From positions 2,287,501-2,351,500 of the forward strand of contig NZ_CP065511.1 in the NCBI RefSeq assembly GCF_022811925.1: 64,000 bases of DNA, written 5' to 3'. Each line of letters starts with the position of its first letter. Position 1 is the first letter of the stretch. This document shows positions 1 to 64,000 of the stretch, piece after piece. The translations under genes and the position numbers were made by a program. The notes under the pieces are model-generated. The model had not been told where the DNA came from and ran no database searches. It saw only the letters and a program-made list of their open reading frames with translations. This stretch comes from Cytobacillus oceanisediminis (GTDB taxonomy: Bacteria > Bacillota > Bacilli > Bacillales > Cytobacillaceae).

Positions 1-113
1 AGGAGCAAAACGAAGAGTTCCTATATTTTTATAACCCTGAAACAGCTACAAGCCAGTGGATCTTTTCACGTGAAGTTGTGAAAAAAATAGGCAATCATGC
101 ATTTGCTATATAG
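1..113 (+). CDS. SleB-type cell-wall hydrolase, C-terminal end only
   Basis: The last 36 codons of a gene entering from the left, read in the frame starting at base 3. The tail ends IGNHAFAI, which fits the C-terminus of SleB/CwlJ-type spore-cortex or cell-wall hydrolases (Hydrolase_2 family). A preceding stretch reads EEFLYFYNPETATSQWIFSR. A broken second copy with nearly the same ending lies at 1462-1791, so the family was duplicated locally. A terminator follows at once. The catalytic part is outside the window, so exact function (germination or vegetative wall turnover) cannot be told. Confidence 0.7.
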   Translation, partial: EQNEEFLYFYNPETATSQWIFSREVVKKIGNHAFAI

Positions 114-114
114 A

Positions 115-149
115 GGCGCGTACAGCATAAAAAGCTGCGCGCTTTTTTT
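115..149 (+). terminator. Rho-independent terminator after the hydrolase
   Basis: GCGCG and AGC on the left pair with GCT and GCGCGC on the right, followed by a run of seven T. It closes the hydrolase gene that enters from the left. Confidence 0.7.
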
Positions 150-240
150 GTTGGAGAAAAAATGAAATTGGAGAAGGAATATAGAGTAAGATAGCGAAAA
201 TTATTCAAGGTAAATACTTCCAATAAGGGGGATGATTAAG

Positions 241-714
241 ATGGAGATCATTGTAAAGAAATTACCTGAAACAGAAGTAGCGTATATCAGGCGTACCGGA
301 AGTTATTTTGAGCCGCAGGATCATTGGGGAAGACTGATTAGCTGGGCAAGCAGCAATAATTTAATCCCGCCGCAGCAATCTTTTATCGGCATCTCTTTGG
401 ATAATCCTAATCAAGTGGAAAACAAGGATTGCCGCCACGATGCTTGTGTTACCATACCGGAAGGATTTGATAAAGAGAATCATAAGGAAATAAAGTTCAA
501 AAAACTGGATGGCGGGGATTATGCTCTTTATCCATTCTATGATACCCCTGATAAATTGCATAATGCCTATCAATACATGTTTGGAGAATGGCTGCCAAAT
601 AGCGGTTATGACCCGGATTACGATAGACATAACCTTGAATTTAATCTTAATAATCCTGCTGACGATGCAGAAGGGAAATGCAGGGTTGATTTATTTGTCC
701 CAATAAAGAAATGA
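241..714 (+). CDS. GyrI-like / AraC effector-binding domain protein
   Basis: A 157-residue stand-alone small-molecule-binding domain of the GyrI-like (SOUL-type ligand-binding) superfamily. The N-terminal pattern EIIVKKLPETEVAYIRRTG, the central HWGRLISWA and the closing CRVDLFVPI are typical. It has no DNA-binding domain, so it may bind small hydrophobic compounds or act as a gyrase-inhibitor-like protein. I chose ATG 241 because GGGGG at 227-231 sits nine bases before it; ATG 232 would touch the ribosome binding site. It is a single-gene unit with no clear functional link to its neighbours. Confidence 0.75.
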   Translation: MEIIVKKLPETEVAYIRRTGSYFEPQDHWGRLISWASSNNLIPPQQSFIGISLDNPNQVENKDCRHDACVTIPEGFDKENHKEIKFKKLDGGDYALYPFYDTPDKLHNAYQYMFGEWLPNSGYDPDYDRHNLEFNLNNPADDAEGKCRVDLFVPIKK

Positions 715-835
715 ATTTACTGATGTACCTATAATAAGCCCTGATTGAATCTTTACATAAGATTCACTAATTATTAGCAGGAGGCAAATAAATTCCAGCG
801 AATTATTTACCACGACTTTGGAGGAGGTGTATTTT

Positions 836-1216
836 ATGCTTAATATAGCATGGGGCTTTTTATTATGGATGTCAGCAACTATATTATTCCGTTTATTTGG
901 ACAGATTTTTTTAATTTCTGGACAGGTATTTTTAGTGCTTACGATTTTTATTCTGGCAATCCCTTTAATTACAATTGCAACCTATCCTTACTATTATCTT
1001 AGAAAAATTCCAGAAACAGAACGTATCAAGGCAGCTGTGCAAATTGCTCTTCCAGGAATGCTGCTGGATATATTAAGCATTATTTATTTTGCAAAAGTGT
1101 TTCCTAATTTAACTAATGATTCTCTTCCTTTATTCGCTTCCTGGCTTCTTTGGGCGTATAGCCTGATATTATTATCAGGGTTTACAATAAAGGTAAGATC
1201 AAAGGATGCCATTTGA
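836..1216 (+). CDS. Small four-helix membrane protein, DUF5367-like
   Basis: A 126-residue hydrophobic protein with about four predicted membrane segments: near residues 5-25, 28-52, 68-88 and 95-115. Between the second and third lies a short charged loop, YLRKIPETERIKAAVQ. Length and layout resemble the DUF5367 family, whose function is unknown. The start is ATG 836, seven bases after a strong GGAGGAGGT; the upstream TTG at 818 lies before that site and was rejected. It has its own spacing from the upstream gene and is probably monocistronic. Downstream sequence at 1220 carries a relic of the GGTGCC repeat family. Confidence 0.6.
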   Translation: MLNIAWGFLLWMSATILFRLFGQIFLISGQVFLVLTIFILAIPLITIATYPYYYLRKIPETERIKAAVQIALPGMLLDILSIIYFAKVFPNLTNDSLPLFASWLLWAYSLILLSGFTIKVRSKDAI

Positions 1217-1461
1217 GAAAAGGTGCCGGACCCTCATTAAGGGGCTGTTTTTATCCTAAAAACTACAAACAGGAGGATAATTTTGTTGTTGCATTTTTAC
1301 TCATAATGGGTTCATATAACGTTTTTCCTGAGAATCATTTTGATGCTGAGTCAGTAGTTCAAAAGCCAGCAGAAACATTGATATATATAAGTTGATGTCG
1401 ACACGAAAGCTGCTTCACCAGCGGATCATTGTTTTATTAAAGCTGAAGAAAAAAGCTGCTA

Positions 1462-1791
1462 GCGAGTCCCGTACAGGCTGAAGCAGAAGGCGAACCTTTC
1501 GAAAGTAAAGTGGCTGTTGCTGAAGTGGTATTAAATCGTGTTGAGTATGAACAATTTCCAGATATAGTGAGGGTGTTATTTATCAGAAGAATCATTTTGA
1601 ACCGGTTCAAAATGGTTAATTAATGAACCTGCCAGTCATGGAGAAATCAATGCCGTTGAGGTAGCTCTTCATAATGAAGAGAAAAACGAAGAGCTTCTAT
1701 ACTTTTACAATCCCTGAAACTGCTACAAGTGAGTGGATCTTTTCCCGTGAAGTGGTGAAAAAAAATCGGTAATCACGCATTTGCTATTTAG
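1462..1791 (+). pseudogene. Broken SleB-type cell-wall hydrolase
   Basis: Reading across frames gives a recognisable Hydrolase_2 domain: AEAEGEPFESKVAVAEVVLNR, then VIYQKNHFEPVQNG, then a C-terminus almost identical to the one at 1-113 (NHAFAI and stop). At least four single-base shifts are needed to join the pieces, near 1572, 1619, 1715 and 1765. The start is also lost, with no clear ribosome binding site. It is a dead paralogue of the gene entering at base 1. The sequence after the stop is also similar in both copies (ACAGCATAAAAA then a T-run), so the copied segment included the terminator. Confidence 0.8.
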
Positions 1792-1883
1792 TAAGCACTT
1801 ACAGCATAAAAACTGAACGCTTTTTTTAGACTTGTCCCAGGCAGCGTTAATAGGTTAATCAGCAAAAAAACAGGCACCTTTTT

Positions 1884-1945
1884 CTTGGGAATCTGTCATC
1901 AAGGCTTGGAGTTTTGGTTTTCAATATTTACAGAAGTACCGAGAG
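1884..1945 (+). pseudogene. Short relic related to jetA
   Basis: About 60 bases closely resemble bases 8388-8449 inside the intact jetA gene of this window. By eye only about six differences fall in the best 49 bases. Both encode WxSVIKAW and then FQYLQ. The fragment begins right after a GGCACC-type repeat relic (1871-1880). No similarity to jetA is evident beyond it. It appears to be debris from another Wadjet-type locus or from a local duplication. Confidence 0.6.
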
Positions 1946-2470
1946 TCCTTTCTTCTGGTACCTTTCTGAAAAATCTTGCCCTTTATCCAATCGCTTTTCC
2001 AGGCATTTTTTTCATTACTGTCTGGATTCGCACTGGTCACCTCCCTGCAAGCAAAAATGCAAATGGAATTCCCAAGCATCTGCTACCTGATAAGCGCACT
2101 CCCAGCCTTTATTGTCACTTTTTCAGAGAACTTTCTCCACTGTGGGAATCACTACTTCATTTATATGTAAAGATATTAGAAAATTAATGCATGTATTTGG
2201 AATATATTGTGTTATTTTAATGCGCTAATTCGAAAGAGAAAAGGCACCATTTAAACAATGAGGAAATTCGCCCACAAATGAAACAATATAAAAAAGCTTT
2301 GAATCAACAGTAGAGTAAACATTGAAGTGTGTAACCGGAAATTTCCCCATCAGATTACCATATTCTTTTTTAAATAGGACAAGATTTTAAGTGTAACTTG
2401 CAATTATTCACAAGATTAGAATTTATTAATGTGATGTACAAAATATGGAAATGCACTGAAGCTTTTAGGA
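1946..2470 (+). other. Gene-poor debris region
   Basis: I see no intact gene with a ribosome binding site here. One frame around 2010-2150 reads like a piece of membrane protein (LSGFALVTSLQAKMQMEF, then ISALPAFIVTF). Near 2266-2313 a short tail reads EEIRPQMKQYKKALNQ before a stop. A GGCACC relic sits at 2244. The stretch looks like remains of two or more decayed genes. Confidence 0.45.
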
Positions 2471-2474
2471 TATT

Positions 2475-3095
2475 CTATCCGCCAGAACTTTCAAATTCTT
2501 CACATAAACATGGGAAGTCTTCCTCTGATTCATAATCGTTGCGGTGATGGTTTCCGCATGTTTTTTTATCCTCTTCACAAGAAACGATCAAAGTTGGTTG
2601 AGGGGCAGGCTTGCATCGATTTTCATTGATATCTCCAATTATACTTACACTAATAGTACCTAATTTTTCTCTAATCACTGTTGCCTGTATACTGAAGATC
2701 GCTTTAAATACGATTCTGCCTCCTTCGTGTCCCTCGTGTGGAATGACTTGTGGGGGCAATACTCCTTCTAGAACAGGGGTGGTATGTTTTAAAGTATCAC
2801 CCGGGCATATATTTTCACACATGACCTCTTCCTGAAATGATAAAGTAGTTTTTTTCACACATTTTCCGTCAACAATAACACTGCCTTTAATAAATCCTTG
2901 AATGATTATAAGGTCTTTCATTAATGTACCATTGATTTGAATGGTTGTTAGGTCAGGAATAAACTGAATGTTCGTACATTCGGTTTTTCTTAGACTGGTA
3001 TTTACATAAGCAATAAGCTTTACTTTTTTAGAACATATTACTGATTGAATAAGTACGGCTTCATTTGTTAGACATGCGTCATTTTTTAGATCCAT
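2475..3095 (-). CDS. SPOCS-like probable spore-surface protein (paralogue 1)
   Basis: A 206-residue protein and clear paralogue of the protein at 3354-3995. Shared features in order are VICSKKV near residue 20, CPGDTLKHTTPVLEGVL in the middle, and REKLGTISVSIIGDINENRC near 160-180. This beta-rich pattern resembles SPOCS/DUF3794-type domains of spore proteins, but I cannot assign a named family firmly. The C-terminal tail is acidic and Cys/His-rich (ESEEDFPCLCEEFESSGG). There is no signal peptide. ATG 3095 follows AGGAGG. I see no strong terminator behind it. A spore-coat or exosporium role is inferred from composition and neighbours. Confidence 0.5.
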   Translation of the reverse strand: MDLKNDACLTNEAVLIQSVICSKKVKLIAYVNTSLRKTECTNIQFIPDLTTIQINGTLMKDLIIIQGFIKGSVIVDGKCVKKTTLSFQEEVMCENICPGDTLKHTTPVLEGVLPPQVIPHEGHEGGRIVFKAIFSIQATVIREKLGTISVSIIGDINENRCKPAPQPTLIVSCEEDKKTCGNHHRNDYESEEDFPCLCEEFESSGG

Positions 3096-3280
3096 TAAAA
3101 GAACCTCCTGTTTAACGAATTTTCAACAATGTCATTATATGTTTATCACCAAAATTGGCTACAAATGACTTATATCTAATATTATGTATCTGAAGTTATT
3201 AATATTGCTTCATTCCAAAAGGGAAATAACGAGAAAGGTTATAATTAAATAGGCTCGCAAAGGCACCTTATTATACCTAT

Positions 3281-3320
3281 AAAAAACTTAACCGGACTAG
3301 GAAAGTACGGCTAGTCCGGT
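3281..3320 (-). terminator. Terminator of the 3354-3995 gene
   Basis: A perfect 10-bp stem (ACCGGACTAG with CTAGTCCGGT) followed on the minus strand by a T-rich run. Confidence 0.8.
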
Positions 3321-3353
3321 CAATTTTATTGAAGCTTAAGCAATCTCTAAGCT

Positions 3354-3995
3354 TTATCCGTTGCCATTAAAGAATGTTACTGTTCTGGAAGTTGGTGTTG
3401 TAGGTTGAAGTGTTGTACAACGATCTGGATTAATATCTCCAAGTACAGTCACACCAGCTTGAACAAGCTTTTCGCGTGAAACAGTAATTTGAGTCCTGAT
3501 GATGACTTTAAAAGTAATAAAACCAAGTGCTGCCACATCACCTACCGTAATACCCGGAGTGATGACAGGTTGAAGGACGGCCTCAATAACTGGAACTGTT
3601 TCCTGTAAATCGTCACCTGGACATGCACCAGGGCATTCAGTTTCAACCTGGAAAGGAAGATTTAATGATAAGGTAATTGGCAGTTCGACACCCACAATAT
3701 TAAGGTTAGCTGTAATTGGAACATAGCCTGAATTAATTACTTTACCCTCAATTAATGTCCCTCTCATTACGATGCCATTAGGGTCGGCATTTATATTACT
3801 AAATGAGATTAGTGACAGATCTGTTATCCCTAAATCTGCGGCTGGTACAGATAACTCTGCTACCTTCTGAACATTCTTAGTACAAATAACAGATAATACT
3901 TTTAAGCATTCTATGCTTGGGGATGGACACGGCTGCTGCGCCTTTGGTGGGCAACATTGTGATGCTGCTTGTTGATTATTACACACAAAGTCCAA
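3354..3995 (-). CDS. SPOCS-like probable spore-surface protein (paralogue 2)
   Basis: A 213-residue paralogue of the 2475-3095 product. It has a Cys/Pro-rich N-terminus (residues about 6-32, with CCPPKAQQPCPSPSIEC), then VICTKNVQKVAEL, CPGACPGDDLQETVPVIEAVL, and SREKLVQAGVTVLGDINPDRC near 180-195. The start is TTG 3995 with AGGAG about ten bases upstream. It has its own terminator, so the two paralogues are probably separate units. Function is unknown; a sporulation-specific surface role is inference. A search against DUF3794 and exosporium proteins would decide. Confidence 0.5.
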   Translation of the reverse strand: MDFVCNNQQAASQCCPPKAQQPCPSPSIECLKVLSVICTKNVQKVAELSVPAADLGITDLSLISFSNINADPNGIVMRGTLIEGKVINSGYVPITANLNIVGVELPITLSLNLPFQVETECPGACPGDDLQETVPVIEAVLQPVITPGITVGDVAALGFITFKVIIRTQITVSREKLVQAGVTVLGDINPDRCTTLQPTTPTSRTVTFFNGNG

Positions 3996-4309
3996 ATTAA
4001 TTCAACTCCTTTTGTTATTTTTAGAACAATATATACTATGAATGATGTAGTGGCGGGGAATAGTTGTTTTATTCATTTTTTTTAAAAAAGGCTTTATTAC
4101 TATGATCTTTAATGATTTAAAACTAGAATTTCATTATTTAGTAGAGAGAAAAGAAAGAAAAGGGATTTCGTCAAACAGGCTTATATAGATAATGATAATT
4201 ACTTGTTATCCTGCTTTCAGGAAATTAGTATTTATAAATAAATAAATAAATAAATAACCGTCCATGAAGAGCTTTGTCACTCTCATGAACGGATAAGTTT
4301 GTTTCTGTC
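3996..4309. other. Intergenic region with AAAT microsatellite
   Basis: An AT-rich gap upstream of the minus-strand gene at 3354-3995. It holds a short AAAT tandem repeat (about 4236-4257, six copies) and the terminator of the gene at 4310. I see no coding potential. Confidence 0.6.
4258..4292 (-). terminator. Terminator of the 4310-5155 gene
   Basis: On the minus strand CCGTTCATGAGAG pairs with CTCTTCATGGACGG, including one G-T pair, and is followed by TTATTTATTT. The AAAT repeat supplies the U-rich tail. Confidence 0.65.
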
Positions 4310-5155
4310 TTATTTATATTTATCCTTCATACATATAGGGCAGTATTGTTTATTATAAACAGCAATACGGTTAGAAGCTCTAATCTTAAATTCCTTCTCA
4401 TTAAAATAGACAAATGCCTCTATTTTAATATTGTGATATGTTTCCCTTTGTAATAGGATCTCAAAGTTATTGATTGAAACATAATTCCCAGGTATAATAT
4501 TCATTTTATTAATTGGACAAATCCAGATTTCTCCCCGTTCTTTTGCACTTGATGACCAATTGCTATCCATAAACTTCCATTGTGGTTCCACTTTGTTCTT
4601 TCCAGCTTTTTTATTAGATAGATTATAAGCTTTAATATTTGCAGTGCCTACTGGAAAAAAACGAATGCAAATATGGGGGTTTTCTAATGGCTTAAGCCCC
4701 GTATTTTTTATAAAAAATGTCCCTTTTATTGAACTTGCTTTATTTCTATATAAATGAAGCGCATAGTCAAAATATCCAATACACCTATATTCCTTTTTTA
4801 CTTCATGTTGCTTGGAGGTATTATCATTATTTAATGGAATTAAGAAACGGTTGCGGAATTCAATTTGCTTAGCTTCATTGGTTTGTTTAATCTTTGACTC
4901 TAACTCCGAAAGCATTTGTCCAAGAATCCCTTTAAGTACAGTTGGTTTTTCACCTGAGTTATCTTTACTTACAAACTTTGTATGTTCAATTTCTGGATCC
5001 TTTTTTTCTGATAAAGTTTTTAGTTTGGCTTCTAGACGTTCATTCTTTTCTTTAGCCAGAAGCAGTTTTTGTTCAAGTAACAAAGACTTTTCCTTATAAA
5101 ATTGGAGATAAGATAACAAACTTTCGCTTCTTGGTAGGTTCTCCTGAATACTCAA
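4310..5155 (-). CDS. Coiled-coil protein of unknown function
   Basis: A protein of about 281 residues that I do not recognise. The N-terminal third (residues about 10-60) is a strongly charged coiled coil rich in Lys, Glu and Leu. The C-terminal half looks beta-rich (GYFDYALHLYRNKASSIKG, FFIKNTGLKPLENPHICIRF) and ends with a CPIC pair. There is no membrane segment or signal peptide. I favour TTG 5155, six bases after GGGAGGGG, over ATG 5182, which has no ribosome binding site. Its position between the SPOCS-like genes and the Cys-repeat gene suggests a shared spore-related role, but that is inference. Confidence 0.5.
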   Translation of the reverse strand: MSIQENLPRSESLLSYLQFYKEKSLLLEQKLLLAKEKNERLEAKLKTLSEKKDPEIEHTKFVSKDNSGEKPTVLKGILGQMLSELESKIKQTNEAKQIEFRNRFLIPLNNDNTSKQHEVKKEYRCIGYFDYALHLYRNKASSIKGTFFIKNTGLKPLENPHICIRFFPVGTANIKAYNLSNKKAGKNKVEPQWKFMDSNWSSSAKERGEIWICPINKMNIIPGNYVSINNFEILLQRETYHNIKIEAFVYFNEKEFKIRASNRIAVYNKQYCPICMKDKYK

Positions 5156-5381
5156 TTTACCCCTCCCATTTGTCCTGACCATTAATCTATATGATAGAAG
5201 CCTTTTGTTATATACATGATTACACTCTTAAAATATATGTGATTGGGACATCTTCCATAAAAATGTATTACTGTTTTGAAATATAATATTTTGGATTATT
5301 AAATTAAACTACTCTAGGACAATTTCCTTTTCATTTTTTTCATATATTGATATCAGATTGTATGGAAGGGAATGATATTCT

Positions 5382-5963
5382 TTGTCTTATTATTATTATG
5401 ATTTTTGTTGTGATATGAATTGCTGTTGTATTGATGAACACATTTGTTACCATAAATGTAAAAAGAAAAAGCGCAGATGGGAAAATCACCATGAAGAAAG
5501 TTGTTTAAAGAAACACTGCATTGAAAAGGACGATGATGGATGCTGTTGTAAAAATGGCTGCATAGAACAGTGTTATGATGAATACGGTTGTAAAAAGAAA
5601 AAACACCGTTATGAAGAGGACGATATTGAATGCTGTTGTAAGAAGAAAAAACGCCATAATGAAGAGAACGATGATGAATGCTGTTGTAAGAAGAAAAAAC
5701 GCCATAATGAAGAGAACGATGATGAATGCTGTTGTAGAAAGAAAAAACACCAGTATGAAGAGGACAACGATAAATGCTGTTGTAAGAAGAAAAAACGCCA
5801 TTATGAAGAGGACGACGATAGATGCTGTTGTAAGAAGAAAAAACGCCGGTATGAAGAGGATGATGAATGCTGTTGTAGGAAGAAAAAAAGCTGTTATGAT
5901 GATCATCATCATGAATTTTGTTGCAAGGAAAAAAAACTATTCTACAACCTTGATCAAAATTAG
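5382..5963 (+). CDS. Cys/Lys/Glu-rich tandem repeat protein
   Basis: A 193-residue low-complexity protein. After a Tyr- and Cys-rich N-terminus (MSYYYYDFCCDMNCCC), residues about 84-178 are six copies of a 15-16-residue unit. Each unit runs CCC, a basic block KKKKRH or similar, then an acidic block such as NEENDDE. Cys exceeds 15% of residues and the charge alternates sharply. Such composition recalls insoluble, disulfide-linked spore-coat proteins, but I know no named family with this unit. The start is TTG 5382 with GGAAGGG eleven bases upstream; no other early start fits. Metal binding through the Cys/His clusters is an alternative. A strong terminator follows. Confidence 0.6.
   Translation: MSYYYYDFCCDMNCCCIDEHICYHKCKKKKRRWENHHEESCLKKHCIEKDDDGCCCKNGCIEQCYDEYGCKKKKHRYEEDDIECCCKKKKRHNEENDDECCCKKKKRHNEENDDECCCRKKKHQYEEDNDKCCCKKKKRHYEEDDDRCCCKKKKRRYEEDDECCCRKKKSCYDDHHHEFCCKEKKLFYNLDQN
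5631..5916 (+). repeat. 45-48-bp in-frame tandem repeat
   Basis: Six direct units begin at 5631, 5679, 5727, 5775, 5823 and 5868, each opening TGCTGTTGTA. The first two 48-bp units are identical over their whole length. The fifth is 45 bp. All keep the reading frame. Identical neighbours mean recent expansion or gene conversion. Confidence 0.85.
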
Positions 5964-5971
5964 TTTGTAAT

Positions 5972-6033
5972 AAAGGTGCCTGACCCCTGTTACCCTAAAG
6001 CATTAGTGAATGATGGGACAGGCACCTTTTTGG
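5972..6033 (+). terminator. Terminator built from a GGTGCC repeat
   Basis: AAAGGTGCCTGACCC pairs with GGGACAGGCACCTTT (one mismatch) around a 28-base loop, then TTTT. It terminates the repeat-protein gene. The same core (GGTGCC...GGCACC) recurs in degraded form at about 1221, 1871, 2244 and 3260, so it is also a dispersed palindromic repeat. Confidence 0.75.
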
Positions 6034-6088
6034 GTTGATAATTGCCTTATGTGTTTTATTGGAACCGCTCATTTTTCAAAAAATCCAT

Positions 6089-6118
6089 TTACCAACAATC
6101 AAACAACTAGTTTATAAT
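6089..6118 (+). promoter_or_regulatory. Predicted promoter of the Wadjet operon
   Basis: TTACCA (-35-like), an 18-base spacer and a perfect TATAAT at 6113-6118, about 60 bases before jetD. No other good sigma-A site is seen between the upstream terminator and jetD. Confidence 0.4.
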
Positions 6119-6180
6119 AAAAAAGATGTCCAAATTGGATACTAGAAGTCTATCTCTATGACCCTAAGAAGTGTAAGAAG

Positions 6181-7254
6181 GTGAACGAAATCAACATCAT
6201 TGAAACAAGGGTAAGAAGTTTTATAGAAGATATTCAGCACCCGAAGCAAAAGAAAAAGTTAAACATAAACGATTTAGAATTTCAGCTGCGAAAACTGCTG
6301 GATGATTACTATGAAATGGATGGTTATTCACTGTTTTATGAAGCTATTCAATCATTGCAAAATGAAGGGCAGCTGAATCCAATACATAACAATCAATATA
6401 ATGGCAAGATACCATCTTTGCCTTTATATTACTGGGTTAACTTGAAAGTTCAGATGGACAAATGGGATCGTCTCGAGATGATGAAGCTGAGTGATCTGTT
6501 CGATTTTTCATTTTATGAACGGCATCCGGAATGGCAGACGAAAGAGGAATGGAGCCGGATCCAGAATTTATATGCTTTTCTCCAGTCCAGCGGTGAACGG
6601 GAAACCATTTCACTCGAGGAAAGAAGCCTGGAGCTGTTCGGCCATGAAAAATTCTTGCAGGACGTGATCAGTTTTCCTGATGGAAAAGGTTTTTTGGCGC
6701 GAATTGGCGTATCGGAAGAGCAGCTTAAAGTGGTGAAATACGGAGAGCCTTTTGTATTTTGGATGAAGCAGGGGAAGGAAGCCAGAGATATTCAGCGGGT
6801 TCTGATTGTCGAGAATCTATCATTCTTTCATACTTCCATTCAATTATTGGAAAGTAATCTGCTGGATTATGAGCCAGAACTTATCATTTATGGGGAAGGC
6901 ACTAAGATTGAACGGAGCTTTTCGTTTTTCTTTAAAATTTTCCCGGCTAAATCGTATCTATTCTATTATGCGGGAGATCTTGATGCGGCAGGATACGGGA
7001 TCATGACCCGGCTGATTGAAAAATATCCGGATTGCTGCATTCAGCCTGCATTAAAGATTTATCGTAAAATGCTTGAATGTCTGGATCAAAGAAATGAGCA
7101 GAAATCAGGCCAGCTTCAAAACCTAAAATACCGAGATGCATTCTTCCAATGGTTTACCGAGGAAGAGAGGGACTTATTAGTGCAATTATGGCAGGAAAAT
7201 AAACGGATTCCTCAGGAAGTCTTAACTATTGAAACATGGAGGAGATGGATGTGA
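6181..7254 (+). CDS. jetD: Wadjet protein JetD (Toprim nuclease subunit)
   Basis: A 357-residue protein of the JetD/DUF2220 type. In characterised Wadjet systems JetD is the topoisomerase VI-like nuclease that cuts plasmid DNA once the SMC complex has measured it. The Toprim residues are visible: Glu211 in VLIVENLSFF, and Asp266 and Asp268 in YAGDLDAAGYG. The N-terminal 150 residues would be the DNA-binding arm. The start is GTG 6181; its ribosome binding site (AAGAAGG) is weak and overlaps it, but no better in-frame start exists. It overlaps jetA by four bases (GTGA). JetD is first in this operon, whereas it is last in the best-known type I order. Confidence 0.85.
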   Translation: MNEINIIETRVRSFIEDIQHPKQKKKLNINDLEFQLRKLLDDYYEMDGYSLFYEAIQSLQNEGQLNPIHNNQYNGKIPSLPLYYWVNLKVQMDKWDRLEMMKLSDLFDFSFYERHPEWQTKEEWSRIQNLYAFLQSSGERETISLEERSLELFGHEKFLQDVISFPDGKGFLARIGVSEEQLKVVKYGEPFVFWMKQGKEARDIQRVLIVENLSFFHTSIQLLESNLLDYEPELIIYGEGTKIERSFSFFFKIFPAKSYLFYYAGDLDAAGYGIMTRLIEKYPDCCIQPALKIYRKMLECLDQRNEQKSGQLQNLKYRDAFFQWFTEEERDLLVQLWQENKRIPQEVLTIETWRRWM

Positions 7255-8756
7255 ACGAATCATGGGAAGGGTTCGCCCAGAGGATGCAGCGTTTAAATCC
7301 GCTGTTTGAGCTCGGGAGAGGAATGGAAGTCGGAGAGCTGAAGCCTCATATCCAAACGATTCTGATGCAGGTGCTCCTCACCATTTTTTACCGGGAATTG
7401 AATGATGATGATCATCGGAGAAAATCGGATATCAAGTATATGGTCGAAGATTCAATCAAGCAAATGAAGCTTTTAGCCGATGAGAAGCAGATTGAACGGA
7501 TCACAAGCGGGCTTCTGTATCAGGGGAAAGAGGAATACAGCAGGCCGTTTGAAGCCCTGTATTACGATGAAATCAGGCAGTCATGGGAGACGCAGGTTTT
7601 CCGCTACGTGACAATGGATGAATTATATACAAACCTGGAGATGGGCGGATCGATCGTCTACAAGCTCACAGATGTCTCACAGGAAATGATTTTCATGAGC
7701 AGGGAAATGGCTGAGGAATTCTCGATCACCATTGAACAGCTCTACAGTATGCAGCTGATTAAAAACGGTAATTTCCGCAAAGCTACTCGAAACCTCGATC
7801 ACCTCATTTCACGGGTCAACCGCTTAATGGCAAAAGAATTCTCCTTTCAAAAAGAAATGATCAACAATCCCAAAATCTTATTGATGGAAGAAGAAATGCA
7901 AAGGGCTGATAACCGTGCGGAAATTGAAAAGCAATTTGAAGAAGAGAAGAATCACTTCCGTACCATCAGCAGCATGATTGAGAAGACGAAACGAAGAAAT
8001 GAGGAAGATGATCTCATTCAAAAAGAATTGATCCTTCTCCAGGAAAAGATTGGCCATACGAGGCAATTGCATGACCGTTTTGCCAAGCTTGTGATTCAAA
8101 ATATCTCCTATGAAATGAAGCTGAAAGCGGAAAATCCATCCCTGTTTTGGGAAAAGAGCCTCGTTTCATTCAGGGAGCATATTTACGAGAACTGGTTCAT
8201 GAAAGAAGGGTTTTCTTCCTTCGATAGAGTTGAAAAAGTATTAGGTCCTTTATTTTCGCCAAAAAATGAATTTATTTTGCCTTTGGATTGGATTTGGGGA
8301 GAGCAGGAATTTGATGAAACGCAGCTGACAGAGACAATGGAGGAAGAAGTGCAAGAGGAAAGCTTTACCCATCAGAGGGTAACGAACTGGGATTCTGTCA
8401 TCAAGGCCTGGAGCTATGTTTTTCAATATTTGCAGACATACGGAGAGTTTTCCCTGGCTGATTTAACGACATTGCCGCTCGAGGTTCAGGATTTATGGTT
8501 TGAAGAATCAGAAACGATTGATTTATGGATGATGTTTGATAAAAAGCCGCTGAAGGTTCAGGTGCTTCATCGGAAAGAAAAGACGTTAAGCGATGAACGG
8601 GAGGTTCTCCTCTATAAACTGATGCAGGAATATCCGCAGTTCCAGGTGTTTGAAGGCTTGAAAATATATACCGAGTTTGATCATCGGGCGGAACCTTTCC
8701 TCTGGTATCAAATGAAAATCACTCCGTTTAAAATTTGTGTAAAGGAGGAGAAATGA
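7251..8756 (+). CDS. jetA: Wadjet protein JetA (kleisin-like subunit)
   Basis: A 501-residue protein. Its operon position between JetD and a small KITE-like protein, and its sequence, fit the Wadjet JetA family, the kleisin-type bridge of the SMC complex. The N-terminus (residues about 1-110) is helical. A long coiled coil follows near 200-290 (EEEMQRADNRAEIEKQFEEE onward). The C-terminal third contains WDSVIKAWSYVFQYLQ, the segment with a relic copy at 1884-1945. GTG 7251 is preferred because GGAGGAG lies seven bases before it; ATG 7236 and ATG 7245 overlap that site. It ends in an ATGA overlap with jetB. Confidence 0.8.
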   Translation: MNESWEGFAQRMQRLNPLFELGRGMEVGELKPHIQTILMQVLLTIFYRELNDDDHRRKSDIKYMVEDSIKQMKLLADEKQIERITSGLLYQGKEEYSRPFEALYYDEIRQSWETQVFRYVTMDELYTNLEMGGSIVYKLTDVSQEMIFMSREMAEEFSITIEQLYSMQLIKNGNFRKATRNLDHLISRVNRLMAKEFSFQKEMINNPKILLMEEEMQRADNRAEIEKQFEEEKNHFRTISSMIEKTKRRNEEDDLIQKELILLQEKIGHTRQLHDRFAKLVIQNISYEMKLKAENPSLFWEKSLVSFREHIYENWFMKEGFSSFDRVEKVLGPLFSPKNEFILPLDWIWGEQEFDETQLTETMEEEVQEESFTHQRVTNWDSVIKAWSYVFQYLQTYGEFSLADLTTLPLEVQDLWFEESETIDLWMMFDKKPLKVQVLHRKEKTLSDEREVLLYKLMQEYPQFQVFEGLKIYTEFDHRAEPFLWYQMKITPFKICVKEEK

Positions 8757-9502
8757 TGAGTGCAGAAAGTATCAAAAAAGCATCCGCTGTTTATTTTACG
8801 CTTTTAAAAGACAAAGTCATCGACGAAAACAGCGAGCACTTTCAGGCGTATTTCGATCCTGATGTAAGACAGACGGTTCTGTTATTGGCAGACGAATCCG
8901 GGACCTTTATCATTGAATCGCCAAAACGGATTCAGCTCGTCGTGCAGCCGACCGGCTCTGTTTTTGCTACAAATTTTACTCATATGAAGGATCGGCATAA
9001 GCAGGTTGAAACGAAGAAACACTTTCACCTGATGAGCGTAGTCATTATGGCATTCCTGGCAAGCATCGACCGAAGCCAGGCGGCTAAAATCCGTACGAAG
9101 CGCGAAGGGATTAGCTACTATACCTTGGAACGGCAAGTCAATGATGTCATTATGAATTGGGATAGCATTCTTAAAGCAAAACCGGATTTCGGAGAAGATG
9201 AAAAAATTGATATGAAGGACGTCGTGACAACATGGAAATACATGGAGGTCGAAACGGATGATTATGGATCTAAGAAAGCCAATCGCAGAACGCGTATCGG
9301 TTTGATTGCAAGCAGCATGCGTCTTTTGGAGACAGAAGGACTCATCGTCATTCTCGATCGGGAGGATATTCCAAAGGCGATTCCGAAACAGGAATTATTT
9401 GAGCGAATTGAATATCTGTATCACGATTATGACCGCTATGAAATGTTCAAGGAATTAATGAAGACAGAGGAGGATCAGCATGCCGAAAATCCATCGAATT
9501 AG
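8753..9502 (+). CDS. jetB: Wadjet protein JetB-like (DUF6063-type)
   Basis: A 249-residue protein in the slot of the KITE-type winged-helix subunit JetB, which dimerises and binds JetA and DNA. Sequence features include FDPDVRQTVLLLAD near residue 22, a central RQVNDVIMNWDSIL segment and a C-terminal helical region RIEYLYHDYDRYEMFKELM. It resembles the DUF6063 proteins found beside JetA in Bacillaceae, though that is from memory. The start is ATG 8753 (ATGA overlap) or ATG 8756; AAGGAGG at 8742-8748 serves either. It overlaps jetC by 23 bases, so all four proteins are translationally coupled. Confidence 0.75.
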   Translation: MMSAESIKKASAVYFTLLKDKVIDENSEHFQAYFDPDVRQTVLLLADESGTFIIESPKRIQLVVQPTGSVFATNFTHMKDRHKQVETKKHFHLMSVVIMAFLASIDRSQAAKIRTKREGISYYTLERQVNDVIMNWDSILKAKPDFGEDEKIDMKDVVTTWKYMEVETDDYGSKKANRRTRIGLIASSMRLLETEGLIVILDREDIPKAIPKQELFERIEYLYHDYDRYEMFKELMKTEEDQHAENPSN

Positions 9503-12500
9503 AATTGCCGGCCTCAAATATGATGGCATGCAAAAGCAATACAAGGATACAACATTTAACTTCCATAATGAGGAGACCTCCACAAATGGCCTTATTTCCA
9601 TGATGAATGGAGGCGGGAAAGGGGTTTTCCTGCAGACCATCTTCCAGATTCTTAAGCCAGGAACGTCTTGGGGAAAGCAGAACAACCGCTATTATCAGCA
9701 ATTCTTTTTTAATAATAAAGAGCAATTCATTCCTTATACCTTTCATGTTCTCATTCAATGGGAGCTCGACGGGGCTGACCGCAGGCATTTGGTGACGGGC
9801 GGAATGTTTTCAGCAGAACAGCGGATTTCCATGAACGAAGAAGGCGGAGAAAGCAAAACGCTTGAACAGGAAGCGAAAATTGTCCCGAATATCACGTTTT
9901 ATACCAGGGAGTTTGAACGGAAAGAAGAAGCATCACTTGATCATATTCCACTTTATGAAGATGGTGAACTGGCTGAAACAGAAGGCCTGAAGGATTATTT
10001 AAAATGGAATGGATATGATGTCTACCGGGATACAAAGAAGCACTACCGCATTCTTGATACATACGGCATTAACCGCAAAGACTGGGATATTATGAAAGAC
10101 ATTAACAAGGATGAAGGCGGTGTTGGAAAATTCTTTGAAGGCGCTGAAGATGATCACTCCCTGTTCCAAAAGCGTATTATTCCTACAGTCAGTCAGGTCC
10201 TGCACAGGACGGAGCATCAGAAGAACGATCTGGTGGAGATTTTTAAGAGTCAGGCAAGTATTGCAAAGGACCTGCCTGTTTTGCTAAAAAGAGAGCAGGC
10301 TCATAAAGAGTTCCTGGAAGATATTCTTCCATTTGAAGAGAGTCTGGCAAAGGGCATCGAGCATAAAGAAATTGTTGAGGACAGCATTAAGGTCGGGAGA
10401 CAGCTGCTTGGTGCTTTGGAGCATTTGAAGAAAACGGAAGAAGAAACACTCATTGAGCTGGAAAAGGAAATCGAAAAATTATTAGGCAGGCAAGTGGAAC
10501 TGCGCTTTCAGAAAGATAACCTTGAGTACGCAAAAGCTCACCGGGAAGTGCTGGATTGGGAGAAGAAACTAGGGGAAGAACAGAAGAAGCATACGATCCT
10601 GCAGGAAACGGTGAAAGAAAAGCAGGAGCGAAAAGATGAGCTGGCTGTTCAGCTTTTATTGAAAGAATGGCATGAAGGGGAACAGAGCATCCGCGCTCTT
10701 TCCCAGCAGATTGTGAAGCTTGAGCAAAACAGCGGCTTAGAGCAAGTGAATCAAAGAATGGATGAAATCAAAAAAGAAGCGGCGCACCAGTGGGAAAAAT
10801 CCACCGCGGCTATTAGGGAAGCCGTTCAGCATTATTCCGGATATCAGAAGTTTTTAAAGAAAAAAGCAAACGACCTGTCTAAGCAGGATAAACAAAAGAC
10901 CCAGGAGATTGCCCAGCTCCGTACGGAAATTGATTTTCTTTATACTCAAATTCATGAATTTGAATCAAAAGAAGAACATCTTATCAAAGAATTCGGTGAT
11001 CGCTTAACCTACGATATACAGGGCTTTATCGAAAATCTTAACAAACAGATTGAAACCAAAAAAGCTGCTCTCGAGGATTTGCAGGCAAAAGAGAAACAAT
11101 CCAATGATAAGCAAAATCAGCTTGCATCTTCACATGGCACGCTCGCTCAATCCATTCAGTATTCTGAAGAAAAGTGTGAAGAGTTAAAGATGAAAAGCGA
11201 AGAGCAGCAGCGAAAAGAAGTGAAGCTGTACGATAAGCTGCAAGGTGTGCTGGATGATGTCACAGCGCAGTTTTCGAACGCTCTTTTATCCAAATATGCC
11301 CTGCAGGTGGATGGGCTGCTCGTTCAAAATCGTGAGCAAGGGGAAGACATTAAAAAAGCGCTCTGGGAAACGCAGCTGGACTATGCCTTGAATGATGAGC
11401 ATTTCTGGATTGCGAATAATGATGTGAAGGAACTGAAGGAATGGATTGATGAGAAAACAGGCATAGATGTGTTTTACGGCTCACAATTTCTCCAATCCTT
11501 AAAACCGGATGAAATCGTGAGCCACATGCTTTCTCATCCGCTCTTGCCATACGGCTTAGTTGTCAGCAGGCCGCAATGGGAAAAAATGAATAAGCAGGTC
11601 CTTGCCGGAAGAATGTTTAAGAGCCCGGTTCCGATTTTTATGCGGGAAGAAATGACGGGCGAAAATCAGCAGAATTCCTTTGTGATGATCACCGGTACGG
11701 AGAAGGAACTGCTAACAGATAAAAATCAGTTCACGAACTGGAAAATTAAGATTGCGAAACAAATAGAAGAAAAGAAAGATACACTTCTAGAAATTGAAAA
11801 AACGGAGAGCTCTCTCCGCCGTATTTTAAAAGAAATCGACCGTTTCCTTTCCCATGACCTTGCCGGTGATATCGAAAGAGCACTGCTTCAGGAAAAGGAA
11901 GCCCTGCTTTCCAAGAAAACGGAATTGCAGGCCATCATCGTGCAGGAGGAAAAAGAAAAAGAACGGCAGCTGGGACTTAGAGAACAGCTGGAAAAGACGA
12001 AGGTAAAGATTGAGAAGCTATTAAAAGATGTGGAAACATTAGAGAACTTTAACCATGAAAAGTCGCTGCACCAGGAAAATAAACGGGTAAAGCAGGAAAA
12101 AGAGAAACAAAAGGAAGCTTTCGAAAGTGTACAGAAAGAGCTTGGAAACGAGCATCAGACCATCGTTGGCCTGCAGGAAAAGTGGAGCCAAACCTATTTG
12201 GAATGGAAGCTATCAGCCGAGCAAAATATTAAGGAGATCAGCTTCTTTATAGAAGGTGCGGTTTTTCCAGCCGCTGAGAAAGCAGAAGCTTCTGAAGAGG
12301 TTCCGCGATTATCACCGCATATGTTAGAAGAAATTAATGGAAGCATTGAGGAGCTCAAACAGCTGCAAAAATCAAAAGAAGAACAAGCCAGTGAATTGCT
12401 GGCGATTCAGGCGACAAGAGAATCGGAGCAAAAGCAGCAAAAGAAGCTGGAGAAAAAACTTCTTGCTCTTAATGAAGAGTGGAAAGATGCGTCTGTACCG

Positions 12501-13940
12501 GATGAACCAATGAGTATTTTGGAAAATATGGTACAGACAGCTGCAAAGGAAGCAAAGGCAGCAGAGAAAGAAGAGCGTGAGCAGGGAACAGCTGTAACTG
12601 TAGCCGATACATCCTTAAAGCATGCGAAGGCGCAGCGTGATAAAACTGCTAAAAAAGTGGCCAAGCATGATAAACAGCCTGAAGAATGGGCAGAGCTTGA
12701 TCTGGAAGTGAAGACGGTTGAGATCGCTGACCAGACCAAACAGACGAATGCAGAAATAAAGAAAACGGAAGAGCGCAAAAAAGAGACCGAACAAAACATT
12801 GCTGAGTTTGAAAACAATCAATTGCATCTATCCGTAATCCTTAAAGAGGAAGCAGCAGCTTTTGCGGATGAAGATATTGAAAAAATAAAGAGTCAAGGAA
12901 AGCAAAGCATCATTTCCTGGAGTGAAAAACATCAGGGTATTCAGGATGAAGGCCAGGAGAAGCACGCAAAAATTGAACAATCCCTGCGCAATTTAAAGCT
13001 TAATATTGAAGGCAAGGATTGGGAAATCCGCTTTAAGAATGAAGTCTTAACTACGCTTGATCATATGGATACCAGGCATTATGCGCATATTCAAAGTGTA
13101 GTCCAAAACATGAAGCGCTTTTCACAGAGCGGCTTAGAGCAGCTGGAACGCGATAAAGAACGGGCAGAAAAAGCGCAGAACTTCTGGGCCAGCCGAGCGA
13201 GCATGAAGGTGATGAGCATTTCAGAAGCGATTCGCTCGATGATTGCGAAAATGAAGCTGAAGAATGAACGGGGTTCTTTCCCGCTTGTCCAGCTCAAAGA
13301 AGACATCCTGCCTAAAAAAGCGGAAGATGTTGAACCTTTACTGAAACAGCATTTTGTTTCAGCCATTAACAAAATTACAAAGCGATTCGAGATGATTGAT
13401 GACAATAATCTGGAGCTTGATCAGGAAATTAAACAGCTTATCAGTGATGAGCAGATTTTATTTGTCTCTCTCAGAAATCGTTACCCGGAACTGTTGGTTT
13501 ATAACATGCGTACTGATAATGCCTTCATGTACGGAAAACCGCAGCGTGAGCATTATTCAACCTGGCAGACGATCAACCAGGGTTCAAAGACTAAATCTGA
13601 TGGCAGCGGCGGTCAAAAGCTATCTGCCCGCATGGTCATGATGATGATGCTTCTTTCTGTTAAGAGTGAAACCGATCAAAGCTGGGTTCCGTTAGTCTGT
13701 GATAATCCGTTTGGACAAGCGGCTTCTGCCCATGTGCTTGACCCGATTTTCGCTGTAGCCGATAAGCTGAAGTTCCAATTCATCGTCGTCACTCCGCCTG
13801 AATTGGTGAAAACAGAGATCAGCCAGAGGTTCGATGCGTACTATAAATTGGATTTCATCCGGGAAAAAGGGAAAGAGATTGTGTCGGATACGATTGTACC
13901 TGCGTTTCGAATTTATCAGGGAGAGGAAGCTGTTCATTAG
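9480..13940 (+). CDS. jetC: Wadjet protein JetC (SMC-like ATPase)
   Basis: A 1486-residue SMC-type ATPase, the motor of the Wadjet complex. A P-loop MNGGGKG lies at residues 42-48. Two long coiled-coil arms run from about 300-560 and 750-1250, with a globular hinge between (about 580-740). A signature SGGQ lies at 1376-1379 and a Walker B region LVCDNPFG near 1405-1412. Two details differ from textbook SMC proteins: the P-loop Lys47 is followed by Gly, and the Walker B Asp1408 is followed by Asn rather than Glu. Its length is typical of JetC. ATG 9480 follows GAGGAGG. No terminator is seen immediately downstream. Confidence 0.88.
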   Translation: MPKIHRIRIAGLKYDGMQKQYKDTTFNFHNEETSTNGLISMMNGGGKGVFLQTIFQILKPGTSWGKQNNRYYQQFFFNNKEQFIPYTFHVLIQWELDGADRRHLVTGGMFSAEQRISMNEEGGESKTLEQEAKIVPNITFYTREFERKEEASLDHIPLYEDGELAETEGLKDYLKWNGYDVYRDTKKHYRILDTYGINRKDWDIMKDINKDEGGVGKFFEGAEDDHSLFQKRIIPTVSQVLHRTEHQKNDLVEIFKSQASIAKDLPVLLKREQAHKEFLEDILPFEESLAKGIEHKEIVEDSIKVGRQLLGALEHLKKTEEETLIELEKEIEKLLGRQVELRFQKDNLEYAKAHREVLDWEKKLGEEQKKHTILQETVKEKQERKDELAVQLLLKEWHEGEQSIRALSQQIVKLEQNSGLEQVNQRMDEIKKEAAHQWEKSTAAIREAVQHYSGYQKFLKKKANDLSKQDKQKTQEIAQLRTEIDFLYTQIHEFESKEEHLIKEFGDRLTYDIQGFIENLNKQIETKKAALEDLQAKEKQSNDKQNQLASSHGTLAQSIQYSEEKCEELKMKSEEQQRKEVKLYDKLQGVLDDVTAQFSNALLSKYALQVDGLLVQNREQGEDIKKALWETQLDYALNDEHFWIANNDVKELKEWIDEKTGIDVFYGSQFLQSLKPDEIVSHMLSHPLLPYGLVVSRPQWEKMNKQVLAGRMFKSPVPIFMREEMTGENQQNSFVMITGTEKELLTDKNQFTNWKIKIAKQIEEKKDTLLEIEKTESSLRRILKEIDRFLSHDLAGDIERALLQEKEALLSKKTELQAIIVQEEKEKERQLGLREQLEKTKVKIEKLLKDVETLENFNHEKSLHQENKRVKQEKEKQKEAFESVQKELGNEHQTIVGLQEKWSQTYLEWKLSAEQNIKEISFFIEGAVFPAAEKAEASEEVPRLSPHMLEEINGSIEELKQLQKSKEEQASELLAIQATRESEQKQQKKLEKKLLALNEEWKDASVPDEPMSILENMVQTAAKEAKAAEKEEREQGTAVTVADTSLKHAKAQRDKTAKKVAKHDKQPEEWAELDLEVKTVEIADQTKQTNAEIKKTEERKKETEQNIAEFENNQLHLSVILKEEAAAFADEDIEKIKSQGKQSIISWSEKHQGIQDEGQEKHAKIEQSLRNLKLNIEGKDWEIRFKNEVLTTLDHMDTRHYAHIQSVVQNMKRFSQSGLEQLERDKERAEKAQNFWASRASMKVMSISEAIRSMIAKMKLKNERGSFPLVQLKEDILPKKAEDVEPLLKQHFVSAINKITKRFEMIDDNNLELDQEIKQLISDEQILFVSLRNRYPELLVYNMRTDNAFMYGKPQREHYSTWQTINQGSKTKSDGSGGQKLSARMVMMMMLLSVKSETDQSWVPLVCDNPFGQAASAHVLDPIFAVADKLKFQFIVVTPPELVKTEISQRFDAYYKLDFIREKGKEIVSDTIVPAFRIYQGEEAVH

Positions 13941-13958
13941 ATTAAAAGAATTAAAGTA

Positions 13959-13987
13959 TTGCCATTTAACAAAAACTATGCAATACT
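13959..13987 (+). promoter_or_regulatory. Predicted promoter of the S-box leader
   Basis: TTGCCA, a 17-base spacer and AATACT, ending about 28 bases before the riboswitch. The -10 is imperfect, so confidence is low. Confidence 0.35.
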
Positions 13988-14014
13988 TGGTTGAAAATAT
14001 ATATTTTATACAAA

Positions 14015-14122
14015 TTCTTATCCAGAGAGGTGGAGGGACTGGCCCTGCGAAGCCTCAGCAACCCCTGATTATGTCAGGAAGGTGCTAATTCCAACAGAGT
14101 TGACACTCTGGGAGATAAGAGG
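14015..14122 (+). promoter_or_regulatory. SAM-I (S-box) riboswitch aptamer
   Basis: It contains the invariant S-box core: P1 strand TTCTTATC, then CAGAGAGGTGGAGGGA, CCTGCGAAGCCTCAGCAACC, GGTGCTAATTCCA, and the closing GATAAGA that pairs with P1. The 3' strand TAAGAGGTC can alternatively pair with GGCCTCTTA at 14140, giving the usual antiterminator/terminator switch. High SAM should stop transcription before the methyltransferase gene. Confidence 0.95.
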
Positions 14123-14139
14123 TCGTTTTTGATAGCAAA

Positions 14140-14167
14140 GGCCTCTTAAAATAAGAGGCCTTTTTTT
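14140..14167 (+). terminator. S-box expression-platform terminator
   Basis: GGCCTCTTA pairs with TAAGAGGCC, followed by seven T. It competes with the antiterminator formed by the 3' end of the aptamer. Confidence 0.9.
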
Positions 14168-14229
14168 GATGCTCCTTTATGATTTGAGCTTGGGTTAGAT
14201 TAGAACGAAGAAAGAGGAGGAATGGCAAA

Positions 14230-14808
14230 ATGGAAAACGGCGTTATACAGGTACCGGAAGCATATTCGAGGATATTACAGGAATCTGATTTGCTCGGCTT
14301 CGGGCAGTCATGTGATAGAAAAACAGGATTTTTACTGAAGGGGCTGGCTGCTTCAAAACCAGGAGGCAGTTTTTTGGAGCTGGGAACAGGTACGGGAGCG
14401 TCTGCTTCATGGATCATTGATGGGATGGATGAAGGCAGTAAGCTTACGACCGTTGACATAGATTCGACAGTGCAATCGATCGCGAGAAAGTACCTCGCGA
14501 ATGACAGCAGAATCACATTTTGCTGTGAGGACGGAGCAGCTTTTATACAAAACCTGTCGGAGGGGTTCGATTTTATTTTTGCAGATACGTGGCCGGGGAA
14601 ATTCGAGCTTCTGGACAAAACCTTGGATCATTTGAATATCGGCGGTTTTTATGTGATTCATGATGTGTTTCCGCAGCAGAAATTGCCAGAAGAATTTAGG
14701 ATCAAAGCCACTAAACTTCTAAAAACTCTGCGGGACAGACCTGACCTTGACATAACAGAATTGGATTGGTCTACCGGGCTGATACTTGCAGTTAAAACAG
14801 CGGTTTGA
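14230..14808 (+). CDS. Class I SAM-dependent methyltransferase (O-methyltransferase-like)
   Basis: A 192-residue Rossmann-fold methyltransferase. Motif I is FLELGTGTGASASW (residues about 41-54), the acidic ribose-binding residue lies in TTVDID near 76-81, and the post-II region DFIFADTWPGK near 117-127 recalls caffeoyl-CoA/catechol-type O-methyltransferases. The substrate is unknown. ATG 14230 follows GAGGAGG by ten bases. It is the only gene directly behind the S-box riboswitch, so it should be expressed when SAM is low. That is the reverse of what one expects for a SAM consumer. A role in methionine or sulfur metabolism is possible. Confidence 0.75.
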   Translation: MENGVIQVPEAYSRILQESDLLGFGQSCDRKTGFLLKGLAASKPGGSFLELGTGTGASASWIIDGMDEGSKLTTVDIDSTVQSIARKYLANDSRITFCCEDGAAFIQNLSEGFDFIFADTWPGKFELLDKTLDHLNIGGFYVIHDVFPQQKLPEEFRIKATKLLKTLRDRPDLDITELDWSTGLILAVKTAV

Positions 14809-14847
14809 TAGATGAAATTATTCATTGAAACTAAGGGGGATCGTTCC

Positions 14848-15231
14848 ATGAATAGTATTAAAAATCAGGTTGAACATCTACTTCATGAGGATGAAAACAT
14901 TATTGAATGTTTAACCTGTTCATTAGTTGCCCATTACTGTTTAGCACCGCATGCAGGCTTCTTTGCGGCAACGAACAAAAGACTGCTATTCTATGGAATC
15001 CCGGTATCAGATACAAACAAGGAATTAGTTGAAGAATTTGCGTATAGCAATATTACTTCCATTGAAGAAAAAAGGGGAATCACCGGGAAGCATATTCATA
15101 TGTACTATAATCAAGACTTTTATAAATTCCAGCAAATCCAGGGGATGAATATGTTTGATTTTTTGGTGGCTGTTAAGGAAAAGATGTGCATGTTTACCAC
15201 TTCAGCAAAAGAGCGTTATCCTGTAAGATAA
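14848..15231 (+). CDS. PH-domain (YokE-like) protein
   Basis: A 127-residue soluble protein with a bacterial pleckstrin-homology pattern: an N-terminal helix (NQVEHLLHEDENIIECL), then beta strands GFFAATNKRLLFYGI and the core EEFAYSNITSIEEKRGITG, where the TNxRLLFY and YSxITSIE motifs are typical of YokE/bPH domains. Such proteins are short, cytoplasmic and poorly characterised. ATG 14848 is chosen because AAGGGGGAT precedes it by eight bases; the upstream in-frame ATG at 14812 has no ribosome binding site. It may be co-transcribed with the methyltransferase, 39 bases upstream. Confidence 0.65.
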   Translation: MNSIKNQVEHLLHEDENIIECLTCSLVAHYCLAPHAGFFAATNKRLLFYGIPVSDTNKELVEEFAYSNITSIEEKRGITGKHIHMYYNQDFYKFQQIQGMNMFDFLVAVKEKMCMFTTSAKERYPVR

Positions 15232-15241
15232 GTGCTCTTTT
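15207..15241. terminator. Convergent terminator
   Basis: AAAAGAGC pairs with GCTCTTTT, with an inner TTATC/GATAA extension. It overlaps the end of the PH-domain gene and has a T-run on either strand, so it can serve both that gene and the minus-strand regulator ending at 15265. Confidence 0.6.
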
Positions 15242-15264
15242 GAATGATTGAATATATGGCTTCC

Positions 15265-16641
15265 TTATTTGCTTAGATAACTTTTCCATGCATTGGCGAT
15301 TAAATGGACTCCTCTCTGAATGTCGATCATGGAAGGGGCGCCATATCCAAGCATCACTTGATTGTTTGGCTTGTGAAGATGATACATAGGTGAAACAGCA
15401 TCGATTTCAACTCCCGCCGACTTTGCCAGTTCAATTGCTTTAGATTCATTCAATCCTTTGGGTAATGTCACGATGATATGCAAGCCCGCTGTATCTCCAA
15501 TTATGTCAAAGAGTTCTCTTAAATGTTTTGACAGGCTTTCTATTAAACAGCTCCGCTTGGCTCGATATAACGTTCTCATTTTTGCTATATGAGATGTATA
15601 AAGTCCTTCTTCCATAAATTTTGCAGCAGCTCGCTGATCGATTCTTGAAACAGTCGACTTTTGATAAGCATTAAATTTTTCAAAGTCTTGCTGCAGTGCT
15701 GCTGGCAGAATCAGATAGCTAATCCGAAGTGATGGCAGCAATGTTTTTGAAAAGGTGCCGAAGTACAGAACCCTCCCGGTTGAATCCAGATGGGATAATG
15801 CTGGTATTGGTGCCCCTTTGTAGCGAAATTCAGAATCATAGTCATCCTCGATAATGTAAGCATCCTGTTTGATTGCCCAATTTAACAGTTCAACCCTTCT
15901 GGCAATAGACATAATTGTACCGGTAGGATATTGATGAGCAGGTGTGGTATATAATAATTTTACAGGCTCATCAGAATCAGGCATACAGCATCCTTCCTCA
16001 TCCACAGAAATCGGATAACATGGTAGCTGTAATTGCTCAAAAATAGATTTAGCCCGAATAAAACCTGGGTCTTCTATTCCGATGGCTTCCCGTTTAAAAA
16101 ACAAACATACATTTAGTAACTGCTGCTGAAATCCGTTGAAAATATACACTTGCTCCGGCTGGCAGGCCAGCCTTCTAGCTTGCTGTAAGTATAGTGCAAT
16201 TTGGACACGCAAAGAATATTCGCCCTGCCATGGTGCATTGCTGGCATTAGATTCATTAAGCTCTTTTCTGTATAATCGGTTCCAATGTTTATAGGGGAAG
16301 GCGGAGGCATCGATCTGCCCATTTTTAAAATTAATGAGAAACTCATTCTGAACTTTTTTCTCCAAGTCCGTTGTATTAATCTGACTATAGTGCCATTCAT
16401 CCTGAATTTCAGAAACAAAATAGCCTCTGCGTTCTGCTGAATAACAATACCCTTCACTCTGCAACTGTTCATAAGCCATCTGAACAGTTATGATGCTTAC
16501 GTTTAATTGTTCAGCCAGCCGCCGCTTTGCAGGAAGTCTTGCATGAGCTGACAATTTATTATCTAAAATCGCCAGCCGAATTTGTTCATAAATTTCTTTG
16601 TACTTTATTCCATTTTCCGAAAGCAGAATTTGAAATTCCAT
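15265..16641 (-). CDS. MocR-type transcriptional regulator (GntR + aminotransferase fold)
   Basis: A protein of about 458 residues with an N-terminal GntR winged helix (residues about 5-70; ARLPAKRRLAEQLNVS, then TVQMAYEQLQSEGYC) joined to an aminotransferase class I/II domain. PLP-binding features include IIEDDYDSEFRY and the Schiff-base lysine in FGTFSKTLLPSLRISYL. MocR proteins sense PLP or amino-compound adducts and often control the divergent gene, here the acetyltransferase at 16734. I start it at ATG 16641 because the -10-like TTATAATA lies between this codon and the upstream ATG 16674, which has no ribosome binding site. Confidence 0.85.
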   Translation of the reverse strand: MEFQILLSENGIKYKEIYEQIRLAILDNKLSAHARLPAKRRLAEQLNVSIITVQMAYEQLQSEGYCYSAERRGYFVSEIQDEWHYSQINTTDLEKKVQNEFLINFKNGQIDASAFPYKHWNRLYRKELNESNASNAPWQGEYSLRVQIALYLQQARRLACQPEQVYIFNGFQQQLLNVCLFFKREAIGIEDPGFIRAKSIFEQLQLPCYPISVDEEGCCMPDSDEPVKLLYTTPAHQYPTGTIMSIARRVELLNWAIKQDAYIIEDDYDSEFRYKGAPIPALSHLDSTGRVLYFGTFSKTLLPSLRISYLILPAALQQDFEKFNAYQKSTVSRIDQRAAAKFMEEGLYTSHIAKMRTLYRAKRSCLIESLSKHLRELFDIIGDTAGLHIIVTLPKGLNESKAIELAKSAGVEIDAVSPMYHLHKPNNQVMLGYGAPSMIDIQRGVHLIANAWKSYLSK

Positions 16642-16733
16642 CGAATCATTCCCTGGTATTATAATAAAATTCATTTTTGGTTATTTTTATCATACCAGAA
16701 TTAGGTTTTAATTGATTCAAGGAGAGTGATAGC

Positions 16734-17306
16734 ATGCAAAAATTAGAAAACAATGTTGTACAGTTAATTCCCATGGAACTTGAGCATGTTGAAGGAATTT
16801 ATGAAGCAGCTCAGGATAAACGCATATGGGAGCATATGTCTGTTGATTTAACTGAGAAAAGCCGGGTCATTTATTATGTCAAAGATGCCATAAAAAAACG
16901 GGAGCAAGGCACCGATTTTGCTTTTGTCATTGTCCATAAAAAAACAGGGAAGATCATCGGCGCTACCTGGTTTCTCGATATTTCAACCCAGCATAAACAT
17001 CTTGAAATCGGCTCCACTTGGATGAACCCTATTTATTGGCGCACGAATATTAATACAAACTGTAAATATTTATTGTTAACATATTGTTTTGAAGAGCTTT
17101 CCCTTAACCGTGTACAAATCAAAACGGGACATGAAAATGTCCGCTCACAAAAAGCAATAGAACGAATCGGTGCGGTAAAAGAAGGCGTTCTTCGAAATCA
17201 TATGATACGAAAAGAGGGGACCATTCGTCATACTGTCCTGTATAGTGTCATAAAGGAAGATTGGGGAAAAGTAAAAAGACATTTCGAGGAGCACTTGCTT
17301 TTATAG
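16734..17306 (+). CDS. GNAT family N-acetyltransferase (RimJ/RimL-like)
   Basis: A 190-residue GNAT enzyme of the RimJ/RimL-like branch. Typical signs are VQLIPMELEHVEGIYEAAQD at the start, GATWFLDI in the central strand, EIGSTWMNPIYWRTNIN near 90-107 and the acetyl-CoA/C-terminal RVQIKTGHENVRSQKAIERI. The family N-acetylates protein N-termini or small amines; the substrate here is unknown. ATG 16734 has AAGGAG upstream. It diverges from the MocR regulator with 92 bases between starts, so it is the likely target. Confidence 0.8.
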   Translation: MQKLENNVVQLIPMELEHVEGIYEAAQDKRIWEHMSVDLTEKSRVIYYVKDAIKKREQGTDFAFVIVHKKTGKIIGATWFLDISTQHKHLEIGSTWMNPIYWRTNINTNCKYLLLTYCFEELSLNRVQIKTGHENVRSQKAIERIGAVKEGVLRNHMIRKEGTIRHTVLYSVIKEDWGKVKRHFEEHLLL

Positions 17307-17375
17307 GTTTTGTGGAGCATCTCAGGCAAGAAGTTTATAATGATTAATAAAACTGCTGGAAGGGTGTAGATTCAA

Positions 17376-18566
17376 ATGAATGCTGGTTCTTTTTTTCCTG
17401 ATAATATTAAAAAGGCGCTTCAGAATACTCCCCCTGGTGATTGGATTCCGGAGATTCCAGATGAGTGTATACGCCTGCATTGCGGCTATCCAGCACCTGC
17501 CCTTGTGCCTGATGAAGAGGTAAAGGCAGCTGTTAACAGTCTATTAGAGGAAGAACATGATTTGCCGCTCCATTATATAGGAAGTCCCAAGATTTTAAAA
17601 CTCAAGCAACAGGTTTTAAAGAGATTGAAAGAGCGGGGGATATCTGTTACGGAAAAAGAGCTTTTGATAACTTCGGGTGCCTGTCAGGCGATCGATTTGA
17701 TTGCCCGCATTCTCCTTGATGAGGAGTCAATCGTGGCAATAGAATCTCCCACTTATATGGAGGCTTTAGAAATTTTCCAGAATTACACAAAACATATATT
17801 TAGTATTCCTGTAGACAAGCACGGACTTCAAACAGATGTATTGGAAGAGATTCTAGAGGAAAGAAAGCAAAAAGGGCTCGCTCAGCCGCGTTTTCTCTAC
17901 ACAATCCCAACGTTTCAAAATCCTACAGGGACGACGATGACAGGAGAGCGCCGGCAGCATGTATTGGAGCTTGCAGACATATATAATTTCCTAATTGTAG
18001 AGGATGATGCTTATGGAGAATTATCATTTAATAAAAGACTCCCCACTCTAAAAGCAATGGATCAAAACTCCCGAGTTCTGCATGTCGGTTCGTTATCCAA
18101 GATAGTGGCCCCTGGCATGCGTATAGGATGGATAGCGGGAGCAAGTGAAATGATCCATGCATGCGCCTGGTTTAAAAAAGATCTGAACCATCCGTTTGCT
18201 CAATCTGCCATGGCTGTTTATTTTGTAAACACGGATTTTAATAATAAACTAGAAACCTTGAGAGATACATACCGGTCCAAATGCGATGTTCTGACCTCCG
18301 CACTGGAACAGTACCTTCCTGAATCAGCTTCCTGGTATGTGCCCGAAGGCGGGTACTTCGTGTGGATGAAAATTCCCGGTGCCGATACATCGGAACTGCT
18401 GACACATGCCCTTGCAGAGGGGGTATCTTTTATTCCTGGCAAATACTTTTTCATGGATCAGGCAGCTGGAACGGAATTTCTTCGCCTTTCCTTCAGTTAT
18501 GCTGATGAGAAGGAAATAACAGAGGGGATTCGCAGGCTGGGGAGAGTCGCAGAGGCCTATCTTTGA
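17376..18566 (+). CDS. PLP-dependent aminotransferase, class I/II
   Basis: A 396-residue aminotransferase resembling the LysN/2-aminoadipate or aromatic branch. Seen in order: HCGYPAPALVPDEEV at the N-terminus, the PLP-phosphate region TSGACQAIDL near 105, the conserved FQNPTGTTMTGERR near 186, DDAYGELSF near 210 and the Schiff-base Lys in VGSLSKIVAPGMRIGW near 239. A C-terminal PEGGYFVWMKIP is typical. Unlike the MocR protein it has no DNA-binding domain. It lies 69 bases after the acetyltransferase and may share its transcript. The substrate is unknown. Confidence 0.8.
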   Translation: MNAGSFFPDNIKKALQNTPPGDWIPEIPDECIRLHCGYPAPALVPDEEVKAAVNSLLEEEHDLPLHYIGSPKILKLKQQVLKRLKERGISVTEKELLITSGACQAIDLIARILLDEESIVAIESPTYMEALEIFQNYTKHIFSIPVDKHGLQTDVLEEILEERKQKGLAQPRFLYTIPTFQNPTGTTMTGERRQHVLELADIYNFLIVEDDAYGELSFNKRLPTLKAMDQNSRVLHVGSLSKIVAPGMRIGWIAGASEMIHACAWFKKDLNHPFAQSAMAVYFVNTDFNNKLETLRDTYRSKCDVLTSALEQYLPESASWYVPEGGYFVWMKIPGADTSELLTHALAEGVSFIPGKYFFMDQAAGTEFLRLSFSYADEKEITEGIRRLGRVAEAYL

Positions 18567-18617
18567 ATGAAAATATTTCTATGGAACTTGTAAAAATGAA
18601 GAGGAATAAAGTAAACA

Positions 18618-18662
18618 AAGCCTAATTTTCTCAGTATTGTATGCGGGAAATTAGGCTTTTTC
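18618..18662 (+). terminator. Terminator after the aminotransferase
   Basis: AAGCCTAATTT pairs perfectly with AAATTAGGCTT and is followed by TTTTCTTT. Confidence 0.85.
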
Positions 18663-18702
18663 TTTAGAATACCGGTAAGTGATCGCTTTATTTTTTAATA
18701 AA

Positions 18703-18984
18703 TTATAGTCTTACCTGAACCTCAGTACCGTCCTTAGCTTTGATATCTACTAGCACGATTCCCTTATAATTTTTCAGTTCCTTGACGATAGGCATTAGCG
18801 TTTTTTTGTCTATTAGCGGAAAGGTGAAGTCCAGTTTTTTCCTTTCAAAGTGCTCTTTTGTCCATTTGTTTGCATTTTGCTGAATAAATTTTGAAGATAA
18901 TAATGAAATAAAAATGGTTAATATAACATATGGAATTGGTATGGTTAACCGAAGGTCTTTTGCTTTCACTTTTACATGCAGCAT
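18703..18984 (-). CDS. Small protein of the DUF2089/SHOCT operon
   Basis: A 93-residue protein with one hydrophobic stretch (IPIPYVILTIFISLL, residues about 14-28) and a C-terminal part, VLVDIKAKDGTEVQVRL. That end echoes the IVDIKSANGDTVSIII end of the next protein upstream, so the two are probably related. The start is ATG 18984, ten bases after the upstream gene's stop. The ribosome binding site is weak, so translational coupling is likely. It is the third gene of a minus-strand operon with the SHOCT-like and DUF2089 genes. Function is unknown. Confidence 0.55.
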   Translation of the reverse strand: MLHVKVKAKDLRLTIPIPYVILTIFISLLSSKFIQQNANKWTKEHFERKKLDFTFPLIDKKTLMPIVKELKNYKGIVLVDIKAKDGTEVQVRL

Positions 18985-18994
18985 AAGCAGTTCA

Positions 18995-19384
18995 CTAATC
19001 AATGATGATCGAAACGGTATCTCCGTTTGCCGATTTAATATCAACAATTTGGCCATCTAATTCGTTTTCGATTGCTTCTATAATAAGGCTTATGTCTATA
19101 TCTTTAACGTATTTTTCTGATTGGGGGATACTCGCTGCTATGCTGTGTCCAGCCATTAATACTGCCTTGACAAGTTTTATTGGCAAATTGACCGTGACGT
19201 TATCATTTTCGGCTGATACAACTCGAATTTTTAATGTTTTATCTAAATACTTGGCCGGTTTTTCTAATACCTTATTACCTGTCGCTTCTTTCTCTTTTAA
19301 TACTTCGATCAGTTCTGAACCCTTATCGGCATCAATTTTCCCTTCTTGAACCATTGTTAACACTCTTGTAATTTCCTCTTTCAT
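18995..19384 (-). CDS. SHOCT-like domain protein
   Basis: A 129-residue protein. The first 35 residues (EEITRVLTMVQEGKIDADKG, then ELIEVLKEKE) form a SHOCT-like helical hairpin as in YvlB/LiaX-type proteins. The rest alternates beta strands (KIRVVSAENDNVTVNLP) with an amphipathic segment and ends IVDIKSANGDTVSIII. ATG 19384 follows TAAGGAGG. It lies 13 bases behind the DUF2089 gene and is co-transcribed with it. Such pairs are common in Firmicutes and thought to relate to envelope stress, but that is inference. Confidence 0.7.
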   Translation of the reverse strand: MKEEITRVLTMVQEGKIDADKGSELIEVLKEKEATGNKVLEKPAKYLDKTLKIRVVSAENDNVTVNLPIKLVKAVLMAGHSIAASIPQSEKYVKDIDISLIIEAIENELDGQIVDIKSANGDTVSIIID

Positions 19385-19397
19385 GATAAATTCCTCC

Positions 19398-19763
19398 TTA
19401 TTCCTCTTTTAATAGCTTTATGGCTTCTTCTGGTGTGATTTCGCCATTTTCCAACATGGTGACAACTTTTTTCTCGTCTGCTTCATTTTTCTTCTTCTGC
19501 ACATATCCGAGGGATGAAATGATGTCTGTTAGCTTGCCTCGAACCGTTGGATACGAAATACCCAGTTCCTTTTCAACTTCTTTGATATTCCCTCTGCATG
19601 TTAAAAATACTTCCACAAAATGAAGCTGATCCTTTGATAATGATGCCAGCTTAGATAATTCAAACTCATTTTCAATCGTCGTGTGACAATGAGAGCAATG
19701 CAGCTTCGTAATTTTCAATGTTTTACTGCAGACAGGACAATCTGTGATTAATTTATAAGCCAT
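19398..19763 (-). CDS. DUF2089 family regulator
   Basis: A 121-residue protein with an N-terminal zinc ribbon (CPVCSKTLKITKLHCSHC, residues about 9-26) and a helix-turn-helix-like middle (LSKDQLHFVEVFLTCRGNIKEVEKELGISYPTVRGKL, residues about 40-77). It ends in a short SHOCT-like helical pair (MLENGEITPEEAIKLLKE). This is the standard DUF2089 layout. It is the first gene of the operon and probably regulates it. ATG 19763 follows GGAAGG. The 243-base AT-rich gap upstream should hold the promoter. Confidence 0.8.
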   Translation of the reverse strand: MAYKLITDCPVCSKTLKITKLHCSHCHTTIENEFELSKLASLSKDQLHFVEVFLTCRGNIKEVEKELGISYPTVRGKLTDIISSLGYVQKKKNEADEKKVVTMLENGEITPEEAIKLLKEE

Positions 19764-20006
19764 AATGAAATTCCTTCCTTTTATTTGATTTGATTATATA
19801 ACAAAAAATTAAAAATATAAATAATTAAATTTAAATATTTTTAATAAAAAAATAAACAATTTTAATTGGATGTTTAATATTATTGATTAATAGGTGAAAT
19901 TGCAGAGGTTTTATGAAAAGAGCCTAATAAAAGGGAAAATAAAATATTAATAGAAAGTAATCAGTGATGCACTTAAATATTTTCGCGCTGAAGGAGTGAT
20001 TTTTCA

Positions 20007-20456
20007 ATGCATTTTCGAAAAGCAAATGAAGAAGATTTACAAGCTATTGTCCGCTTGCTTGCCGATGATGAATTAGGAGCAAAGCGTGAGAGGTATGAAG
20101 AACCTCTGCCGGATTGTTATTATAAAGCATTTAAGACAATTGAAGCACAGTCGGGAAATCAGATCATTTTAGCTGTAGACGGTCAGACGGTGATTGGCTG
20201 CCTTCAGTTAACGATCATTCCTGGTTTAGCACGACAAGGGATGAAGCGCGCACAAATTGAAGGGGTCCGGGTCGATCAGCGCTGCCGAGGAAATGGAGTA
20301 GGGGAAGCCTTGTTTAAAGAGGCAATTGCAATAGCAAAGTCTGAAGAGTGTGGTCTTGTTCAATTGACGACTGACAAGCAGCGTAATGATGCTCATCGTT
20401 TTTATAATAAGCTGGGATTTTTAGCGAGTCATGAAGGGATGAAATTAATCTTTTAA
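20007..20456 (+). CDS. GNAT family N-acetyltransferase
   Basis: A 149-residue GNAT protein. The acetyl-CoA site is clear in QIEGVRVDQRCRGNGVGEAL (residues about 87-106), and the C-terminal DAHRFYNKLGFLASHEGMK is typical. The N-terminus reads FRKANEEDLQAIVRLLADDE. The substrate is unknown; the fold suggests a small amine. ATG 20007 follows AAGGAGTG. It stands alone between two opposite-facing units. Confidence 0.82.
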   Translation: MHFRKANEEDLQAIVRLLADDELGAKRERYEEPLPDCYYKAFKTIEAQSGNQIILAVDGQTVIGCLQLTIIPGLARQGMKRAQIEGVRVDQRCRGNGVGEALFKEAIAIAKSEECGLVQLTTDKQRNDAHRFYNKLGFLASHEGMKLIF

Positions 20457-20596
20457 TTTGATAGCTTTATTCCACGGGCGCGATTTTTGGATCAGATAGA
20501 ATACCAGCTAAATACTGCAAAATAATATTGAAGGAAGGCTGAATAATTTTTCATTATATGGAAATTATATAGTTGAATTCAAAAAGGAGGAATGAT

Positions 20597-20773
20597 GTGG
20601 AAACCAGTATGAGTGTTGAAGAAGTATTAACCGGGATCTCTGAACTGTTGGAAAAAGAAGGGCAGCCGCCCCGAAAGAAGCAAGTAAAGAAATCAAATCC
20701 AGAGCTAATGAAAAATGCATTGTATTATTTTCCGAGCTGGGAAAATGCAGTAGAGCAGTCTATAGGATCTTAA
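20597..20773 (+). CDS. Small protein of unknown function
   Basis: A 58-residue charged protein starting at GTG 20597, six bases after a perfect AAGGAGG. It reads SVEEVLTGISELLEKEGQPP, a basic linker PRKKQVKKS, then NALYYFPSWENAVEQ. The closing motif (YYFPSWENAV) resembles the end of DNA-binding or homing-associated modules in which a helix is followed by FGSWNNAV/SWENAV, so a nucleic-acid role is possible. That is weak inference. A strong terminator follows at 20854. Confidence 0.55.
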   Translation: METSMSVEEVLTGISELLEKEGQPPRKKQVKKSNPELMKNALYYFPSWENAVEQSIGS

Positions 20774-20853
20774 CCTCAAAGAGTACATAACATATCTGCT
20801 TTTTAAATTGGAGTGTCTTCGTAAGTGTTTGTCCAATTTAAAAGGAAATACTG

Positions 20854-20906
20854 AAACCACAGAAGATGCCTGCCTGATGGAAAAGTGCAGGCATCTTCTG
20901 TGGTTT
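20854..20906. terminator. Bidirectional terminator with 20-bp perfect stem
   Basis: Two 20-base arms (20854-20873 and 20887-20906) are perfectly complementary around a 13-base loop. AAAC/GTTT ends give a T-run on each strand. It separates the small plus-strand gene from guaC on the minus strand. Confidence 0.85.
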
Positions 20907-20953
20907 TATAGATAGAATGAATTTTTCATTAGATGGGTAAGTCTAATGGGGTT

Positions 20954-21943
20954 TTAAAATACCCTGTCGCCATTAAAGATCGAATTCTTTACAATAACAT
21001 AATCAACATGACGGATGGCATCCAGCTTGTTGCCGCCTGCGTAAGATATGGAGGACTGGAGATCCTGCTCCATTTCTTTCAGCGTATCTGCTAATGATCC
21101 TTTGTGCTCGACTAAAATTCTCTTGCCTTCAACATTTTTCTTTTCGCCTTTTTGAAATTCAGAGGCTGAGCCAAAGTATTCTTTATAAAGCTTTCCATCT
21201 TTCTCATTCTCAATGGTTTTTCCAGGTGACTCCTCATGTCCTGCAAACAAGGAACCAATCATCACCATTGTTGCACCAAATCGAATCGATTTGGCAATGT
21301 CACCATGGGTGCGAAGACCTCCATCTGCTATGATCGGTTTGCTTGCTGCCTTTGCACACCAGCGAAGTGCAGCTAATTGCCAGCCGCCCGTTCCAAATCC
21401 TGTCTTAATTTTTGTGATGCAAACCTTACCAGGTCCAATGCCAACTTTTGTGGCATCAGCACCAGCATTCTCTAATTCTCTGACTGCTTCCGGGGTTCCG
21501 ACATTGCCAGCAATCACAAAGCTTTGAGGAAGGTGTTTCTTTATATGCTGAATCATTTGGATAACAGCATTGGAATGGCCATGAGCTATATCAATGGTAA
21601 TGTATTCCGGTGCCAGCTTTTCATCAGCTATTTGCTGTATAAACTCATACTCGCTTTCTTTGACGCCAACACTGATCGAAGAGTATAATCCACGTGCCTT
21701 CATATCGTTCATAAAAGAAATTCGCTTCTCTGGTTCGAATCGATGCATGATATAAAAATACCCGTTCTCTGCTAAGTATATGGCAATTTTCTCATCTACA
21801 ATCGTCTGCATGTTGGCAGGCACAACAGGCAGTTTAAACGCACGATCCCCCAGGAATACCGTTGTATCACATTCAGATCGGCTATTGACGATACTTTTTG
21901 CGGGAATTAATTGAATATCTTCATAATCGAATACATTTTCCAT
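20954..21943 (-). CDS. guaC: GMP reductase
   Basis: A 329-residue TIM-barrel enzyme converting GMP to IMP with NADPH. It starts [16 protein letters not shown]. The active-site cysteine is in [20 protein letters not shown], the phosphate-binding loop is [12 protein letters not shown], and [16 protein letters not shown] is typical of the Gram-positive GuaC type. There is no CBS domain, which separates it from IMP dehydrogenase. ATG 21943 follows TAGGAGG; the longer reading has no ribosome binding site. A leader of about 170 bases with a hairpin and a terminator-like structure precedes it (22044-22110), and it diverges from the Zur-box transporter operon. Confidence 0.93.
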
Positions 21944-22043
21944 TGTAATCCTCCTATTGAAAACAAAGCTGAATACGTACGGCCATTGCAATGATAGGTT
22001 TTTCAGTTTCCATCCATCTTATACAAGCTAAGAAACCATCATT

Positions 22044-22110
22044 AAAAAAGAGCTTAGAAAATTCCTAAGCTCAATGGATAATAGGGGGTCGAATTGTGAG
22101 GGTTCGACCA
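22044..22110 (-). promoter_or_regulatory. Structured leader of guaC with possible attenuator
   Basis: On the minus strand a hairpin GGTCGAA...TTCGACC (22087-22110) lies at the predicted 5' end. A second hairpin follows, GAGCTTAG...CTAAGCTC and then TTTTTT (22044-22072), which has full terminator form. No minus-strand gene lies upstream to need it, so it is probably an attenuator for guaC. No known purine riboswitch core is visible. Confidence 0.5.
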
Positions 22111-22115
22111 ATTTA

Positions 22116-22144
22116 ATTTTATACAATTCTGTTTATTATTTCAA
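22116..22144 (-). promoter_or_regulatory. Predicted promoter of guaC
   Basis: On the minus strand TTGAAA, a 17-base spacer and TAAAAT. Transcription would begin near 22108, at the first leader hairpin. Confidence 0.5.
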
Positions 22145-22273
22145 CTTATTAAAGTAAAAACGCATAAAAGTGATAATCCATTAAAAACTTTCGCTCATTT
22201 TAGAAGTTCAACATAAGGGCTATCAGAATATTTTTTATTAATCTTGCATTTAAGAAAAAATTAGTTACGATAT

Positions 22274-22294
22274 TAATCGTAATAATTACGATTT
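22274..22294 (+). promoter_or_regulatory. Zur box 1
   Basis: An inverted repeat with arms AATCGTAAT and ATTACGATT around one central base. It matches the Bacillus Zur consensus (7-1-7 arms TCGTAAT/ATTACGA) at all but one flanking position. It points to zinc-dependent repression of the transporter operon. Confidence 0.85.
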
Positions 22295-22382
22295 AAAAAT
22301 GCTTCCAGCCTTCCCAGCTAAGCCGGAAAATTTAATATCGAGATATACATATTAAAGAAATAAAGAATTAGTTATATTTTTT

Positions 22383-22403
22383 AAATCGTAATGATTTTGA
22401 TTT
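22383..22403 (+). promoter_or_regulatory. Zur box 2
   Basis: The left arm AAATCGTAAT is perfect; the right arm ATTTTGATTT has two mismatches to the Zur consensus. It lies 96 bases before the transporter start, nearer the likely promoter than box 1. Confidence 0.7.
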
Positions 22404-22498
22404 GTGAAGCGGGGTGAAAAAATTTCTTTTAATGCAATATAAATGCACAGTCCACTGCGAGGCAGTGAGAAAAATAAAATCAAGGGGGAAGGTCATCA

Positions 22499-24037
22499 TT
22501 GAATAAGAAATTTTACATTAGCTTATTAATAGTTTTATTGACGCTGCTTACAGCTTGCTCAGCAGAAAACGCCAATTCATCTGCAGAAGGCAATAGTGGA
22601 GAAAAAAAGAAAGAGGTAACGTTCCTCTCCAATTTTCCAAGTGAAACACTTGATCCGCATCTGAATTATACAGCTGTCAGGGCAGGGATAACTGAGACAC
22701 TTGTGAGAGTCAATCAGGACCAGGAGCTTGAAGGCTGGCTTGCGGAAAGCTGGGATACAAGTGATGGGGGACAGACATGGACCTTTCAAATTAGAAAGAA
22801 TGTCACTTTTCAAAATGGTAAGAAAGTAGATGCAGAAGCTGTAAAAGCTTCTTTAGAACGAAACATACAAGTGAGCGAGGCTATGAAAACGGCATTGAAA
22901 ATCAAATCAATGGAAGCGGACGGACAGACCTTGGCCATCACAACCGAGCAGAAATTGCCGCAATTTCCATCCGAGCTTGTCCATCCCAACACGGCAATAG
23001 TAGATAGCACACTTGAGAATATGGAACAAGAACCAATAGGAACAGGTCCTTTTAAAGTCGTATCATTTGAGCCGAACAGCAAGCTGGATCTGGAGAGATA
23101 TGGAGAGTATTGGGACGGGGAGGTTAAGCTTGACCGGGCAACGATGACATTCAACGAGGATGCCAATGCACGGACAACAGCACTTCAGTCAGGAGATGCA
23201 GATATTGTTTACCGTCCGGCTATAGAAAGCCTTGAGGTTCTCAAAAGTGATCAATCTATCAAAACGAATGTGGTTTCCAGTCTGCGCACGCATCTTCTCA
23301 TGTACAACTCTGGTAAAGAAACCTTTAAGGATCCTAATGTAAGAAAAGCTTTTGATGCTTTGATTGACCGTCAAGCGGTTGCGAATGAGATAATGGCGGG
23401 GCAAGCGACAGTGGCCCAAGGACCTTTCCTTGCAGACTCTCCATTCTCGCCAGATTATGAAAAAAAGCAATTTAGCATTGAAAAGGCCAAAAAATATCTA
23501 GAAGAAGCAGGATATGAGAAAAAAGAAGGAAAGATGGTAAAGAACGGCAAGCAGCTTACTCTTAAACTCATGACCTATTCCTATCGTCCTGAATTGCCGT
23601 TAATCTCCCAAGTGCTGCAATCCAATGCAAAAGAATTGGGAATCGCGATTGAAATTCAGCAGGTTGAAAATATAGACGAGTATTTGGCAGAGAAGACAGA
23701 CTGGGATCTAGCCACCTACAGTCTTATTACTGCGCCAAGAGGAGATGCGAGCTATTTCCTTAATTCAGCGTATATGGCAGGAGGAGCAATCAATCCAGGG
23801 CAAATTCATAATGATGAGCTTGCAAAGCTTATAGAAGAGTTGAACCAAACATCTGATAAAGAAAGACGGAATGAAGTATCAAAAGAAGCAATCCAAATCA
23901 TTGATCAGGAAAAACTGCATTCCTTTCTCGTTCATCCAAATAATTTTGTTGCTTATAAGGATCATGTCCTGAATTGGCAGACCAGTAAAAGTGAGTACTA
24001 CGCTTTAACCAAGGATTTAGATGTGAGGACAAAATGA
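22499..24037 (+). CDS. ABC transporter substrate-binding lipoprotein (NikA/CntA-like)
   Basis: A 512-residue family 5 (SBP_bac_5) binding protein. A lipoprotein signal ends in LTAC with Cys20 as the lipidated residue. The body matches nickel/opine-metallophore-type receptors: ETLDPHLNYTAVRAGITETL, LEGWLAESWDTSDGGQTWTF, IGTGPFKV and FKDPNVRKAFDALIDR. The start is TTG 22499 with GGGGGAAGG upstream. It opens a six-gene operon behind two Zur boxes, so a zinc or zinc-metallophore ligand is more likely than peptides. CntA is the closest model in mind, but ligand identity is inferred. The stop overlaps the next ATG (ATGA). Confidence 0.85.
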   Translation: MNKKFYISLLIVLLTLLTACSAENANSSAEGNSGEKKKEVTFLSNFPSETLDPHLNYTAVRAGITETLVRVNQDQELEGWLAESWDTSDGGQTWTFQIRKNVTFQNGKKVDAEAVKASLERNIQVSEAMKTALKIKSMEADGQTLAITTEQKLPQFPSELVHPNTAIVDSTLENMEQEPIGTGPFKVVSFEPNSKLDLERYGEYWDGEVKLDRATMTFNEDANARTTALQSGDADIVYRPAIESLEVLKSDQSIKTNVVSSLRTHLLMYNSGKETFKDPNVRKAFDALIDRQAVANEIMAGQATVAQGPFLADSPFSPDYEKKQFSIEKAKKYLEEAGYEKKEGKMVKNGKQLTLKLMTYSYRPELPLISQVLQSNAKELGIAIEIQQVENIDEYLAEKTDWDLATYSLITAPRGDASYFLNSAYMAGGAINPGQIHNDELAKLIEELNQTSDKERRNEVSKEAIQIIDQEKLHSFLVHPNNFVAYKDHVLNWQTSKSEYYALTKDLDVRTK

Positions 24038-24975
24038 AACAGACTGGCAAAAGACTGTTTGAGCTTGTCATTTTCCTGTTTGTATTATCCTTTATCAGTT
24101 TTGTCTTCATGAAAGCAGCTCCGGGGGATCCTGTAAGATACATGCTGAATATAGATGATGTTTCCATTACAGATGACCGGATTGAAGAGCTTAGAAATGA
24201 GCTGGGCTTTAATGACCCCATTTACGTTCAGTATTGGAATTGGCTGATCCGGTTCTTTCAGTTTGATCTGGGGGAATCTTATATGACAAAACAGCCGGTA
24301 CTGAATGAATTGATGAATAAAGTTCCTGACACACTTGCGTTAACCTTTTCGTCGATGGCGGTCATGATGCTGATCGCTGCACCGATTGGAACGCTAGCTG
24401 CACTCTATAAGAATAAATGGATTGACCATCTCAGCAGGATTTTTGCTTTAATAGGTGCTTCAGTCCCCAGCTTCTGGCTGGGATTGCTTTTCATGCAGCT
24501 GTTTTCAGTTAAATTGGGAATTCTTCCGGCTATGGGTAAGGGTACTTTTCTTCATTTGCTGATGCCTTCCTTAACATTGGGCATTGCGATGGCTGCTGTT
24601 TATGTACGGCTGTTGAGGTCCAGTCTGCTGGAAAGTCTCGGACAGGACTTTATCAGGTCAGCGAAGGCACGGGGGCTTTCGCAAGCGAGGATTTTTTTCT
24701 TCCATGCTTTTCGGCACTGCCTTACACCGGTTATTACCATTTTTGGGGTAAGTCTTGGGAGTCTGCTGGGAGGAACAGTCATTATCGAAGTTCTTTTTGC
24801 ATACCCGGGGGTTGGCAAGCTGGTTGTAGAAGCAATCGTAAGGAGAGATTATCCTGTCATCCAGGGATATATTCTTTTTATGGGACTTTTTGTTGTCATG
24901 ATCAATCTGCTGGTTGATTTTTCGTATCGATACCTGAATCCGGAAATCCGATTGAGGGGCGGTGACAGGCGATGA
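24034..24975 (+). CDS. ABC transporter permease (NikB/CntB-like)
   Basis: A 313-residue inner-membrane permease of the DppB/NikB type with six membrane segments. The N-terminal part reads RLFELVIFLFVLSFISFVFMKAAPGDPVRYML, where APGDP is the family hallmark. The EAA-loop contacting the ATPase is FIRSAKARGLSQARIFFFHAFR (residues about 206-227). It overlaps its neighbours by ATGA on both sides. Pairs with the permease at 24972. Confidence 0.88.
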   Translation: MKQTGKRLFELVIFLFVLSFISFVFMKAAPGDPVRYMLNIDDVSITDDRIEELRNELGFNDPIYVQYWNWLIRFFQFDLGESYMTKQPVLNELMNKVPDTLALTFSSMAVMMLIAAPIGTLAALYKNKWIDHLSRIFALIGASVPSFWLGLLFMQLFSVKLGILPAMGKGTFLHLLMPSLTLGIAMAAVYVRLLRSSLLESLGQDFIRSAKARGLSQARIFFFHAFRHCLTPVITIFGVSLGSLLGGTVIIEVLFAYPGVGKLVVEAIVRRDYPVIQGYILFMGLFVVMINLLVDFSYRYLNPEIRLRGGDRR

Positions 24976-25793
24976 CCAAACGATTGAGAATCACAAAGCC
25001 AGGGATGTTATTGATGGTTCCTCTTCTTATTGTCATCATTATTGCACCTATTATCGCTCCTTTTGATCCGAATCAGGTCAATATGGGTGATCGGTTAAAA
25101 CCTATGAGTATAGACCATTTTTTTGGGACTGATCATTTAGGGAGAGATGTTTTTTCCCGGATACTGGCGGGTGCTCAAACAACAGTCGGCATGAGTTTTC
25201 TGGTCCTGGCCATTTCACTGCTTATAGGTGTTCCCATCGGGCTGGTATCTGGATTTGCCGGAGGAAAAATAGACCGTCTACTCATGAGGGTGGTCGATGC
25301 ATTTATGGCATTCCCCGATTATATTGCCGCAATTATTTTGAGCGGGCTGCTGGGACCGGGTATGTTCAATTTGATCTTTGCCATTGTGATGGTGAAATGG
25401 GTCGGATATGCCCGATTAGCCAGGAGCACTGTGCTGACGGAAAAGCAAAAGGATTATATATTAATAGCTAAAGTGAATGGCGTTGGCTCTATGAATATAT
25501 TGCGGAAGCATATGATCCCTCATGTGTTAGGGAATGTGATGGTACTCGCGACCCTGGATGCCGGAAAAATCATCTTAATGATTGCTTCTCTTTCCTATAT
25601 AGGGCTAGGGGCTCAGCCTCCGACTCCTGAGTGGGGGGCGATGCTGAATGAAGCGAAGGCATTCTTTTATAATGCTCCGCAATTAATGCTCATTCCAGGT
25701 TTATCAATCATGCTGATTGTTCTAATCTTTAATTTAGCTGGTGATTATTTGAGAGATCATTATGATGTGAAAAATCAGAATGGAGGCAGATGA
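24972..25793 (+). CDS. ABC transporter permease (NikC/CntC-like)
   Basis: A 273-residue second permease of the DppC/NikC type. The N-terminus has LLMVPLLIVIIIAPIIAPFDPNQ, followed by the family motif FGTDHLGRDVFSRILAGAQ. The EAA-loop is KDYILIAKVNGVGSMNILRKHMIPH. Five to six membrane spans are seen. The ATG overlaps the previous stop and its own stop overlaps the next start, so the operon is tightly coupled. Confidence 0.88.
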   Translation: MTKRLRITKPGMLLMVPLLIVIIIAPIIAPFDPNQVNMGDRLKPMSIDHFFGTDHLGRDVFSRILAGAQTTVGMSFLVLAISLLIGVPIGLVSGFAGGKIDRLLMRVVDAFMAFPDYIAAIILSGLLGPGMFNLIFAIVMVKWVGYARLARSTVLTEKQKDYILIAKVNGVGSMNILRKHMIPHVLGNVMVLATLDAGKIILMIASLSYIGLGAQPPTPEWGAMLNEAKAFFYNAPQLMLIPGLSIMLIVLIFNLAGDYLRDHYDVKNQNGGR

Positions 25794-26590
25794 TGTCGGT
25801 TCTACGGATTTCTAATCTAGCCATAAAACATGGGGAAGAATATTTGGTGCGAAATATTGGTCTCTCTATCCAAGAAGGAGATTGGCTGGCGCTTATCGGT
25901 GAGAGCGGAAGCGGGAAAAGCATAACAGCTTCTTCTATTGGGGGCCTTCTCCCGCGAGACCTCAGCATTTCATCAGGCAGCATCCATATTGGGGACGTAA
26001 ATCTCGCTGACTTAAAGGAAAAAGAACGGCGGACCTATCGCGGGAAAGTCATTTCCTATATATTTCAAGATTATCAGGGAGCTTTCACTCCATTTATGAC
26101 CATAGGTGCTCAATTCGATGAAATGCTGAAAACGCATACGAAGGATTCCAAACAACAAAGAAAAGTAAGGGTCCTGGAATCATTAAGAAACGTAAATCTT
26201 CCTGAAGAAAGAGTGTATAAAAGCTACCCATTTCAGCTGAGCGGAGGGCAGCTGCAAAGGGCTGCCATCGCCATGGCGACGATATTGAAGCCGAAATTGC
26301 TTATTGCAGATGAACCGACCACCGCTCTTGACAGCATTACCGCAGCCCATGTTCTTCAGCTGCTTGCTGATCTGCAAAAGCAAACAAACTGCGCAGTTTT
26401 ATTTATTACACATGATTTGCGGCATGTAAGGAAATTCGCCAATAAGATGGCCGTCATGCGAAAGGGCCGGATTGTGGAATCGGGGAAAAAAACGGAGGTA
26501 CTCAAGCATCCGCAGCATGTCTATACGAAAGAATTGATAGCTGCAGTACTTTCTTTGAAGACGACGAAAGAACGATTGGCAACCATATAA
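25790..26590 (+). CDS. ABC transporter ATPase (NikD/CntD-like)
   Basis: A 266-residue ATPase. Walker A GESGSGKS is near residue 38, the Q-loop lies in YIFQDYQGAFTPF, the signature is LSGGQLQRAAIA near 149, Walker B LLIADEPTTALD near 170 and the switch His in FITHDLRH. It is the first of two ATPases that would form a heterodimer, as in Opp/Nik systems. ATG 25790 overlaps the permease stop; GGAGGCAG precedes it. Confidence 0.88.
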   Translation: MMSVLRISNLAIKHGEEYLVRNIGLSIQEGDWLALIGESGSGKSITASSIGGLLPRDLSISSGSIHIGDVNLADLKEKERRTYRGKVISYIFQDYQGAFTPFMTIGAQFDEMLKTHTKDSKQQRKVRVLESLRNVNLPEERVYKSYPFQLSGGQLQRAAIAMATILKPKLLIADEPTTALDSITAAHVLQLLADLQKQTNCAVLFITHDLRHVRKFANKMAVMRKGRIVESGKKTEVLKHPQHVYTKELIAAVLSLKTTKERLATI

Positions 26591-26605
26591 ATTAGGGGGG
26601 ATTAA

Positions 26606-27391
26606 ATGAGTATAGTTGGACCAGACGTGCTGGTGGCGAAGAATATAATAAAGCAGTATTCGTCTGGACAGAAAGCGGTCGATCAAGTATCTTTTATTTT
26701 AAAAAAAGACGAATGTCTGGGCATTGTCGGGGAGAGCGGGAGCGGGAAAAGCACATTGGCCAGGTGTCTCCTTGCATTGGAAAAAGTGGATCAGGGTGAA
26801 ATCTGGTTTAAGGATAAGACCTTGCATACGGCTAGTAAGGAGGATCTTCGCTCAATTAGAAGGGGAATCCAGGCTGTCTTTCAAAATCCTGCAGCCTCAC
26901 TAAATCCGAAACTGAGAATCATCGATTCGCTGATGGAGCCATTGGATTTTCAAAAGAGTATCCAGCCGTCGTTTTTAAAAGGAATTCGGCATCATCGTGA
27001 AAAGGCAGCAGAGCATTTGCTTGAGATGGTAAAGCTTCCATCCAAGTATCTTACCATTTATCCCCATGAATTAAGCGGGGGCGAAAAGCAGAGGGTTACG
27101 ATCGCCCGGGCGATAAGCATTGAGCCTTCGCTTATCATTCTTGATGAACCCACAGCGAGCCTTGATGTTTCAATTCAAGCTAAAATCTTGGATTTATTAA
27201 AAGCTCTTCAGCAGCAAATAGGCGTTTCCTATCTATTCATTTCGCATGATTTGGCTGCAGTGAACTTCATGAGCGACCGGATCATGGTGATGAAGCAAGG
27301 GAAAATAGTAGATGAATTCAGCAATTATGATTTATTTTCAGAGAAAAGGGATTCTTATACAAAGGAATTGCTTAATGTATTTGAAGGGTAA
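26606..27391 (+). CDS. ABC transporter ATPase (NikE/CntF-like)
   Basis: A 261-residue ATPase. Walker A GESGSGKST is near residue 44, the Q-loop lies in AVFQNPAASLNPKLRI, the signature is LSGGEKQRVTIA near 151, Walker B LIILDEPTASLDVS near 169, and SHDLAAV carries the switch His. It pairs with the ATPase upstream. ATG 26606 follows AGGGGGG. There are 16 bases after the previous gene and 11 before the MATE gene. Confidence 0.88.
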   Translation: MSIVGPDVLVAKNIIKQYSSGQKAVDQVSFILKKDECLGIVGESGSGKSTLARCLLALEKVDQGEIWFKDKTLHTASKEDLRSIRRGIQAVFQNPAASLNPKLRIIDSLMEPLDFQKSIQPSFLKGIRHHREKAAEHLLEMVKLPSKYLTIYPHELSGGEKQRVTIARAISIEPSLIILDEPTASLDVSIQAKILDLLKALQQQIGVSYLFISHDLAAVNFMSDRIMVMKQGKIVDEFSNYDLFSEKRDSYTKELLNVFEG

Positions 27392-27402
27392 GGGGGATTA
27401 AC

Positions 27403-28737
27403 ATGAATCATAAGGCATATCTCGCTTTGGCTATTCCACTCATTTTATCAACCATTACCACGCCATTATTGGGAGCCGTTGACACAGCGGTGGTGGGCCA
27501 GATGGAGGATCCTTCATACCTTGCTGCAGTTGCAGTAGGAACGATTATTTTTAATACAATGTATTGGCTGTTTGGATTTTTGCGGGTCAGCACATCCGGA
27601 TTTGCCGCCCAGGCTCATGGAGCAAAGGACGCGGAAGGAGGAATGCTGGCAATCGCCCGCCCATTCCTTATCGCTATTATAGCAGGAACGGTTTTGATTG
27701 CCCTCCAGTGGCCGATTATGCAGGTGTTCCTGCCGGTGTTAAGCCCGGATCAGCATGTACAGTCACTCGCGGATGATTATTTGCAGATTCGGATTTGGGG
27801 TGCGCCGTTTGCTCTCCTCAACTATGTCATTCTTGGCTGGCTGATGGGAATGTCTATGATCAAAATCTCTCTTTTTTTGCAAGTGTTGATGAATCTTATG
27901 AACATTGTGCTGGATATCCTCTTTGTATTTGGTTTTTCCTGGGGTGTTTCCGGTGTGGCAGCAGCGACTTTACTGTCAGAAATAACGGCTTTTACCATCG
28001 GATTGGTGATTGTTTGGAAAGCTTCTCCATTCAAAGGGACATTTCCATCCTTTCATAACGTGATTGACCCGTCGTCCTTCAAGAAAATGATGAAGGTGAA
28101 CAGGGATTTGTTTATCCGGACGGTTTGTTTGTTAACCGTTTTTAATTTATTTACTTCCAAAGGCGCTTCCTTTGGAACGGAAACCTTGGCTGCAAATGCC
28201 ATCCTGATCCAAATCCATTACGTCATGGCATATTTTTATGACGGCTTTGCCAATGCTTCCAGTATCATGACAGGAAAGGCAATTGGGTCAATGGATAAAT
28301 CTCTGTATCAGCAGACACTCAAGTTATCCATGCAGTGGGCAATATATTCCTCTATTATAATAGCTAGTGTCTACTATTTGCTTAATGATTACATCCTCCG
28401 GTTATTTACTACTATTCCAAGGATTATTGAAACGGCTCAAAGCTATGAAATTTGGTTAATCGTGTTTCCCCTTGCCGCAAGTTTTGGAATTGTTCTCTTT
28501 GGAGTTTTCACCGGTGCAACCGAAGCCGCGCCCATTCGTGATTCCATGCTTCTTGCCTTATCCATCTTTTTAATTGTTTATTTTCTGGTGGTGCCTGTCG
28601 CCGGAAACCATGGATTATGGCTTTCCTTCATTATTTTTAGTGCAGGGCGTTCTGTGTTTTTAGCTATATTTGTACCACGGTTAACAAGAAAATTGTTTCC
28701 AGGTAAAATGCCTGCCTCCGATTGCGTTATCACGTAA
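27403..28737 (+). CDS. MATE family efflux transporter (DinF-like)
   Basis: A 444-residue MATE exporter of the DinF branch with about 12 membrane spans. The N-terminus reads AIPLILSTITTPLLGAVDTAVVGQM, where the DTAVVG pattern is typical, and the second half repeats the fold. It is last in the operon, 11 bases after the ATPase and with its own AGGGGG site, so it shares the Zur boxes. Staphylopine systems export the metallophore through an MFS protein (CntE); a MATE in this slot would be an unusual counterpart. No metallophore synthase is nearby. Its last codons form the left arm of the terminator. Confidence 0.82.
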   Translation: MNHKAYLALAIPLILSTITTPLLGAVDTAVVGQMEDPSYLAAVAVGTIIFNTMYWLFGFLRVSTSGFAAQAHGAKDAEGGMLAIARPFLIAIIAGTVLIALQWPIMQVFLPVLSPDQHVQSLADDYLQIRIWGAPFALLNYVILGWLMGMSMIKISLFLQVLMNLMNIVLDILFVFGFSWGVSGVAAATLLSEITAFTIGLVIVWKASPFKGTFPSFHNVIDPSSFKKMMKVNRDLFIRTVCLLTVFNLFTSKGASFGTETLAANAILIQIHYVMAYFYDGFANASSIMTGKAIGSMDKSLYQQTLKLSMQWAIYSSIIIASVYYLLNDYILRLFTTIPRIIETAQSYEIWLIVFPLAASFGIVLFGVFTGATEAAPIRDSMLLALSIFLIVYFLVVPVAGNHGLWLSFIIFSAGRSVFLAIFVPRLTRKLFPGKMPASDCVIT

Positions 28738-28760
28738 AAGGGGGGCAGGCATTTTTTGCA
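28706..28760 (+). terminator. Terminator overlapping the end of the MATE gene
   Basis: AAATGCCTGCC (inside the final codons of the MATE gene) pairs with GGCAGGCATTT (28744-28754), followed by TTT. It ends the Zur-box operon. Confidence 0.8.
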
Positions 28761-28766
28761 TTGTGT

Positions 28767-29165
28767 TTAAAACATCCCATTCTCATTAGGCGATTCCTCT
28801 GGTATAGGCTGCCCTACATCCCAAAGTTCAGCAATCATGCCGTCTCGAAACCGAAAGATATGTACAACTGCACCTCCAAGATCCTCGCGGTTTTGCTTCA
28901 CATGGGAATGAACGGCAACTGTTTCATTCTCTTGAATCGCGAGTTTGACTTCAAGTATTTTGTTGGGGTTTTGCGCTGCATTCTCTTCCATCGCGAGCAT
29001 GAGTGAATCGGCATCGCCTCTGAAATAGGGGTTATGGTGTGAAAAATCTGTGCTGATGTAACGCTGGTAAGCTTCACGGACTTGGCCTGATGCTACGAGC
29101 TGCAGAAACGAAACGGCTTTTTCTTTCAGTGATAGGTTTGACGTCGATTGTTGCTCTGTGCTCAT
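28767..29165 (-). CDS. SnoaL-like / nuclear transport factor 2-like protein
   Basis: A 132-residue protein of the SnoaL-like (NTF2-fold) family. It shows KEKAVSFLQLVASGQVREAYQRY, FSHHNPYFRGDADSLMLAM, and a C-terminal HIFRFRDGMIAELWDVGQPIP, the usual closing strand pattern. Its activity is unknown; relatives are called putative ester cyclases. ATG 29165 is chosen because GAGAGG lies nine bases upstream, whereas ATG 29174 is only one base away. It faces the MATE gene and is monocistronic. Confidence 0.75.
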   Translation of the reverse strand: MSTEQQSTSNLSLKEKAVSFLQLVASGQVREAYQRYISTDFSHHNPYFRGDADSLMLAMEENAAQNPNKILEVKLAIQENETVAVHSHVKQNREDLGGAVVHIFRFRDGMIAELWDVGQPIPEESPNENGMF

Positions 29166-29336
29166 TTGAATCATCCTCTCATATTTTAGGTATTATTAAT
29201 TTTATTTGAAGTATAAGATATAGTTAAAATTATGACAATTACAAAATAAAAATATTAATGTGCAATGCGGATTTTTAATTAGTTAACAATTCATTTATGA
29301 TATATTTTAGAAAAAGTTACGAAGGAGGCAGTTAGC

Positions 29337-29789
29337 TTGAGTATCCATTTTGAAGTGAAAAGATTCATTCAGGTATCTGCATCAAATGCCTACAAAGGTT
29401 TAATCGATCTTGATTCGGCAAAGGACTGGATGCATGGTCTAGTTGGAATAGAGCGGGAGGATAGCGGGCCATTAAAAGTGGGGAGTCAGTGGAAAGAGAC
29501 AAGGAAAATGTTTGGAAAAGAAGCTGCTGAACATTTTGAAGTTGTCGAACTCGAGGAGCCCAATAAAATTGTGCTTCGCTGCGATGGAACAAAAGGAACA
29601 ACAGGCAAAGGAGAATTTATATTTACATACATAATCGCTTCAGAAGGTGATGATTCAGTAGTTACTTTACTCGGTGAGATTAAGGGACTCACAGGCTTTT
29701 CAAAATTGTTTGGAAAGATGATGGCTGGAGCCTTTAAGAAAGCCTGTGCGAAAGACTTGGATGCTTTAATAAACTATTTAGAAAAGTGA
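29337..29789 (+). CDS. SRPBCC family protein
   Basis: A 150-residue START-like/polyketide-cyclase fold protein. It shows VKRFIQVSASNAYKGLIDLDSAKDWMHG at the start, a central LKVGSQWKETRKMFGKEAAEHFEVVELE and a C-terminal helix LFGKMMAGAFKKACAKDLDALINYLE. Such domains bind hydrophobic ligands; no specific role is clear. The start is TTG 29337, nine bases after AAGGAGG. It lies 28 bases before the YdeI-like gene and is probably co-transcribed. Confidence 0.78.
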   Translation: MSIHFEVKRFIQVSASNAYKGLIDLDSAKDWMHGLVGIEREDSGPLKVGSQWKETRKMFGKEAAEHFEVVELEEPNKIVLRCDGTKGTTGKGEFIFTYIIASEGDDSVVTLLGEIKGLTGFSKLFGKMMAGAFKKACAKDLDALINYLEK

Positions 29790-29817
29790 AAGTAATAATT
29801 AAAAGGAGTAGTATGTT

Positions 29818-30468
29818 ATGTCAATCATTGATAAATTAAAGCTTAATAAATATAATAATTTGGCTGTGCTCAACCAGCCAAGTGACTATGCTGTATTTAA
29901 TGAATACAAAACCACTTTATCAGGTGAGCATGATGCAATCTTCATCTTTGTGGAAACCCTTGATGAAATGACAGAGTTTATCCGAAAAGTGATCACTGAG
30001 GAGCAGCTGCTCGAAAAAGGATATTTATTTTTCGCTTATCCTAAAAAAGGGAATAAACGGTATGATACATACGTTCATAGGGATGATATTTTTCCGGCAA
30101 TGAAAGTGGGAGAAGATGGGTATGTGGAAAATAGCGATGTGAAATTCTCGCGGATGGTGAGTATGGATGATGTCTTTACGGTTGTTGGATTGAAGCGTGA
30201 AAAGAAGAAGGAGAAAAAATCATCCGCTCCTAGTCAATGTGTGGCTGATTACGAAAATAACGTGAATGATATTGAAAAGATTTTAGCAGACTACCCCAAT
30301 GAATTGAAATTTTATCTGGAACTGACACCGGGTTATCAAAGAGATTGGGCGCGTTATATCTTTTCTGTTAAGCAGCAGAAAACCCGTGAGAAGCGAGAAG
30401 CGCAGATGGTGGAAATCTTAGCACAAGGGTATAAATCGGTTGATTTGTTTAGGCAGAAGAAGAAATAA
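29818..30468 (+). CDS. YdeI/OmpD-associated family protein
   Basis: A 216-residue protein. The N-terminal part (residues about 1-125) is a DUF3052-like domain: KLNKYNNLAVLNQPSDYAVF, then FVETLDEMTEFI. The C-terminal part is the YdeI/OmpD-associated signature LTPGYQRDWARYIFSVKQQKTREKR (residues about 172-196). Function is unknown. ATG 29818 follows AAAGGAG. It forms a pair with the SRPBCC gene, a common stress-related partner in Firmicutes, though that link is inference. Confidence 0.75.
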   Translation: MSIIDKLKLNKYNNLAVLNQPSDYAVFNEYKTTLSGEHDAIFIFVETLDEMTEFIRKVITEEQLLEKGYLFFAYPKKGNKRYDTYVHRDDIFPAMKVGEDGYVENSDVKFSRMVSMDDVFTVVGLKREKKKEKKSSAPSQCVADYENNVNDIEKILADYPNELKFYLELTPGYQRDWARYIFSVKQQKTREKREAQMVEILAQGYKSVDLFRQKKK

Positions 30469-30505
30469 TAAAGGGATAGATACATTAAAAAAACAATACA
30501 GCAAA

Positions 30506-30542
30506 GCAAAGGGACAATTCTAAGTTAGAATTGTCCCTTTGC
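30506..30542. repeat. 37-bp near-perfect palindrome, terminator-like
   Basis: Two 17-base arms (GCAAAGGGACAATTCTA and its complement) around a 3-base loop. It lies 38 bases after the YdeI-like gene and could terminate it, but no T-run follows on the plus strand. It may be a palindromic repeat used as a terminator. Confidence 0.65.
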
Positions 30543-30666
30543 TTATTTATGTAATTTTCAATGTCATTGTGCATACATTTTTGAATTAACGTTTTATACA
30601 GCAATTGCGTTTTCAGTTTTTAGAAAGGTACTTGATATATAAGGAACTAAAATAAAAACTTATTAC

Positions 30667-30712
30667 TTGAATTTTTAGTCAATTCTGAATAATATATATT
30701 CATAATTGACTA
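30667..30712 (+). promoter_or_regulatory. Promoter and inverted-repeat operator of the activator gene
   Basis: TTGAAT, a 17-base spacer and TAATAT form a weak sigma-A promoter. It overlaps an inverted repeat with arms TAGTCAATT and AATTGACTA (30676-30712). The same TAGTCA half-site recurs at 32069-32086 before the target operon, so the activator probably binds here and controls itself. Confidence 0.55.
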
Positions 30713-30722
30713 GGGGATATAA

Positions 30723-32072
30723 ATGAGTCTATTAAAAAGTCCAGAATTGCTTGTTGAACACATTATTAATCATTCATTTGATGAAATTTTTGTGACAGAT
30801 GCATCAGGAAATGTTCTGTTTGCAAGTTCTAGTTTTAAAAATTTATTTGGAATTCAAGCGGAGGAAATAATTAATCAGAATGTTTTTGTTTTAGAAGAAA
30901 AAGGCATCCTTTCTCCTTCGGTTACCGGAAAAGTTTTGAAAACAAAAAACAGAGAAACGATTATTCAAGAAACAAGGCTTGGCCGAAAGCTAGTAGTCTC
31001 AGCTTATCCAGTTGTCGGCCCAAATGGTGAGATGCATGGCGCCCTAAGTTTCTCAAGAGATATTACTGAGCTCGATTATTTAAAAAGAACGAATGAACAA
31101 GTTGCAAAAACGATTCAACTCTATGAGAAAGAGCTGGAAATAATGAGAAATAAACAAAATCATTTAAGACCAACAAAAAATAAAAAAATGGAACAGGTCT
31201 ATAACATTGTAAATAAGGTATCTACACTTGATGTCACTGTCCTTTTGGAAGGAGAATCGGGAGTAGGGAAAAATCATTTTGCCCAGATTATACATCAGAC
31301 TTCAGATAGAAAAGAGCATCCCTTTATTGAAGTGAATTGCGGAGCCATACCAGAATCTTTAATAGAATCAGAGTTATTTGGCTATGAAGAAGGGGCATTT
31401 ACCGGAGCCAAAAAAGGCGGGAGAAAGGGCTACTTCGAATCAGCGGCCAAGGGCACGATTTTTCTTGATGAAATCGCAGAATTGCCAATAAATTTGCAAG
31501 TAAAGCTGTTGTCAGTTCTCCAAAATAGATCCATTCAGCGTGTAGGAGGCAACTCAAAAATAAATCTGGATTGCAGAATTATTTGTGCCTCTAATCAGGA
31601 CCTTCAAAGTTTGATTAAGCAAAAAAAGTTTCGAGAAGATTTATATTACAGAATTAATGTTATAAAAGTCTTCATACCTCCTTTAAGGGAAAGGCGTGAG
31701 GACATTGCTCCATTGGTTTATGATTTGGCTGAGGAATTCAATGAAAAGTACCGAATGAATAAACAGTTCACTCCACAAATGATGACGTGGATTTGCAGAC
31801 AAGAGTGGCCTGGTAACATCCGAGAGCTTAGAAATTTCATAGAAAGGACCTTAATTACTTCGAATAATAACCATATTGATTTAGACCAAATTGGTATTGA
31901 TCTGCCATTGGGAGGAGAACTGACATTAGATCAGTACATGGAAATGATCGAAGAGGAACTAATTGTACGTATGTACAAGAAGTTTCCCAGCAGTGTAAAG
32001 TTGGCAAAAAGATTAGGGATTAGTCAATCAAAGGCAAATAGAAAAATAAATAAATATGTGAAAAAAGCCTAG
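30723..32072 (+). CDS. PAS-domain sigma-54-dependent activator
   Basis: A 449-residue enhancer-binding protein. A PAS sensor spans residues about 10-120 (DEIFVTDASGNVLFASSSF, closing with GALSFSRDITE). The AAA+ domain has Walker A GESGVGKN near 179 (Asn replaces the usual Ser/Thr), the sigma-54 contact loop GAFTGA near 222 and Walker B GTIFLDEIAEL. A C-terminal helix-turn-helix reads SSVKLAKRLGISQSKANRKI. It should activate the ureohydrolase-transporter unit behind the sigma-54 promoter at 32117. The signal sensed by PAS is unknown. ATG 30723 follows AGGGGAT. Confidence 0.9.
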   Translation: MSLLKSPELLVEHIINHSFDEIFVTDASGNVLFASSSFKNLFGIQAEEIINQNVFVLEEKGILSPSVTGKVLKTKNRETIIQETRLGRKLVVSAYPVVGPNGEMHGALSFSRDITELDYLKRTNEQVAKTIQLYEKELEIMRNKQNHLRPTKNKKMEQVYNIVNKVSTLDVTVLLEGESGVGKNHFAQIIHQTSDRKEHPFIEVNCGAIPESLIESELFGYEEGAFTGAKKGGRKGYFESAAKGTIFLDEIAELPINLQVKLLSVLQNRSIQRVGGNSKINLDCRIICASNQDLQSLIKQKKFREDLYYRINVIKVFIPPLRERREDIAPLVYDLAEEFNEKYRMNKQFTPQMMTWICRQEWPGNIRELRNFIERTLITSNNNHIDLDQIGIDLPLGGELTLDQYMEMIEEELIVRMYKKFPSSVKLAKRLGISQSKANRKINKYVKKA

Positions 32073-32086
32073 TCACGAATGACTAG
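32069..32086. promoter_or_regulatory. Candidate enhancer (UAS) of the activator
   Basis: A perfect palindrome CTAGTCA-CGAA-TGACTAG that overlaps the activator's stop codon and lies about 60 bases upstream of the expected start of transcription. It shares the TAGTCA half-site with the repeat at 30676-30712. Confidence 0.6.
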
Positions 32087-32116
32087 ATATTTTTCTGAAA
32101 ACGGTCTTCCTGGCGT

Positions 32117-32133
32117 TGGCATGAAAGTTGCAT
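32117..32133 (+). promoter_or_regulatory. Sigma-54 (-24/-12) promoter
   Basis: TGGCAT, five bases, TTGCAT. The spacing and both GG and GC elements match the sigma-54 consensus TGGCAC-N5-TTGCA. It drives the ureohydrolase gene 46 bases downstream. Confidence 0.85.
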
Positions 32134-32178
32134 TACTAATAACTAGGCAGTATATCTTTATTCCTAGGAGGATCGCTT

Positions 32179-33168
32179 ATGTCTAATCCATATGAAAAAC
32201 AAGTTTTAAACCTTCCATTCACAGGTATTTGCTCTTTCGGAAAATATCCAATCTGTACCAACCTTGATGATCTATCTGCAGATGTTGCTGTGATTGGTGT
32301 CCCTTATGATATGGGGACTCAATGGAAATCAGGTACAAGAATGGGCCCGCGGGGAATTAGGGAAGGCTCTACGTTATATAGTTTTGGGCTAGAAGGGGCA
32401 TATGATATCGAAAAGGACATTATGTATTTGGGACCAGATTGCAAAGTTGTCGATTGCGGAGATGTAGATATGGTTCATGGTGATTTGGAACAATGCTTCG
32501 ATAACGTCGAAAAATCGATTCGGAAAATAGTTTCTAAAGGGACTATGCCGGTTGTCTTAGGCGGTGACCACTCTATAAGCATTCCTGTAGGCAGAGCATT
32601 GGACTCACTTGGCCCCGTCCACATAATTCATATTGATGCGCACATGGACTGGGCAGATCACAGATCAGGGCAAAGATATGGGCATGGAAGTTCACTTCGG
32701 AGATTAGCGGAAATGGATCACGTCGATAAAATTTTTCAGTTAGGGATCCGTGGTATTAGCAGCAGCAAGAAAGAAGATGTTGATGCAGCAAGAGAATATG
32801 GAAGTGTGATCCTTTCACCAAGACAGATGCGCAAAATGGGCATTGACTCGATAATAGACTTAATTCCAAAAGGTGAAAATTATTATGTGACCATTGATAT
32901 AGATGGTCTTGATCCATCACTTGCACCAGGGACAGGCACACCATCGCCTGGAGGTTTATTTTACGATGAAGTGAATGAGCTAATAGAGGGAGTTGCGAAA
33001 AGAGGAAATGTAATCGGTTTTGATTTAGTAGAGGTATCCCCGCCTTACGACCCTACAGGGATAACTAGTCAAGTAGGTGCAAGAATAGTTCTTGATTTTA
33101 TTAGTTTTATCTTAAAAGAGAGAGAAAAAAGCGGCAAGTCAGCAGTACAGTTAAGCAGGACCAATTAA
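32179..33168 (+). CDS. Ureohydrolase (agmatinase / guanidino-acid hydrolase family)
   Basis: A 329-residue arginase-fold enzyme that splits a guanidino compound into urea and an amine. The binuclear manganese (or nickel) site is intact: GGDHS near residue 132, IDAHMDWAD near 154, and DIDGLDPS near 237. Family members act on agmatine, guanidinobutyrate, guanidinopropionate or guanidine; the sequence alone does not decide. Sigma-54 control and a partner transporter suggest use of an external nitrogen source rather than polyamine synthesis. ATG 32179 follows TAGGAGG. Confidence 0.85.
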   Translation: MSNPYEKQVLNLPFTGICSFGKYPICTNLDDLSADVAVIGVPYDMGTQWKSGTRMGPRGIREGSTLYSFGLEGAYDIEKDIMYLGPDCKVVDCGDVDMVHGDLEQCFDNVEKSIRKIVSKGTMPVVLGGDHSISIPVGRALDSLGPVHIIHIDAHMDWADHRSGQRYGHGSSLRRLAEMDHVDKIFQLGIRGISSSKKEDVDAAREYGSVILSPRQMRKMGIDSIIDLIPKGENYYVTIDIDGLDPSLAPGTGTPSPGGLFYDEVNELIEGVAKRGNVIGFDLVEVSPPYDPTGITSQVGARIVLDFISFILKEREKSGKSAVQLSRTN

Positions 33169-33181
33169 TTTTGGGATAGAA

Positions 33182-33201
33182 GGAGGAGGTTTACCTCCTC
33201 C
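33182..33201 (+). other. Intercistronic hairpin
   Basis: GGAGGAGGT pairs perfectly with ACCTCCTCC around TT, between the ureohydrolase and transporter genes. No T-run follows, so it is not a terminator. It may protect the upstream message or adjust the ratio of the two proteins. Confidence 0.6.
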
Positions 33202-33228
33202 GGAAAAATACTCTCGGAGGTGACTTGC

Positions 33229-34716
33229 TTGAGTGAAAATACTGTCATGGTTGATAGGAAAAAGGTATATGAGGACATTGAATGTGCCCAACACATAGAT
33301 ATTCCAGACCGTGATGACCCTAGCTATGTAGATTATATTACACTTGATAAGAAACAGTTTAAAATTGGTTTATTGAAGTCTGTTTTCTTTACATCAATCG
33401 CTTTATTAGTTTTTTTTGTCCCATTAAGTATTAATGGAAAAACGGATATTTTATTCGGCTATATTTATAATTATTTTGTTAATCTATTGGGAAATGCAGG
33501 ATTATGGATTGTAACAATATTAATGGCTGTTAATACATTAGGTAGTTTTTACGGTAAATTTGTCGCTAAAAAGAATTCCTTTTTTTATCATTACTATGGT
33601 CATGACACAGTTTTCCATCCATTTTTATATCTGTTAGGAGCTATTTATACTGTTATCTACACTTTACACATAAATTTTGAGCAGTTTACAGGACCTGAAT
33701 GGATAGTAGGCAGCGGTACAGGAGGAACCGTAATTCCAAGTATCGTTTTAGGGGTTCTGTGGATCATTATTGTTGGAGCATTTTTCATGCCTTTTCTGCT
33801 CAATTATGGAGGGATAGATTTTGTAGGATCTATCCTTGAACCAATTATGCGGCCGATTTTCAAGGTGCCGGGTAAGAGTGCAATTGATGCAATTGCTTCA
33901 TTTGTGACTTCCTCATCCATGGCGGTAATCATCACAAGTAAATTATTTAAAATGAATGTCTACACTAAAAAAGAAGCGGCCATAATTGCAACCTCATTCA
34001 GTGCTGTGAGCGTAGGGTTTGCTTTACTTGTTATTAATACAGCTGGTTTGGGCGACCATTTCCTAAAAATCTACCTATCATCACTTTTAATTACTTTTAT
34101 CATTTCATTCTTTATGGTACGGATCCCACCTCTATCTAAAAAAATGTCTGTTTATTCAAGCGGTAAAATACAAACGGATATTGATAGAATGAGTGAAGCT
34201 AGATTCGAACGGGGAATTGTCAAGAGGGGTATTGAGCGTGCAGCAAAACGGGCCTACACTGCTCAAAGTATTTATAAAGAAATATTATCTAGTTTAAAAG
34301 ATGGGTTCCAGGTTATTCCTAAAGTCTTAACATTATTAGCTGCTGCGGGAATTACTGGTTTAATTATTGCTGAATATACGCCCATCTTTCATTGGATTGG
34401 ACAGATTTTTGTACCGCTATTAAATATATTGGCTGTACCCAATGCACAGGAAATTGCACCATCTATCCCTGTAGGATTTGCTGAGATGTTTCTTCCAGTC
34501 TTGCTTATTGCCGATCAAGTAGATGTAATAGAAATTGGGGCAAGATATTTCATAACAGTTCTCTCGATGGTACAGATCATTTTCTTATCTGAAACCGTAG
34601 TGGTCATGCTTGCTACTAAACTGCCAATTAGATTTTGGGAACTTGTTGTATGTTTCGTTCAGCGTACATTAATTGCAATTCCGATAGTTGCAATATTCAT
34701 GCATATATTGTTTTAA
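33229..34716 (+). CDS. YjiH family membrane transporter (nucleoside-recognition/Gate domain)
   Basis: A 495-residue membrane protein with about ten spans and two Gate (nucleoside-recognition) domains, as in the YjiH family. After a 45-residue hydrophilic head come LLKSVFFTSIALLVFFVPL, FFMPFLLNYGGIDFVGSILEP and IDAIASFVTSSSMAVIITS; the second half repeats this with PSIPVGFAEMFLPVLL. The transported substrate of the family is unknown. Being co-transcribed with a ureohydrolase, it may import the guanidino substrate or export a product. I start it at TTG 33229, eight bases after GGAGG; GTG 33220 overlaps that site. Confidence 0.82.
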   Translation: MSENTVMVDRKKVYEDIECAQHIDIPDRDDPSYVDYITLDKKQFKIGLLKSVFFTSIALLVFFVPLSINGKTDILFGYIYNYFVNLLGNAGLWIVTILMAVNTLGSFYGKFVAKKNSFFYHYYGHDTVFHPFLYLLGAIYTVIYTLHINFEQFTGPEWIVGSGTGGTVIPSIVLGVLWIIIVGAFFMPFLLNYGGIDFVGSILEPIMRPIFKVPGKSAIDAIASFVTSSSMAVIITSKLFKMNVYTKKEAAIIATSFSAVSVGFALLVINTAGLGDHFLKIYLSSLLITFIISFFMVRIPPLSKKMSVYSSGKIQTDIDRMSEARFERGIVKRGIERAAKRAYTAQSIYKEILSSLKDGFQVIPKVLTLLAAAGITGLIIAEYTPIFHWIGQIFVPLLNILAVPNAQEIAPSIPVGFAEMFLPVLLIADQVDVIEIGARYFITVLSMVQIIFLSETVVVMLATKLPIRFWELVVCFVQRTLIAIPIVAIFMHILF

Positions 34717-34732
34717 CAGGGAAATATTGAGA

Positions 34733-34781
34733 AGATGCCTGCCAAGGGTTACTTAAGTAAATTGATGGCAGGCATCTTTTT
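34733..34781 (+). terminator. Terminator of the ureohydrolase unit
   Basis: AGATGCCTGCCA pairs perfectly with TGGCAGGCATCT, followed by TTTT. Confidence 0.85.
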
Positions 34782-34787
34782 AAAGCA

Positions 34788-35114
34788 CTATAACTTATTT
34801 AACTCAACTAGAAATACATCTAATTCATCATCAGAAGTAAATTTATATGCATATCCATAGCAGATCGGTTCATTGCCCGTATGTTCCCGTTTTGGGAATT
34901 CCCGGAGAGCTGTGCTATGCCGCAGACCTGTTGATTTTTCCTCCAGATCCTTCTTTCCCTCAACAGTTTTTGGGTTTAAAACGATCGTAATTTCCTTGTT
35001 TGGAAGTAAATAAATGACTTCATCGTTTACAATATTTTTAAATTCAACAGCTTTTGAGGTTTCTATCATCGTCTTAAATTTGTTTAATCCAAACGTATTA
35101 TGTATGTTTCCCAT
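34788..35114 (-). CDS. Small cytoplasmic protein of unknown function
   Basis: A 108-residue soluble protein that I do not recognise. It reads MGNIHNTFGLNKFKTMIETS, a beta-rich middle (EVIYLLPNKEITIVLNPKTVEG), a basic patch around KSTGLRHSTALREFPKREH and a C-terminal half YGYAYKFTSDDELDVFLVEL. There are no membrane segments. ATG 35114 has AAAGGTG upstream. A frameshifted small gene in the same direction ends 41 bases before it, so the two may once have been an operon. Confidence 0.6.
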   Translation of the reverse strand: MGNIHNTFGLNKFKTMIETSKAVEFKNIVNDEVIYLLPNKEITIVLNPKTVEGKKDLEEKSTGLRHSTALREFPKREHTGNEPICYGYAYKFTSDDELDVFLVELNKL

Positions 35115-35154
35115 ATATCATTCACCTTTCGAAATAATTACATGCCTAATAATA

Positions 35155-35474
35155 TTATAAGGTACATATCTTATCAAAACTTTTTAATAGAAAAAGATTG
35201 TTTATGAAAAGGATTGCTTCATCCTGATATCCTTTCAAAGGTTTTACGCTTTTCCTTTTTATAGTTGTTTTATAATGCTTTTCACTTCGTTCCGTCTTTA
35301 ACATTGTATGCTCATTTATTTCACACCGGATGGAAAAAATAGATTTGCGAACTACTAAAATCTGATAGAAATGAACTAGATTTTCATAGGCTCCTGCATC
35401 AGAAATATCTTTTGGTAATTTTTTACTATAAAATCGACAGTTGTTTTAATATATAAATAATTCTTATTATTCAT
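35155..35474 (-). pseudogene. Frameshifted small gene divergent from bacillolysin
   Basis: ATG 35474 with AGGAGG eleven bases upstream opens MNNKNYLYIKTTVDFIVK. The frame then stops unless one base is added in an A-run near 35417. After that shift about 88 codons stay open (KLPKDISDAGAYENLVHFYQ, ending LLKSFDKICTL and stop). The rebuilt product is about 106 residues. I do not recognise it. The good ribosome binding site and long second frame argue for a real gene that recently broke, or a sequencing slip in the homopolymer. Confidence 0.5.
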
Positions 35475-35495
35475 CCGAATTAGAACCTCCTATTC

Positions 35496-35520
35496 TATAA
35501 TTTAGAGTATCTAAATTATA
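35496..35520. promoter_or_regulatory. 25-bp palindrome between divergent genes
   Basis: TATAATTTAGA, GTA, TCTAAATTATA: perfect 11-base arms. It lies directly between two AGGAGG-type ribosome binding sites facing apart, for bacillolysin (TTG 35534) and the broken minus-strand gene (ATG 35474). TATAAT occurs in each direction, so it may be a shared operator over two -10 elements. Confidence 0.6.
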
Positions 35521-35533
35521 GGAGGTCCAAAGA

Positions 35534-37201
35534 TTGAAAAAAAAGCTGCTTGCACCCGTATTGTTGTCATCCGCCTTATTGGCGGGTTCGATCCCGGTAA
35601 ATGTTTTTGCCCAGCCGGCAGATTCGGCAAAGGTCCATCATCTAGAAGCTTCCAATGAGTGGAATGAAAAAGCAAATGTTCCTTTATTTATGAAAGAGCG
35701 ATTTGCAGAGAAATTCTCTTCCAGCTCTCCTTCCAATGCATTAACTTATTTAAAGAAGCACCAGGATGTAACAGGTATCAAAAACCCTGATAAAAATTTG
35801 AAAGTGAAAGATGTACAAAAGGATGACCTCGGTATGACTCACGTCCGTTTTAATCAGACAATCAATGGTGTGGCCGTAGAAGGATCCGAAGTAATTGTTC
35901 ATTATAATAAGAATAATGAAGTAGTAACCGTTAATGGAAGAGTAAATCAGGCAATTGCCGATGATGCAGTGGACACGGTTGTTTCATTAAGCAGTGATGA
36001 TGCAATAAAAGAAGCGTTATCCGCTGTCAATGCACCACAAGAACTTACATATGAGCCAGCTTCGGAGCTTGTTGTCTATCCATTTAAAGGGGAAAATCAT
36101 ACAGCTTATAAAGTAAATGTAAACTTCATGGGGAATGAGCCTGGAAACTGGTTTGTGTTTGTAGATGCAAAGACAGGTAATGTTATTGATAAATATAACG
36201 GCTTAATGCACGCTGAAGAAAATAAAACACAAAAAGGTTTTGGTAAAGGGGTTCATGGGGACCATAGGGAGCTGCATATTACCCGAGCGAAGGAAGAGGG
36301 AGCAGGAACAAAGTTTGCGTTAGCGGATTACTCTCATGAAAATCTTGATGGGATCTTTACATTTGATTCTAAAAATGATTGGGATTCAAATAATGATGCT
36401 CTTTATGTCGGGAATTCCGCTGCATTTATAGGGGATTATGACCGAGCTGCAGTAGATGCACATTACAATTCCGAGAGGGTATATGAGTATTTCTTAAATG
36501 AGCATGGCCGCAATTCTCTCGATGGGGAAGGAATGGCTATCAATTCTTATGTTCACATGGGCACAGATTACAATAATGCTTTCTGGAACGGCCGTTATAT
36601 GGCTTATGGCGATGGGGATGGTGAGTTTTTCATTTCTTTATCAGCCGGCCTTGATGTTGCTGCCCACGAAATGACTCATGGAGTAATCTCTCATACTGCT
36701 AACCTTGCATACCGAAATCAATCTGGAGCCCTAAACGAATCATTTGCTGATGTTTTTGGTGTACTTGTTGACGATGGAGATTGGGAAATGGGCGAGGACA
36801 TTATGGCGCCTGCTGCTAAAGCTGACGGAGTAACGAGATTGCGCAGCTTAAGTGATCCTAACAGTGTTGTCGTAAGTAATCCGCAAAGAGCAGCATATGG
36901 CAGCGGAGTCTATCCAGCACATATGGATGAATATTACGACATGCCTTTAAATGTCGATAATGGCGGAGTCCATGTAAATTCTTCCATAACAAACCATGCT
37001 GCGTACCTAATCGGACTGGAACTTGGCAGGGGGAAGCTGGGAAAAATTTATTACCGTGCTTTAACTGTTTATTTAACCTCTAATTCTGATTTTAGCGATG
37101 CACGTCAGGCTATTGTTCAGTCTGCCATTGATCTTTATGGGGAAGGAAGCGGGGAAGAAGCTGCCGCTGCTGCTGGATTTGATGCCGTGGGGATTTACTA
37201 G
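35534..37201 (+). CDS. Bacillolysin / neutral protease (M4 thermolysin family)
   Basis: A 555-residue secreted zinc metalloprotease. A signal peptide (residues about 1-26, ending VFAQ) is followed by an FTP/PepSY propeptide to about 235, the catalytic M4 domain and the M4 C-terminal domain. The zinc motif HEMTH lies in VAAHEMTHGVISH near 378, the third ligand in GALNESFADVFG near 401, and the catalytic His in NGGVHVNSSITNHAAYL. Length is normal. The start is TTG 35534 after GGAGG. A second, truncated M4 gene lies at 46918-47307. It probably supplies peptides from external protein. Confidence 0.92.
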   Translation: MKKKLLAPVLLSSALLAGSIPVNVFAQPADSAKVHHLEASNEWNEKANVPLFMKERFAEKFSSSSPSNALTYLKKHQDVTGIKNPDKNLKVKDVQKDDLGMTHVRFNQTINGVAVEGSEVIVHYNKNNEVVTVNGRVNQAIADDAVDTVVSLSSDDAIKEALSAVNAPQELTYEPASELVVYPFKGENHTAYKVNVNFMGNEPGNWFVFVDAKTGNVIDKYNGLMHAEENKTQKGFGKGVHGDHRELHITRAKEEGAGTKFALADYSHENLDGIFTFDSKNDWDSNNDALYVGNSAAFIGDYDRAAVDAHYNSERVYEYFLNEHGRNSLDGEGMAINSYVHMGTDYNNAFWNGRYMAYGDGDGEFFISLSAGLDVAAHEMTHGVISHTANLAYRNQSGALNESFADVFGVLVDDGDWEMGEDIMAPAAKADGVTRLRSLSDPNSVVVSNPQRAAYGSGVYPAHMDEYYDMPLNVDNGGVHVNSSITNHAAYLIGLELGRGKLGKIYYRALTVYLTSNSDFSDARQAIVQSAIDLYGEGSGEEAAAAAGFDAVGIY

Positions 37202-37211
37202 GTTAATATAA

Positions 37212-37251
37212 GGTGAAAAGGCATTATTCATCCGGGTAATGCCTTTTCACC
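37212..37251. terminator. Bidirectional terminator between bacillolysin and hrtA
   Basis: GGTGAAAAGGCATTA pairs perfectly with TAATGCCTTTTCACC (15 bp) around ten bases, between two converging genes. Confidence 0.8.
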
Positions 37252-37259
37252 GATTTTAA

Positions 37260-37937
37260 TCAACCTGTAATCAGGCCATCGCTCATTTTTATTATACGAT
37301 CGGCAAAAGAAAGCATTTCTTCATCATGTGTAACGATTAGGGTGGTAATGTTTAGCGTTTTCGTTAAATCCCTGATTAGCAGCATAACATCTTTAGATCT
37401 TTTTGAATCCAAACTTGCAGTGGGTTCATCTGCGAAGAGCACTTTAGGTTTATGGATGATTGCACGGGCAATTGCAACCCGTTGCTTTTCCCCGCCCGAC
37501 AATGAAAACGGGTAAGCTTTTTTCCGATGGTCCATTCCAACTAGTTTTAGAACTTTGTCAATTTCTGCTTTTTGTTCATCCTTCTTTAATTTCAACTCAG
37601 AAACATCCAGCATTAACATTAGCTGTTCTTCTACTGTGAGAAACGGAACAAGATGAGCAAATTGAAACACGAAACCGAATTTACATGCCCGTATTTTTCG
37701 GACTTGCTCCGGACTCATGGTAATCATATTTTTCTCTTCAAATATTACTTCTCCACCTGATGCGGGTTGAAGACCAGCTGCGATTGTAAGAAGTGTACTT
37801 TTACCAGAACCTGATGCACCCACTAACGCAGTTATCTCACCTTCTCTCAGAGAAAGGTTAACTCCTTTTAGTATCTCTTCCTTCACTTCACCATTAGAAA
37901 ATGTTTTTCTCACTTCATCAATTGTAAATACAGACAT
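37260..37937 (-). CDS. hrtA: Heme efflux ABC ATPase HrtA
   Basis: A 225-residue ATPase of the MacB/LolD type. Walker A GASGSGKST is near residue 38, the Q-loop lies in FGFVFQFAHLVPFL, the signature LSGGEKQRVAIA is near 145 and Walker B VLFADEPTASLD near 165. It lies one base behind the permease HrtB and is co-transcribed with it. The assignment to HrtA rests on the HssR-type box before the permease and the adjacent HssRS-like pair; the ATPase alone would only be called MacB-like. HrtBA removes toxic heme from the membrane. Confidence 0.8.
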   Translation of the reverse strand: MSVFTIDEVRKTFSNGEVKEEILKGVNLSLREGEITALVGASGSGKSTLLTIAAGLQPASGGEVIFEEKNMITMSPEQVRKIRACKFGFVFQFAHLVPFLTVEEQLMLMLDVSELKLKKDEQKAEIDKVLKLVGMDHRKKAYPFSLSGGEKQRVAIARAIIHKPKVLFADEPTASLDSKRSKDVMLLIRDLTKTLNITTLIVTHDEEMLSFADRIIKMSDGLITG

Positions 37938-37938
37938 A

Positions 37939-38973
37939 TTAAACCTCTCCTTGCTGAATCGCCTGTAATGGTTCTACTTTTTTTATTTGTATACCTGATA
38001 GAGTAGCTCCAATAAAACCTATAATCAAGAAGACCAATGACAATAGCCCTGTTGTATTAGGGGTTAGACTAAAAGGCATTCCTTTAGGGGCAATCATATT
38101 AAAAACTTGACTAAATGTAATAGAGAGTAACAGTGCAATGATTGTAATAAAAAGCATTTGTGTCCACATCATTTTAAACAATGAACTTGTTTTTACACCA
38201 ATAGCTTTTAAAATACCGTATAAACCAATTTTTTGAACGTTCATCATGTAGAAAAAGATAGCAAACAGCATTCCGCTAATTACTACTAAAAACCACACAA
38301 TCATATTTAAAGACATTTGTTCTGCATTATAACTCGGAATGGTATTGAGAAAATCTTTCTTTGAGAATGATTGTAAATCAGGAAAATTTAGTGTCAGATC
38401 CTCTCCGGGTATGAAAATTAATTGCATTTCTTCTACTCGGTAAATTTCCTTGTAATCTTTCAAATTTATATAAGCAACAGGGGCATGGCTATATTTCTTT
38501 TGATCCACAAAGCCTTTTACAACAAACTTGCCGCTGTATTGATTATTAGTTAAAGTATCTCCAACCTTGATGCCTTCTTCTTCCAATGAGCGATCAAGCA
38601 CAATTTCCCCGCTTTTAACACTTTCAAAAAGCTTTGAGCCTGTGGATGCAACAAAGGCGACGCTTCGCTGCTTATCCGTTTCATCATTCAAAAAGCCCAT
38701 TTGTATGGAAAGCGCTGCAGCATCCATATGTTTGTTTAATATTTCATCCTGGATACTGCTGTCTATTCTTGACAAGTTATAGGTTTCCTCAGCTTCTTCA
38801 TTCATATAGAATACACCGTTTGGTAAGTCTTTAATTAATGCAGCATTATCTTGTGATAATCCATTTGCCAAACCTGAAATAATAAAAGTTAACAAACTGA
38901 CTAGAAAAATGATTGAACCTAATATTAAAAACCTAATTTTATTTCTTTTGATTTCTTTCCATGCAATGTTCAT
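37939..38973 (-). CDS. hrtB: Heme efflux permease HrtB (FtsX-like)
   Basis: A 344-residue FtsX-type permease: one N-terminal span (KIRFLILGSIIFLVSLLTFIISG), an external domain of about 190 residues and three C-terminal spans (MIVWFLVVISGMLFAIFFYM, MLFITIIALLLSITFSQVF and LLSLVFLIIGFIGATLSGI). Length and layout match HrtB. ATG 38973 follows GAGGAG; the longer reading starts without a ribosome binding site. A direct-repeat HssR box lies 45-64 bases upstream. Confidence 0.82.
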   Translation of the reverse strand: MNIAWKEIKRNKIRFLILGSIIFLVSLLTFIISGLANGLSQDNAALIKDLPNGVFYMNEEAEETYNLSRIDSSIQDEILNKHMDAAALSIQMGFLNDETDKQRSVAFVASTGSKLFESVKSGEIVLDRSLEEEGIKVGDTLTNNQYSGKFVVKGFVDQKKYSHAPVAYINLKDYKEIYRVEEMQLIFIPGEDLTLNFPDLQSFSKKDFLNTIPSYNAEQMSLNMIVWFLVVISGMLFAIFFYMMNVQKIGLYGILKAIGVKTSSLFKMMWTQMLFITIIALLLSITFSQVFNMIAPKGMPFSLTPNTTGLLSLVFLIIGFIGATLSGIQIKKVEPLQAIQQGEV

Positions 38974-39017
38974 TAAATCTCCTCCAATCTCCTTTGACAT
39001 CCTTAGTCTATAATTCT

Positions 39018-39037
39018 TATATGAACGGAAAATGAAC
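39018..39037 (-). promoter_or_regulatory. HssR-type direct repeat before hrtB
   Basis: On the minus strand GTTCATTTT, two bases, GTTCATATA. This closely matches the Staphylococcus aureus HssR box (two GTTCATATT repeats spaced by two bases). It supports activation of hrtBA by HssR when heme is high. Confidence 0.85.
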
Positions 39038-39125
39038 AACAAGTTACAAATTGCAGGGAGCGGGGCAGGAGACATTTTCGAATAGGGGTCCCATAGAGAT
39101 GAGCGGAAGGTGAAGAAGAGTATAC

Positions 39126-39175
39126 AAAAAAGTGTCAGACATGATCAGTGGGGGGCCATGGAAAATTCCTGACAC
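39126..39175 (-). terminator. Terminator of hssRS
   Basis: On the minus strand GTGTCAG pairs with CTGACAC across a long loop, followed by TTTTTTG. It separates hssS from hrtB. Confidence 0.65.
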
Positions 39176-39189
39176 AATGAATGACTTTA

Positions 39190-40569
39190 TTAACGAATAG
39201 GCAATTCAACAACAAATGCAGTGCCTTCTTTTTCTTTACTATTCACATGTATATGACCATCATGCAGTTTAACAATGGTGGCAGCGATTGAAAGCCCAAG
39301 CCCTGTCCCCTCAACTGAACGCGTGCGTGCGATATCTGCCCGGTAAAAGCGGTCAAATATTCTATCTATTTCTTTCTTGTTCAAGCCTATTCCTGTATCT
39401 GCAAAGGTGACAAAAACTGATCCTCTTCTTTCTTCAATCGATATTTCAATACTGCCAGCGGGATTATTATACTTAATGGCATTCGTTAATAAATTATCCC
39501 AAACCGTATTCAGTAAAGAGGGGTCACCCGTAATTTCTGTATCTGGGAAGGAGCAGTCAAGCATAATGCCTTTTTCATTTACAACCCATTGATAATTTCG
39601 AATCAATTCCTTAATTTGCTGGGCAACATTAAATGTTTTTTTGTTCATAATATCTTCATTGCGATCTAATGAGGCAAGAAGCAATAATTGTTTTGTCAAT
39701 GTCGAAAGCCTGCTAATTTCACCGTTTATGACAGAGATATATTTTGTTTTTTCTTTATAACCAAGAGATTCCTGTGACAATAGATTGGTGTACCCTTTTA
39801 TATTAGATAAAGGTGATTGAATGTCATGAGAAATGTTTGAAATGAATTCCTTTCTCATCTCATCCAACTGTTCCAATTTACGCGACATGTGTAAAAAACT
39901 ATTCGAAAGTTCTCCTAGTTCATCATTCCGACCAATATCAAGCTGAACCTGAAAGTTTCCTTTCGAAAGTGACTTTGTGGCCATTGTCAATCTAGATATC
40001 GGCTTCACTAAATATTTTGTACTGACAACGACCATCAAGATGCTTAAAACAATCATTAATATGAGCAGCCAGCCAAATAGAATATGCATCTCATTAAAAA
40101 GGAGCTTAATATCAGGCCGAATAAAAAGAGCATAGTTTATGCCGTTATGCGTTAAAGGGACACCTATCGTATTCTTTAATTCATTTGCAAAAAAGCCTGT
40201 CACAAAAGTTTCCTGCGGAAAATGGATAATACCATGATAAATATCACCATTTAATACCTGCTCTTTAGTGGAAGAATAGAGGGTATTATCCCTGAATTTT
40301 GCGCCAAAATAGCTTTCTCTTCCAGAATCGTCTGCCAAGTATATTTGATATCCAATTGCAGAAAGATTCTCTAAGTACTCCTTCAGGCTGATATCCGGAT
40401 GTTCTTCAGCAAACGCAGCTATTTCCAGTGCAATTTCTGTGTTTTTTTTATCATTTATAGGTTTTAATTTCTGCTGATAATAAGTATTGGAGATTAAAAA
40501 CGCCAAGATTCCGCTTAAAATCATGATTCCAGTAGTAATCACTACAAATTTTACATAAAGAGACTTCAT
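39190..40569 (-). CDS. hssS: Heme-sensing histidine kinase HssS
   Basis: A 459-residue sensor kinase with two membrane spans (residues about 8-28 and 164-186) and an external domain between them. The external part shows YFGAKFRDNTL, FVTGFFANELKNTIGVPL and LFIRPDI, which closely echo S. aureus HssS. A HAMP segment follows, then HisKA with the phospho-acceptor in ISHDIQSPLSNIKG, and HATPase with N, G1 (FADTGIGL) and G2 (EGTGLGLS) boxes. Its ATG overlaps the hssR stop by one base. It phosphorylates HssR on heme exposure. Confidence 0.88.
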   Translation of the reverse strand: MKSLYVKFVVITTGIMILSGILAFLISNTYYQQKLKPINDKKNTEIALEIAAFAEEHPDISLKEYLENLSAIGYQIYLADDSGRESYFGAKFRDNTLYSSTKEQVLNGDIYHGIIHFPQETFVTGFFANELKNTIGVPLTHNGINYALFIRPDIKLLFNEMHILFGWLLILMIVLSILMVVVSTKYLVKPISRLTMATKSLSKGNFQVQLDIGRNDELGELSNSFLHMSRKLEQLDEMRKEFISNISHDIQSPLSNIKGYTNLLSQESLGYKEKTKYISVINGEISRLSTLTKQLLLLASLDRNEDIMNKKTFNVAQQIKELIRNYQWVVNEKGIMLDCSFPDTEITGDPSLLNTVWDNLLTNAIKYNNPAGSIEISIEERRGSVFVTFADTGIGLNKKEIDRIFDRFYRADIARTRSVEGTGLGLSIAATIVKLHDGHIHVNSKEKEGTAFVVELPIR

Positions 40570-41246
40570 CAGCGTTTTGCCTCCAATAAATATCCAATCC
40601 CGCGCACAGTCTTAATGTTAAAATCATCTGTCAATTTCGAAAATCGTTCCCTTAATCTTTTTACATGAACATCTACAGTTCGTTCATCCCCCTCATAATC
40701 CAAACCCCAGATCTGTTCAATCAGCTGTTCCCGGGAAAACACCTGCATAGGATTTGAAATGAAAACATATAAAAGTTCGAACTCCTTCAAGGGTAAAAAT
40801 ATAGTTCGATCCCCAATTTGAACTTCATAGCTTTTTTTGTTTATCGTCGTATTTCCTGTACGAATGATTGATTCATCATGTTGTTTATTATACCGCCGCA
40901 GCAAAGCCTGGATTCTAAAAAGTAATTCTTTTGGTTCAAAAGGCTTGACTATATAATCATCTGTCCCGGATTGAAACCCTTTTTCCTTATCTTCAATTTG
41001 ATTTTTAGCAGTTAAAAGGACGACAGGAATATCATACTCATACCGGATGTTTCTCGTTAAGGCAAAACCATCCATATATGGCATCATCACATCCACAACT
41101 GCTAAATCAATCTTATTATTGCTTAAGATGCTTAAAGCTTTTATCCCATCCTGAGCTTCGTATACTTTATATCCTGCTTCAGATAAATGAACATCAACAA
41201 GCTTTAAAATATTGATATCATCATCGACAATTAGAATATTAATCAT
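40569..41246 (-). CDS. hssR: Response regulator HssR (OmpR family)
   Basis: A 225-residue OmpR-type regulator. The receiver has the acidic pair in ILIVDDD, the phospho-acceptor Asp in LAVVDVMMPYMDGF near residue 52 and Lys in DDYIVKPFEP near 102. The C-terminal winged helix ends RTVDVHVKRLRERF and IKTVRGIGYLL. ATG 41246 follows AAGGAG; the seven extra upstream codons lie before that site. It should bind the direct repeat at 39018-39037 and activate hrtBA. Confidence 0.88.
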   Translation of the reverse strand: MINILIVDDDINILKLVDVHLSEAGYKVYEAQDGIKALSILSNNKIDLAVVDVMMPYMDGFALTRNIRYEYDIPVVLLTAKNQIEDKEKGFQSGTDDYIVKPFEPKELLFRIQALLRRYNKQHDESIIRTGNTTINKKSYEVQIGDRTIFLPLKEFELLYVFISNPMQVFSREQLIEQIWGLDYEGDERTVDVHVKRLRERFSKLTDDFNIKTVRGIGYLLEAKR

Positions 41247-41313
41247 TTTAAAATACTCCTTATGCAATTAATAGCATTCACTGACAGAAAATACCATCAC
41301 TCTTACCGATGTG

Positions 41314-42622
41314 CTAATTTTTAGACCTATATACCACTTTCTCCCGATTATCCAAAGCATAACCGATAACTGCCGCCAAAAGTGCCGGGATAGTCCAGCC
41401 AAGACCATTTCCGTGCAAAGGAAGGAGAGTCAAATAAGGTTTTAAAACGTTAACCTGAATATTAAAGGTATCCAGCACCTGGAAAATCGCAAAAAATGCT
41501 GAAGCTGAAACGGAGAATATGTACATTTTTTTACTTTCTCCAAAAAAGTACTGGAATAGAGATAGGATCACTAGCACGATTGATACTGGGTAGATAAGAA
41601 CAAGTAATGGTGCTGCAACCTGGAGAATCATTTCCAGGCCAAAATTTGTGAATAGTAAACCAATTATTACGAAAATGAATACAAAGTTTTTATAAGAATA
41701 TCTCGGGAAAATCCCATTAAAAAAGCGGGAACAGGCACTAATAAGACCTGCACAAGTGGTTAAGCATGCAAGGATAACAATGACTCCGAATAACACATTC
41801 CCGCCATATCCAAATAATTGCTGAGAAGCTAATACTAATATTTTAGCTCCATTTTCAAGCGGCTGGTTATGCGGCAGTACTCGTCCAATCCAGCCAAGGG
41901 ATAGATAAACATGATTATGCCACCTGCAGCAATAAGGCCAGCATAAATGGTTCCATGAATTATATCCTTTTTCTTTGTTACTCCTTTATCTTTTAATCCA
42001 TTGATGATGACAATCCCAAAGGCAAGAGCAGCGACTGCATCCATTGTGAAATATCCTTCCAAAAATCCTTTAAGAAAAGGATTGGCTTGGAACTTTTCAG
42101 AGACTGGTGCATCTGTATAAGTAAATGTAAAAAAGGCGCGAATAAATAGAATGGCCAGACGCCAAGTAATGCAGGTGTAAGGAACTGGCCAATATGGTCA
42201 ATGATCCTTTTAGGATTGATGCTAAGTAAATAGGTTAAGCCAAAGAAAACAACTGAGAACAAGAATAAAGACAGCCGGACTTCGGCACTGTACACCTGCA
42301 TAAAGCCTAACTCATAAGCAACATTCGATGCACGCGGAATGCCATAAAAGGCGCCGATGGACATATAAATAACGATTGCAAAAGCAAGACCAAAGACGGG
42401 GTGAACACGTTGCCCAATAGATAAAAGACCATTATTGGATAGCAATATAGAAATAATTGTAAGAAAATGCAAGAAGACAGCAGTTAAAATGAAACCACCG
42501 ATCGCAGCAATAAAATGGATGCCTGATTCCTGGCCGAGCTGAGGCGGGAAAATTAAATTTCCTGCACCGAAAAATAAAGAAAAGAGCATAAATCCTGAAA
42601 ATATGATATTTTTTCTACTCAT
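41314..42622 (-). pseudogene. brnQ: Branched-chain amino acid transporter BrnQ, frameshifted
   Basis: The three frames together spell a full-length BrnQ (about 436 codons). The N-terminus reads MSRKNIIFSGFMLFSLFFGAGNLIFPP, the middle GYFTMDAVAALAFGIVIIN, and the C-terminal part runs from VLFGVIVILACLTTCAGLISA to KVVYRSKN. One base is missing near 42157, where GTCTGGCC should read on into LAILFIRAFFTF. A second shift lies near 41915 (FIYPLAG against an expected LSLGWIGRVLPHNQP). ATG 42622 has AGGAGG. The isoleucine T-box upstream is intact. Either the gene is dead or two sequence errors fall in it. Confidence 0.85.
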
Positions 42623-42710
42623 TTTAAAATCCCTCCTATAGATTAACGAAAACACCATACAAAACATCACTAAATTAAATTCGGTGTCCTTTTCTTCTGT
42701 TTTTTTGCAT

Positions 42711-42975
42711 AAAAAAACCCGCCCCTAAATAGGGACGAGTCTGTGCTCGCGTTACCACCCTTATTCCAAAAGTTTCTTAAAAAGAGACAATCCGGCTCTC
42801 AGTCAACGTACTGTCATACGTGTTCCATGTAACGGTGGAAATCCGTCAAAGCTTACTTCATTTCAGCTTTACATCTCGGAGATGATCTTCAGATAAAATC
42901 TGTTCATCGGTTTCCACCCAACTCCGACTCTCTGCAGAACAGGTTTTTATCTTACTCTTTCCCGTCATAGACTTT
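42711..42975 (-). promoter_or_regulatory. Isoleucine T-box leader of brnQ
   Basis: On the minus strand: stem I with AGTA and a GAAG-ATC specifier region (ATC at 42894-42896), the T-box AAGGGTGGTAACGCGAG (42747-42763), and a terminator with a seven-T tail (42711-42740). ATC as specifier means uncharged isoleucyl-tRNA turns the gene on. Confidence 0.9.
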
Positions 42976-42988
42976 AATATTTAAGACT

Positions 42989-43017
42989 AATTTATTGGAA
43001 TAATTTAGGCCTGTCAA
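42989..43017 (-). promoter_or_regulatory. Promoter of the brnQ T-box
   Basis: On the minus strand a perfect TTGACA, a 17-base spacer and TAAATT, about 15 bases before the leader. Confidence 0.7.
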
Positions 43018-43162
43018 TAAATTTTGTGAATATAAAAATATTTAGTTAATTCCGGATTTCCTTCAGCTGCTAATGATTCGGATTATGTTAGTTGTCTCCT
43101 TCTTCTAGTGATCATTTAATTTCTGTAGTTTTCAAAAAATTTAAAATGAGTTGAAAAAGTAT

Positions 43163-43191
43163 TTGACAAATAATTTTATTACTGATAATTT
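43163..43191 (+). promoter_or_regulatory. Promoter of the ilvBNC T-box
   Basis: A perfect TTGACA, a 17-base spacer and TAATTT. It lies back to back with the brnQ promoter about 145 bases away. Confidence 0.7.
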
Positions 43192-43197
43192 TAAAAT

Positions 43198-43490
43198 TAA
43201 TAAATTTTGGAAAATAAAAAATTGATGACGAGAAGAGTAAGTTAAGTGCCCTGATCCCAAGAGAGTCGGCATATGGTGCAAGCCGATGTTCAGAACTTAA
43301 CCGAAAATCATCTCCGAGATGCAATGCTGAACTTTTTTTCAGTAAGTATTGCCGGGTGGTCCCCCGTTACTAAGGAACACGTATGATTGTACGTTGATTG
43401 AGTGCCGTTATGTGGATCTTTCTATCCGCAAACGGAACTAGGGTGGTATCGCGAGCAAACTCGTCCCTATTATAGGGGCGGGTTTTTTTA
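43198..43490 (+). promoter_or_regulatory. Isoleucine T-box leader of ilvBNC
   Basis: Stem I has AGTA and GAAA-ATC specifier sequence (ATC at 43307-43309), a distal loop GGTGCAA, the T-box AGGGTGGTATCGCGAGC (43441-43457) and a terminator with seven T (to 43490). The segments CATCTCCGAGATG and ACTCGTCCCTAT are shared with the brnQ leader, so the two are probably duplicates. Confidence 0.92.
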
Positions 43491-43601
43491 TTTTTCCAAA
43501 AATATGTATTGGTTTGACTTCCACCACCTAATCGAAACTATTCACATCCGCAGATACTTGGTGGAATTTTAAAATTTAATTCTGAAAAGAAGGTGGTTGA
43601 G

Positions 43602-45316
43602 TTGGATTCAAAACAGGCAATGGTAAATCTAGATCCTGAAAAGCTATTACTGACCGGGGCAGACCTTTTTGTTCAAGCGCTGAAACAGGAAGGTGTAGAA
43701 ATATTGTTTGGTTATCCTGGCGGGGCGGTTTTGGGTATTTATGATGCTTTATACAGGTCACCGATTAAGCATGTTCTTGCCCGGCATGAACAAGGTGCAA
43801 TCCACGCGGCTGAAGGATATGCCCGTGTTTCAGGAAAACCAGGTGTTGTGGTGGCTACATCAGGGCCAGGTGCAACGAATATAGTGACAGGCATTGCGGA
43901 TGCCATGATGGATTCATTGCCGCTCGTTATTTTCACAGGCCAGGTTGCCTCTCACGTAATTGGAACGGATGCCTTTCAAGAAGCCGATGTTGTTGGAATG
44001 ACGGCACCTATCACCAAACATAATTATCAGGTGAAAAAGGCAGAGGATCTTCCTAGAATCGTGAAAGAAGCCTTTCATATTGCGACAACCGGAAGACCTG
44101 GCCCTGTACTAGTAGATATACCCAAGGATTTAACAGCTCAGCACACTGCTGCATCCCTTGAGGCTGAGATCAATCTGCCCGGGTATGGCCCAACCGCCAG
44201 ACCTGGTCCATTACAGTTAAAAAAATTGCTTGCAGCACTGAGTGAGTCCAATAAACCTGTCATCTTAGCAGGAGCAGGCATTTTGCATGCAAATGCTTCT
44301 GAAGAATTGCTTAAATTTTCTGAGTGTTATCAAGTACCTGTAGTCCATACTCTTTTAGGACTTGGCGGATTCCCGGCACAGCATCCTTTATTTTTAGGGA
44401 TGGCAGGCATGCATGGCTGTTATACCTCGAACATGGCCATTTATGAATGTGATTTATTAATCAATATAGGTGCCCGCTTTGATGATCGGCTAACAGGTAA
44501 TTTGAATTCTTTTGCACCAAAAGCAAAGATTGCCCATATAGACATTGATCCATCCGAAATCGGGAAAAATGTCGAGACTCATTTTCCGATTGCAGGTGAT
44601 GCAAAAGCAGTTATACAGATGATGATGAGTCAAAAAGTGAAAGGGCCAGTTACAATGCCCTGGCTAAAGCGTTTAGAACAAAATAAAAAGGATTATCCAT
44701 ACTGGTATACCGATTCGGAGGAGTTCCTTGCGCCCCAGCAATTAATAGAATTCGTACACAGATATACAAATGGCAATGCGATTGTCACTACGGATGTCGG
44801 CCAGCATCAAATGTGGGCGGCACAATATTACTCCTTCTCTCTTCCAAACCGCTGGGTTACCTCCGGCGGATTAGGCACAATGGGACTTGGATTTCCGGCT
44901 GCCATTGGCGCGCAGCTCGCAGAACCTGATGCAACCGTAGTTTCGTTGGTTGGGGATGGCGGCTTTCAAATGACACTCCAGGAATTAATCTTACTCAAGG
45001 AGTGGGGGCTACCAGTAAAAGTGATTATCGTAAATAACGGATCGCTTGGAATGGTCCGCCAGTGGCAAGAAACCTTTTATGATAAGCGATTTTCACAATC
45101 CGTCTTTTCCCAGCAGCCAGATTTCCTAAAACTAGCCGAATCTTATGGGATAAAAGCTTATAGAGTGAGCACGAGGGAGGAAGCGGAAAGGATATTTCCC
45201 GAAGCTCTAACAGACCGGGAACCAGTACTGCTTGATTGCTGCGTGAATCCTGCTGAAAACGTCTATCCTATGGTAGCACCAGGGAAAGGGTTACATGAGA
45301 TGATTGGGGTGAAACC

Positions 45317-45320
<4 letters not shown>
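43602..45320 (+). CDS. ilvB: Acetolactate synthase large subunit
   Basis: A 572-residue thiamine-diphosphate enzyme condensing pyruvate with pyruvate or 2-oxobutyrate in Val/Leu/Ile synthesis. The catalytic Glu is in [17 protein letters not shown]. The FAD domain carries [13 protein letters not shown], and the ThDP motif is [13 protein letters not shown] with [12 protein letters not shown]. The start is TTG 43602, just after AAGGTGG; GTG 43593 overlaps that site, and ATG 43620 is a shorter alternative. It is intact and first in the T-box operon. Its stop overlaps ilvN (ATGA). Confidence 0.9.
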
Positions 45321-46680
<1,360 letters not shown>

Positions 46681-46917
46681 TAAGAATATAAAATTTATTC
46701 GAGGTGAGCCCATTGAGGATTTATTAAAGAGTGTTAAAATTGGCGAGGCAATGGAAACATTGATAAAGTGCATCAAACTCCTTTAAAGCAAAGTACAACA
46801 TTAAATTACTTAACGAATGTTAATTTCTATTTATTACCATACAATAAAAGATTTTAAATACGAAAGGATGGTCCTAAAAAGTCATCATAATACTTTCTAG
46901 GACCATCCTGTATATGA
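46681..46917. other. Intergenic region after ilvC
   Basis: A short plus-strand frame from about 46712 reads EDLLKSVKIGEAMETLIKC and stops, with GAGGTGAG upstream but no standard start codon. It may be a relic. A perfect 11-bp hairpin (AGGATGGTCCT/AGGACCATCCT, 46865-46909) closes the region and may end the protease fragment on the minus strand. Confidence 0.4.
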
Positions 46918-47349
<432 letters not shown>

Positions 47350-47383
47350 TTAATTCTTAGTGGGTAAAGGGGTGTGCTGAATC

Positions 47384-47551
47384 ATGTGTAAGGAGGATCT
47401 AATTGAAATTGCTCGCAGAAAAATGATTAAAAGTATAAGGGAAAATGGATTCTTGAGTAAAAAGACCATTCAACTCAGTCAGGAATTGGACGTGTATTTA
47501 TGGGAGCAACAAAAGCAAAAGATAGGTATGGAGTTTCTGAAGAAAAAGTAA
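47384..47551 (+). CDS. Spo0E-like aspartyl-phosphate phosphatase
   Basis: A 55-residue protein with the Spo0E pattern: an N-terminal helix (EDLIEIARRKMIKSIRENG), a loop (FLSKKTIQ) and the hallmark LSQELDVYL, in which the SxxxD motif carries the catalytic Asp. These proteins dephosphorylate Spo0A~P and delay sporulation. ATG 47384 has AAAGGGG about eleven bases upstream. It sits among broken genes but is itself intact. A paralogue of Spo0E/YisI/YnzD is more likely than Spo0E itself. Confidence 0.75.
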   Translation: MCKEDLIEIARRKMIKSIRENGFLSKKTIQLSQELDVYLWEQQKQKIGMEFLKKK

Positions 47552-47559
47552 TTTTTGTG

Positions 47560-47802
47560 TAGATGTAAGGGCAGTGCAAAGCGTATCATTTAGAAGGTTC
47601 TAATATCGAGAGTTTAAATATATCAAAAACAAACATCTTAAATCACACTTTCGAAGCCGAAATTGATTCTTTGCCAAAGGAAAAAGAAATAATTGTTGCC
47701 TGCACAACGGGAAATTCCGCTGCTGGGTGTGCAGCCATCCTTACTGAAATTGTTTTAGAGGGTGGGATTACAGCTTGGAAGGAGTTTATAAAATATGAAT
47801 AA
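47560..47802 (+). pseudogene. Degraded rhodanese-domain gene
   Basis: One frame begins VDVRAVQSV, like the VDVR of rhodanese domains. After a shift another reads YHLEGSNIESLNI, then KEKEIIVACTTGNSAAGCAAIL and EGGITAWKEF with a stop. The active-site Cys loop (CTTGNS) and the closing GGITAW are recognisable. No start or ribosome binding site fits. Confidence 0.7.
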
Positions 47803-47815
47803 ATGATAAAAGCTA

Positions 47816-47845
47816 TTGACTTAAAATAATTATTGGTGCTATAGT
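47816..47845 (+). promoter_or_regulatory. Promoter of the LacI-type regulator
   Basis: TTGACT, an 18-base spacer and TATAGT, about 60 bases before the start codon. Confidence 0.6.
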
Positions 47846-47907
47846 CTATTTAAATTCAAAAAATTCCGGCGATTGCTGCAGGAAGTTACAGCCTAGAGGT
47901 GTGTTTT

Positions 47908-48957
47908 GTGGTTAGATTAAAGGATATTGCGGAGTATGTTGGAGTTTCTATTTCTACTGTTTCCAGAGTCATTCAGAATGACCAGACACGGAATGTTAAC
48001 CAGGAAACGAGAAATAAAATCTGGCAGGCTGTCAAAGAGCTGGGGTATACACCCAATCAGCATGCAAGAAATCTGGTTAGCAACAGACAAAATAAAAGTG
48101 ATGCCAGAACAATGAAAATTGGCTGGGTTGCCAATCCTACACAGGCTGAAATAAATCCATACTTTTCTAATATCTATACTGGTATTCGTGATACTTTAAC
48201 AGAAAATGATTATACATTAATAAGTATTACGAAGGATGAGATTGAAAATGAGGCACTTCTTCTCAAGACAATTCATGATCTCGGGATTGAAGGACTGCTG
48301 CTGATCGACAGTATTGATGAGAGCTTAGTTGATTACATACAGAAAACGATCCCTGTTGTGGGACTTGACTTCTACTATTCCGATAAAGATATTGCCATTA
48401 TAGATTATAACCGTGTGGCCGCATTGGAAAAAGTTGTACAGCATTTAGTGAATCTGGGTCATCGTGATATTGGGTTTATCGGCGGGGGAATTAATGAAGC
48501 CTTCCAGGACTTAAATGAAGAATTACGATTTAAAGGTTATCAATCTGCTATGAAAGAAGCAGACCTTTCTATTCGAGATGAATGGGTTATCAATACCAGA
48601 TGGAAAATGGAAAACAGTTATGAGGGAATGAATCAGCTCATTAAAAGCAGTTCTGGAGACTTGCCGACAGCTATGGTTTGTGCAAGTGATTTAATGGCTC
48701 TGGCTGCAATGAGAGCAGTTATAGAAAATCAGCTGAGAATCCCCGAAGATATTGCTTTCTTTGGAGTGGATAATATTGAAATGGGGAAATATTCATCACC
48801 GCCGCTTTCAACAGTAGAAATCCCCAAATATGAAATGGGAAAAATGGCCGCGAAAACGATTATGGAAATGGTAGAGGAAAAAGTAGTTCTGCCAATCAAA
48901 ATTATTTTACCATTTGAGTTAGTTATTCGTGAATCATCTTCTAAAAAACGGACCTAA
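47908..48957 (+). CDS. LacI family transcriptional regulator
   Basis: A 349-residue LacI/GalR repressor. The N-terminal helix-turn-helix and hinge read RLKDIAEYVGVSISTVSRVI and LGYTPNQHARNLV. The effector domain is of the periplasmic-binding type, with GFIGGGINEAF, a DLMALAAMRAV segment and FFGVDNIEMGKYSSPPLSTV. GTG 47908 is preferred, seven bases after AGAGGTG. It sits before the Gfo/Idh gene, and AACGTT-centred sites at 48974 and 50408 are likely operators. The effector is probably a sugar handled by the ABC importer downstream. Confidence 0.88.
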   Translation: MVRLKDIAEYVGVSISTVSRVIQNDQTRNVNQETRNKIWQAVKELGYTPNQHARNLVSNRQNKSDARTMKIGWVANPTQAEINPYFSNIYTGIRDTLTENDYTLISITKDEIENEALLLKTIHDLGIEGLLLIDSIDESLVDYIQKTIPVVGLDFYYSDKDIAIIDYNRVAALEKVVQHLVNLGHRDIGFIGGGINEAFQDLNEELRFKGYQSAMKEADLSIRDEWVINTRWKMENSYEGMNQLIKSSSGDLPTAMVCASDLMALAAMRAVIENQLRIPEDIAFFGVDNIEMGKYSSPPLSTVEIPKYEMGKMAAKTIMEMVEEKVVLPIKIILPFELVIRESSSKKRT

Positions 48958-48973
48958 GCGGTTCTTTTTTTAA

Positions 48974-48992
48974 AAACGTTTGGAAAACGTTT
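48974..48992. promoter_or_regulatory. Paired LacI-type operators before the Gfo/Idh gene
   Basis: Two AAACGTTT cores with centres 11 bases apart (one helical turn), about 60 bases before ATG 49050. Confidence 0.55.
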
Positions 48993-49049
48993 GGATTAAT
49001 TACGGAAATTTTCCGGATTTATTTGGCTCAATAGAGAGGAGAAATTAAC

Positions 49050-50324
49050 ATGAAGACAATGACAGCGCTCCTTATAGGAGCTGGAGACAGAGGGGCGAGA
49101 GCATATGCACCATATGCGCTGGATTATCCGCATGAATTAAAGATTGTTGCTGTTGCAGAACCGAATAAGGAAAGGAGAGGGAGAATACAGCAAGAACATC
49201 AAATTCCAAATGAAAATTGCTATGAGTCATGGGAAGAGATCTCACAGCTGGACAAACAAATTGCTGATATTGCCATTATCTGCACCCTGGATAGAAATCA
49301 CTTCAAAGTGACCATGAGAGCTTTAGAGCAAGGGTATCATGTCCTCCTGGAAAAACCAATGTCACCAGACCCCTTAGAATGTATATTAATGGAACAGCAA
49401 GCCAAAACATATAACCGGCAGCTGACCATCTGCCATGTGCTCAGGTATACCGACTTTTGGAAAGCTATTAAAAAGGTAATTTCCAGAGGGGGGATCGGTG
49501 ATGTTGTATCTCTTCAATTAAATGAAAATGTTGAAGTTATGCATATGTCACACAGCTTTGTAAGAGGTAATTGGAATAACAAAGAAAAATCAAGTCCAAT
49601 GATCCTTCAGAAGTCCTGTCATGACATGGATATCATTTCATATGTACTGGGAAAACCATGTAAAAGACTAAGTTCGTATGGATCCCTGATGCATTTTAAA
49701 GCGGAAAATGCCCCGGTAGGAGCCCCGCTGCGATGCTTGGATGGATGTCCTGCCGAGCTTGAGTGTCCATTCCATGCAGGACGGTATTATCTCGGTGAAG
49801 GAAGAGGCTGGGCAAAAAAATTCACAGAAGACTATACAAATGAAGGCATAATTGAAGCTTTGAATAAAACCCCTTATGGAAAGTGTGTATATCGTTCAGA
49901 TAATAATGTTGTTGACCATCAGGTTGTCAATATGGAATTTGAGGAAGGAGCAACCGCTACCTTCAGCATGTGCGGTTTTACAAGAGAACAAACTCGAATC
50001 GTTCAAATAATGGGATCCAAAGGTGAAATCCGCGGAAACATGGTAGAAAATAAAATCTCAATTTTTGATTTCCTAACCAGGCAGGAAACAGTGATTAATT
50101 TTGATCAGCCAGTAGGCGGGCATGGCGGTGGAGACCGCGGAATTATGAGACTATTCCTGGAAGAAGTCCGGAATGGCAATAAAGAGGACAGTGTTTCTTC
50201 TGTTTCCGCATCTGTAAGAAGTCATCTAATGGCATTTGCGGCCGAAGAGTCACGGTTAAACCAGGGTCAGTCTATCAATATAGATGAATATTATCATGGT
50301 TTAGTTGGGAATATTCAAGTTTAA
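49050..50324 (+). CDS. Gfo/Idh/MocA family oxidoreductase (possible NAD-dependent glycosidase)
   Basis: A 424-residue Rossmann-fold protein. The dinucleotide motif is LLIGAGDRGARAYAPYA (residues about 7-23), the family motif LLEKPMSPDP is near 101-110 and the substrate region LQKSCHDMDIISYVLG near 191-206. A Cys-rich insert CLDGCPAELECPFHAGRYYL lies near 231-250. Relatives with this insert occur in glycan-use loci, and GH109 alpha-N-acetylgalactosaminidases share this fold. A role in opening or oxidising a glycoside fits the neighbours but is inferred. ATG 49050 follows GAGAGGAG. LacI-type sites precede it. Confidence 0.72.
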   Translation: MKTMTALLIGAGDRGARAYAPYALDYPHELKIVAVAEPNKERRGRIQQEHQIPNENCYESWEEISQLDKQIADIAIICTLDRNHFKVTMRALEQGYHVLLEKPMSPDPLECILMEQQAKTYNRQLTICHVLRYTDFWKAIKKVISRGGIGDVVSLQLNENVEVMHMSHSFVRGNWNNKEKSSPMILQKSCHDMDIISYVLGKPCKRLSSYGSLMHFKAENAPVGAPLRCLDGCPAELECPFHAGRYYLGEGRGWAKKFTEDYTNEGIIEALNKTPYGKCVYRSDNNVVDHQVVNMEFEEGATATFSMCGFTREQTRIVQIMGSKGEIRGNMVENKISIFDFLTRQETVINFDQPVGGHGGGDRGIMRLFLEEVRNGNKEDSVSSVSASVRSHLMAFAAEESRLNQGQSINIDEYYHGLVGNIQV

Positions 50325-50407
50325 AAGTTTGTAAACACAGCTCTTTAAGCAGTGTTGCAATATATTTGACCAGCTAAGATTATATCTTAATGCAAAAACA
50401 TGAGTGT

Positions 50408-50444
50408 TTGGAAAACGTTATCCAAGGAGGTGGTAAACGTTATA
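50408..50444. promoter_or_regulatory. Paired LacI-type operators before the sugar ABC operon
   Basis: TTGGAAAACGTTATCCAA (50408-50425) and GGTAAACGTTAT (50432-50443). The centres lie 22 bases apart, two helical turns. They share the AACGTT core with the sites at 48974, so one regulator probably controls both genes. Confidence 0.55.
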
Positions 50445-50542
50445 AATAACTCATCGTCCATAACATTTTTATTCATCTAGAGATAAACCCCTTATGTTTT
50501 GAGTTAGACAAACAAATAACTTTAGGAAAGAAGGGAAATGGG

Positions 50543-51793
50543 ATGAAGAAATGGATCATCATGCTATTAACCGTTGTATTAGGTGTGATTGGCCTATCAG
50601 GCTGCAGTGATAGTGATACAGCATCCGGCGGAGATAAAGATGGCAAGGTTGAGATTACGTATGGATTCTGGGATAAAAAGCAGGTTCCTGCGATTGAAGA
50701 AATTATTAAGTTATTTAATGAAAAATATCCGGATATTCAAGTGAAAACAGAAATCACACCTTATGGCCAATACTTTCAAAAGCTCGAAACAGCGGCAACG
50801 GGCGGTGCTTTGCCAGATGTTTTATGGATGAATGGTGCACACGTTGTTCAGTATGCCAAAGGGAAGGTCATTCTTCCATTAAGTGAAATGGCGGAAAAGG
50901 ACAACTATAGCTTAGATAATTATCCGGAATCATTGATTGATCTGTACACGGTAGATGGAAATATTTATGGGATTCCAAAAGATTACGATACAACTGGGCT
51001 ATGGTATAACAAGAAAATCTTTGATGAAGCCGGAGTAGCCTACCCGGATGAAACATGGGATTGGGAAAAATTAAAGGAAGCTGCGAAACAGCTGAATGAC
51101 CAAGAAAAAGGAATTTGGGGCTATGCGGCATTAATGGGCAATCAAGGCGGATATTATGATTTCATCTGGCAGAATGGCGGCTATATCATTTCTGAGGATG
51201 GCAAGTCCGCAGGGTTCGACAAACCTGAAGCAATCGAGGCATTAGAATATAATGTCAGCTTTATTAAAGAAGGACTCTCTCCAACTCAAGCGCAGATGAC
51301 CGAAACGGCTGCTTCTGAATTATTCTCATCTGGAAAGATAGCGATGATGTTTGATGGTCCTTGGATGGTTCCTGAATATAAGAAAAATCCCGATTTAGAT
51401 GTAGCGGTGGTTCCACAAGGGAAAAAACGTGCCGTTTCTATTCACGGGCTTTCCAATGTAATATCTTCGAATACAAAACATAAAGAAGAAGCTTGGAAGT
51501 TTGTTCAATTCCTTGGTTCCAAAGAAGCAGCAGAAGTTTTTGCCAAAACGGGAACCGTCATTCCGGCATTTAATGGTACACAGGATGCATGGAAAGAATC
51601 AGTCCCTAATTTAAATCTTCAGGCATTTATTGATGGAGCCGAATATTCAGTGCCTCTGCCAAGTGTGGAAAACACCGGGGAAATCTGGCAGTACGAAACA
51701 GATGTACTAAAAAAGGCCTGGAGTGAGGAAATAAGTATTGAAGAAGCAGCAGAAGAGCTGACAAAGAAAGCAAATGAGGCATTGTCCAAGTAA
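50543..51793 (+). CDS. Sugar ABC transporter substrate-binding lipoprotein
   Basis: A 416-residue family 1 binding protein. The signal ends in LSGC with Cys21 as the lipidated residue. The body shows ITYGFWDKKQVPAIEEIIKLFNEKYPDIQV, LPDVLWMNGAHVVQYA and GKIAMMFDGPWMVPEYKK, typical of CUT1 sugar and oligosaccharide receptors. ATG 50543 is preceded by AGAAGGG. With the two permeases it forms an importer with no ATPase; a shared MsmX-type ATPase encoded elsewhere is usual in Bacillaceae. The ligand may be a GalNAc-containing glycan. Confidence 0.88.
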   Translation: MKKWIIMLLTVVLGVIGLSGCSDSDTASGGDKDGKVEITYGFWDKKQVPAIEEIIKLFNEKYPDIQVKTEITPYGQYFQKLETAATGGALPDVLWMNGAHVVQYAKGKVILPLSEMAEKDNYSLDNYPESLIDLYTVDGNIYGIPKDYDTTGLWYNKKIFDEAGVAYPDETWDWEKLKEAAKQLNDQEKGIWGYAALMGNQGGYYDFIWQNGGYIISEDGKSAGFDKPEAIEALEYNVSFIKEGLSPTQAQMTETAASELFSSGKIAMMFDGPWMVPEYKKNPDLDVAVVPQGKKRAVSIHGLSNVISSNTKHKEEAWKFVQFLGSKEAAEVFAKTGTVIPAFNGTQDAWKESVPNLNLQAFIDGAEYSVPLPSVENTGEIWQYETDVLKKAWSEEISIEEAAEELTKKANEALSK

Positions 51794-51855
51794 TTACTAA
51801 TTGAAGAGAAGAATTTTGCTATTCTTCTCTTCCATTTATATAAGGAGGGATGACT

Positions 51856-52803
51856 TTGAAGGAAGTACCTCTTCAGACAGAAGTAAAATCAGCCAAAAGG
51901 ATAAAAGTTTCGAGCCTCGCCAAAACAAGGAAGCGTTCAGACTATTTTTGGGCTTATCTTATGATTGCACCTACAATGCTGGGACTGTTTATTTTTTATC
52001 TCTGGCCCATTGTTCAGAATTTTTACTTTAGCTTCACCGAATGGGGTGCATTTGGACAGTATGAGTGGACAGGCTTAGACAATTATAAGAGATTGCTTGA
52101 GGATGCAACTCTCCTGCAAGCATTTAAAAACACAAGCATCTATATCATTTTTACTGTACCGATTGGAATTTTCCTGTCCATTATTGTGGCTGTTCTTTTA
52201 AATCAGAATATCAAAGGTAAATCTATTTACCGGACTTTGTATTTTTTACCAGTCATCACTATGCCAGCAGCCATTGCGATGGTCTGGAAATGGCTGTATA
52301 ACGCAGACTACGGGATGTTTAATTATTTATTATCCTTGGTCGGAATTGAAGGGCCGCAATGGGTAAGTGATCCTAAAATTGCTTTATATTCGATCATTGC
52401 GGTAGCGATTTGGAGCGGTATTGGCTACAATATGGTCATTTTCCTTTCAGGGCTGCAAGGCATTCCAAAGATGTATTATGAGGCAGCAGAAATAGATGGG
52501 GCAGGTCCTGTCACCGTGTTTTTTAAAATTACACTGCCACTGCTTTCACCGGTTATTTTCTTTGTGTCCATTATGTCACTGATAGGTGCCTTTCAAGTAT
52601 TCGACTTGATTTTCATGATGATTGGAAAAAGCAGCACGGCGCTTGAAAGTACACAGTCCATTGTTTATTTGTTCTATCAGCATGCATTTGTACTAAACGA
52701 TAAAGGATATGCAGCGGCTATTGCAGTTCTTTTATTAGCGGTCATTTTAATAATTACAGCCATCCAGATGGTTCTTCAGAAAAAGTGGGTTCATTATGAT
52801 TAA
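51856..52803 (+). CDS. Sugar ABC transporter permease (CUT1, MalF-type)
   Basis: A permease of about 315 residues with six spans. The N-terminal part reads SDYFWAYLMIAPTMLGLFIFYLWPIVQNFYFSFT and the EAA-loop is YYEAAEIDGAGPVTVFFKITLP. I start it at TTG 51856, seven bases after AAGGAGG, rather than ATG 51850, which is almost in contact with that site. It pairs with the permease at 52818. Confidence 0.87.
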   Translation: MKEVPLQTEVKSAKRIKVSSLAKTRKRSDYFWAYLMIAPTMLGLFIFYLWPIVQNFYFSFTEWGAFGQYEWTGLDNYKRLLEDATLLQAFKNTSIYIIFTVPIGIFLSIIVAVLLNQNIKGKSIYRTLYFLPVITMPAAIAMVWKWLYNADYGMFNYLLSLVGIEGPQWVSDPKIALYSIIAVAIWSGIGYNMVIFLSGLQGIPKMYYEAAEIDGAGPVTVFFKITLPLLSPVIFFVSIMSLIGAFQVFDLIFMMIGKSSTALESTQSIVYLFYQHAFVLNDKGYAAAIAVLLLAVILIITAIQMVLQKKWVHYD

Positions 52804-52817
52804 AGGGAGTGATGCCG

Positions 52818-53651
52818 ATGGACAGAGCACTTAAGCTTTTTACAAGTAGAACATTCCTTTTCCATTTCATCCTGATTATTGGGGCTGCAGCAATGGTTCT
52901 GCCTTTCTTATGGATGATCCTTACCTCGTTAAAGACGTATGCTGAATCGATTCAAGTACCCCCGGTTTTGATTCCCGAAGATTTTCAGTGGGGAAATTAT
53001 AAAGAGGTATTTGGACTCCTGCCCTTTTTCAAATTTATGTACAATACCGTAATTATTACAGTTCTTCGGACAGCCGGCCAATTGTTCCTATGTTCATTAG
53101 CTGCATATGCCTTTGCCAGAATTGAATTTCCGGGGAGAAACATTCTGTTTTTGTTAGCGCTTACTGTTTTAATGGTGCCTGGGCAAGTTTTCCTGTTGCC
53201 GCAATATATGATTATGGTGAAATTAGGCTGGCTCAATTCCCTGCAGGCAGTCATTGTACCAGGGTTGTTCAGCGCGTTTGGCACGTTTCTATTGCGGCAG
53301 TTTTTCATGGGACTGCCCAAAGAATTGGAGGAGGCAGCCAGACTTGATGGCTGCAACCATTTTCAAATTTATTGGAAGGTGATGCTCCCGCTTGCAAAGC
53401 CGGGTTTAATCGCTCTTGGGATCTTTACAACGCTCTGGAGCTGGAATGAATTGATGTGGCCGATGATTGTCAATAGTTCTCCTGAGTCTATGACTCTATC
53501 AGTGGGATTATCCTCACTTCAGGGGCAATTTTTGACCAATTACCCAATTCTAATGGCTGGATCTTTCTTAGCCATCCTGCCAATGCTGATATTGTTTATC
53601 TTCCTGCAGAAGCAGTTTATTGAAGGTATTGCTGTTACGGGAGGGAAATAA
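52818..53651 (+). CDS. Sugar ABC transporter permease (CUT1, MalG-type)
   Basis: A 277-residue permease with six spans. It shows LPFLWMILTSLKT at the N-terminus, AAYAFARIEFPGRN in the middle and the EAA-loop ELEEAARLDGCNHFQIYWKVMLPL. ATG 52818 follows GGGAG by eight bases; GTG 52809 overlaps it. It is the last gene of the LacI-type unit; no strong terminator is visible after it. Confidence 0.87.
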   Translation: MDRALKLFTSRTFLFHFILIIGAAAMVLPFLWMILTSLKTYAESIQVPPVLIPEDFQWGNYKEVFGLLPFFKFMYNTVIITVLRTAGQLFLCSLAAYAFARIEFPGRNILFLLALTVLMVPGQVFLLPQYMIMVKLGWLNSLQAVIVPGLFSAFGTFLLRQFFMGLPKELEEAARLDGCNHFQIYWKVMLPLAKPGLIALGIFTTLWSWNELMWPMIVNSSPESMTLSVGLSSLQGQFLTNYPILMAGSFLAILPMLILFIFLQKQFIEGIAVTGGK

Positions 53652-53864
53652 GGGGGCATATTAGCTATTAGATCTTAGAAGCTTAACCGTACAAGCTATC
53701 CTCATTTTTTTTATCTCTAGGATGGGTTTTGGAAGCATTTAAATAAAATGTGCTTATGGTTGATAAGACAGTTTGCCTAATCTGTGGAAATAATTACTGT
53801 AAAAACATAAACATACAAAAAAGTTTTTGTCGAAAAAGAGTAAAGAAAAAACAATGTTGTTGGG
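53652..53864. other. Intergenic region between the two glycan units
   Basis: I see no gene. A weak hairpin (ATCCT...AGGAT around a T-rich loop, near 53697-53722) is the only terminator candidate. Confidence 0.4.
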
Positions 53865-53892
53865 TTGACACGTTAACAGGTAATGGTATAAT
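53865..53892 (+). promoter_or_regulatory. Promoter of the GntR regulator and aga operon
   Basis: A perfect TTGACA, a 16-base spacer and a perfect TATAAT, about 60 bases before the GntR gene. Confidence 0.8.
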
Positions 53893-53951
53893 TTAATTAA
53901 ATTTTCGAACAATAGGTTTCCTAAAGCATAAACACGGAGGAATTTAGTTAA

Positions 53952-54683
53952 ATGAAACATTTGCAGCACAATAGTATTATTCCGCTTTATCATCAACTTA
54001 AAGAGATTTTAAGGGAATCGGTTGACAATGGCAACTGGAATACAGGAGATAAAGTTCCTTCTGAGAATCAATTAATGGATGAGTATGGAGTAAGCAGGAA
54101 TACAGTAAAAAAAGCGATCGAAGAACTTGTTCAGGATGGGGTTTTGTACAGAATTCAAGGTAAAGGCACGTTTGTATCAAAGCCAAAGTTTCAGCAGCCT
54201 CTAATGGGTTTCTATAGTTTTAGCAAAGTGCTTAAAGAACATGGAATGAATCCAAAAGATATTATTTTAGAAATTCGTGAAGTCAAGCCGACTGCAAAAA
54301 TTAAAGAAGGGCTGCAAATGATAGGTGATGAAGGTGTCATTGAATTAAAGCGGTTGAGATGTGCGAATAATGAACCCATAATTCTTGAATCATCCTTTTT
54401 TACGAAAAAAACTGTCCCTGATATGTCCAAATTAAATGAAATTGGTCCAATTTCGTTATATGATTTGCTCGAACAGCAATTCAATGTTGTCATCACACGT
54501 GCCAAAGAAGCCTTTGAGCCTGTTTTAATCCGTGCTGATGAAAGCGAGCATCTTCAGACCAAGGAAGGTCTCCCGGCTTTATTGCTGGAAAGGACAGCAT
54601 TTGATAAAGAGGGAAACCCTGTTGAGTTTTGCCGATCTATTGTACGTGGGGATCGCTGCCGTTTTTATACAGAACTAACATAA
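53952..54683 (+). CDS. GntR/HutC family regulator (AgaR/NagR-like)
   Basis: A 243-residue regulator. The N-terminal winged helix reads PLYHQLKEILRESVDNGNW, KVPSENQLMDEYGVSRNTV and YRIQGKGTFVSKPK (residues about 10-78). The C-terminal UTRA ligand domain has LEIREVKPTAKIKEGL, VIELKRLRC, EPIILESSFF and a closing EFCRSIVRGDRCRF. Proteins of this kind (NagR/DasR, Firmicute AgaR) respond to amino-sugar phosphates. It opens the GalNAc operon and most likely represses it. ATG 53952 follows GGAGG. Confidence 0.85.
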   Translation: MKHLQHNSIIPLYHQLKEILRESVDNGNWNTGDKVPSENQLMDEYGVSRNTVKKAIEELVQDGVLYRIQGKGTFVSKPKFQQPLMGFYSFSKVLKEHGMNPKDIILEIREVKPTAKIKEGLQMIGDEGVIELKRLRCANNEPIILESSFFTKKTVPDMSKLNEIGPISLYDLLEQQFNVVITRAKEAFEPVLIRADESEHLQTKEGLPALLLERTAFDKEGNPVEFCRSIVRGDRCRFYTELT

Positions 54684-54699
54684 CTGATTTTAATGACTC

Positions 54700-54720
54700 A
54701 TAGTTTCAAGGCTATGAGTT
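54700..54720 (+). terminator. Hairpin after the GntR gene
   Basis: ACTCATAG pairs with CTATGAGT, followed by TAAATATTCTTTT. It is a weak terminator or partial read-through point before the catabolic genes. Confidence 0.45.
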
Positions 54721-54821
54721 AAATATTCTTTTAACTTGTACCAACAACCCCACTACCCGTTGACTGTTAATAATTAATGCTAAAAATAGCCGAGAAGAAC
54801 ATATAGAAAGGAGAAGGAGTA

Positions 54822-55733
54822 ATGACAGCATTAGTAGCCGACATAGGCGGTACAAAAATTGCTTCTGCCTTGGTTTCTAATAAAGAAAAGTCTTTAAAAC
54901 ATCGAATGCAGGCTGATAGTGTATCACTTGATGCAAATGCGCTATTTGATTGTATAATCGCCATTTTTTTTAAAATCTTGGAAAAGGAGAAAATAAAATC
55001 TGATGAAGTTAAGTTCATCGGATTGGGGATTCCAGGCAAGGTGGACTCGGTAAATGGTCTTGCTGTTTATCAAAATAATCTTCCGTGGAGGAATTTTCCA
55101 CTTAAAAACAAAATCGAAAAATACTTTCCTAATGCAGAAATAGCGATGGATAACGATGTTTATATGGCAGCTTATGGCGAATGGATTGAATGGAAGATGG
55201 AAAAGGAAACCTTTGCATATGTAACGGTTAGCACTGGTATTTCCGCATGTCTTTTATCAGAAGGCAAGTTTCTGCGTGGAGCTGGAATTGCTGGCGAAAT
55301 CGGTCTGACTCTTTTAGAGAATGGTGATGATCTCAAAAGTTTAGAGAATCTTGCATCCGGAACTGCTATTAGGGAAAGTGCGAAGAAATTGTTAAATCCG
55401 CAATTAACCTCAGCTGGTGTTATGGATCTTTATTATCGGAAAGACCCTATGGCAGAGAAAATAATTCAGAGAGCTGCAAAGTGCATAGCAAGAGGATTAC
55501 ATCAAATTTTTACTTTAATTGATCCTCATTTAGTGGTGATGGGTGGAGGCGTTATTATTAACCAGCCTGAATTCTTATCTCTTATTAAACAGGAACTAAA
55601 ACACATGGTGCAAAATCCGCTTCAAAAAGGGATTGAGGAAAGGATTCAGTTAAGCAAGTTAAAAGGTGATGCTGGATTATTTGGATGCCTTTATACAGCT
55701 GAGAGACAAAGATTGGAAAAGAATCCATCATAA
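54822..55733 (+). CDS. ROK family sugar kinase or regulator
   Basis: A 303-residue ROK protein. The ATP-binding signature DIGGTKIASALV is at residues 6-17, the catalytic region has GLGIPGKVDSVNG and AMDNDVYMAAYGEW, and the C-terminal phosphate motif reads LIDPHLVVMGGGVI. It lacks the usual ROK zinc site (CxCGxxGCxE); after AGIAGEIGL the sequence runs LLENGDDLKSLENLASG. It may be an N-acetylgalactosamine kinase acting on sugar that enters by the ABC importer. ATG 54822 follows AAAGGAGAAGGAG. Confidence 0.75.
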   Translation: MTALVADIGGTKIASALVSNKEKSLKHRMQADSVSLDANALFDCIIAIFFKILEKEKIKSDEVKFIGLGIPGKVDSVNGLAVYQNNLPWRNFPLKNKIEKYFPNAEIAMDNDVYMAAYGEWIEWKMEKETFAYVTVSTGISACLLSEGKFLRGAGIAGEIGLTLLENGDDLKSLENLASGTAIRESAKKLLNPQLTSAGVMDLYYRKDPMAEKIIQRAAKCIARGLHQIFTLIDPHLVVMGGGVIINQPEFLSLIKQELKHMVQNPLQKGIEERIQLSKLKGDAGLFGCLYTAERQRLEKNPS

Positions 55734-55768
55734 CAAAGTAATAGATAACTAGAACGGAGTGAAAAACT

Positions 55769-56938
55769 ATGAGTTTTGTGAAAAGTTTAAATGATGAAGA
55801 AATAAAAGGGGCTAGACACACTGTAAAAGAGATTTGTCAACAACCAGATCTTTGGCTTCAGACAGTTGGAATTTTTGAAAAACAAAAAGTGGAAATTGAG
55901 GATTTTATCAGCGAAAAGATACATTCCAACAAGGCACGGATTATTTTTACTGGTGCAGGGACATCTGCATATGTAGGGGATACTTTATCGCCTGTGTTGA
56001 GAAAAGAACTCCCTAATCAAATTGACTCAATCTCGACTACCGATATTGTTACCAATCCTTTGAATTATTTTAAGAATGAAGTCCCCACCTTACTTGTCTC
56101 CTTTGCTAGAAGCGGAAATAGTCCTGAATCAGTTGCTACATACTTTTTAGCTAAGAAACTGATTAACAATATAAGCCAAATTATCATCACATGCAATCCT
56201 GAAGGACAGCTTGCAAAAGAAGCTGGAAAAGATGAGAATACCTTGGTCCTTCTAATGCCAGAAGAATCAAATGACCAGGGCTTTGCAATGACCAGCTCTT
56301 TTAGCTGTATGTACATATCCGCTCTCCTGACTTTCCAATTGGATCGATTGGAAGAGTTTAAGAGAAAAATAGAAGTAGTTTCTCAGAATGCAAAAAGAAT
56401 ATTAACCCAGCAATATAAAACGGTTAAGAATCTTGTCAGCCTCAATAAGAAGAGGGTTGTGTATCTTGGTTCGTCATCATTAAAAGGTTTGTCACAGGAG
56501 GCAAGCTTAAAGCATCTTGAACTTACATCAGGGAAAATACCAACTTTTCATGAATCGGTTCTTGGATTTAGACATGGTCCCAAGTCACTGGTTGATGACG
56601 AAACGCTGATTTTTGTTTTCCTATCCAATGATCCTTATACAAGGAAATACGAGATTGATTTATTAAAAGAGTTAAAGAATGACGGTGGCGGTAAAACTGT
56701 TGTGGCGGCTGCAAATACCAATAATGAAGAAATCGAAGAAATATGCGACTGCGCTTTTATTATTCCTCAGCAGGAGAATATTCACCTTGATGATCATCTG
56801 GTTGCTTTGAATTACTTAGTTATCGGTCAGTTATTTGCTTTGTTTAACTCCATCCACCTGGGCGTGACACCTGATAACCCTAGCCCAACCGGAATGGTTA
56901 ATAGGGTAGTTAAAGGAGTTAACATATATAGCTATTAA
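55769..56938 (+). CDS. agaS: Galactosamine-6-phosphate deaminase/isomerase AgaS (SIS domain)
   Basis: A 389-residue double-SIS protein converting galactosamine-6-phosphate to tagatose-6-phosphate plus ammonia. The first SIS domain shows RIIFTGAGTSAYVGD near residue 57 and SFARSGNSPESVAT near 111; the second shows VVYLGSSSLKGLSQEASLKHLELT and ESVLGFRHGPKSLV. The end GVTPDNPSPTGMVNRVVKGV is characteristic of AgaS. Length is normal. ATG 55769 has CGGAGTG upstream. It precedes the PTS genes in the order common in Firmicute aga operons. Confidence 0.9.
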   Translation: MSFVKSLNDEEIKGARHTVKEICQQPDLWLQTVGIFEKQKVEIEDFISEKIHSNKARIIFTGAGTSAYVGDTLSPVLRKELPNQIDSISTTDIVTNPLNYFKNEVPTLLVSFARSGNSPESVATYFLAKKLINNISQIIITCNPEGQLAKEAGKDENTLVLLMPEESNDQGFAMTSSFSCMYISALLTFQLDRLEEFKRKIEVVSQNAKRILTQQYKTVKNLVSLNKKRVVYLGSSSLKGLSQEASLKHLELTSGKIPTFHESVLGFRHGPKSLVDDETLIFVFLSNDPYTRKYEIDLLKELKNDGGGKTVVAAANTNNEEIEEICDCAFIIPQQENIHLDDHLVALNYLVIGQLFALFNSIHLGVTPDNPSPTGMVNRVVKGVNIYSY

Positions 56939-56958
56939 AAAAATAGGGGGAATACAAA

Positions 56959-57432
56959 GTGCCAAATATTTTATTGACTCGAATTGATAACCGTCTTGTC
57001 CACGGTCAGGTAGGTGTAACCTGGGTTAATCACCTCGGGGCGAACCTAATTATTGTAGCCAATGATGAAGTAGCTGAAGATGAAGTCCAGCAGGATTTAA
57101 TGGAAATGGTAGTCCCTGAAGCAATCGGTGTCCGTTTTTTCTCGATCCAGACAACTGCAGACATTATTCATGATGCATCTGAAGATCAATATATCTTCTT
57201 AGTTGCTAAAACTCCTCAGGATGTTCTGAGGCTAGTTGAAGGAGGTGTTCCGATCGACAAAGTGAATATTGGAAATATGCACTATTCTGAGGGGAAGACA
57301 CAAATTTACTCGACCGTTTCTGTTGATGATGCTGACAAAGAAGCATTCCGAAAGCTAAAAGAACATGGTGTGAAACTCGAAGTGCGCCGTGTTCCTGATG
57401 AAAGGCCAGATAACATTTATAAATTCCTTTAA
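56959..57432 (+). CDS. PTS IIB component, mannose/GalNAc family
   Basis: A 157-residue cytoplasmic EIIB. The phosphorylated His is in TRIDNRLVHGQVGVTWVNHL (His15), and VVPEAIGVRFFSIQTTADII and GNMHYSEGKTQIY are family segments. It passes phosphate from EIIA to the sugar as it enters through IIC/IID. GTG 56959 follows AGGGGG. It is the first of four PTS genes. Confidence 0.9.
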   Translation: MPNILLTRIDNRLVHGQVGVTWVNHLGANLIIVANDEVAEDEVQQDLMEMVVPEAIGVRFFSIQTTADIIHDASEDQYIFLVAKTPQDVLRLVEGGVPIDKVNIGNMHYSEGKTQIYSTVSVDDADKEAFRKLKEHGVKLEVRRVPDERPDNIYKFL

Positions 57433-57452
57433 GGGAAAGGATGGTGTGAAGG

Positions 57453-58229
57453 ATGGATCAGGAAATATTGCTTCAGGCATTGTTGATTGCCATTTGGGCA
57501 GGTATTGCCGGCATCGACTTGTTTAACGGTTTGTTTCACATTCACCGCCCCATTGTAACTGGAGTCATCGTTGGGTTAATTCTAGGCGATTTGCCTACTG
57601 GTGTGATGACCGGGGCTGCAATTGAATTAGTATGGGCAGGGATGGTACCGCTTGCAGGAGCTCAGCCTCCAAACGTTGTAATCGGTGGAATAATTGGTAC
57701 AGCATTTGCGATTTTAACTGGGCAGGAGCCTCAGGTTGCGATAGGAGTTGCTGTTCCATTTGCCGTTGCAGTCCAGGCTTGTATCACCTTAATGTTTACG
57801 GCCTTTTCACCTGTCATGCATAAAGCTGACAAATATGCCGAAGAAGCAAATACAAAAGGAATCGACAGGATTAATTACCTGGGAATAGCAACTTTATTCG
57901 TTTTCTATTTTGTGGTTGCATTCCTTCCAATCTACTTTGGAGCTGATGCAGCCAAGAGTGTAGTCGAATCTCTTCCTGCCTGGATCATTGCAGGTCTCGG
58001 TACCGCTGGCGGTATGATGGCAGCCATTGGTTTTGCCATGCTGCTGAAAATTATGCTGAAGAAACAGTATATTGCCTATTTTATAGTTGGATTCATCCTT
58101 GTTACTTATTTACAAATGCCGATTATTGCTGTTGCGCTGATCGGTCTGGCAATTGCTATGTATGATTTTTATAAAACATCTGGCGGCCAGGGAGCTGCTA
58201 TGAGGGGGGCGAGAGGCCGTGGCATCTGA
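57453..58229 (+). CDS. PTS IIC component, mannose/GalNAc family
   Basis: A 258-residue membrane subunit with about eight spans: LLQALLIAIWAGIAGIDLFNGL, GAAIELVWAGMVPLAGAQPPN with the sugar-site GAxxEL, and IGVAVPFAVAVQA. The end is basic (AMRGARGRGI). It forms the sugar channel with IID, with which it overlaps by 11 bases. Confidence 0.9.
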   Translation: MDQEILLQALLIAIWAGIAGIDLFNGLFHIHRPIVTGVIVGLILGDLPTGVMTGAAIELVWAGMVPLAGAQPPNVVIGGIIGTAFAILTGQEPQVAIGVAVPFAVAVQACITLMFTAFSPVMHKADKYAEEANTKGIDRINYLGIATLFVFYFVVAFLPIYFGADAAKSVVESLPAWIIAGLGTAGGMMAAIGFAMLLKIMLKKQYIAYFIVGFILVTYLQMPIIAVALIGLAIAMYDFYKTSGGQGAAMRGARGRGI

Positions 58230-59094
58230 AAATGCAGCGATTGAACCGGAAATTTCTGTTCAGGCAAACAATCCTGAGTTTTATGAAGATTCTTCAGCCG
58301 AACAGGTGATTACAAAAAAAGACCTCAACAAAATGGTCTGGCGCTCACTATTGCTTCAGGCATCTTTCAACTATGAAAGAATGCAGGCAGCAGGCTGGCT
58401 ATACTCTATTCTTCCAGGGCTAAAGAAGATTCACAAAAATAAGCATGACCTTAGTGAATCAATGAAAAGCCATATGGAATTCTTTAATACCCATCCTTTT
58501 CTAGTAAACATCATTATGGGAATTGTCCTCGCAATGGAGGAAAGGAAACAAAATCGGAATACCATTCGTGCTATCCGCGTTGCCATGATGGGTCCCCTGG
58601 GTGGTATCGGGGATGCCTTGTTTTGGTTAACACTTCTGCCTATTTGTGTTGGTATAGGTGCTTCGCTCGGGGCAGATGGCAATCCAATGGGTGCACTTGT
58701 GTTCCTTATTTTATTCAATGTCGTCCATTTTGGACTGCGCTTCGGTCTTATGCGATATGGCTATAATGCTGGAACCAATGCCATCAGCTCATTAAAAGAA
58801 AACACGAAGAAAGTGTCTCATGCTGCCTCTATCGTTGGCTTGACAGTGGTAGGCGGGCTTATTGCCTCATTTGTGCAGTTAAAGGCAAATCTGGTCATTC
58901 ATGCAGGCAAAGCTGAAATTGCCCTGCAGGAAGATTTGCTGGATAAAATCATGCCAAACATGCTGCCGTTAGGCTATACCTTATTAATGTATTACTTGCT
59001 AAAAAGAGGCCTGTCCCCTGTTATTTTAATTCTGATTACAGTTGTTATTGGCATTATTGGCAAGATACCATTCCCATTCGGCACTATTCTTTAA
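58219..59094 (+). CDS. PTS IID component, mannose/GalNAc family
   Basis: A 291-residue membrane subunit. The cytoplasmic part shows MVWRSLLLQASFNYERMQAAGWLYSILPGL, then MGPLGGIGDALFWLTLLPI, which are family hallmarks, followed by C-terminal spans. A roughly 35-residue acidic head precedes the domain. GTG 58219 lies after GGGGGG inside the end of IIC. Confidence 0.9.
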   Translation: MASENAAIEPEISVQANNPEFYEDSSAEQVITKKDLNKMVWRSLLLQASFNYERMQAAGWLYSILPGLKKIHKNKHDLSESMKSHMEFFNTHPFLVNIIMGIVLAMEERKQNRNTIRAIRVAMMGPLGGIGDALFWLTLLPICVGIGASLGADGNPMGALVFLILFNVVHFGLRFGLMRYGYNAGTNAISSLKENTKKVSHAASIVGLTVVGGLIASFVQLKANLVIHAGKAEIALQEDLLDKIMPNMLPLGYTLLMYYLLKRGLSPVILILITVVIGIIGKIPFPFGTIL

Positions 59095-59116
59095 ACGGGA
59101 GTAAGGAGGAAAAATA

Positions 59117-59538
59117 ATGAACGGTTTAATTGTTTCAGGGCATGGTTCCTTTGCTGCAGGCCTTCACTCTTCAGTGAAGTTGATTGCAGGGGAACAGCCA
59201 CGTGTAGAGTATGTTGATTTTTTAGAATCAGATTCTACATCAGATCTTGAAGTAAAGATAAAAGCAGCATTGGCAAACTTAAAGAGCTGCAATGGGGTAC
59301 TCGTTCTGTGCGACCTTGTGGGAGGTTCGCCCTTTAAAACGGCTGTTTCTCTAACAAACGACAAACAGGATACTGCTGTTATTGGCGGGGCAAATCTGGC
59401 AATGGTTATGGAAACCGCCATCATGAAAGACAATGTCTCCATAGACGAACTAAAAGAAATGGCCATCACTTCAGGAAAAGAAGCGATAAAATGTTTCCAG
59501 AAATCAGGGCGTCAAAAGAGAGACGGGGCAGGTATTTA

Positions 59539-59539
<1 letters not shown>
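59117..59539 (+). CDS. PTS IIA component, mannose/GalNAc family
   Basis: A 140-residue cytoplasmic EIIA with the phospho-His in LIVSGHGSFAAGLHSSVKLI (His9), FLESDSTSDLE and VLVLCDLVGGSPFKTAV. It receives phosphate from HPr. ATG 59117 follows AAGGAGG. Its stop shares one base with the next start (TAATG). The IIB-IIC-IID-IIA set is complete. Confidence 0.9.
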
Positions 59540-62493
<2,954 letters not shown>

Positions 62494-62525
62494 AATTTTT
62501 CAAAAGATCGCGGAGGTGCCGGATA

Positions 62526-64000
62526 TTGTTAAGAAAGCGAAATAAACTGAAAAGATTTGCCTCTATATTTCTTTCATTCCTATTGGTCATATCGCTTATT
62601 CCAGTCAATGCAGCTGATGCTGAAGAAACTTCAAATACTTCTTCCATCGGCAAAGTTAGCGGGATACAAAAAGAAGGCAGTGATATTTATCTTGATTTCT
62701 CTTCTGGACAAGGAATTAAATTAAGCTTTCTGAAAGACAATGTTTTTAGGCTTCACCTGGATCCGAGCAGTGAATTTCCTGAATACCCAACACCAAACAA
62801 GCCTGACCATGTGACTAAAATCGTGGATAAAGATAAAAACGACTACCAAAAAGAATATGGAACCGTAAACGTAAAGGTAAAAGAAGATTCCGATTTTTTT
62901 AGGATATATACAAAGGTATTGGAACTGAAAATTTCCAAAACGGACTCAAGAATGAGCCTGATCAATAAACATAATAACAAGGTCATCTGGAGTGAAAAGG
63001 AGCCGCTTTCTCTTGAAGCGAATAGAGCCGTACAGACGCTAAATGCCAATGATGATGAATATTTCTTTGGTGGAGGCCAGCAAAACGGCTATTACTCCCA
63101 CAAAAACAACAAAATTAATATCGCCATCGGAGGCGGATGGGATGCAGGTGCAGCATCAAGTCCTGTTCCATTTTACTTGAGCACTGAAGGATATGGAGTG
63201 ATGCGAAATACGTTTAAACCAGGTGTATATGACTTTTCCAAGACGGCAACGTTCTCCCATCAGGAAAATCGCTTTGACGCTTATTATTTTGTAGAAGATT
63301 CCATTCCGGAAATTATCAATGAATATACCGAGCTGACAGGAAAGGCAGCATTAATGCCAGAATATGCCTTTTATTTAGGGCATGCTGATTGTTTTAATGG
63401 CACTCATAACGGCCATAAAGATCAGAGGACCCTGCTTGGTAAAGGCTTGGATACGTTAAATCAATATGTCACAAAGGATATGCCGCTCGGATGGTTTTTG
63501 CCGAATGATGGCTATGGATGCGGATATGGAGGGTTGGATAATTTAGGGGAATTTGCAGATGAAGCAAATGCCAAGGATGTGGAAGTAGGCCTATGGACAC
63601 AAAGCAATTTATATCCAGACCCGAACCTGCCTGAGGACAGCCCATTACGCAGGGATCTTGATGGTGAGGTCAAGGCAGGAGTAAGAGCTATTAAAACGGA
63701 TGTTGCATGGGTTGGACAGGGCTATTCCATGGCTCTTAACGCAACACGTCAGGCTGCAGAAGGAATCGAAAAGCAAGAGAATTCAGGCGGAGCACGCCCG
63801 TTTGTGATTAGTCTTGATGGATGGGCTGGCACCCAGCGTTACGCTACCCTTTGGTCTGGTGACCAGTATGGAGGGGAGTGGGAATACATTCGCATGCATA
63901 TCCCAACTTACATTGGAGCGGGCTTATCCGGCAATCCGAATGTTGGATCGGATATGGATGGCATTTTCGGAGGCGATCCGGACATCCAGACAAGAGATTT
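62526..64000 (+). CDS. Secreted GH31 glycoside hydrolase, 3' end outside window
   Basis: 491 codons are visible and the frame is still open at the window end. TTG 62526 follows GGAGGTG by seven bases. A signal peptide (LRKRNKLKRFASIFLSFLLV, cleavage after about VNA) is followed by a GH31 N-terminal sandwich and the barrel. The likely nucleophile is Asp in AIKTDVAWVGQGYS, and the acid/base Asp in TLWSGDQYGGEW. These motifs differ from the usual WxDMNE and recall the GH31 alpha-N-acetylgalactosaminidases. With the GalNAc operon directly upstream, release of GalNAc from external glycans is the best inference; alpha-glucosidase or alpha-galactosidase remain possible. Confidence 0.8.
   Translation, partial: MLRKRNKLKRFASIFLSFLLVISLIPVNAADAEETSNTSSIGKVSGIQKEGSDIYLDFSSGQGIKLSFLKDNVFRLHLDPSSEFPEYPTPNKPDHVTKIVDKDKNDYQKEYGTVNVKVKEDSDFFRIYTKVLELKISKTDSRMSLINKHNNKVIWSEKEPLSLEANRAVQTLNANDDEYFFGGGQQNGYYSHKNNKINIAIGGGWDAGAASSPVPFYLSTEGYGVMRNTFKPGVYDFSKTATFSHQENRFDAYYFVEDSIPEIINEYTELTGKAALMPEYAFYLGHADCFNGTHNGHKDQRTLLGKGLDTLNQYVTKDMPLGWFLPNDGYGCGYGGLDNLGEFADEANAKDVEVGLWTQSNLYPDPNLPEDSPLRRDLDGEVKAGVRAIKTDVAWVGQGYSMALNATRQAAEGIEKQENSGGARPFVISLDGWAGTQRYATLWSGDQYGGEWEYIRMHIPTYIGAGLSGNPNVGSDMDGIFGGDPDIQTRD

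Follow-up and report, generated by a model that had tools for sequence, protein, structure and literature searches.

A Zur-box-preceded Opp5A/NikA-type importer operon with a MATE transporter gene in Cytobacillus oceanisediminis: a probable zinc-starvation chelate importer in a genome with no detected nicotianamine-like or opine metallophore synthase

The window that we analysed is a stretch of 64,000 nucleotides of the C. oceanisediminis genome (contig NZ_CP065511.1, positions 2,287,501 to 2,351,500). All six ORFs that a sequence-only reading had assigned to an operon were found intact at 22499-28737: a receptor, two permeases, two ATPases and a MATE protein. The features of the locus are as follows.

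22277-22291, no strand assigned: Zur box 1, perfect palindrome TCGTAATAATTACGA, 14/14 specified bases matched
22386-22400, no strand assigned: Zur box 2, two mismatches, 98 bp upstream of the receptor start
22499-24037, + strand: substrate-binding lipoprotein, Opp5A/NikA family (NF045468, PF00496), TTG start, lipobox-like LLTAC
24034-24975, + strand: ABC permease, Opp2B/NikB type (NF045470, 453.8 bits, cut-off 350)
24972-25793, + strand: ABC permease, Opp2C/NikC type (NF045474, 359 bits, cut-off 300)
25790-26590, + strand: ABC ATPase, CntD/NikD/DppD-like (PF00005; best NCBIfam matches CntD, CntF and NikD, all below cut-off)
26606-27391, + strand: ABC ATPase, DppF/NikE-like (PF00005; NCBIfam matches listed are below cut-off)
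27403-28737, + strand: MATE-family transporter, DinF-like (TIGR00797, PF01554)
28703-28759, + strand: intrinsic terminator, overlapping the end of the MATE gene (-31.5 kcal/mol, z -6.66)

The description of the operon as tightly overlapping holds for the first four genes, which share 4-base overlaps, but not for the last two, which are preceded by gaps of 15 and 11 bases. None of 200 shuffled sequences was as stable as the terminator, which a simple scan had missed because its loops were limited to 3-8 bases. A promoter scan gave nothing over chance (16 vs 15.0), and no plasmid record matched the operon by megablast.

Two near-consensus Zur boxes had been proposed before the receptor gene. Box 1 is one of three perfect sites in the genome; the second precedes a ZnuA-ZinT gene (assigned by Pfam) and the third rpsN2-/rpmE2-like genes (named by eye). 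The motif used, which we took to be that of Zur, was found later before znuA-zinT and rpsN2-rpmE2-like genes of the same genome. The B. subtilis Zur targets given in the available text of PMC6103462 include genes of both types. With up to three mismatches, the window contained eight matches (shuffle mean 3.1; 4/100 shuffles reached eight). With up to two, the reversed motif outnumbered the Zur motif genome-wide (54 vs 26), so that box 2 is weak when taken alone and no proof of a site. Three Fur-family proteins are encoded in the genome.

We compared the best 80 of 274 receptor loci. A Zur site (up to two mismatches, within 400 bp upstream) was present in 57/80, whereas the reversed motif was found in 0/80 and a Zur site preceded 18/520 other genes. 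At least two sites with up to three mismatches occurred in 42 of the same best 80 of 274. This cross-species comparison supports the predicted control of the operon by Zur.

The receptor passed the Opp5A/NikA model (NF045468, 749.6 bits, cut-off 600) and failed the model for the staphylopine receptor CntA (NF047575, 156.8 bits, cut-off 800); the earlier label 'NikA/Cnt-like' is thereby narrowed, for the receptor, to the NikA side. The receptor failed models for peptide binders as well [DppA, 98.5 vs 1005 bits; OppA (PRK15104), 79.8 vs 947; Opp4A, 108.2 vs 650], and we rejected a peptide importer of the Opp/Dpp type on these scores. The solved structures nearest to the receptor were 3t66 and SaNikA, the latter at ranks 2 and 3 of the fold search. 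Three solved relatives retrieved by this search carry titles that name metal-histidine complexes, namely those of SaNikA with Ni-(L-His)(2-methyl-thiazolidine dicarboxylate) (4xkr), of YntA with Ni(L-His)2 (4ofl) and of NikZ with Ni(L-His) (4oeu). Since peptide binders were retrieved too, the ligand cannot be read from the fold.

The names of these relatives invite the reading that the system is a NikA-type importer of nickel (or cobalt) that came under Zur by happenstance. The NCBIfam equivalogs are named nickel transporter, the nearest solved structures are named nickel-binding, and S. aureus Cnt/Opp1, for which nickel was first proposed, was originally described as a Ni/Co importer according to the available text of PMC5666155. 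Against this stand the Zur boxes before 57 of the best 80 of 274 relatives and the genome itself, in which urease alpha, the sole nickel enzyme looked for, had no match. CobW-like genes, a known kind of Zur target, lie near 14 of the best 80 of 274 loci. Moreover, no Zur site with at most two mismatches precedes the receptor gene in the paralogous loci L092-L094 (34-37% identity). We consider a nickel or cobalt importer quite improbable.

The MATE protein passed TIGR00797 (252.8 bits, cut-off 147.4) and failed the DinF equivalog (PRK10367, 308.8 bits, cut-off 409). A MATE gene follows the ATPase genes in 43 of the best 80 of 274 loci, and 32 of these 43 have gaps of at most 25 bp. Between the window and four relatives without a nicotianamine synthase (NAS) or opine dehydrogenase match, dN/dS of the MATE gene was 0.13-0.14 in all four comparisons. 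Such purifying selection suggests that the MATE protein of this synthase-free clade is probably still functional. It is inessential to the importer, as 31 of the 74 loci without directly upstream CntL/CntM (within the best 80 of 274) have no MATE gene, a count that includes two loci (L117 and L169) whose sequence ends before the MATE place. Distances between receptors correlated less well with those between MATE proteins (0.52) than with those between permeases (0.95), and 3 of 44 MATE rows branch off far from the rest. By both observations, the MATE protein is an interchangeable component that may have been recruited repeatedly.

Could the MATE protein be a common drug or stress pump that ended up in the operon without any relation to the importer? 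Its DinF-like family, the disagreement between receptor and MATE trees and its absence from many loci would fit; its constant place and short gaps in those 43 loci would not, nor would the NAS gene that adjoins the operon in seven of the 43 and in further genomes. An unrelated pump thus seems an unlikely explanation. These seven loci (7 of the best 80 of 274) combine MATE and NAS with no adjacent opine dehydrogenase gene; NAS lies directly after MATE in six and before the receptor in one. All seven genomes passed the NAS cut-off (74-104 bits), and an opine dehydrogenase match was absent in six. NAS also lies beside the operon in L238 and L240 and, without adjacent ATPase genes, in L239. That NAS shares the operon neighbourhood lends support to the earlier proposal that the MATE protein takes the place of an exporter. 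CntL-CntM-EamA genes accompany the importer in 6 of the best 80 of 274 loci, and one receptor clade of seven rows (five Paenibacillus, two others) has neither a Zur box nor MATE.

Synthesis genes had been reported as absent from the neighbourhood of the operon. Profile searches extended this absence to the whole host genome (estimated completeness 100%): no opine dehydrogenase of the CntM type exceeded the cut-off (PF10100; best 11.9 bits, cut-off 25), and CntL/NAS had no match with PF03059 or a NAS alignment. The suggestion of a metallophore made elsewhere is accordingly unsupported as far as the known NAS and opine enzymes are concerned. A very divergent NAS could escape, since PF03059 detects CntL weakly; the three loci L152, L157 and L174 lack a PF03059 match despite their opine dehydrogenase. 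Neither enzyme was detected in 25 of the 42 MATE genomes searched.

Two other candidates were considered. A Zur-linked flavoprotein (L032:3629-4795) co-occurs with the receptor, being present in 12/20 receptor genomes (two of the 12 as broken copies) and 19/131 others, with G077 and G134, which have only the 34-37% paralogs, placed among the 131. As a hidden ligand enzyme it is unsupported, having no match in the MATE genomes G145, G009 and G033. The gene guaC lies near only 5 of the best 80 of 274 loci and was rejected as a partner.

The main alternative for a genome of this kind is that its synthase was lost and that the importer now takes up opine or nicotianamine-like zincophores of neighbouring organisms, the MATE protein being a leftover or serving another task. 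The receptor of L103, 69% identical, adjoins opine synthase genes and is identical in the stretch RTHLLMYN around position 265. A receptor clade of 21 rows mixes loci with and without synthase genes, and L135 and L142, with neither MATE nor NAS, sit among rows with both. The available part of PMC12709192 describes metallophore 'cheaters' in Staphylococcus, which lack biosynthesis and retain the lipoproteins for uptake. Scavenging leaves the retention of MATE unexplained, however: an exporter is superfluous for a pure pirate, yet the gene remains intact, purifying selection acts on it between the window and four relatives with no synthase match, and MATE occurs with neither enzyme detected in those 25 of 42 genomes. 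We regard such scavenging as possible and rather doubtful. Histidine at receptor position 265 was also considered as a marker of the MATE/NAS type (45/45 MATE or NAS rows, 1/6 opine-linked rows) and was dropped as a rule because two additional opine-linked receptors (L244 and L245) carry it too, giving 3/8.

Our preferred model is as follows. When zinc is short, Zur would leave the operon, and the NikA/Opp5A-type importer would be made together with the MATE exporter. The lipoprotein would bind zinc complexed with a small ligand resembling an amino acid, the permeases and ATPases would import this complex, and the MATE protein would export a ligand of the same kind. In some relatives this ligand is presumably the nicotianamine-like product of the neighbouring NAS. 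As neither NAS nor an opine enzyme was found in the host genome, the most likely source of the ligand there would be general metabolism, yielding histidine or a comparable chelator, or else an enzyme not yet recognised.

We are confident of the zinc-starvation importer as such. That zinc is the main metal and that the receptor binds a chelate we infer; the direction and substrate of the MATE protein and the nature of its ligand are likewise presumed. For the whole chain, a zinc-starvation chelate importer with a MATE protein exporting a ligand that comes from neither the known NAS nor the known opine enzymes, our belief and our doubt are evenly balanced. More tentative is the idea of a zincophore cycle that needs no dedicated synthase: under zinc starvation MATE would secrete an ordinary metabolite, either histidine or a chelator derived from cysteine or histidine, and the NikA-type importer would retrieve it with zinc. 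We would sooner doubt this idea than accept it. On the same reading, the NAS-MATE version of the relatives would give Bacillales a second zincophore pathway, one that does without opine dehydrogenase.

Judged by neighbours and Zur boxes, a transporter family curated as 'nickel' has, in many Bacillales, the look of a chelate importer for zinc starvation. At least three versions of it can be distinguished, of which one has opine synthase and EamA, another NAS and MATE, and a third only MATE. The synthase-free version raises the question of what the conserved exporter carries when the known metallophore enzymes are absent.

In S. aureus, NikA (Opp5A) pairs with Opp2BCDF. The receptor and permeases described here pass the Opp5A, Opp2B and Opp2C cut-offs; unlike that system, they are accompanied by Zur boxes and MATE, their metal is presumably zinc, and urease alpha has no match in the genome. 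With the S. aureus staphylopine system (CntKLM, CntE, CntABCDF), as described in the available text of PMC5666155, the operon would share zinc-responsive control involving Zur, an Opp/NikA-type chelate importer and a dedicated exporter. It differs in its receptor, far under the CntA cut-off (156.8 vs 800 bits), in having MATE instead of an MFS exporter, and in that no synthase was found in the host genome. The opine-like zincophore clusters with EamA (L103, L107, L108, L111, L112 and L114) have an importer of the same family (receptor identity 60-69%) and, in 4/6, a Zur site with up to two mismatches before cntL. Unlike the present operon, they carry CntL, CntM and EamA and no MATE (6/6).

Our literature search covered titles and abstract starts, with subscription journals mostly outside it, and found neither a Zur-controlled Opp5A-MATE operon nor a Bacillales NAS-MATE locus; the available portions of PMC10957091 and PMC11602996 contain nothing bearing on an Opp5A-MATE operon. 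MatE has been predicted as a third type of zincophore exporter in fusobacterial clusters (Morey and Kehl-Fie 2020; available text of PMC7438024). These resemble the operon in their predicted MATE exporter, but possess CntM and a FecCD-type importer, whereas the operon has an Opp-type importer and no CntM. The seven NAS-MATE loci of Peribacillus, Bacillus canaveralius and Paenibacillus (L102, L146, L148, L163, L165, L168 and L173) combine ABC importer and MATE as the operon does, with a Zur site of up to two mismatches in 7/7 and the closest MATE ~66% identical to that of the window. They differ in having NAS, not found in the host genome, with opine dehydrogenase not adjacent. By Morey and Kehl-Fie's own statement in the same text, mapping based on CntM overlooks zincophores made without it, and the NAS-MATE loci are candidates for this gap.

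The genome (5.58 Mb, 2 contigs, estimated completeness 100%) carries the importer-MATE operon as six intact genes in the same direction, lying between a GMP reductase gene (guaC) and a terminator.

20954-21943: GMP reductase gene, divergent from the operon
22277: perfect Zur (zinc-responsive repressor) box, upstream of the operon
22386: weaker Zur box, upstream of the operon
22499-28737, + strand: receptor, two permeases, two ATPases, MATE protein
28703-28759: terminator, downstream end of the operon

At each junction from the receptor through the permeases to the first ATPase, adjacent genes share 4 bases; 15 bases precede the second ATPase and 11 the MATE gene. The window's guaC is also found beside the operons of the relatives' loci L097 and L098, and the neighbours differ at L100, L101, L104, L105 and L110. 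Since the flanks vary among relatives, we take the six genes as the shared unit. Elsewhere in the window are a SAM riboswitch at 14015-14121 (+), a divergent pair of T-box leaders at 42728-42977 (-) and 43216-43471 (+) and, in a row at 30723-34716, genes for a sigma-54-activator-like regulator (by eye), a member of the arginase family and a protein with a Gate domain.

The genome encodes three Fur-family proteins and has three perfect Zur sites, located before ZnuA-ZinT, the window operon and rpsN2/rpmE2-like genes (by eye). One-mismatch sites also precede genes for a CobW-like GTPase and for an additional ZnuA, and another three lie within or next to unrelated genes; with up to 2 mismatches, genome-wide matches did not exceed the control (26 vs 54 for the reversed motif). 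Zur targets of B. subtilis are listed in PMC6103462. We scanned the related loci (named genomes, best 80 of 274) 400 bp upstream of the receptor, or of cntL in six synthase loci. A site with up to 2 mismatches was present in 57/80 loci, compared with 0/80 for the reversed motif and 18/520 for other genes; the 23 loci without a site include a seven-row clade that also lacks MATE. The rpsN2-/rpmE2-like group (L032:3629-5807; C1:3145128-3147306 of the same genome) lies behind its perfect box; it also encodes a 124-aa protein with no match in Pfam and an FAD/NAD(P)-binding protein of 388 aa. The latter weakly matches Lys/Orn monooxygenases and co-occurs with the receptor (12/20 vs 19/131 genomes).

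In family profile searches, the receptor scored above the Opp5A_nikA cut-off and below that of CntA, the permeases above those of Opp2B and Opp2C, and the MATE protein above the general MATE model and below DinF. Among named loci, Cytobacillus oceanisediminis has the closest receptor (90%; own-genome records perhaps excluded). A fold search with the predicted receptor model (pLDDT 87) returned 3t66 first and SaNikA next, with CntA (staphylopine bound) and peptide binders lower; the titles of three solved relatives in the list name metal-histidine complexes. Candidate ligands are histidine-like chelates, foreign zincophores or a product of another kind. Receptor position 265, tried as a separator of ligand types, failed on a second set of receptors. 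Paralogous NikA-like operons in the same family (L092, L093, L094; receptor identity 34-37%) have no Zur sites upstream of the receptor, and L092 and L094 have a cob(I)alamin adenosyltransferase-like gene (by eye) nearby.

Among the best 80 of 274 loci, MATE follows the ATPases in 43; L117 and L169, whose sequences end before the MATE place, are counted as lacking it. CntL- (staphylopine-type synthase), CntM- (opine dehydrogenase) and EamA-like (exporter) genes stand directly upstream of the receptor in six (L103, L107, L108, L111, L112, L114), none with MATE; at 43/80, the chance of 0 in 6 is 0.008 in a simple draw that ignores kinship. These loci were grouped by sequence clustering; Pfam agrees for three proteins of L103 (CntL, CntM, EamA) and for the CntM of L107. 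L150 was left out of this count: members of the same two clusters lie ~7 kb downstream of its receptor, and its CntL-like protein scores under the cut-off for nicotianamine synthase (NAS; 23.6 vs 27.1). CntL-CntM-EamA also occur with the importer in L244 and L245. L243:5677-8706, the window's mirror image, has a perfect Zur box and CntL-CntM-EamA and no importer within 16.5 kb.

An NAS-like gene is present in eight of the same 80 loci. Seven of these also have MATE; the NAS-like gene follows it immediately in six and lies upstream of the receptor in L173. L164 has NAS without MATE and was outside the PF03059 search, which all 7/7 MATE+NAS genomes passed (74-104 bits, cut-off 27.1); 6/7 had no opine dehydrogenase match, the exception being L148. 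Across the order, a broader NAS-alignment search matched 40/397 genomes. Of eight contexts opened (L238-L245), NAS accompanied receptor and MATE in L238, L239 (no ATPase genes at the locus), L240 and L242; L241 is a broken remnant. An NAS-like gene beside importer-MATE with no adjoining opine dehydrogenase is a candidate new zincophore pathway of Bacillales (L102, L146, L148, L163, L165, L168, L173, L238, L239, L240). The survey indicates that one importer type joins two synthase-exporter modules, MATE alone, or neither.

We searched 50 genomes for synthases (own, 42 with MATE, 7 others). The own genome gave no NAS or opine dehydrogenase match, nor did the closest relatives (L097, L098, L099, L100, L104). 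Among the 42 MATE genomes, most of them drafts, NAS exceeded the cut-off in 12, opine dehydrogenase matched in 11 (one a fragment) and neither was detected in 25, although PF03059 overlooks some CntL (L152, L157 and L174 have opine dehydrogenase yet no NAS match). The L099 record is titled Pseudomonas sp. ISL-84; its receptor is ~88% identical to this Bacillales one, and the record is probably mislabelled.

Between the window and L097, L098, L099 and L104, dN/dS was 0.13-0.14 for MATE, 0.09-0.11 for the receptor and 0.05-0.07 for the first permease. Because the compared genomes show no synthase, what maintains MATE is probably not an NAS or opine product. Its distances correlate loosely with those of the receptor (0.52, reached by 0/1000 permutations; receptor-permease 0.95). 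The window MATE groups in a weakly supported (81) set of 19 rows that includes 6/7 NAS-adjacent MATEs and 12 rows lacking NAS, its own among them; the window receptor belongs to a starred clade of 21 rows that also holds all six opine-linked receptors (best 80 of 274). Given this loose match and the differing groupings, MATE looks like an exchangeable exporter module. L091 (G130), with broken reading frames of receptor and MATE and an EamA-like gene (by eye) just upstream, is a system in decay.

In the literature searched, we found no report of an Opp5A-MATE operon or an NAS-MATE pairing. Staphylopine-type importers, EamA/MFS exporters and MATE exporters of fusobacterial clusters are in print (PMC7438024, PMC5666155), and uptake without synthesis has already been described in staphylococci (PMC12709192).
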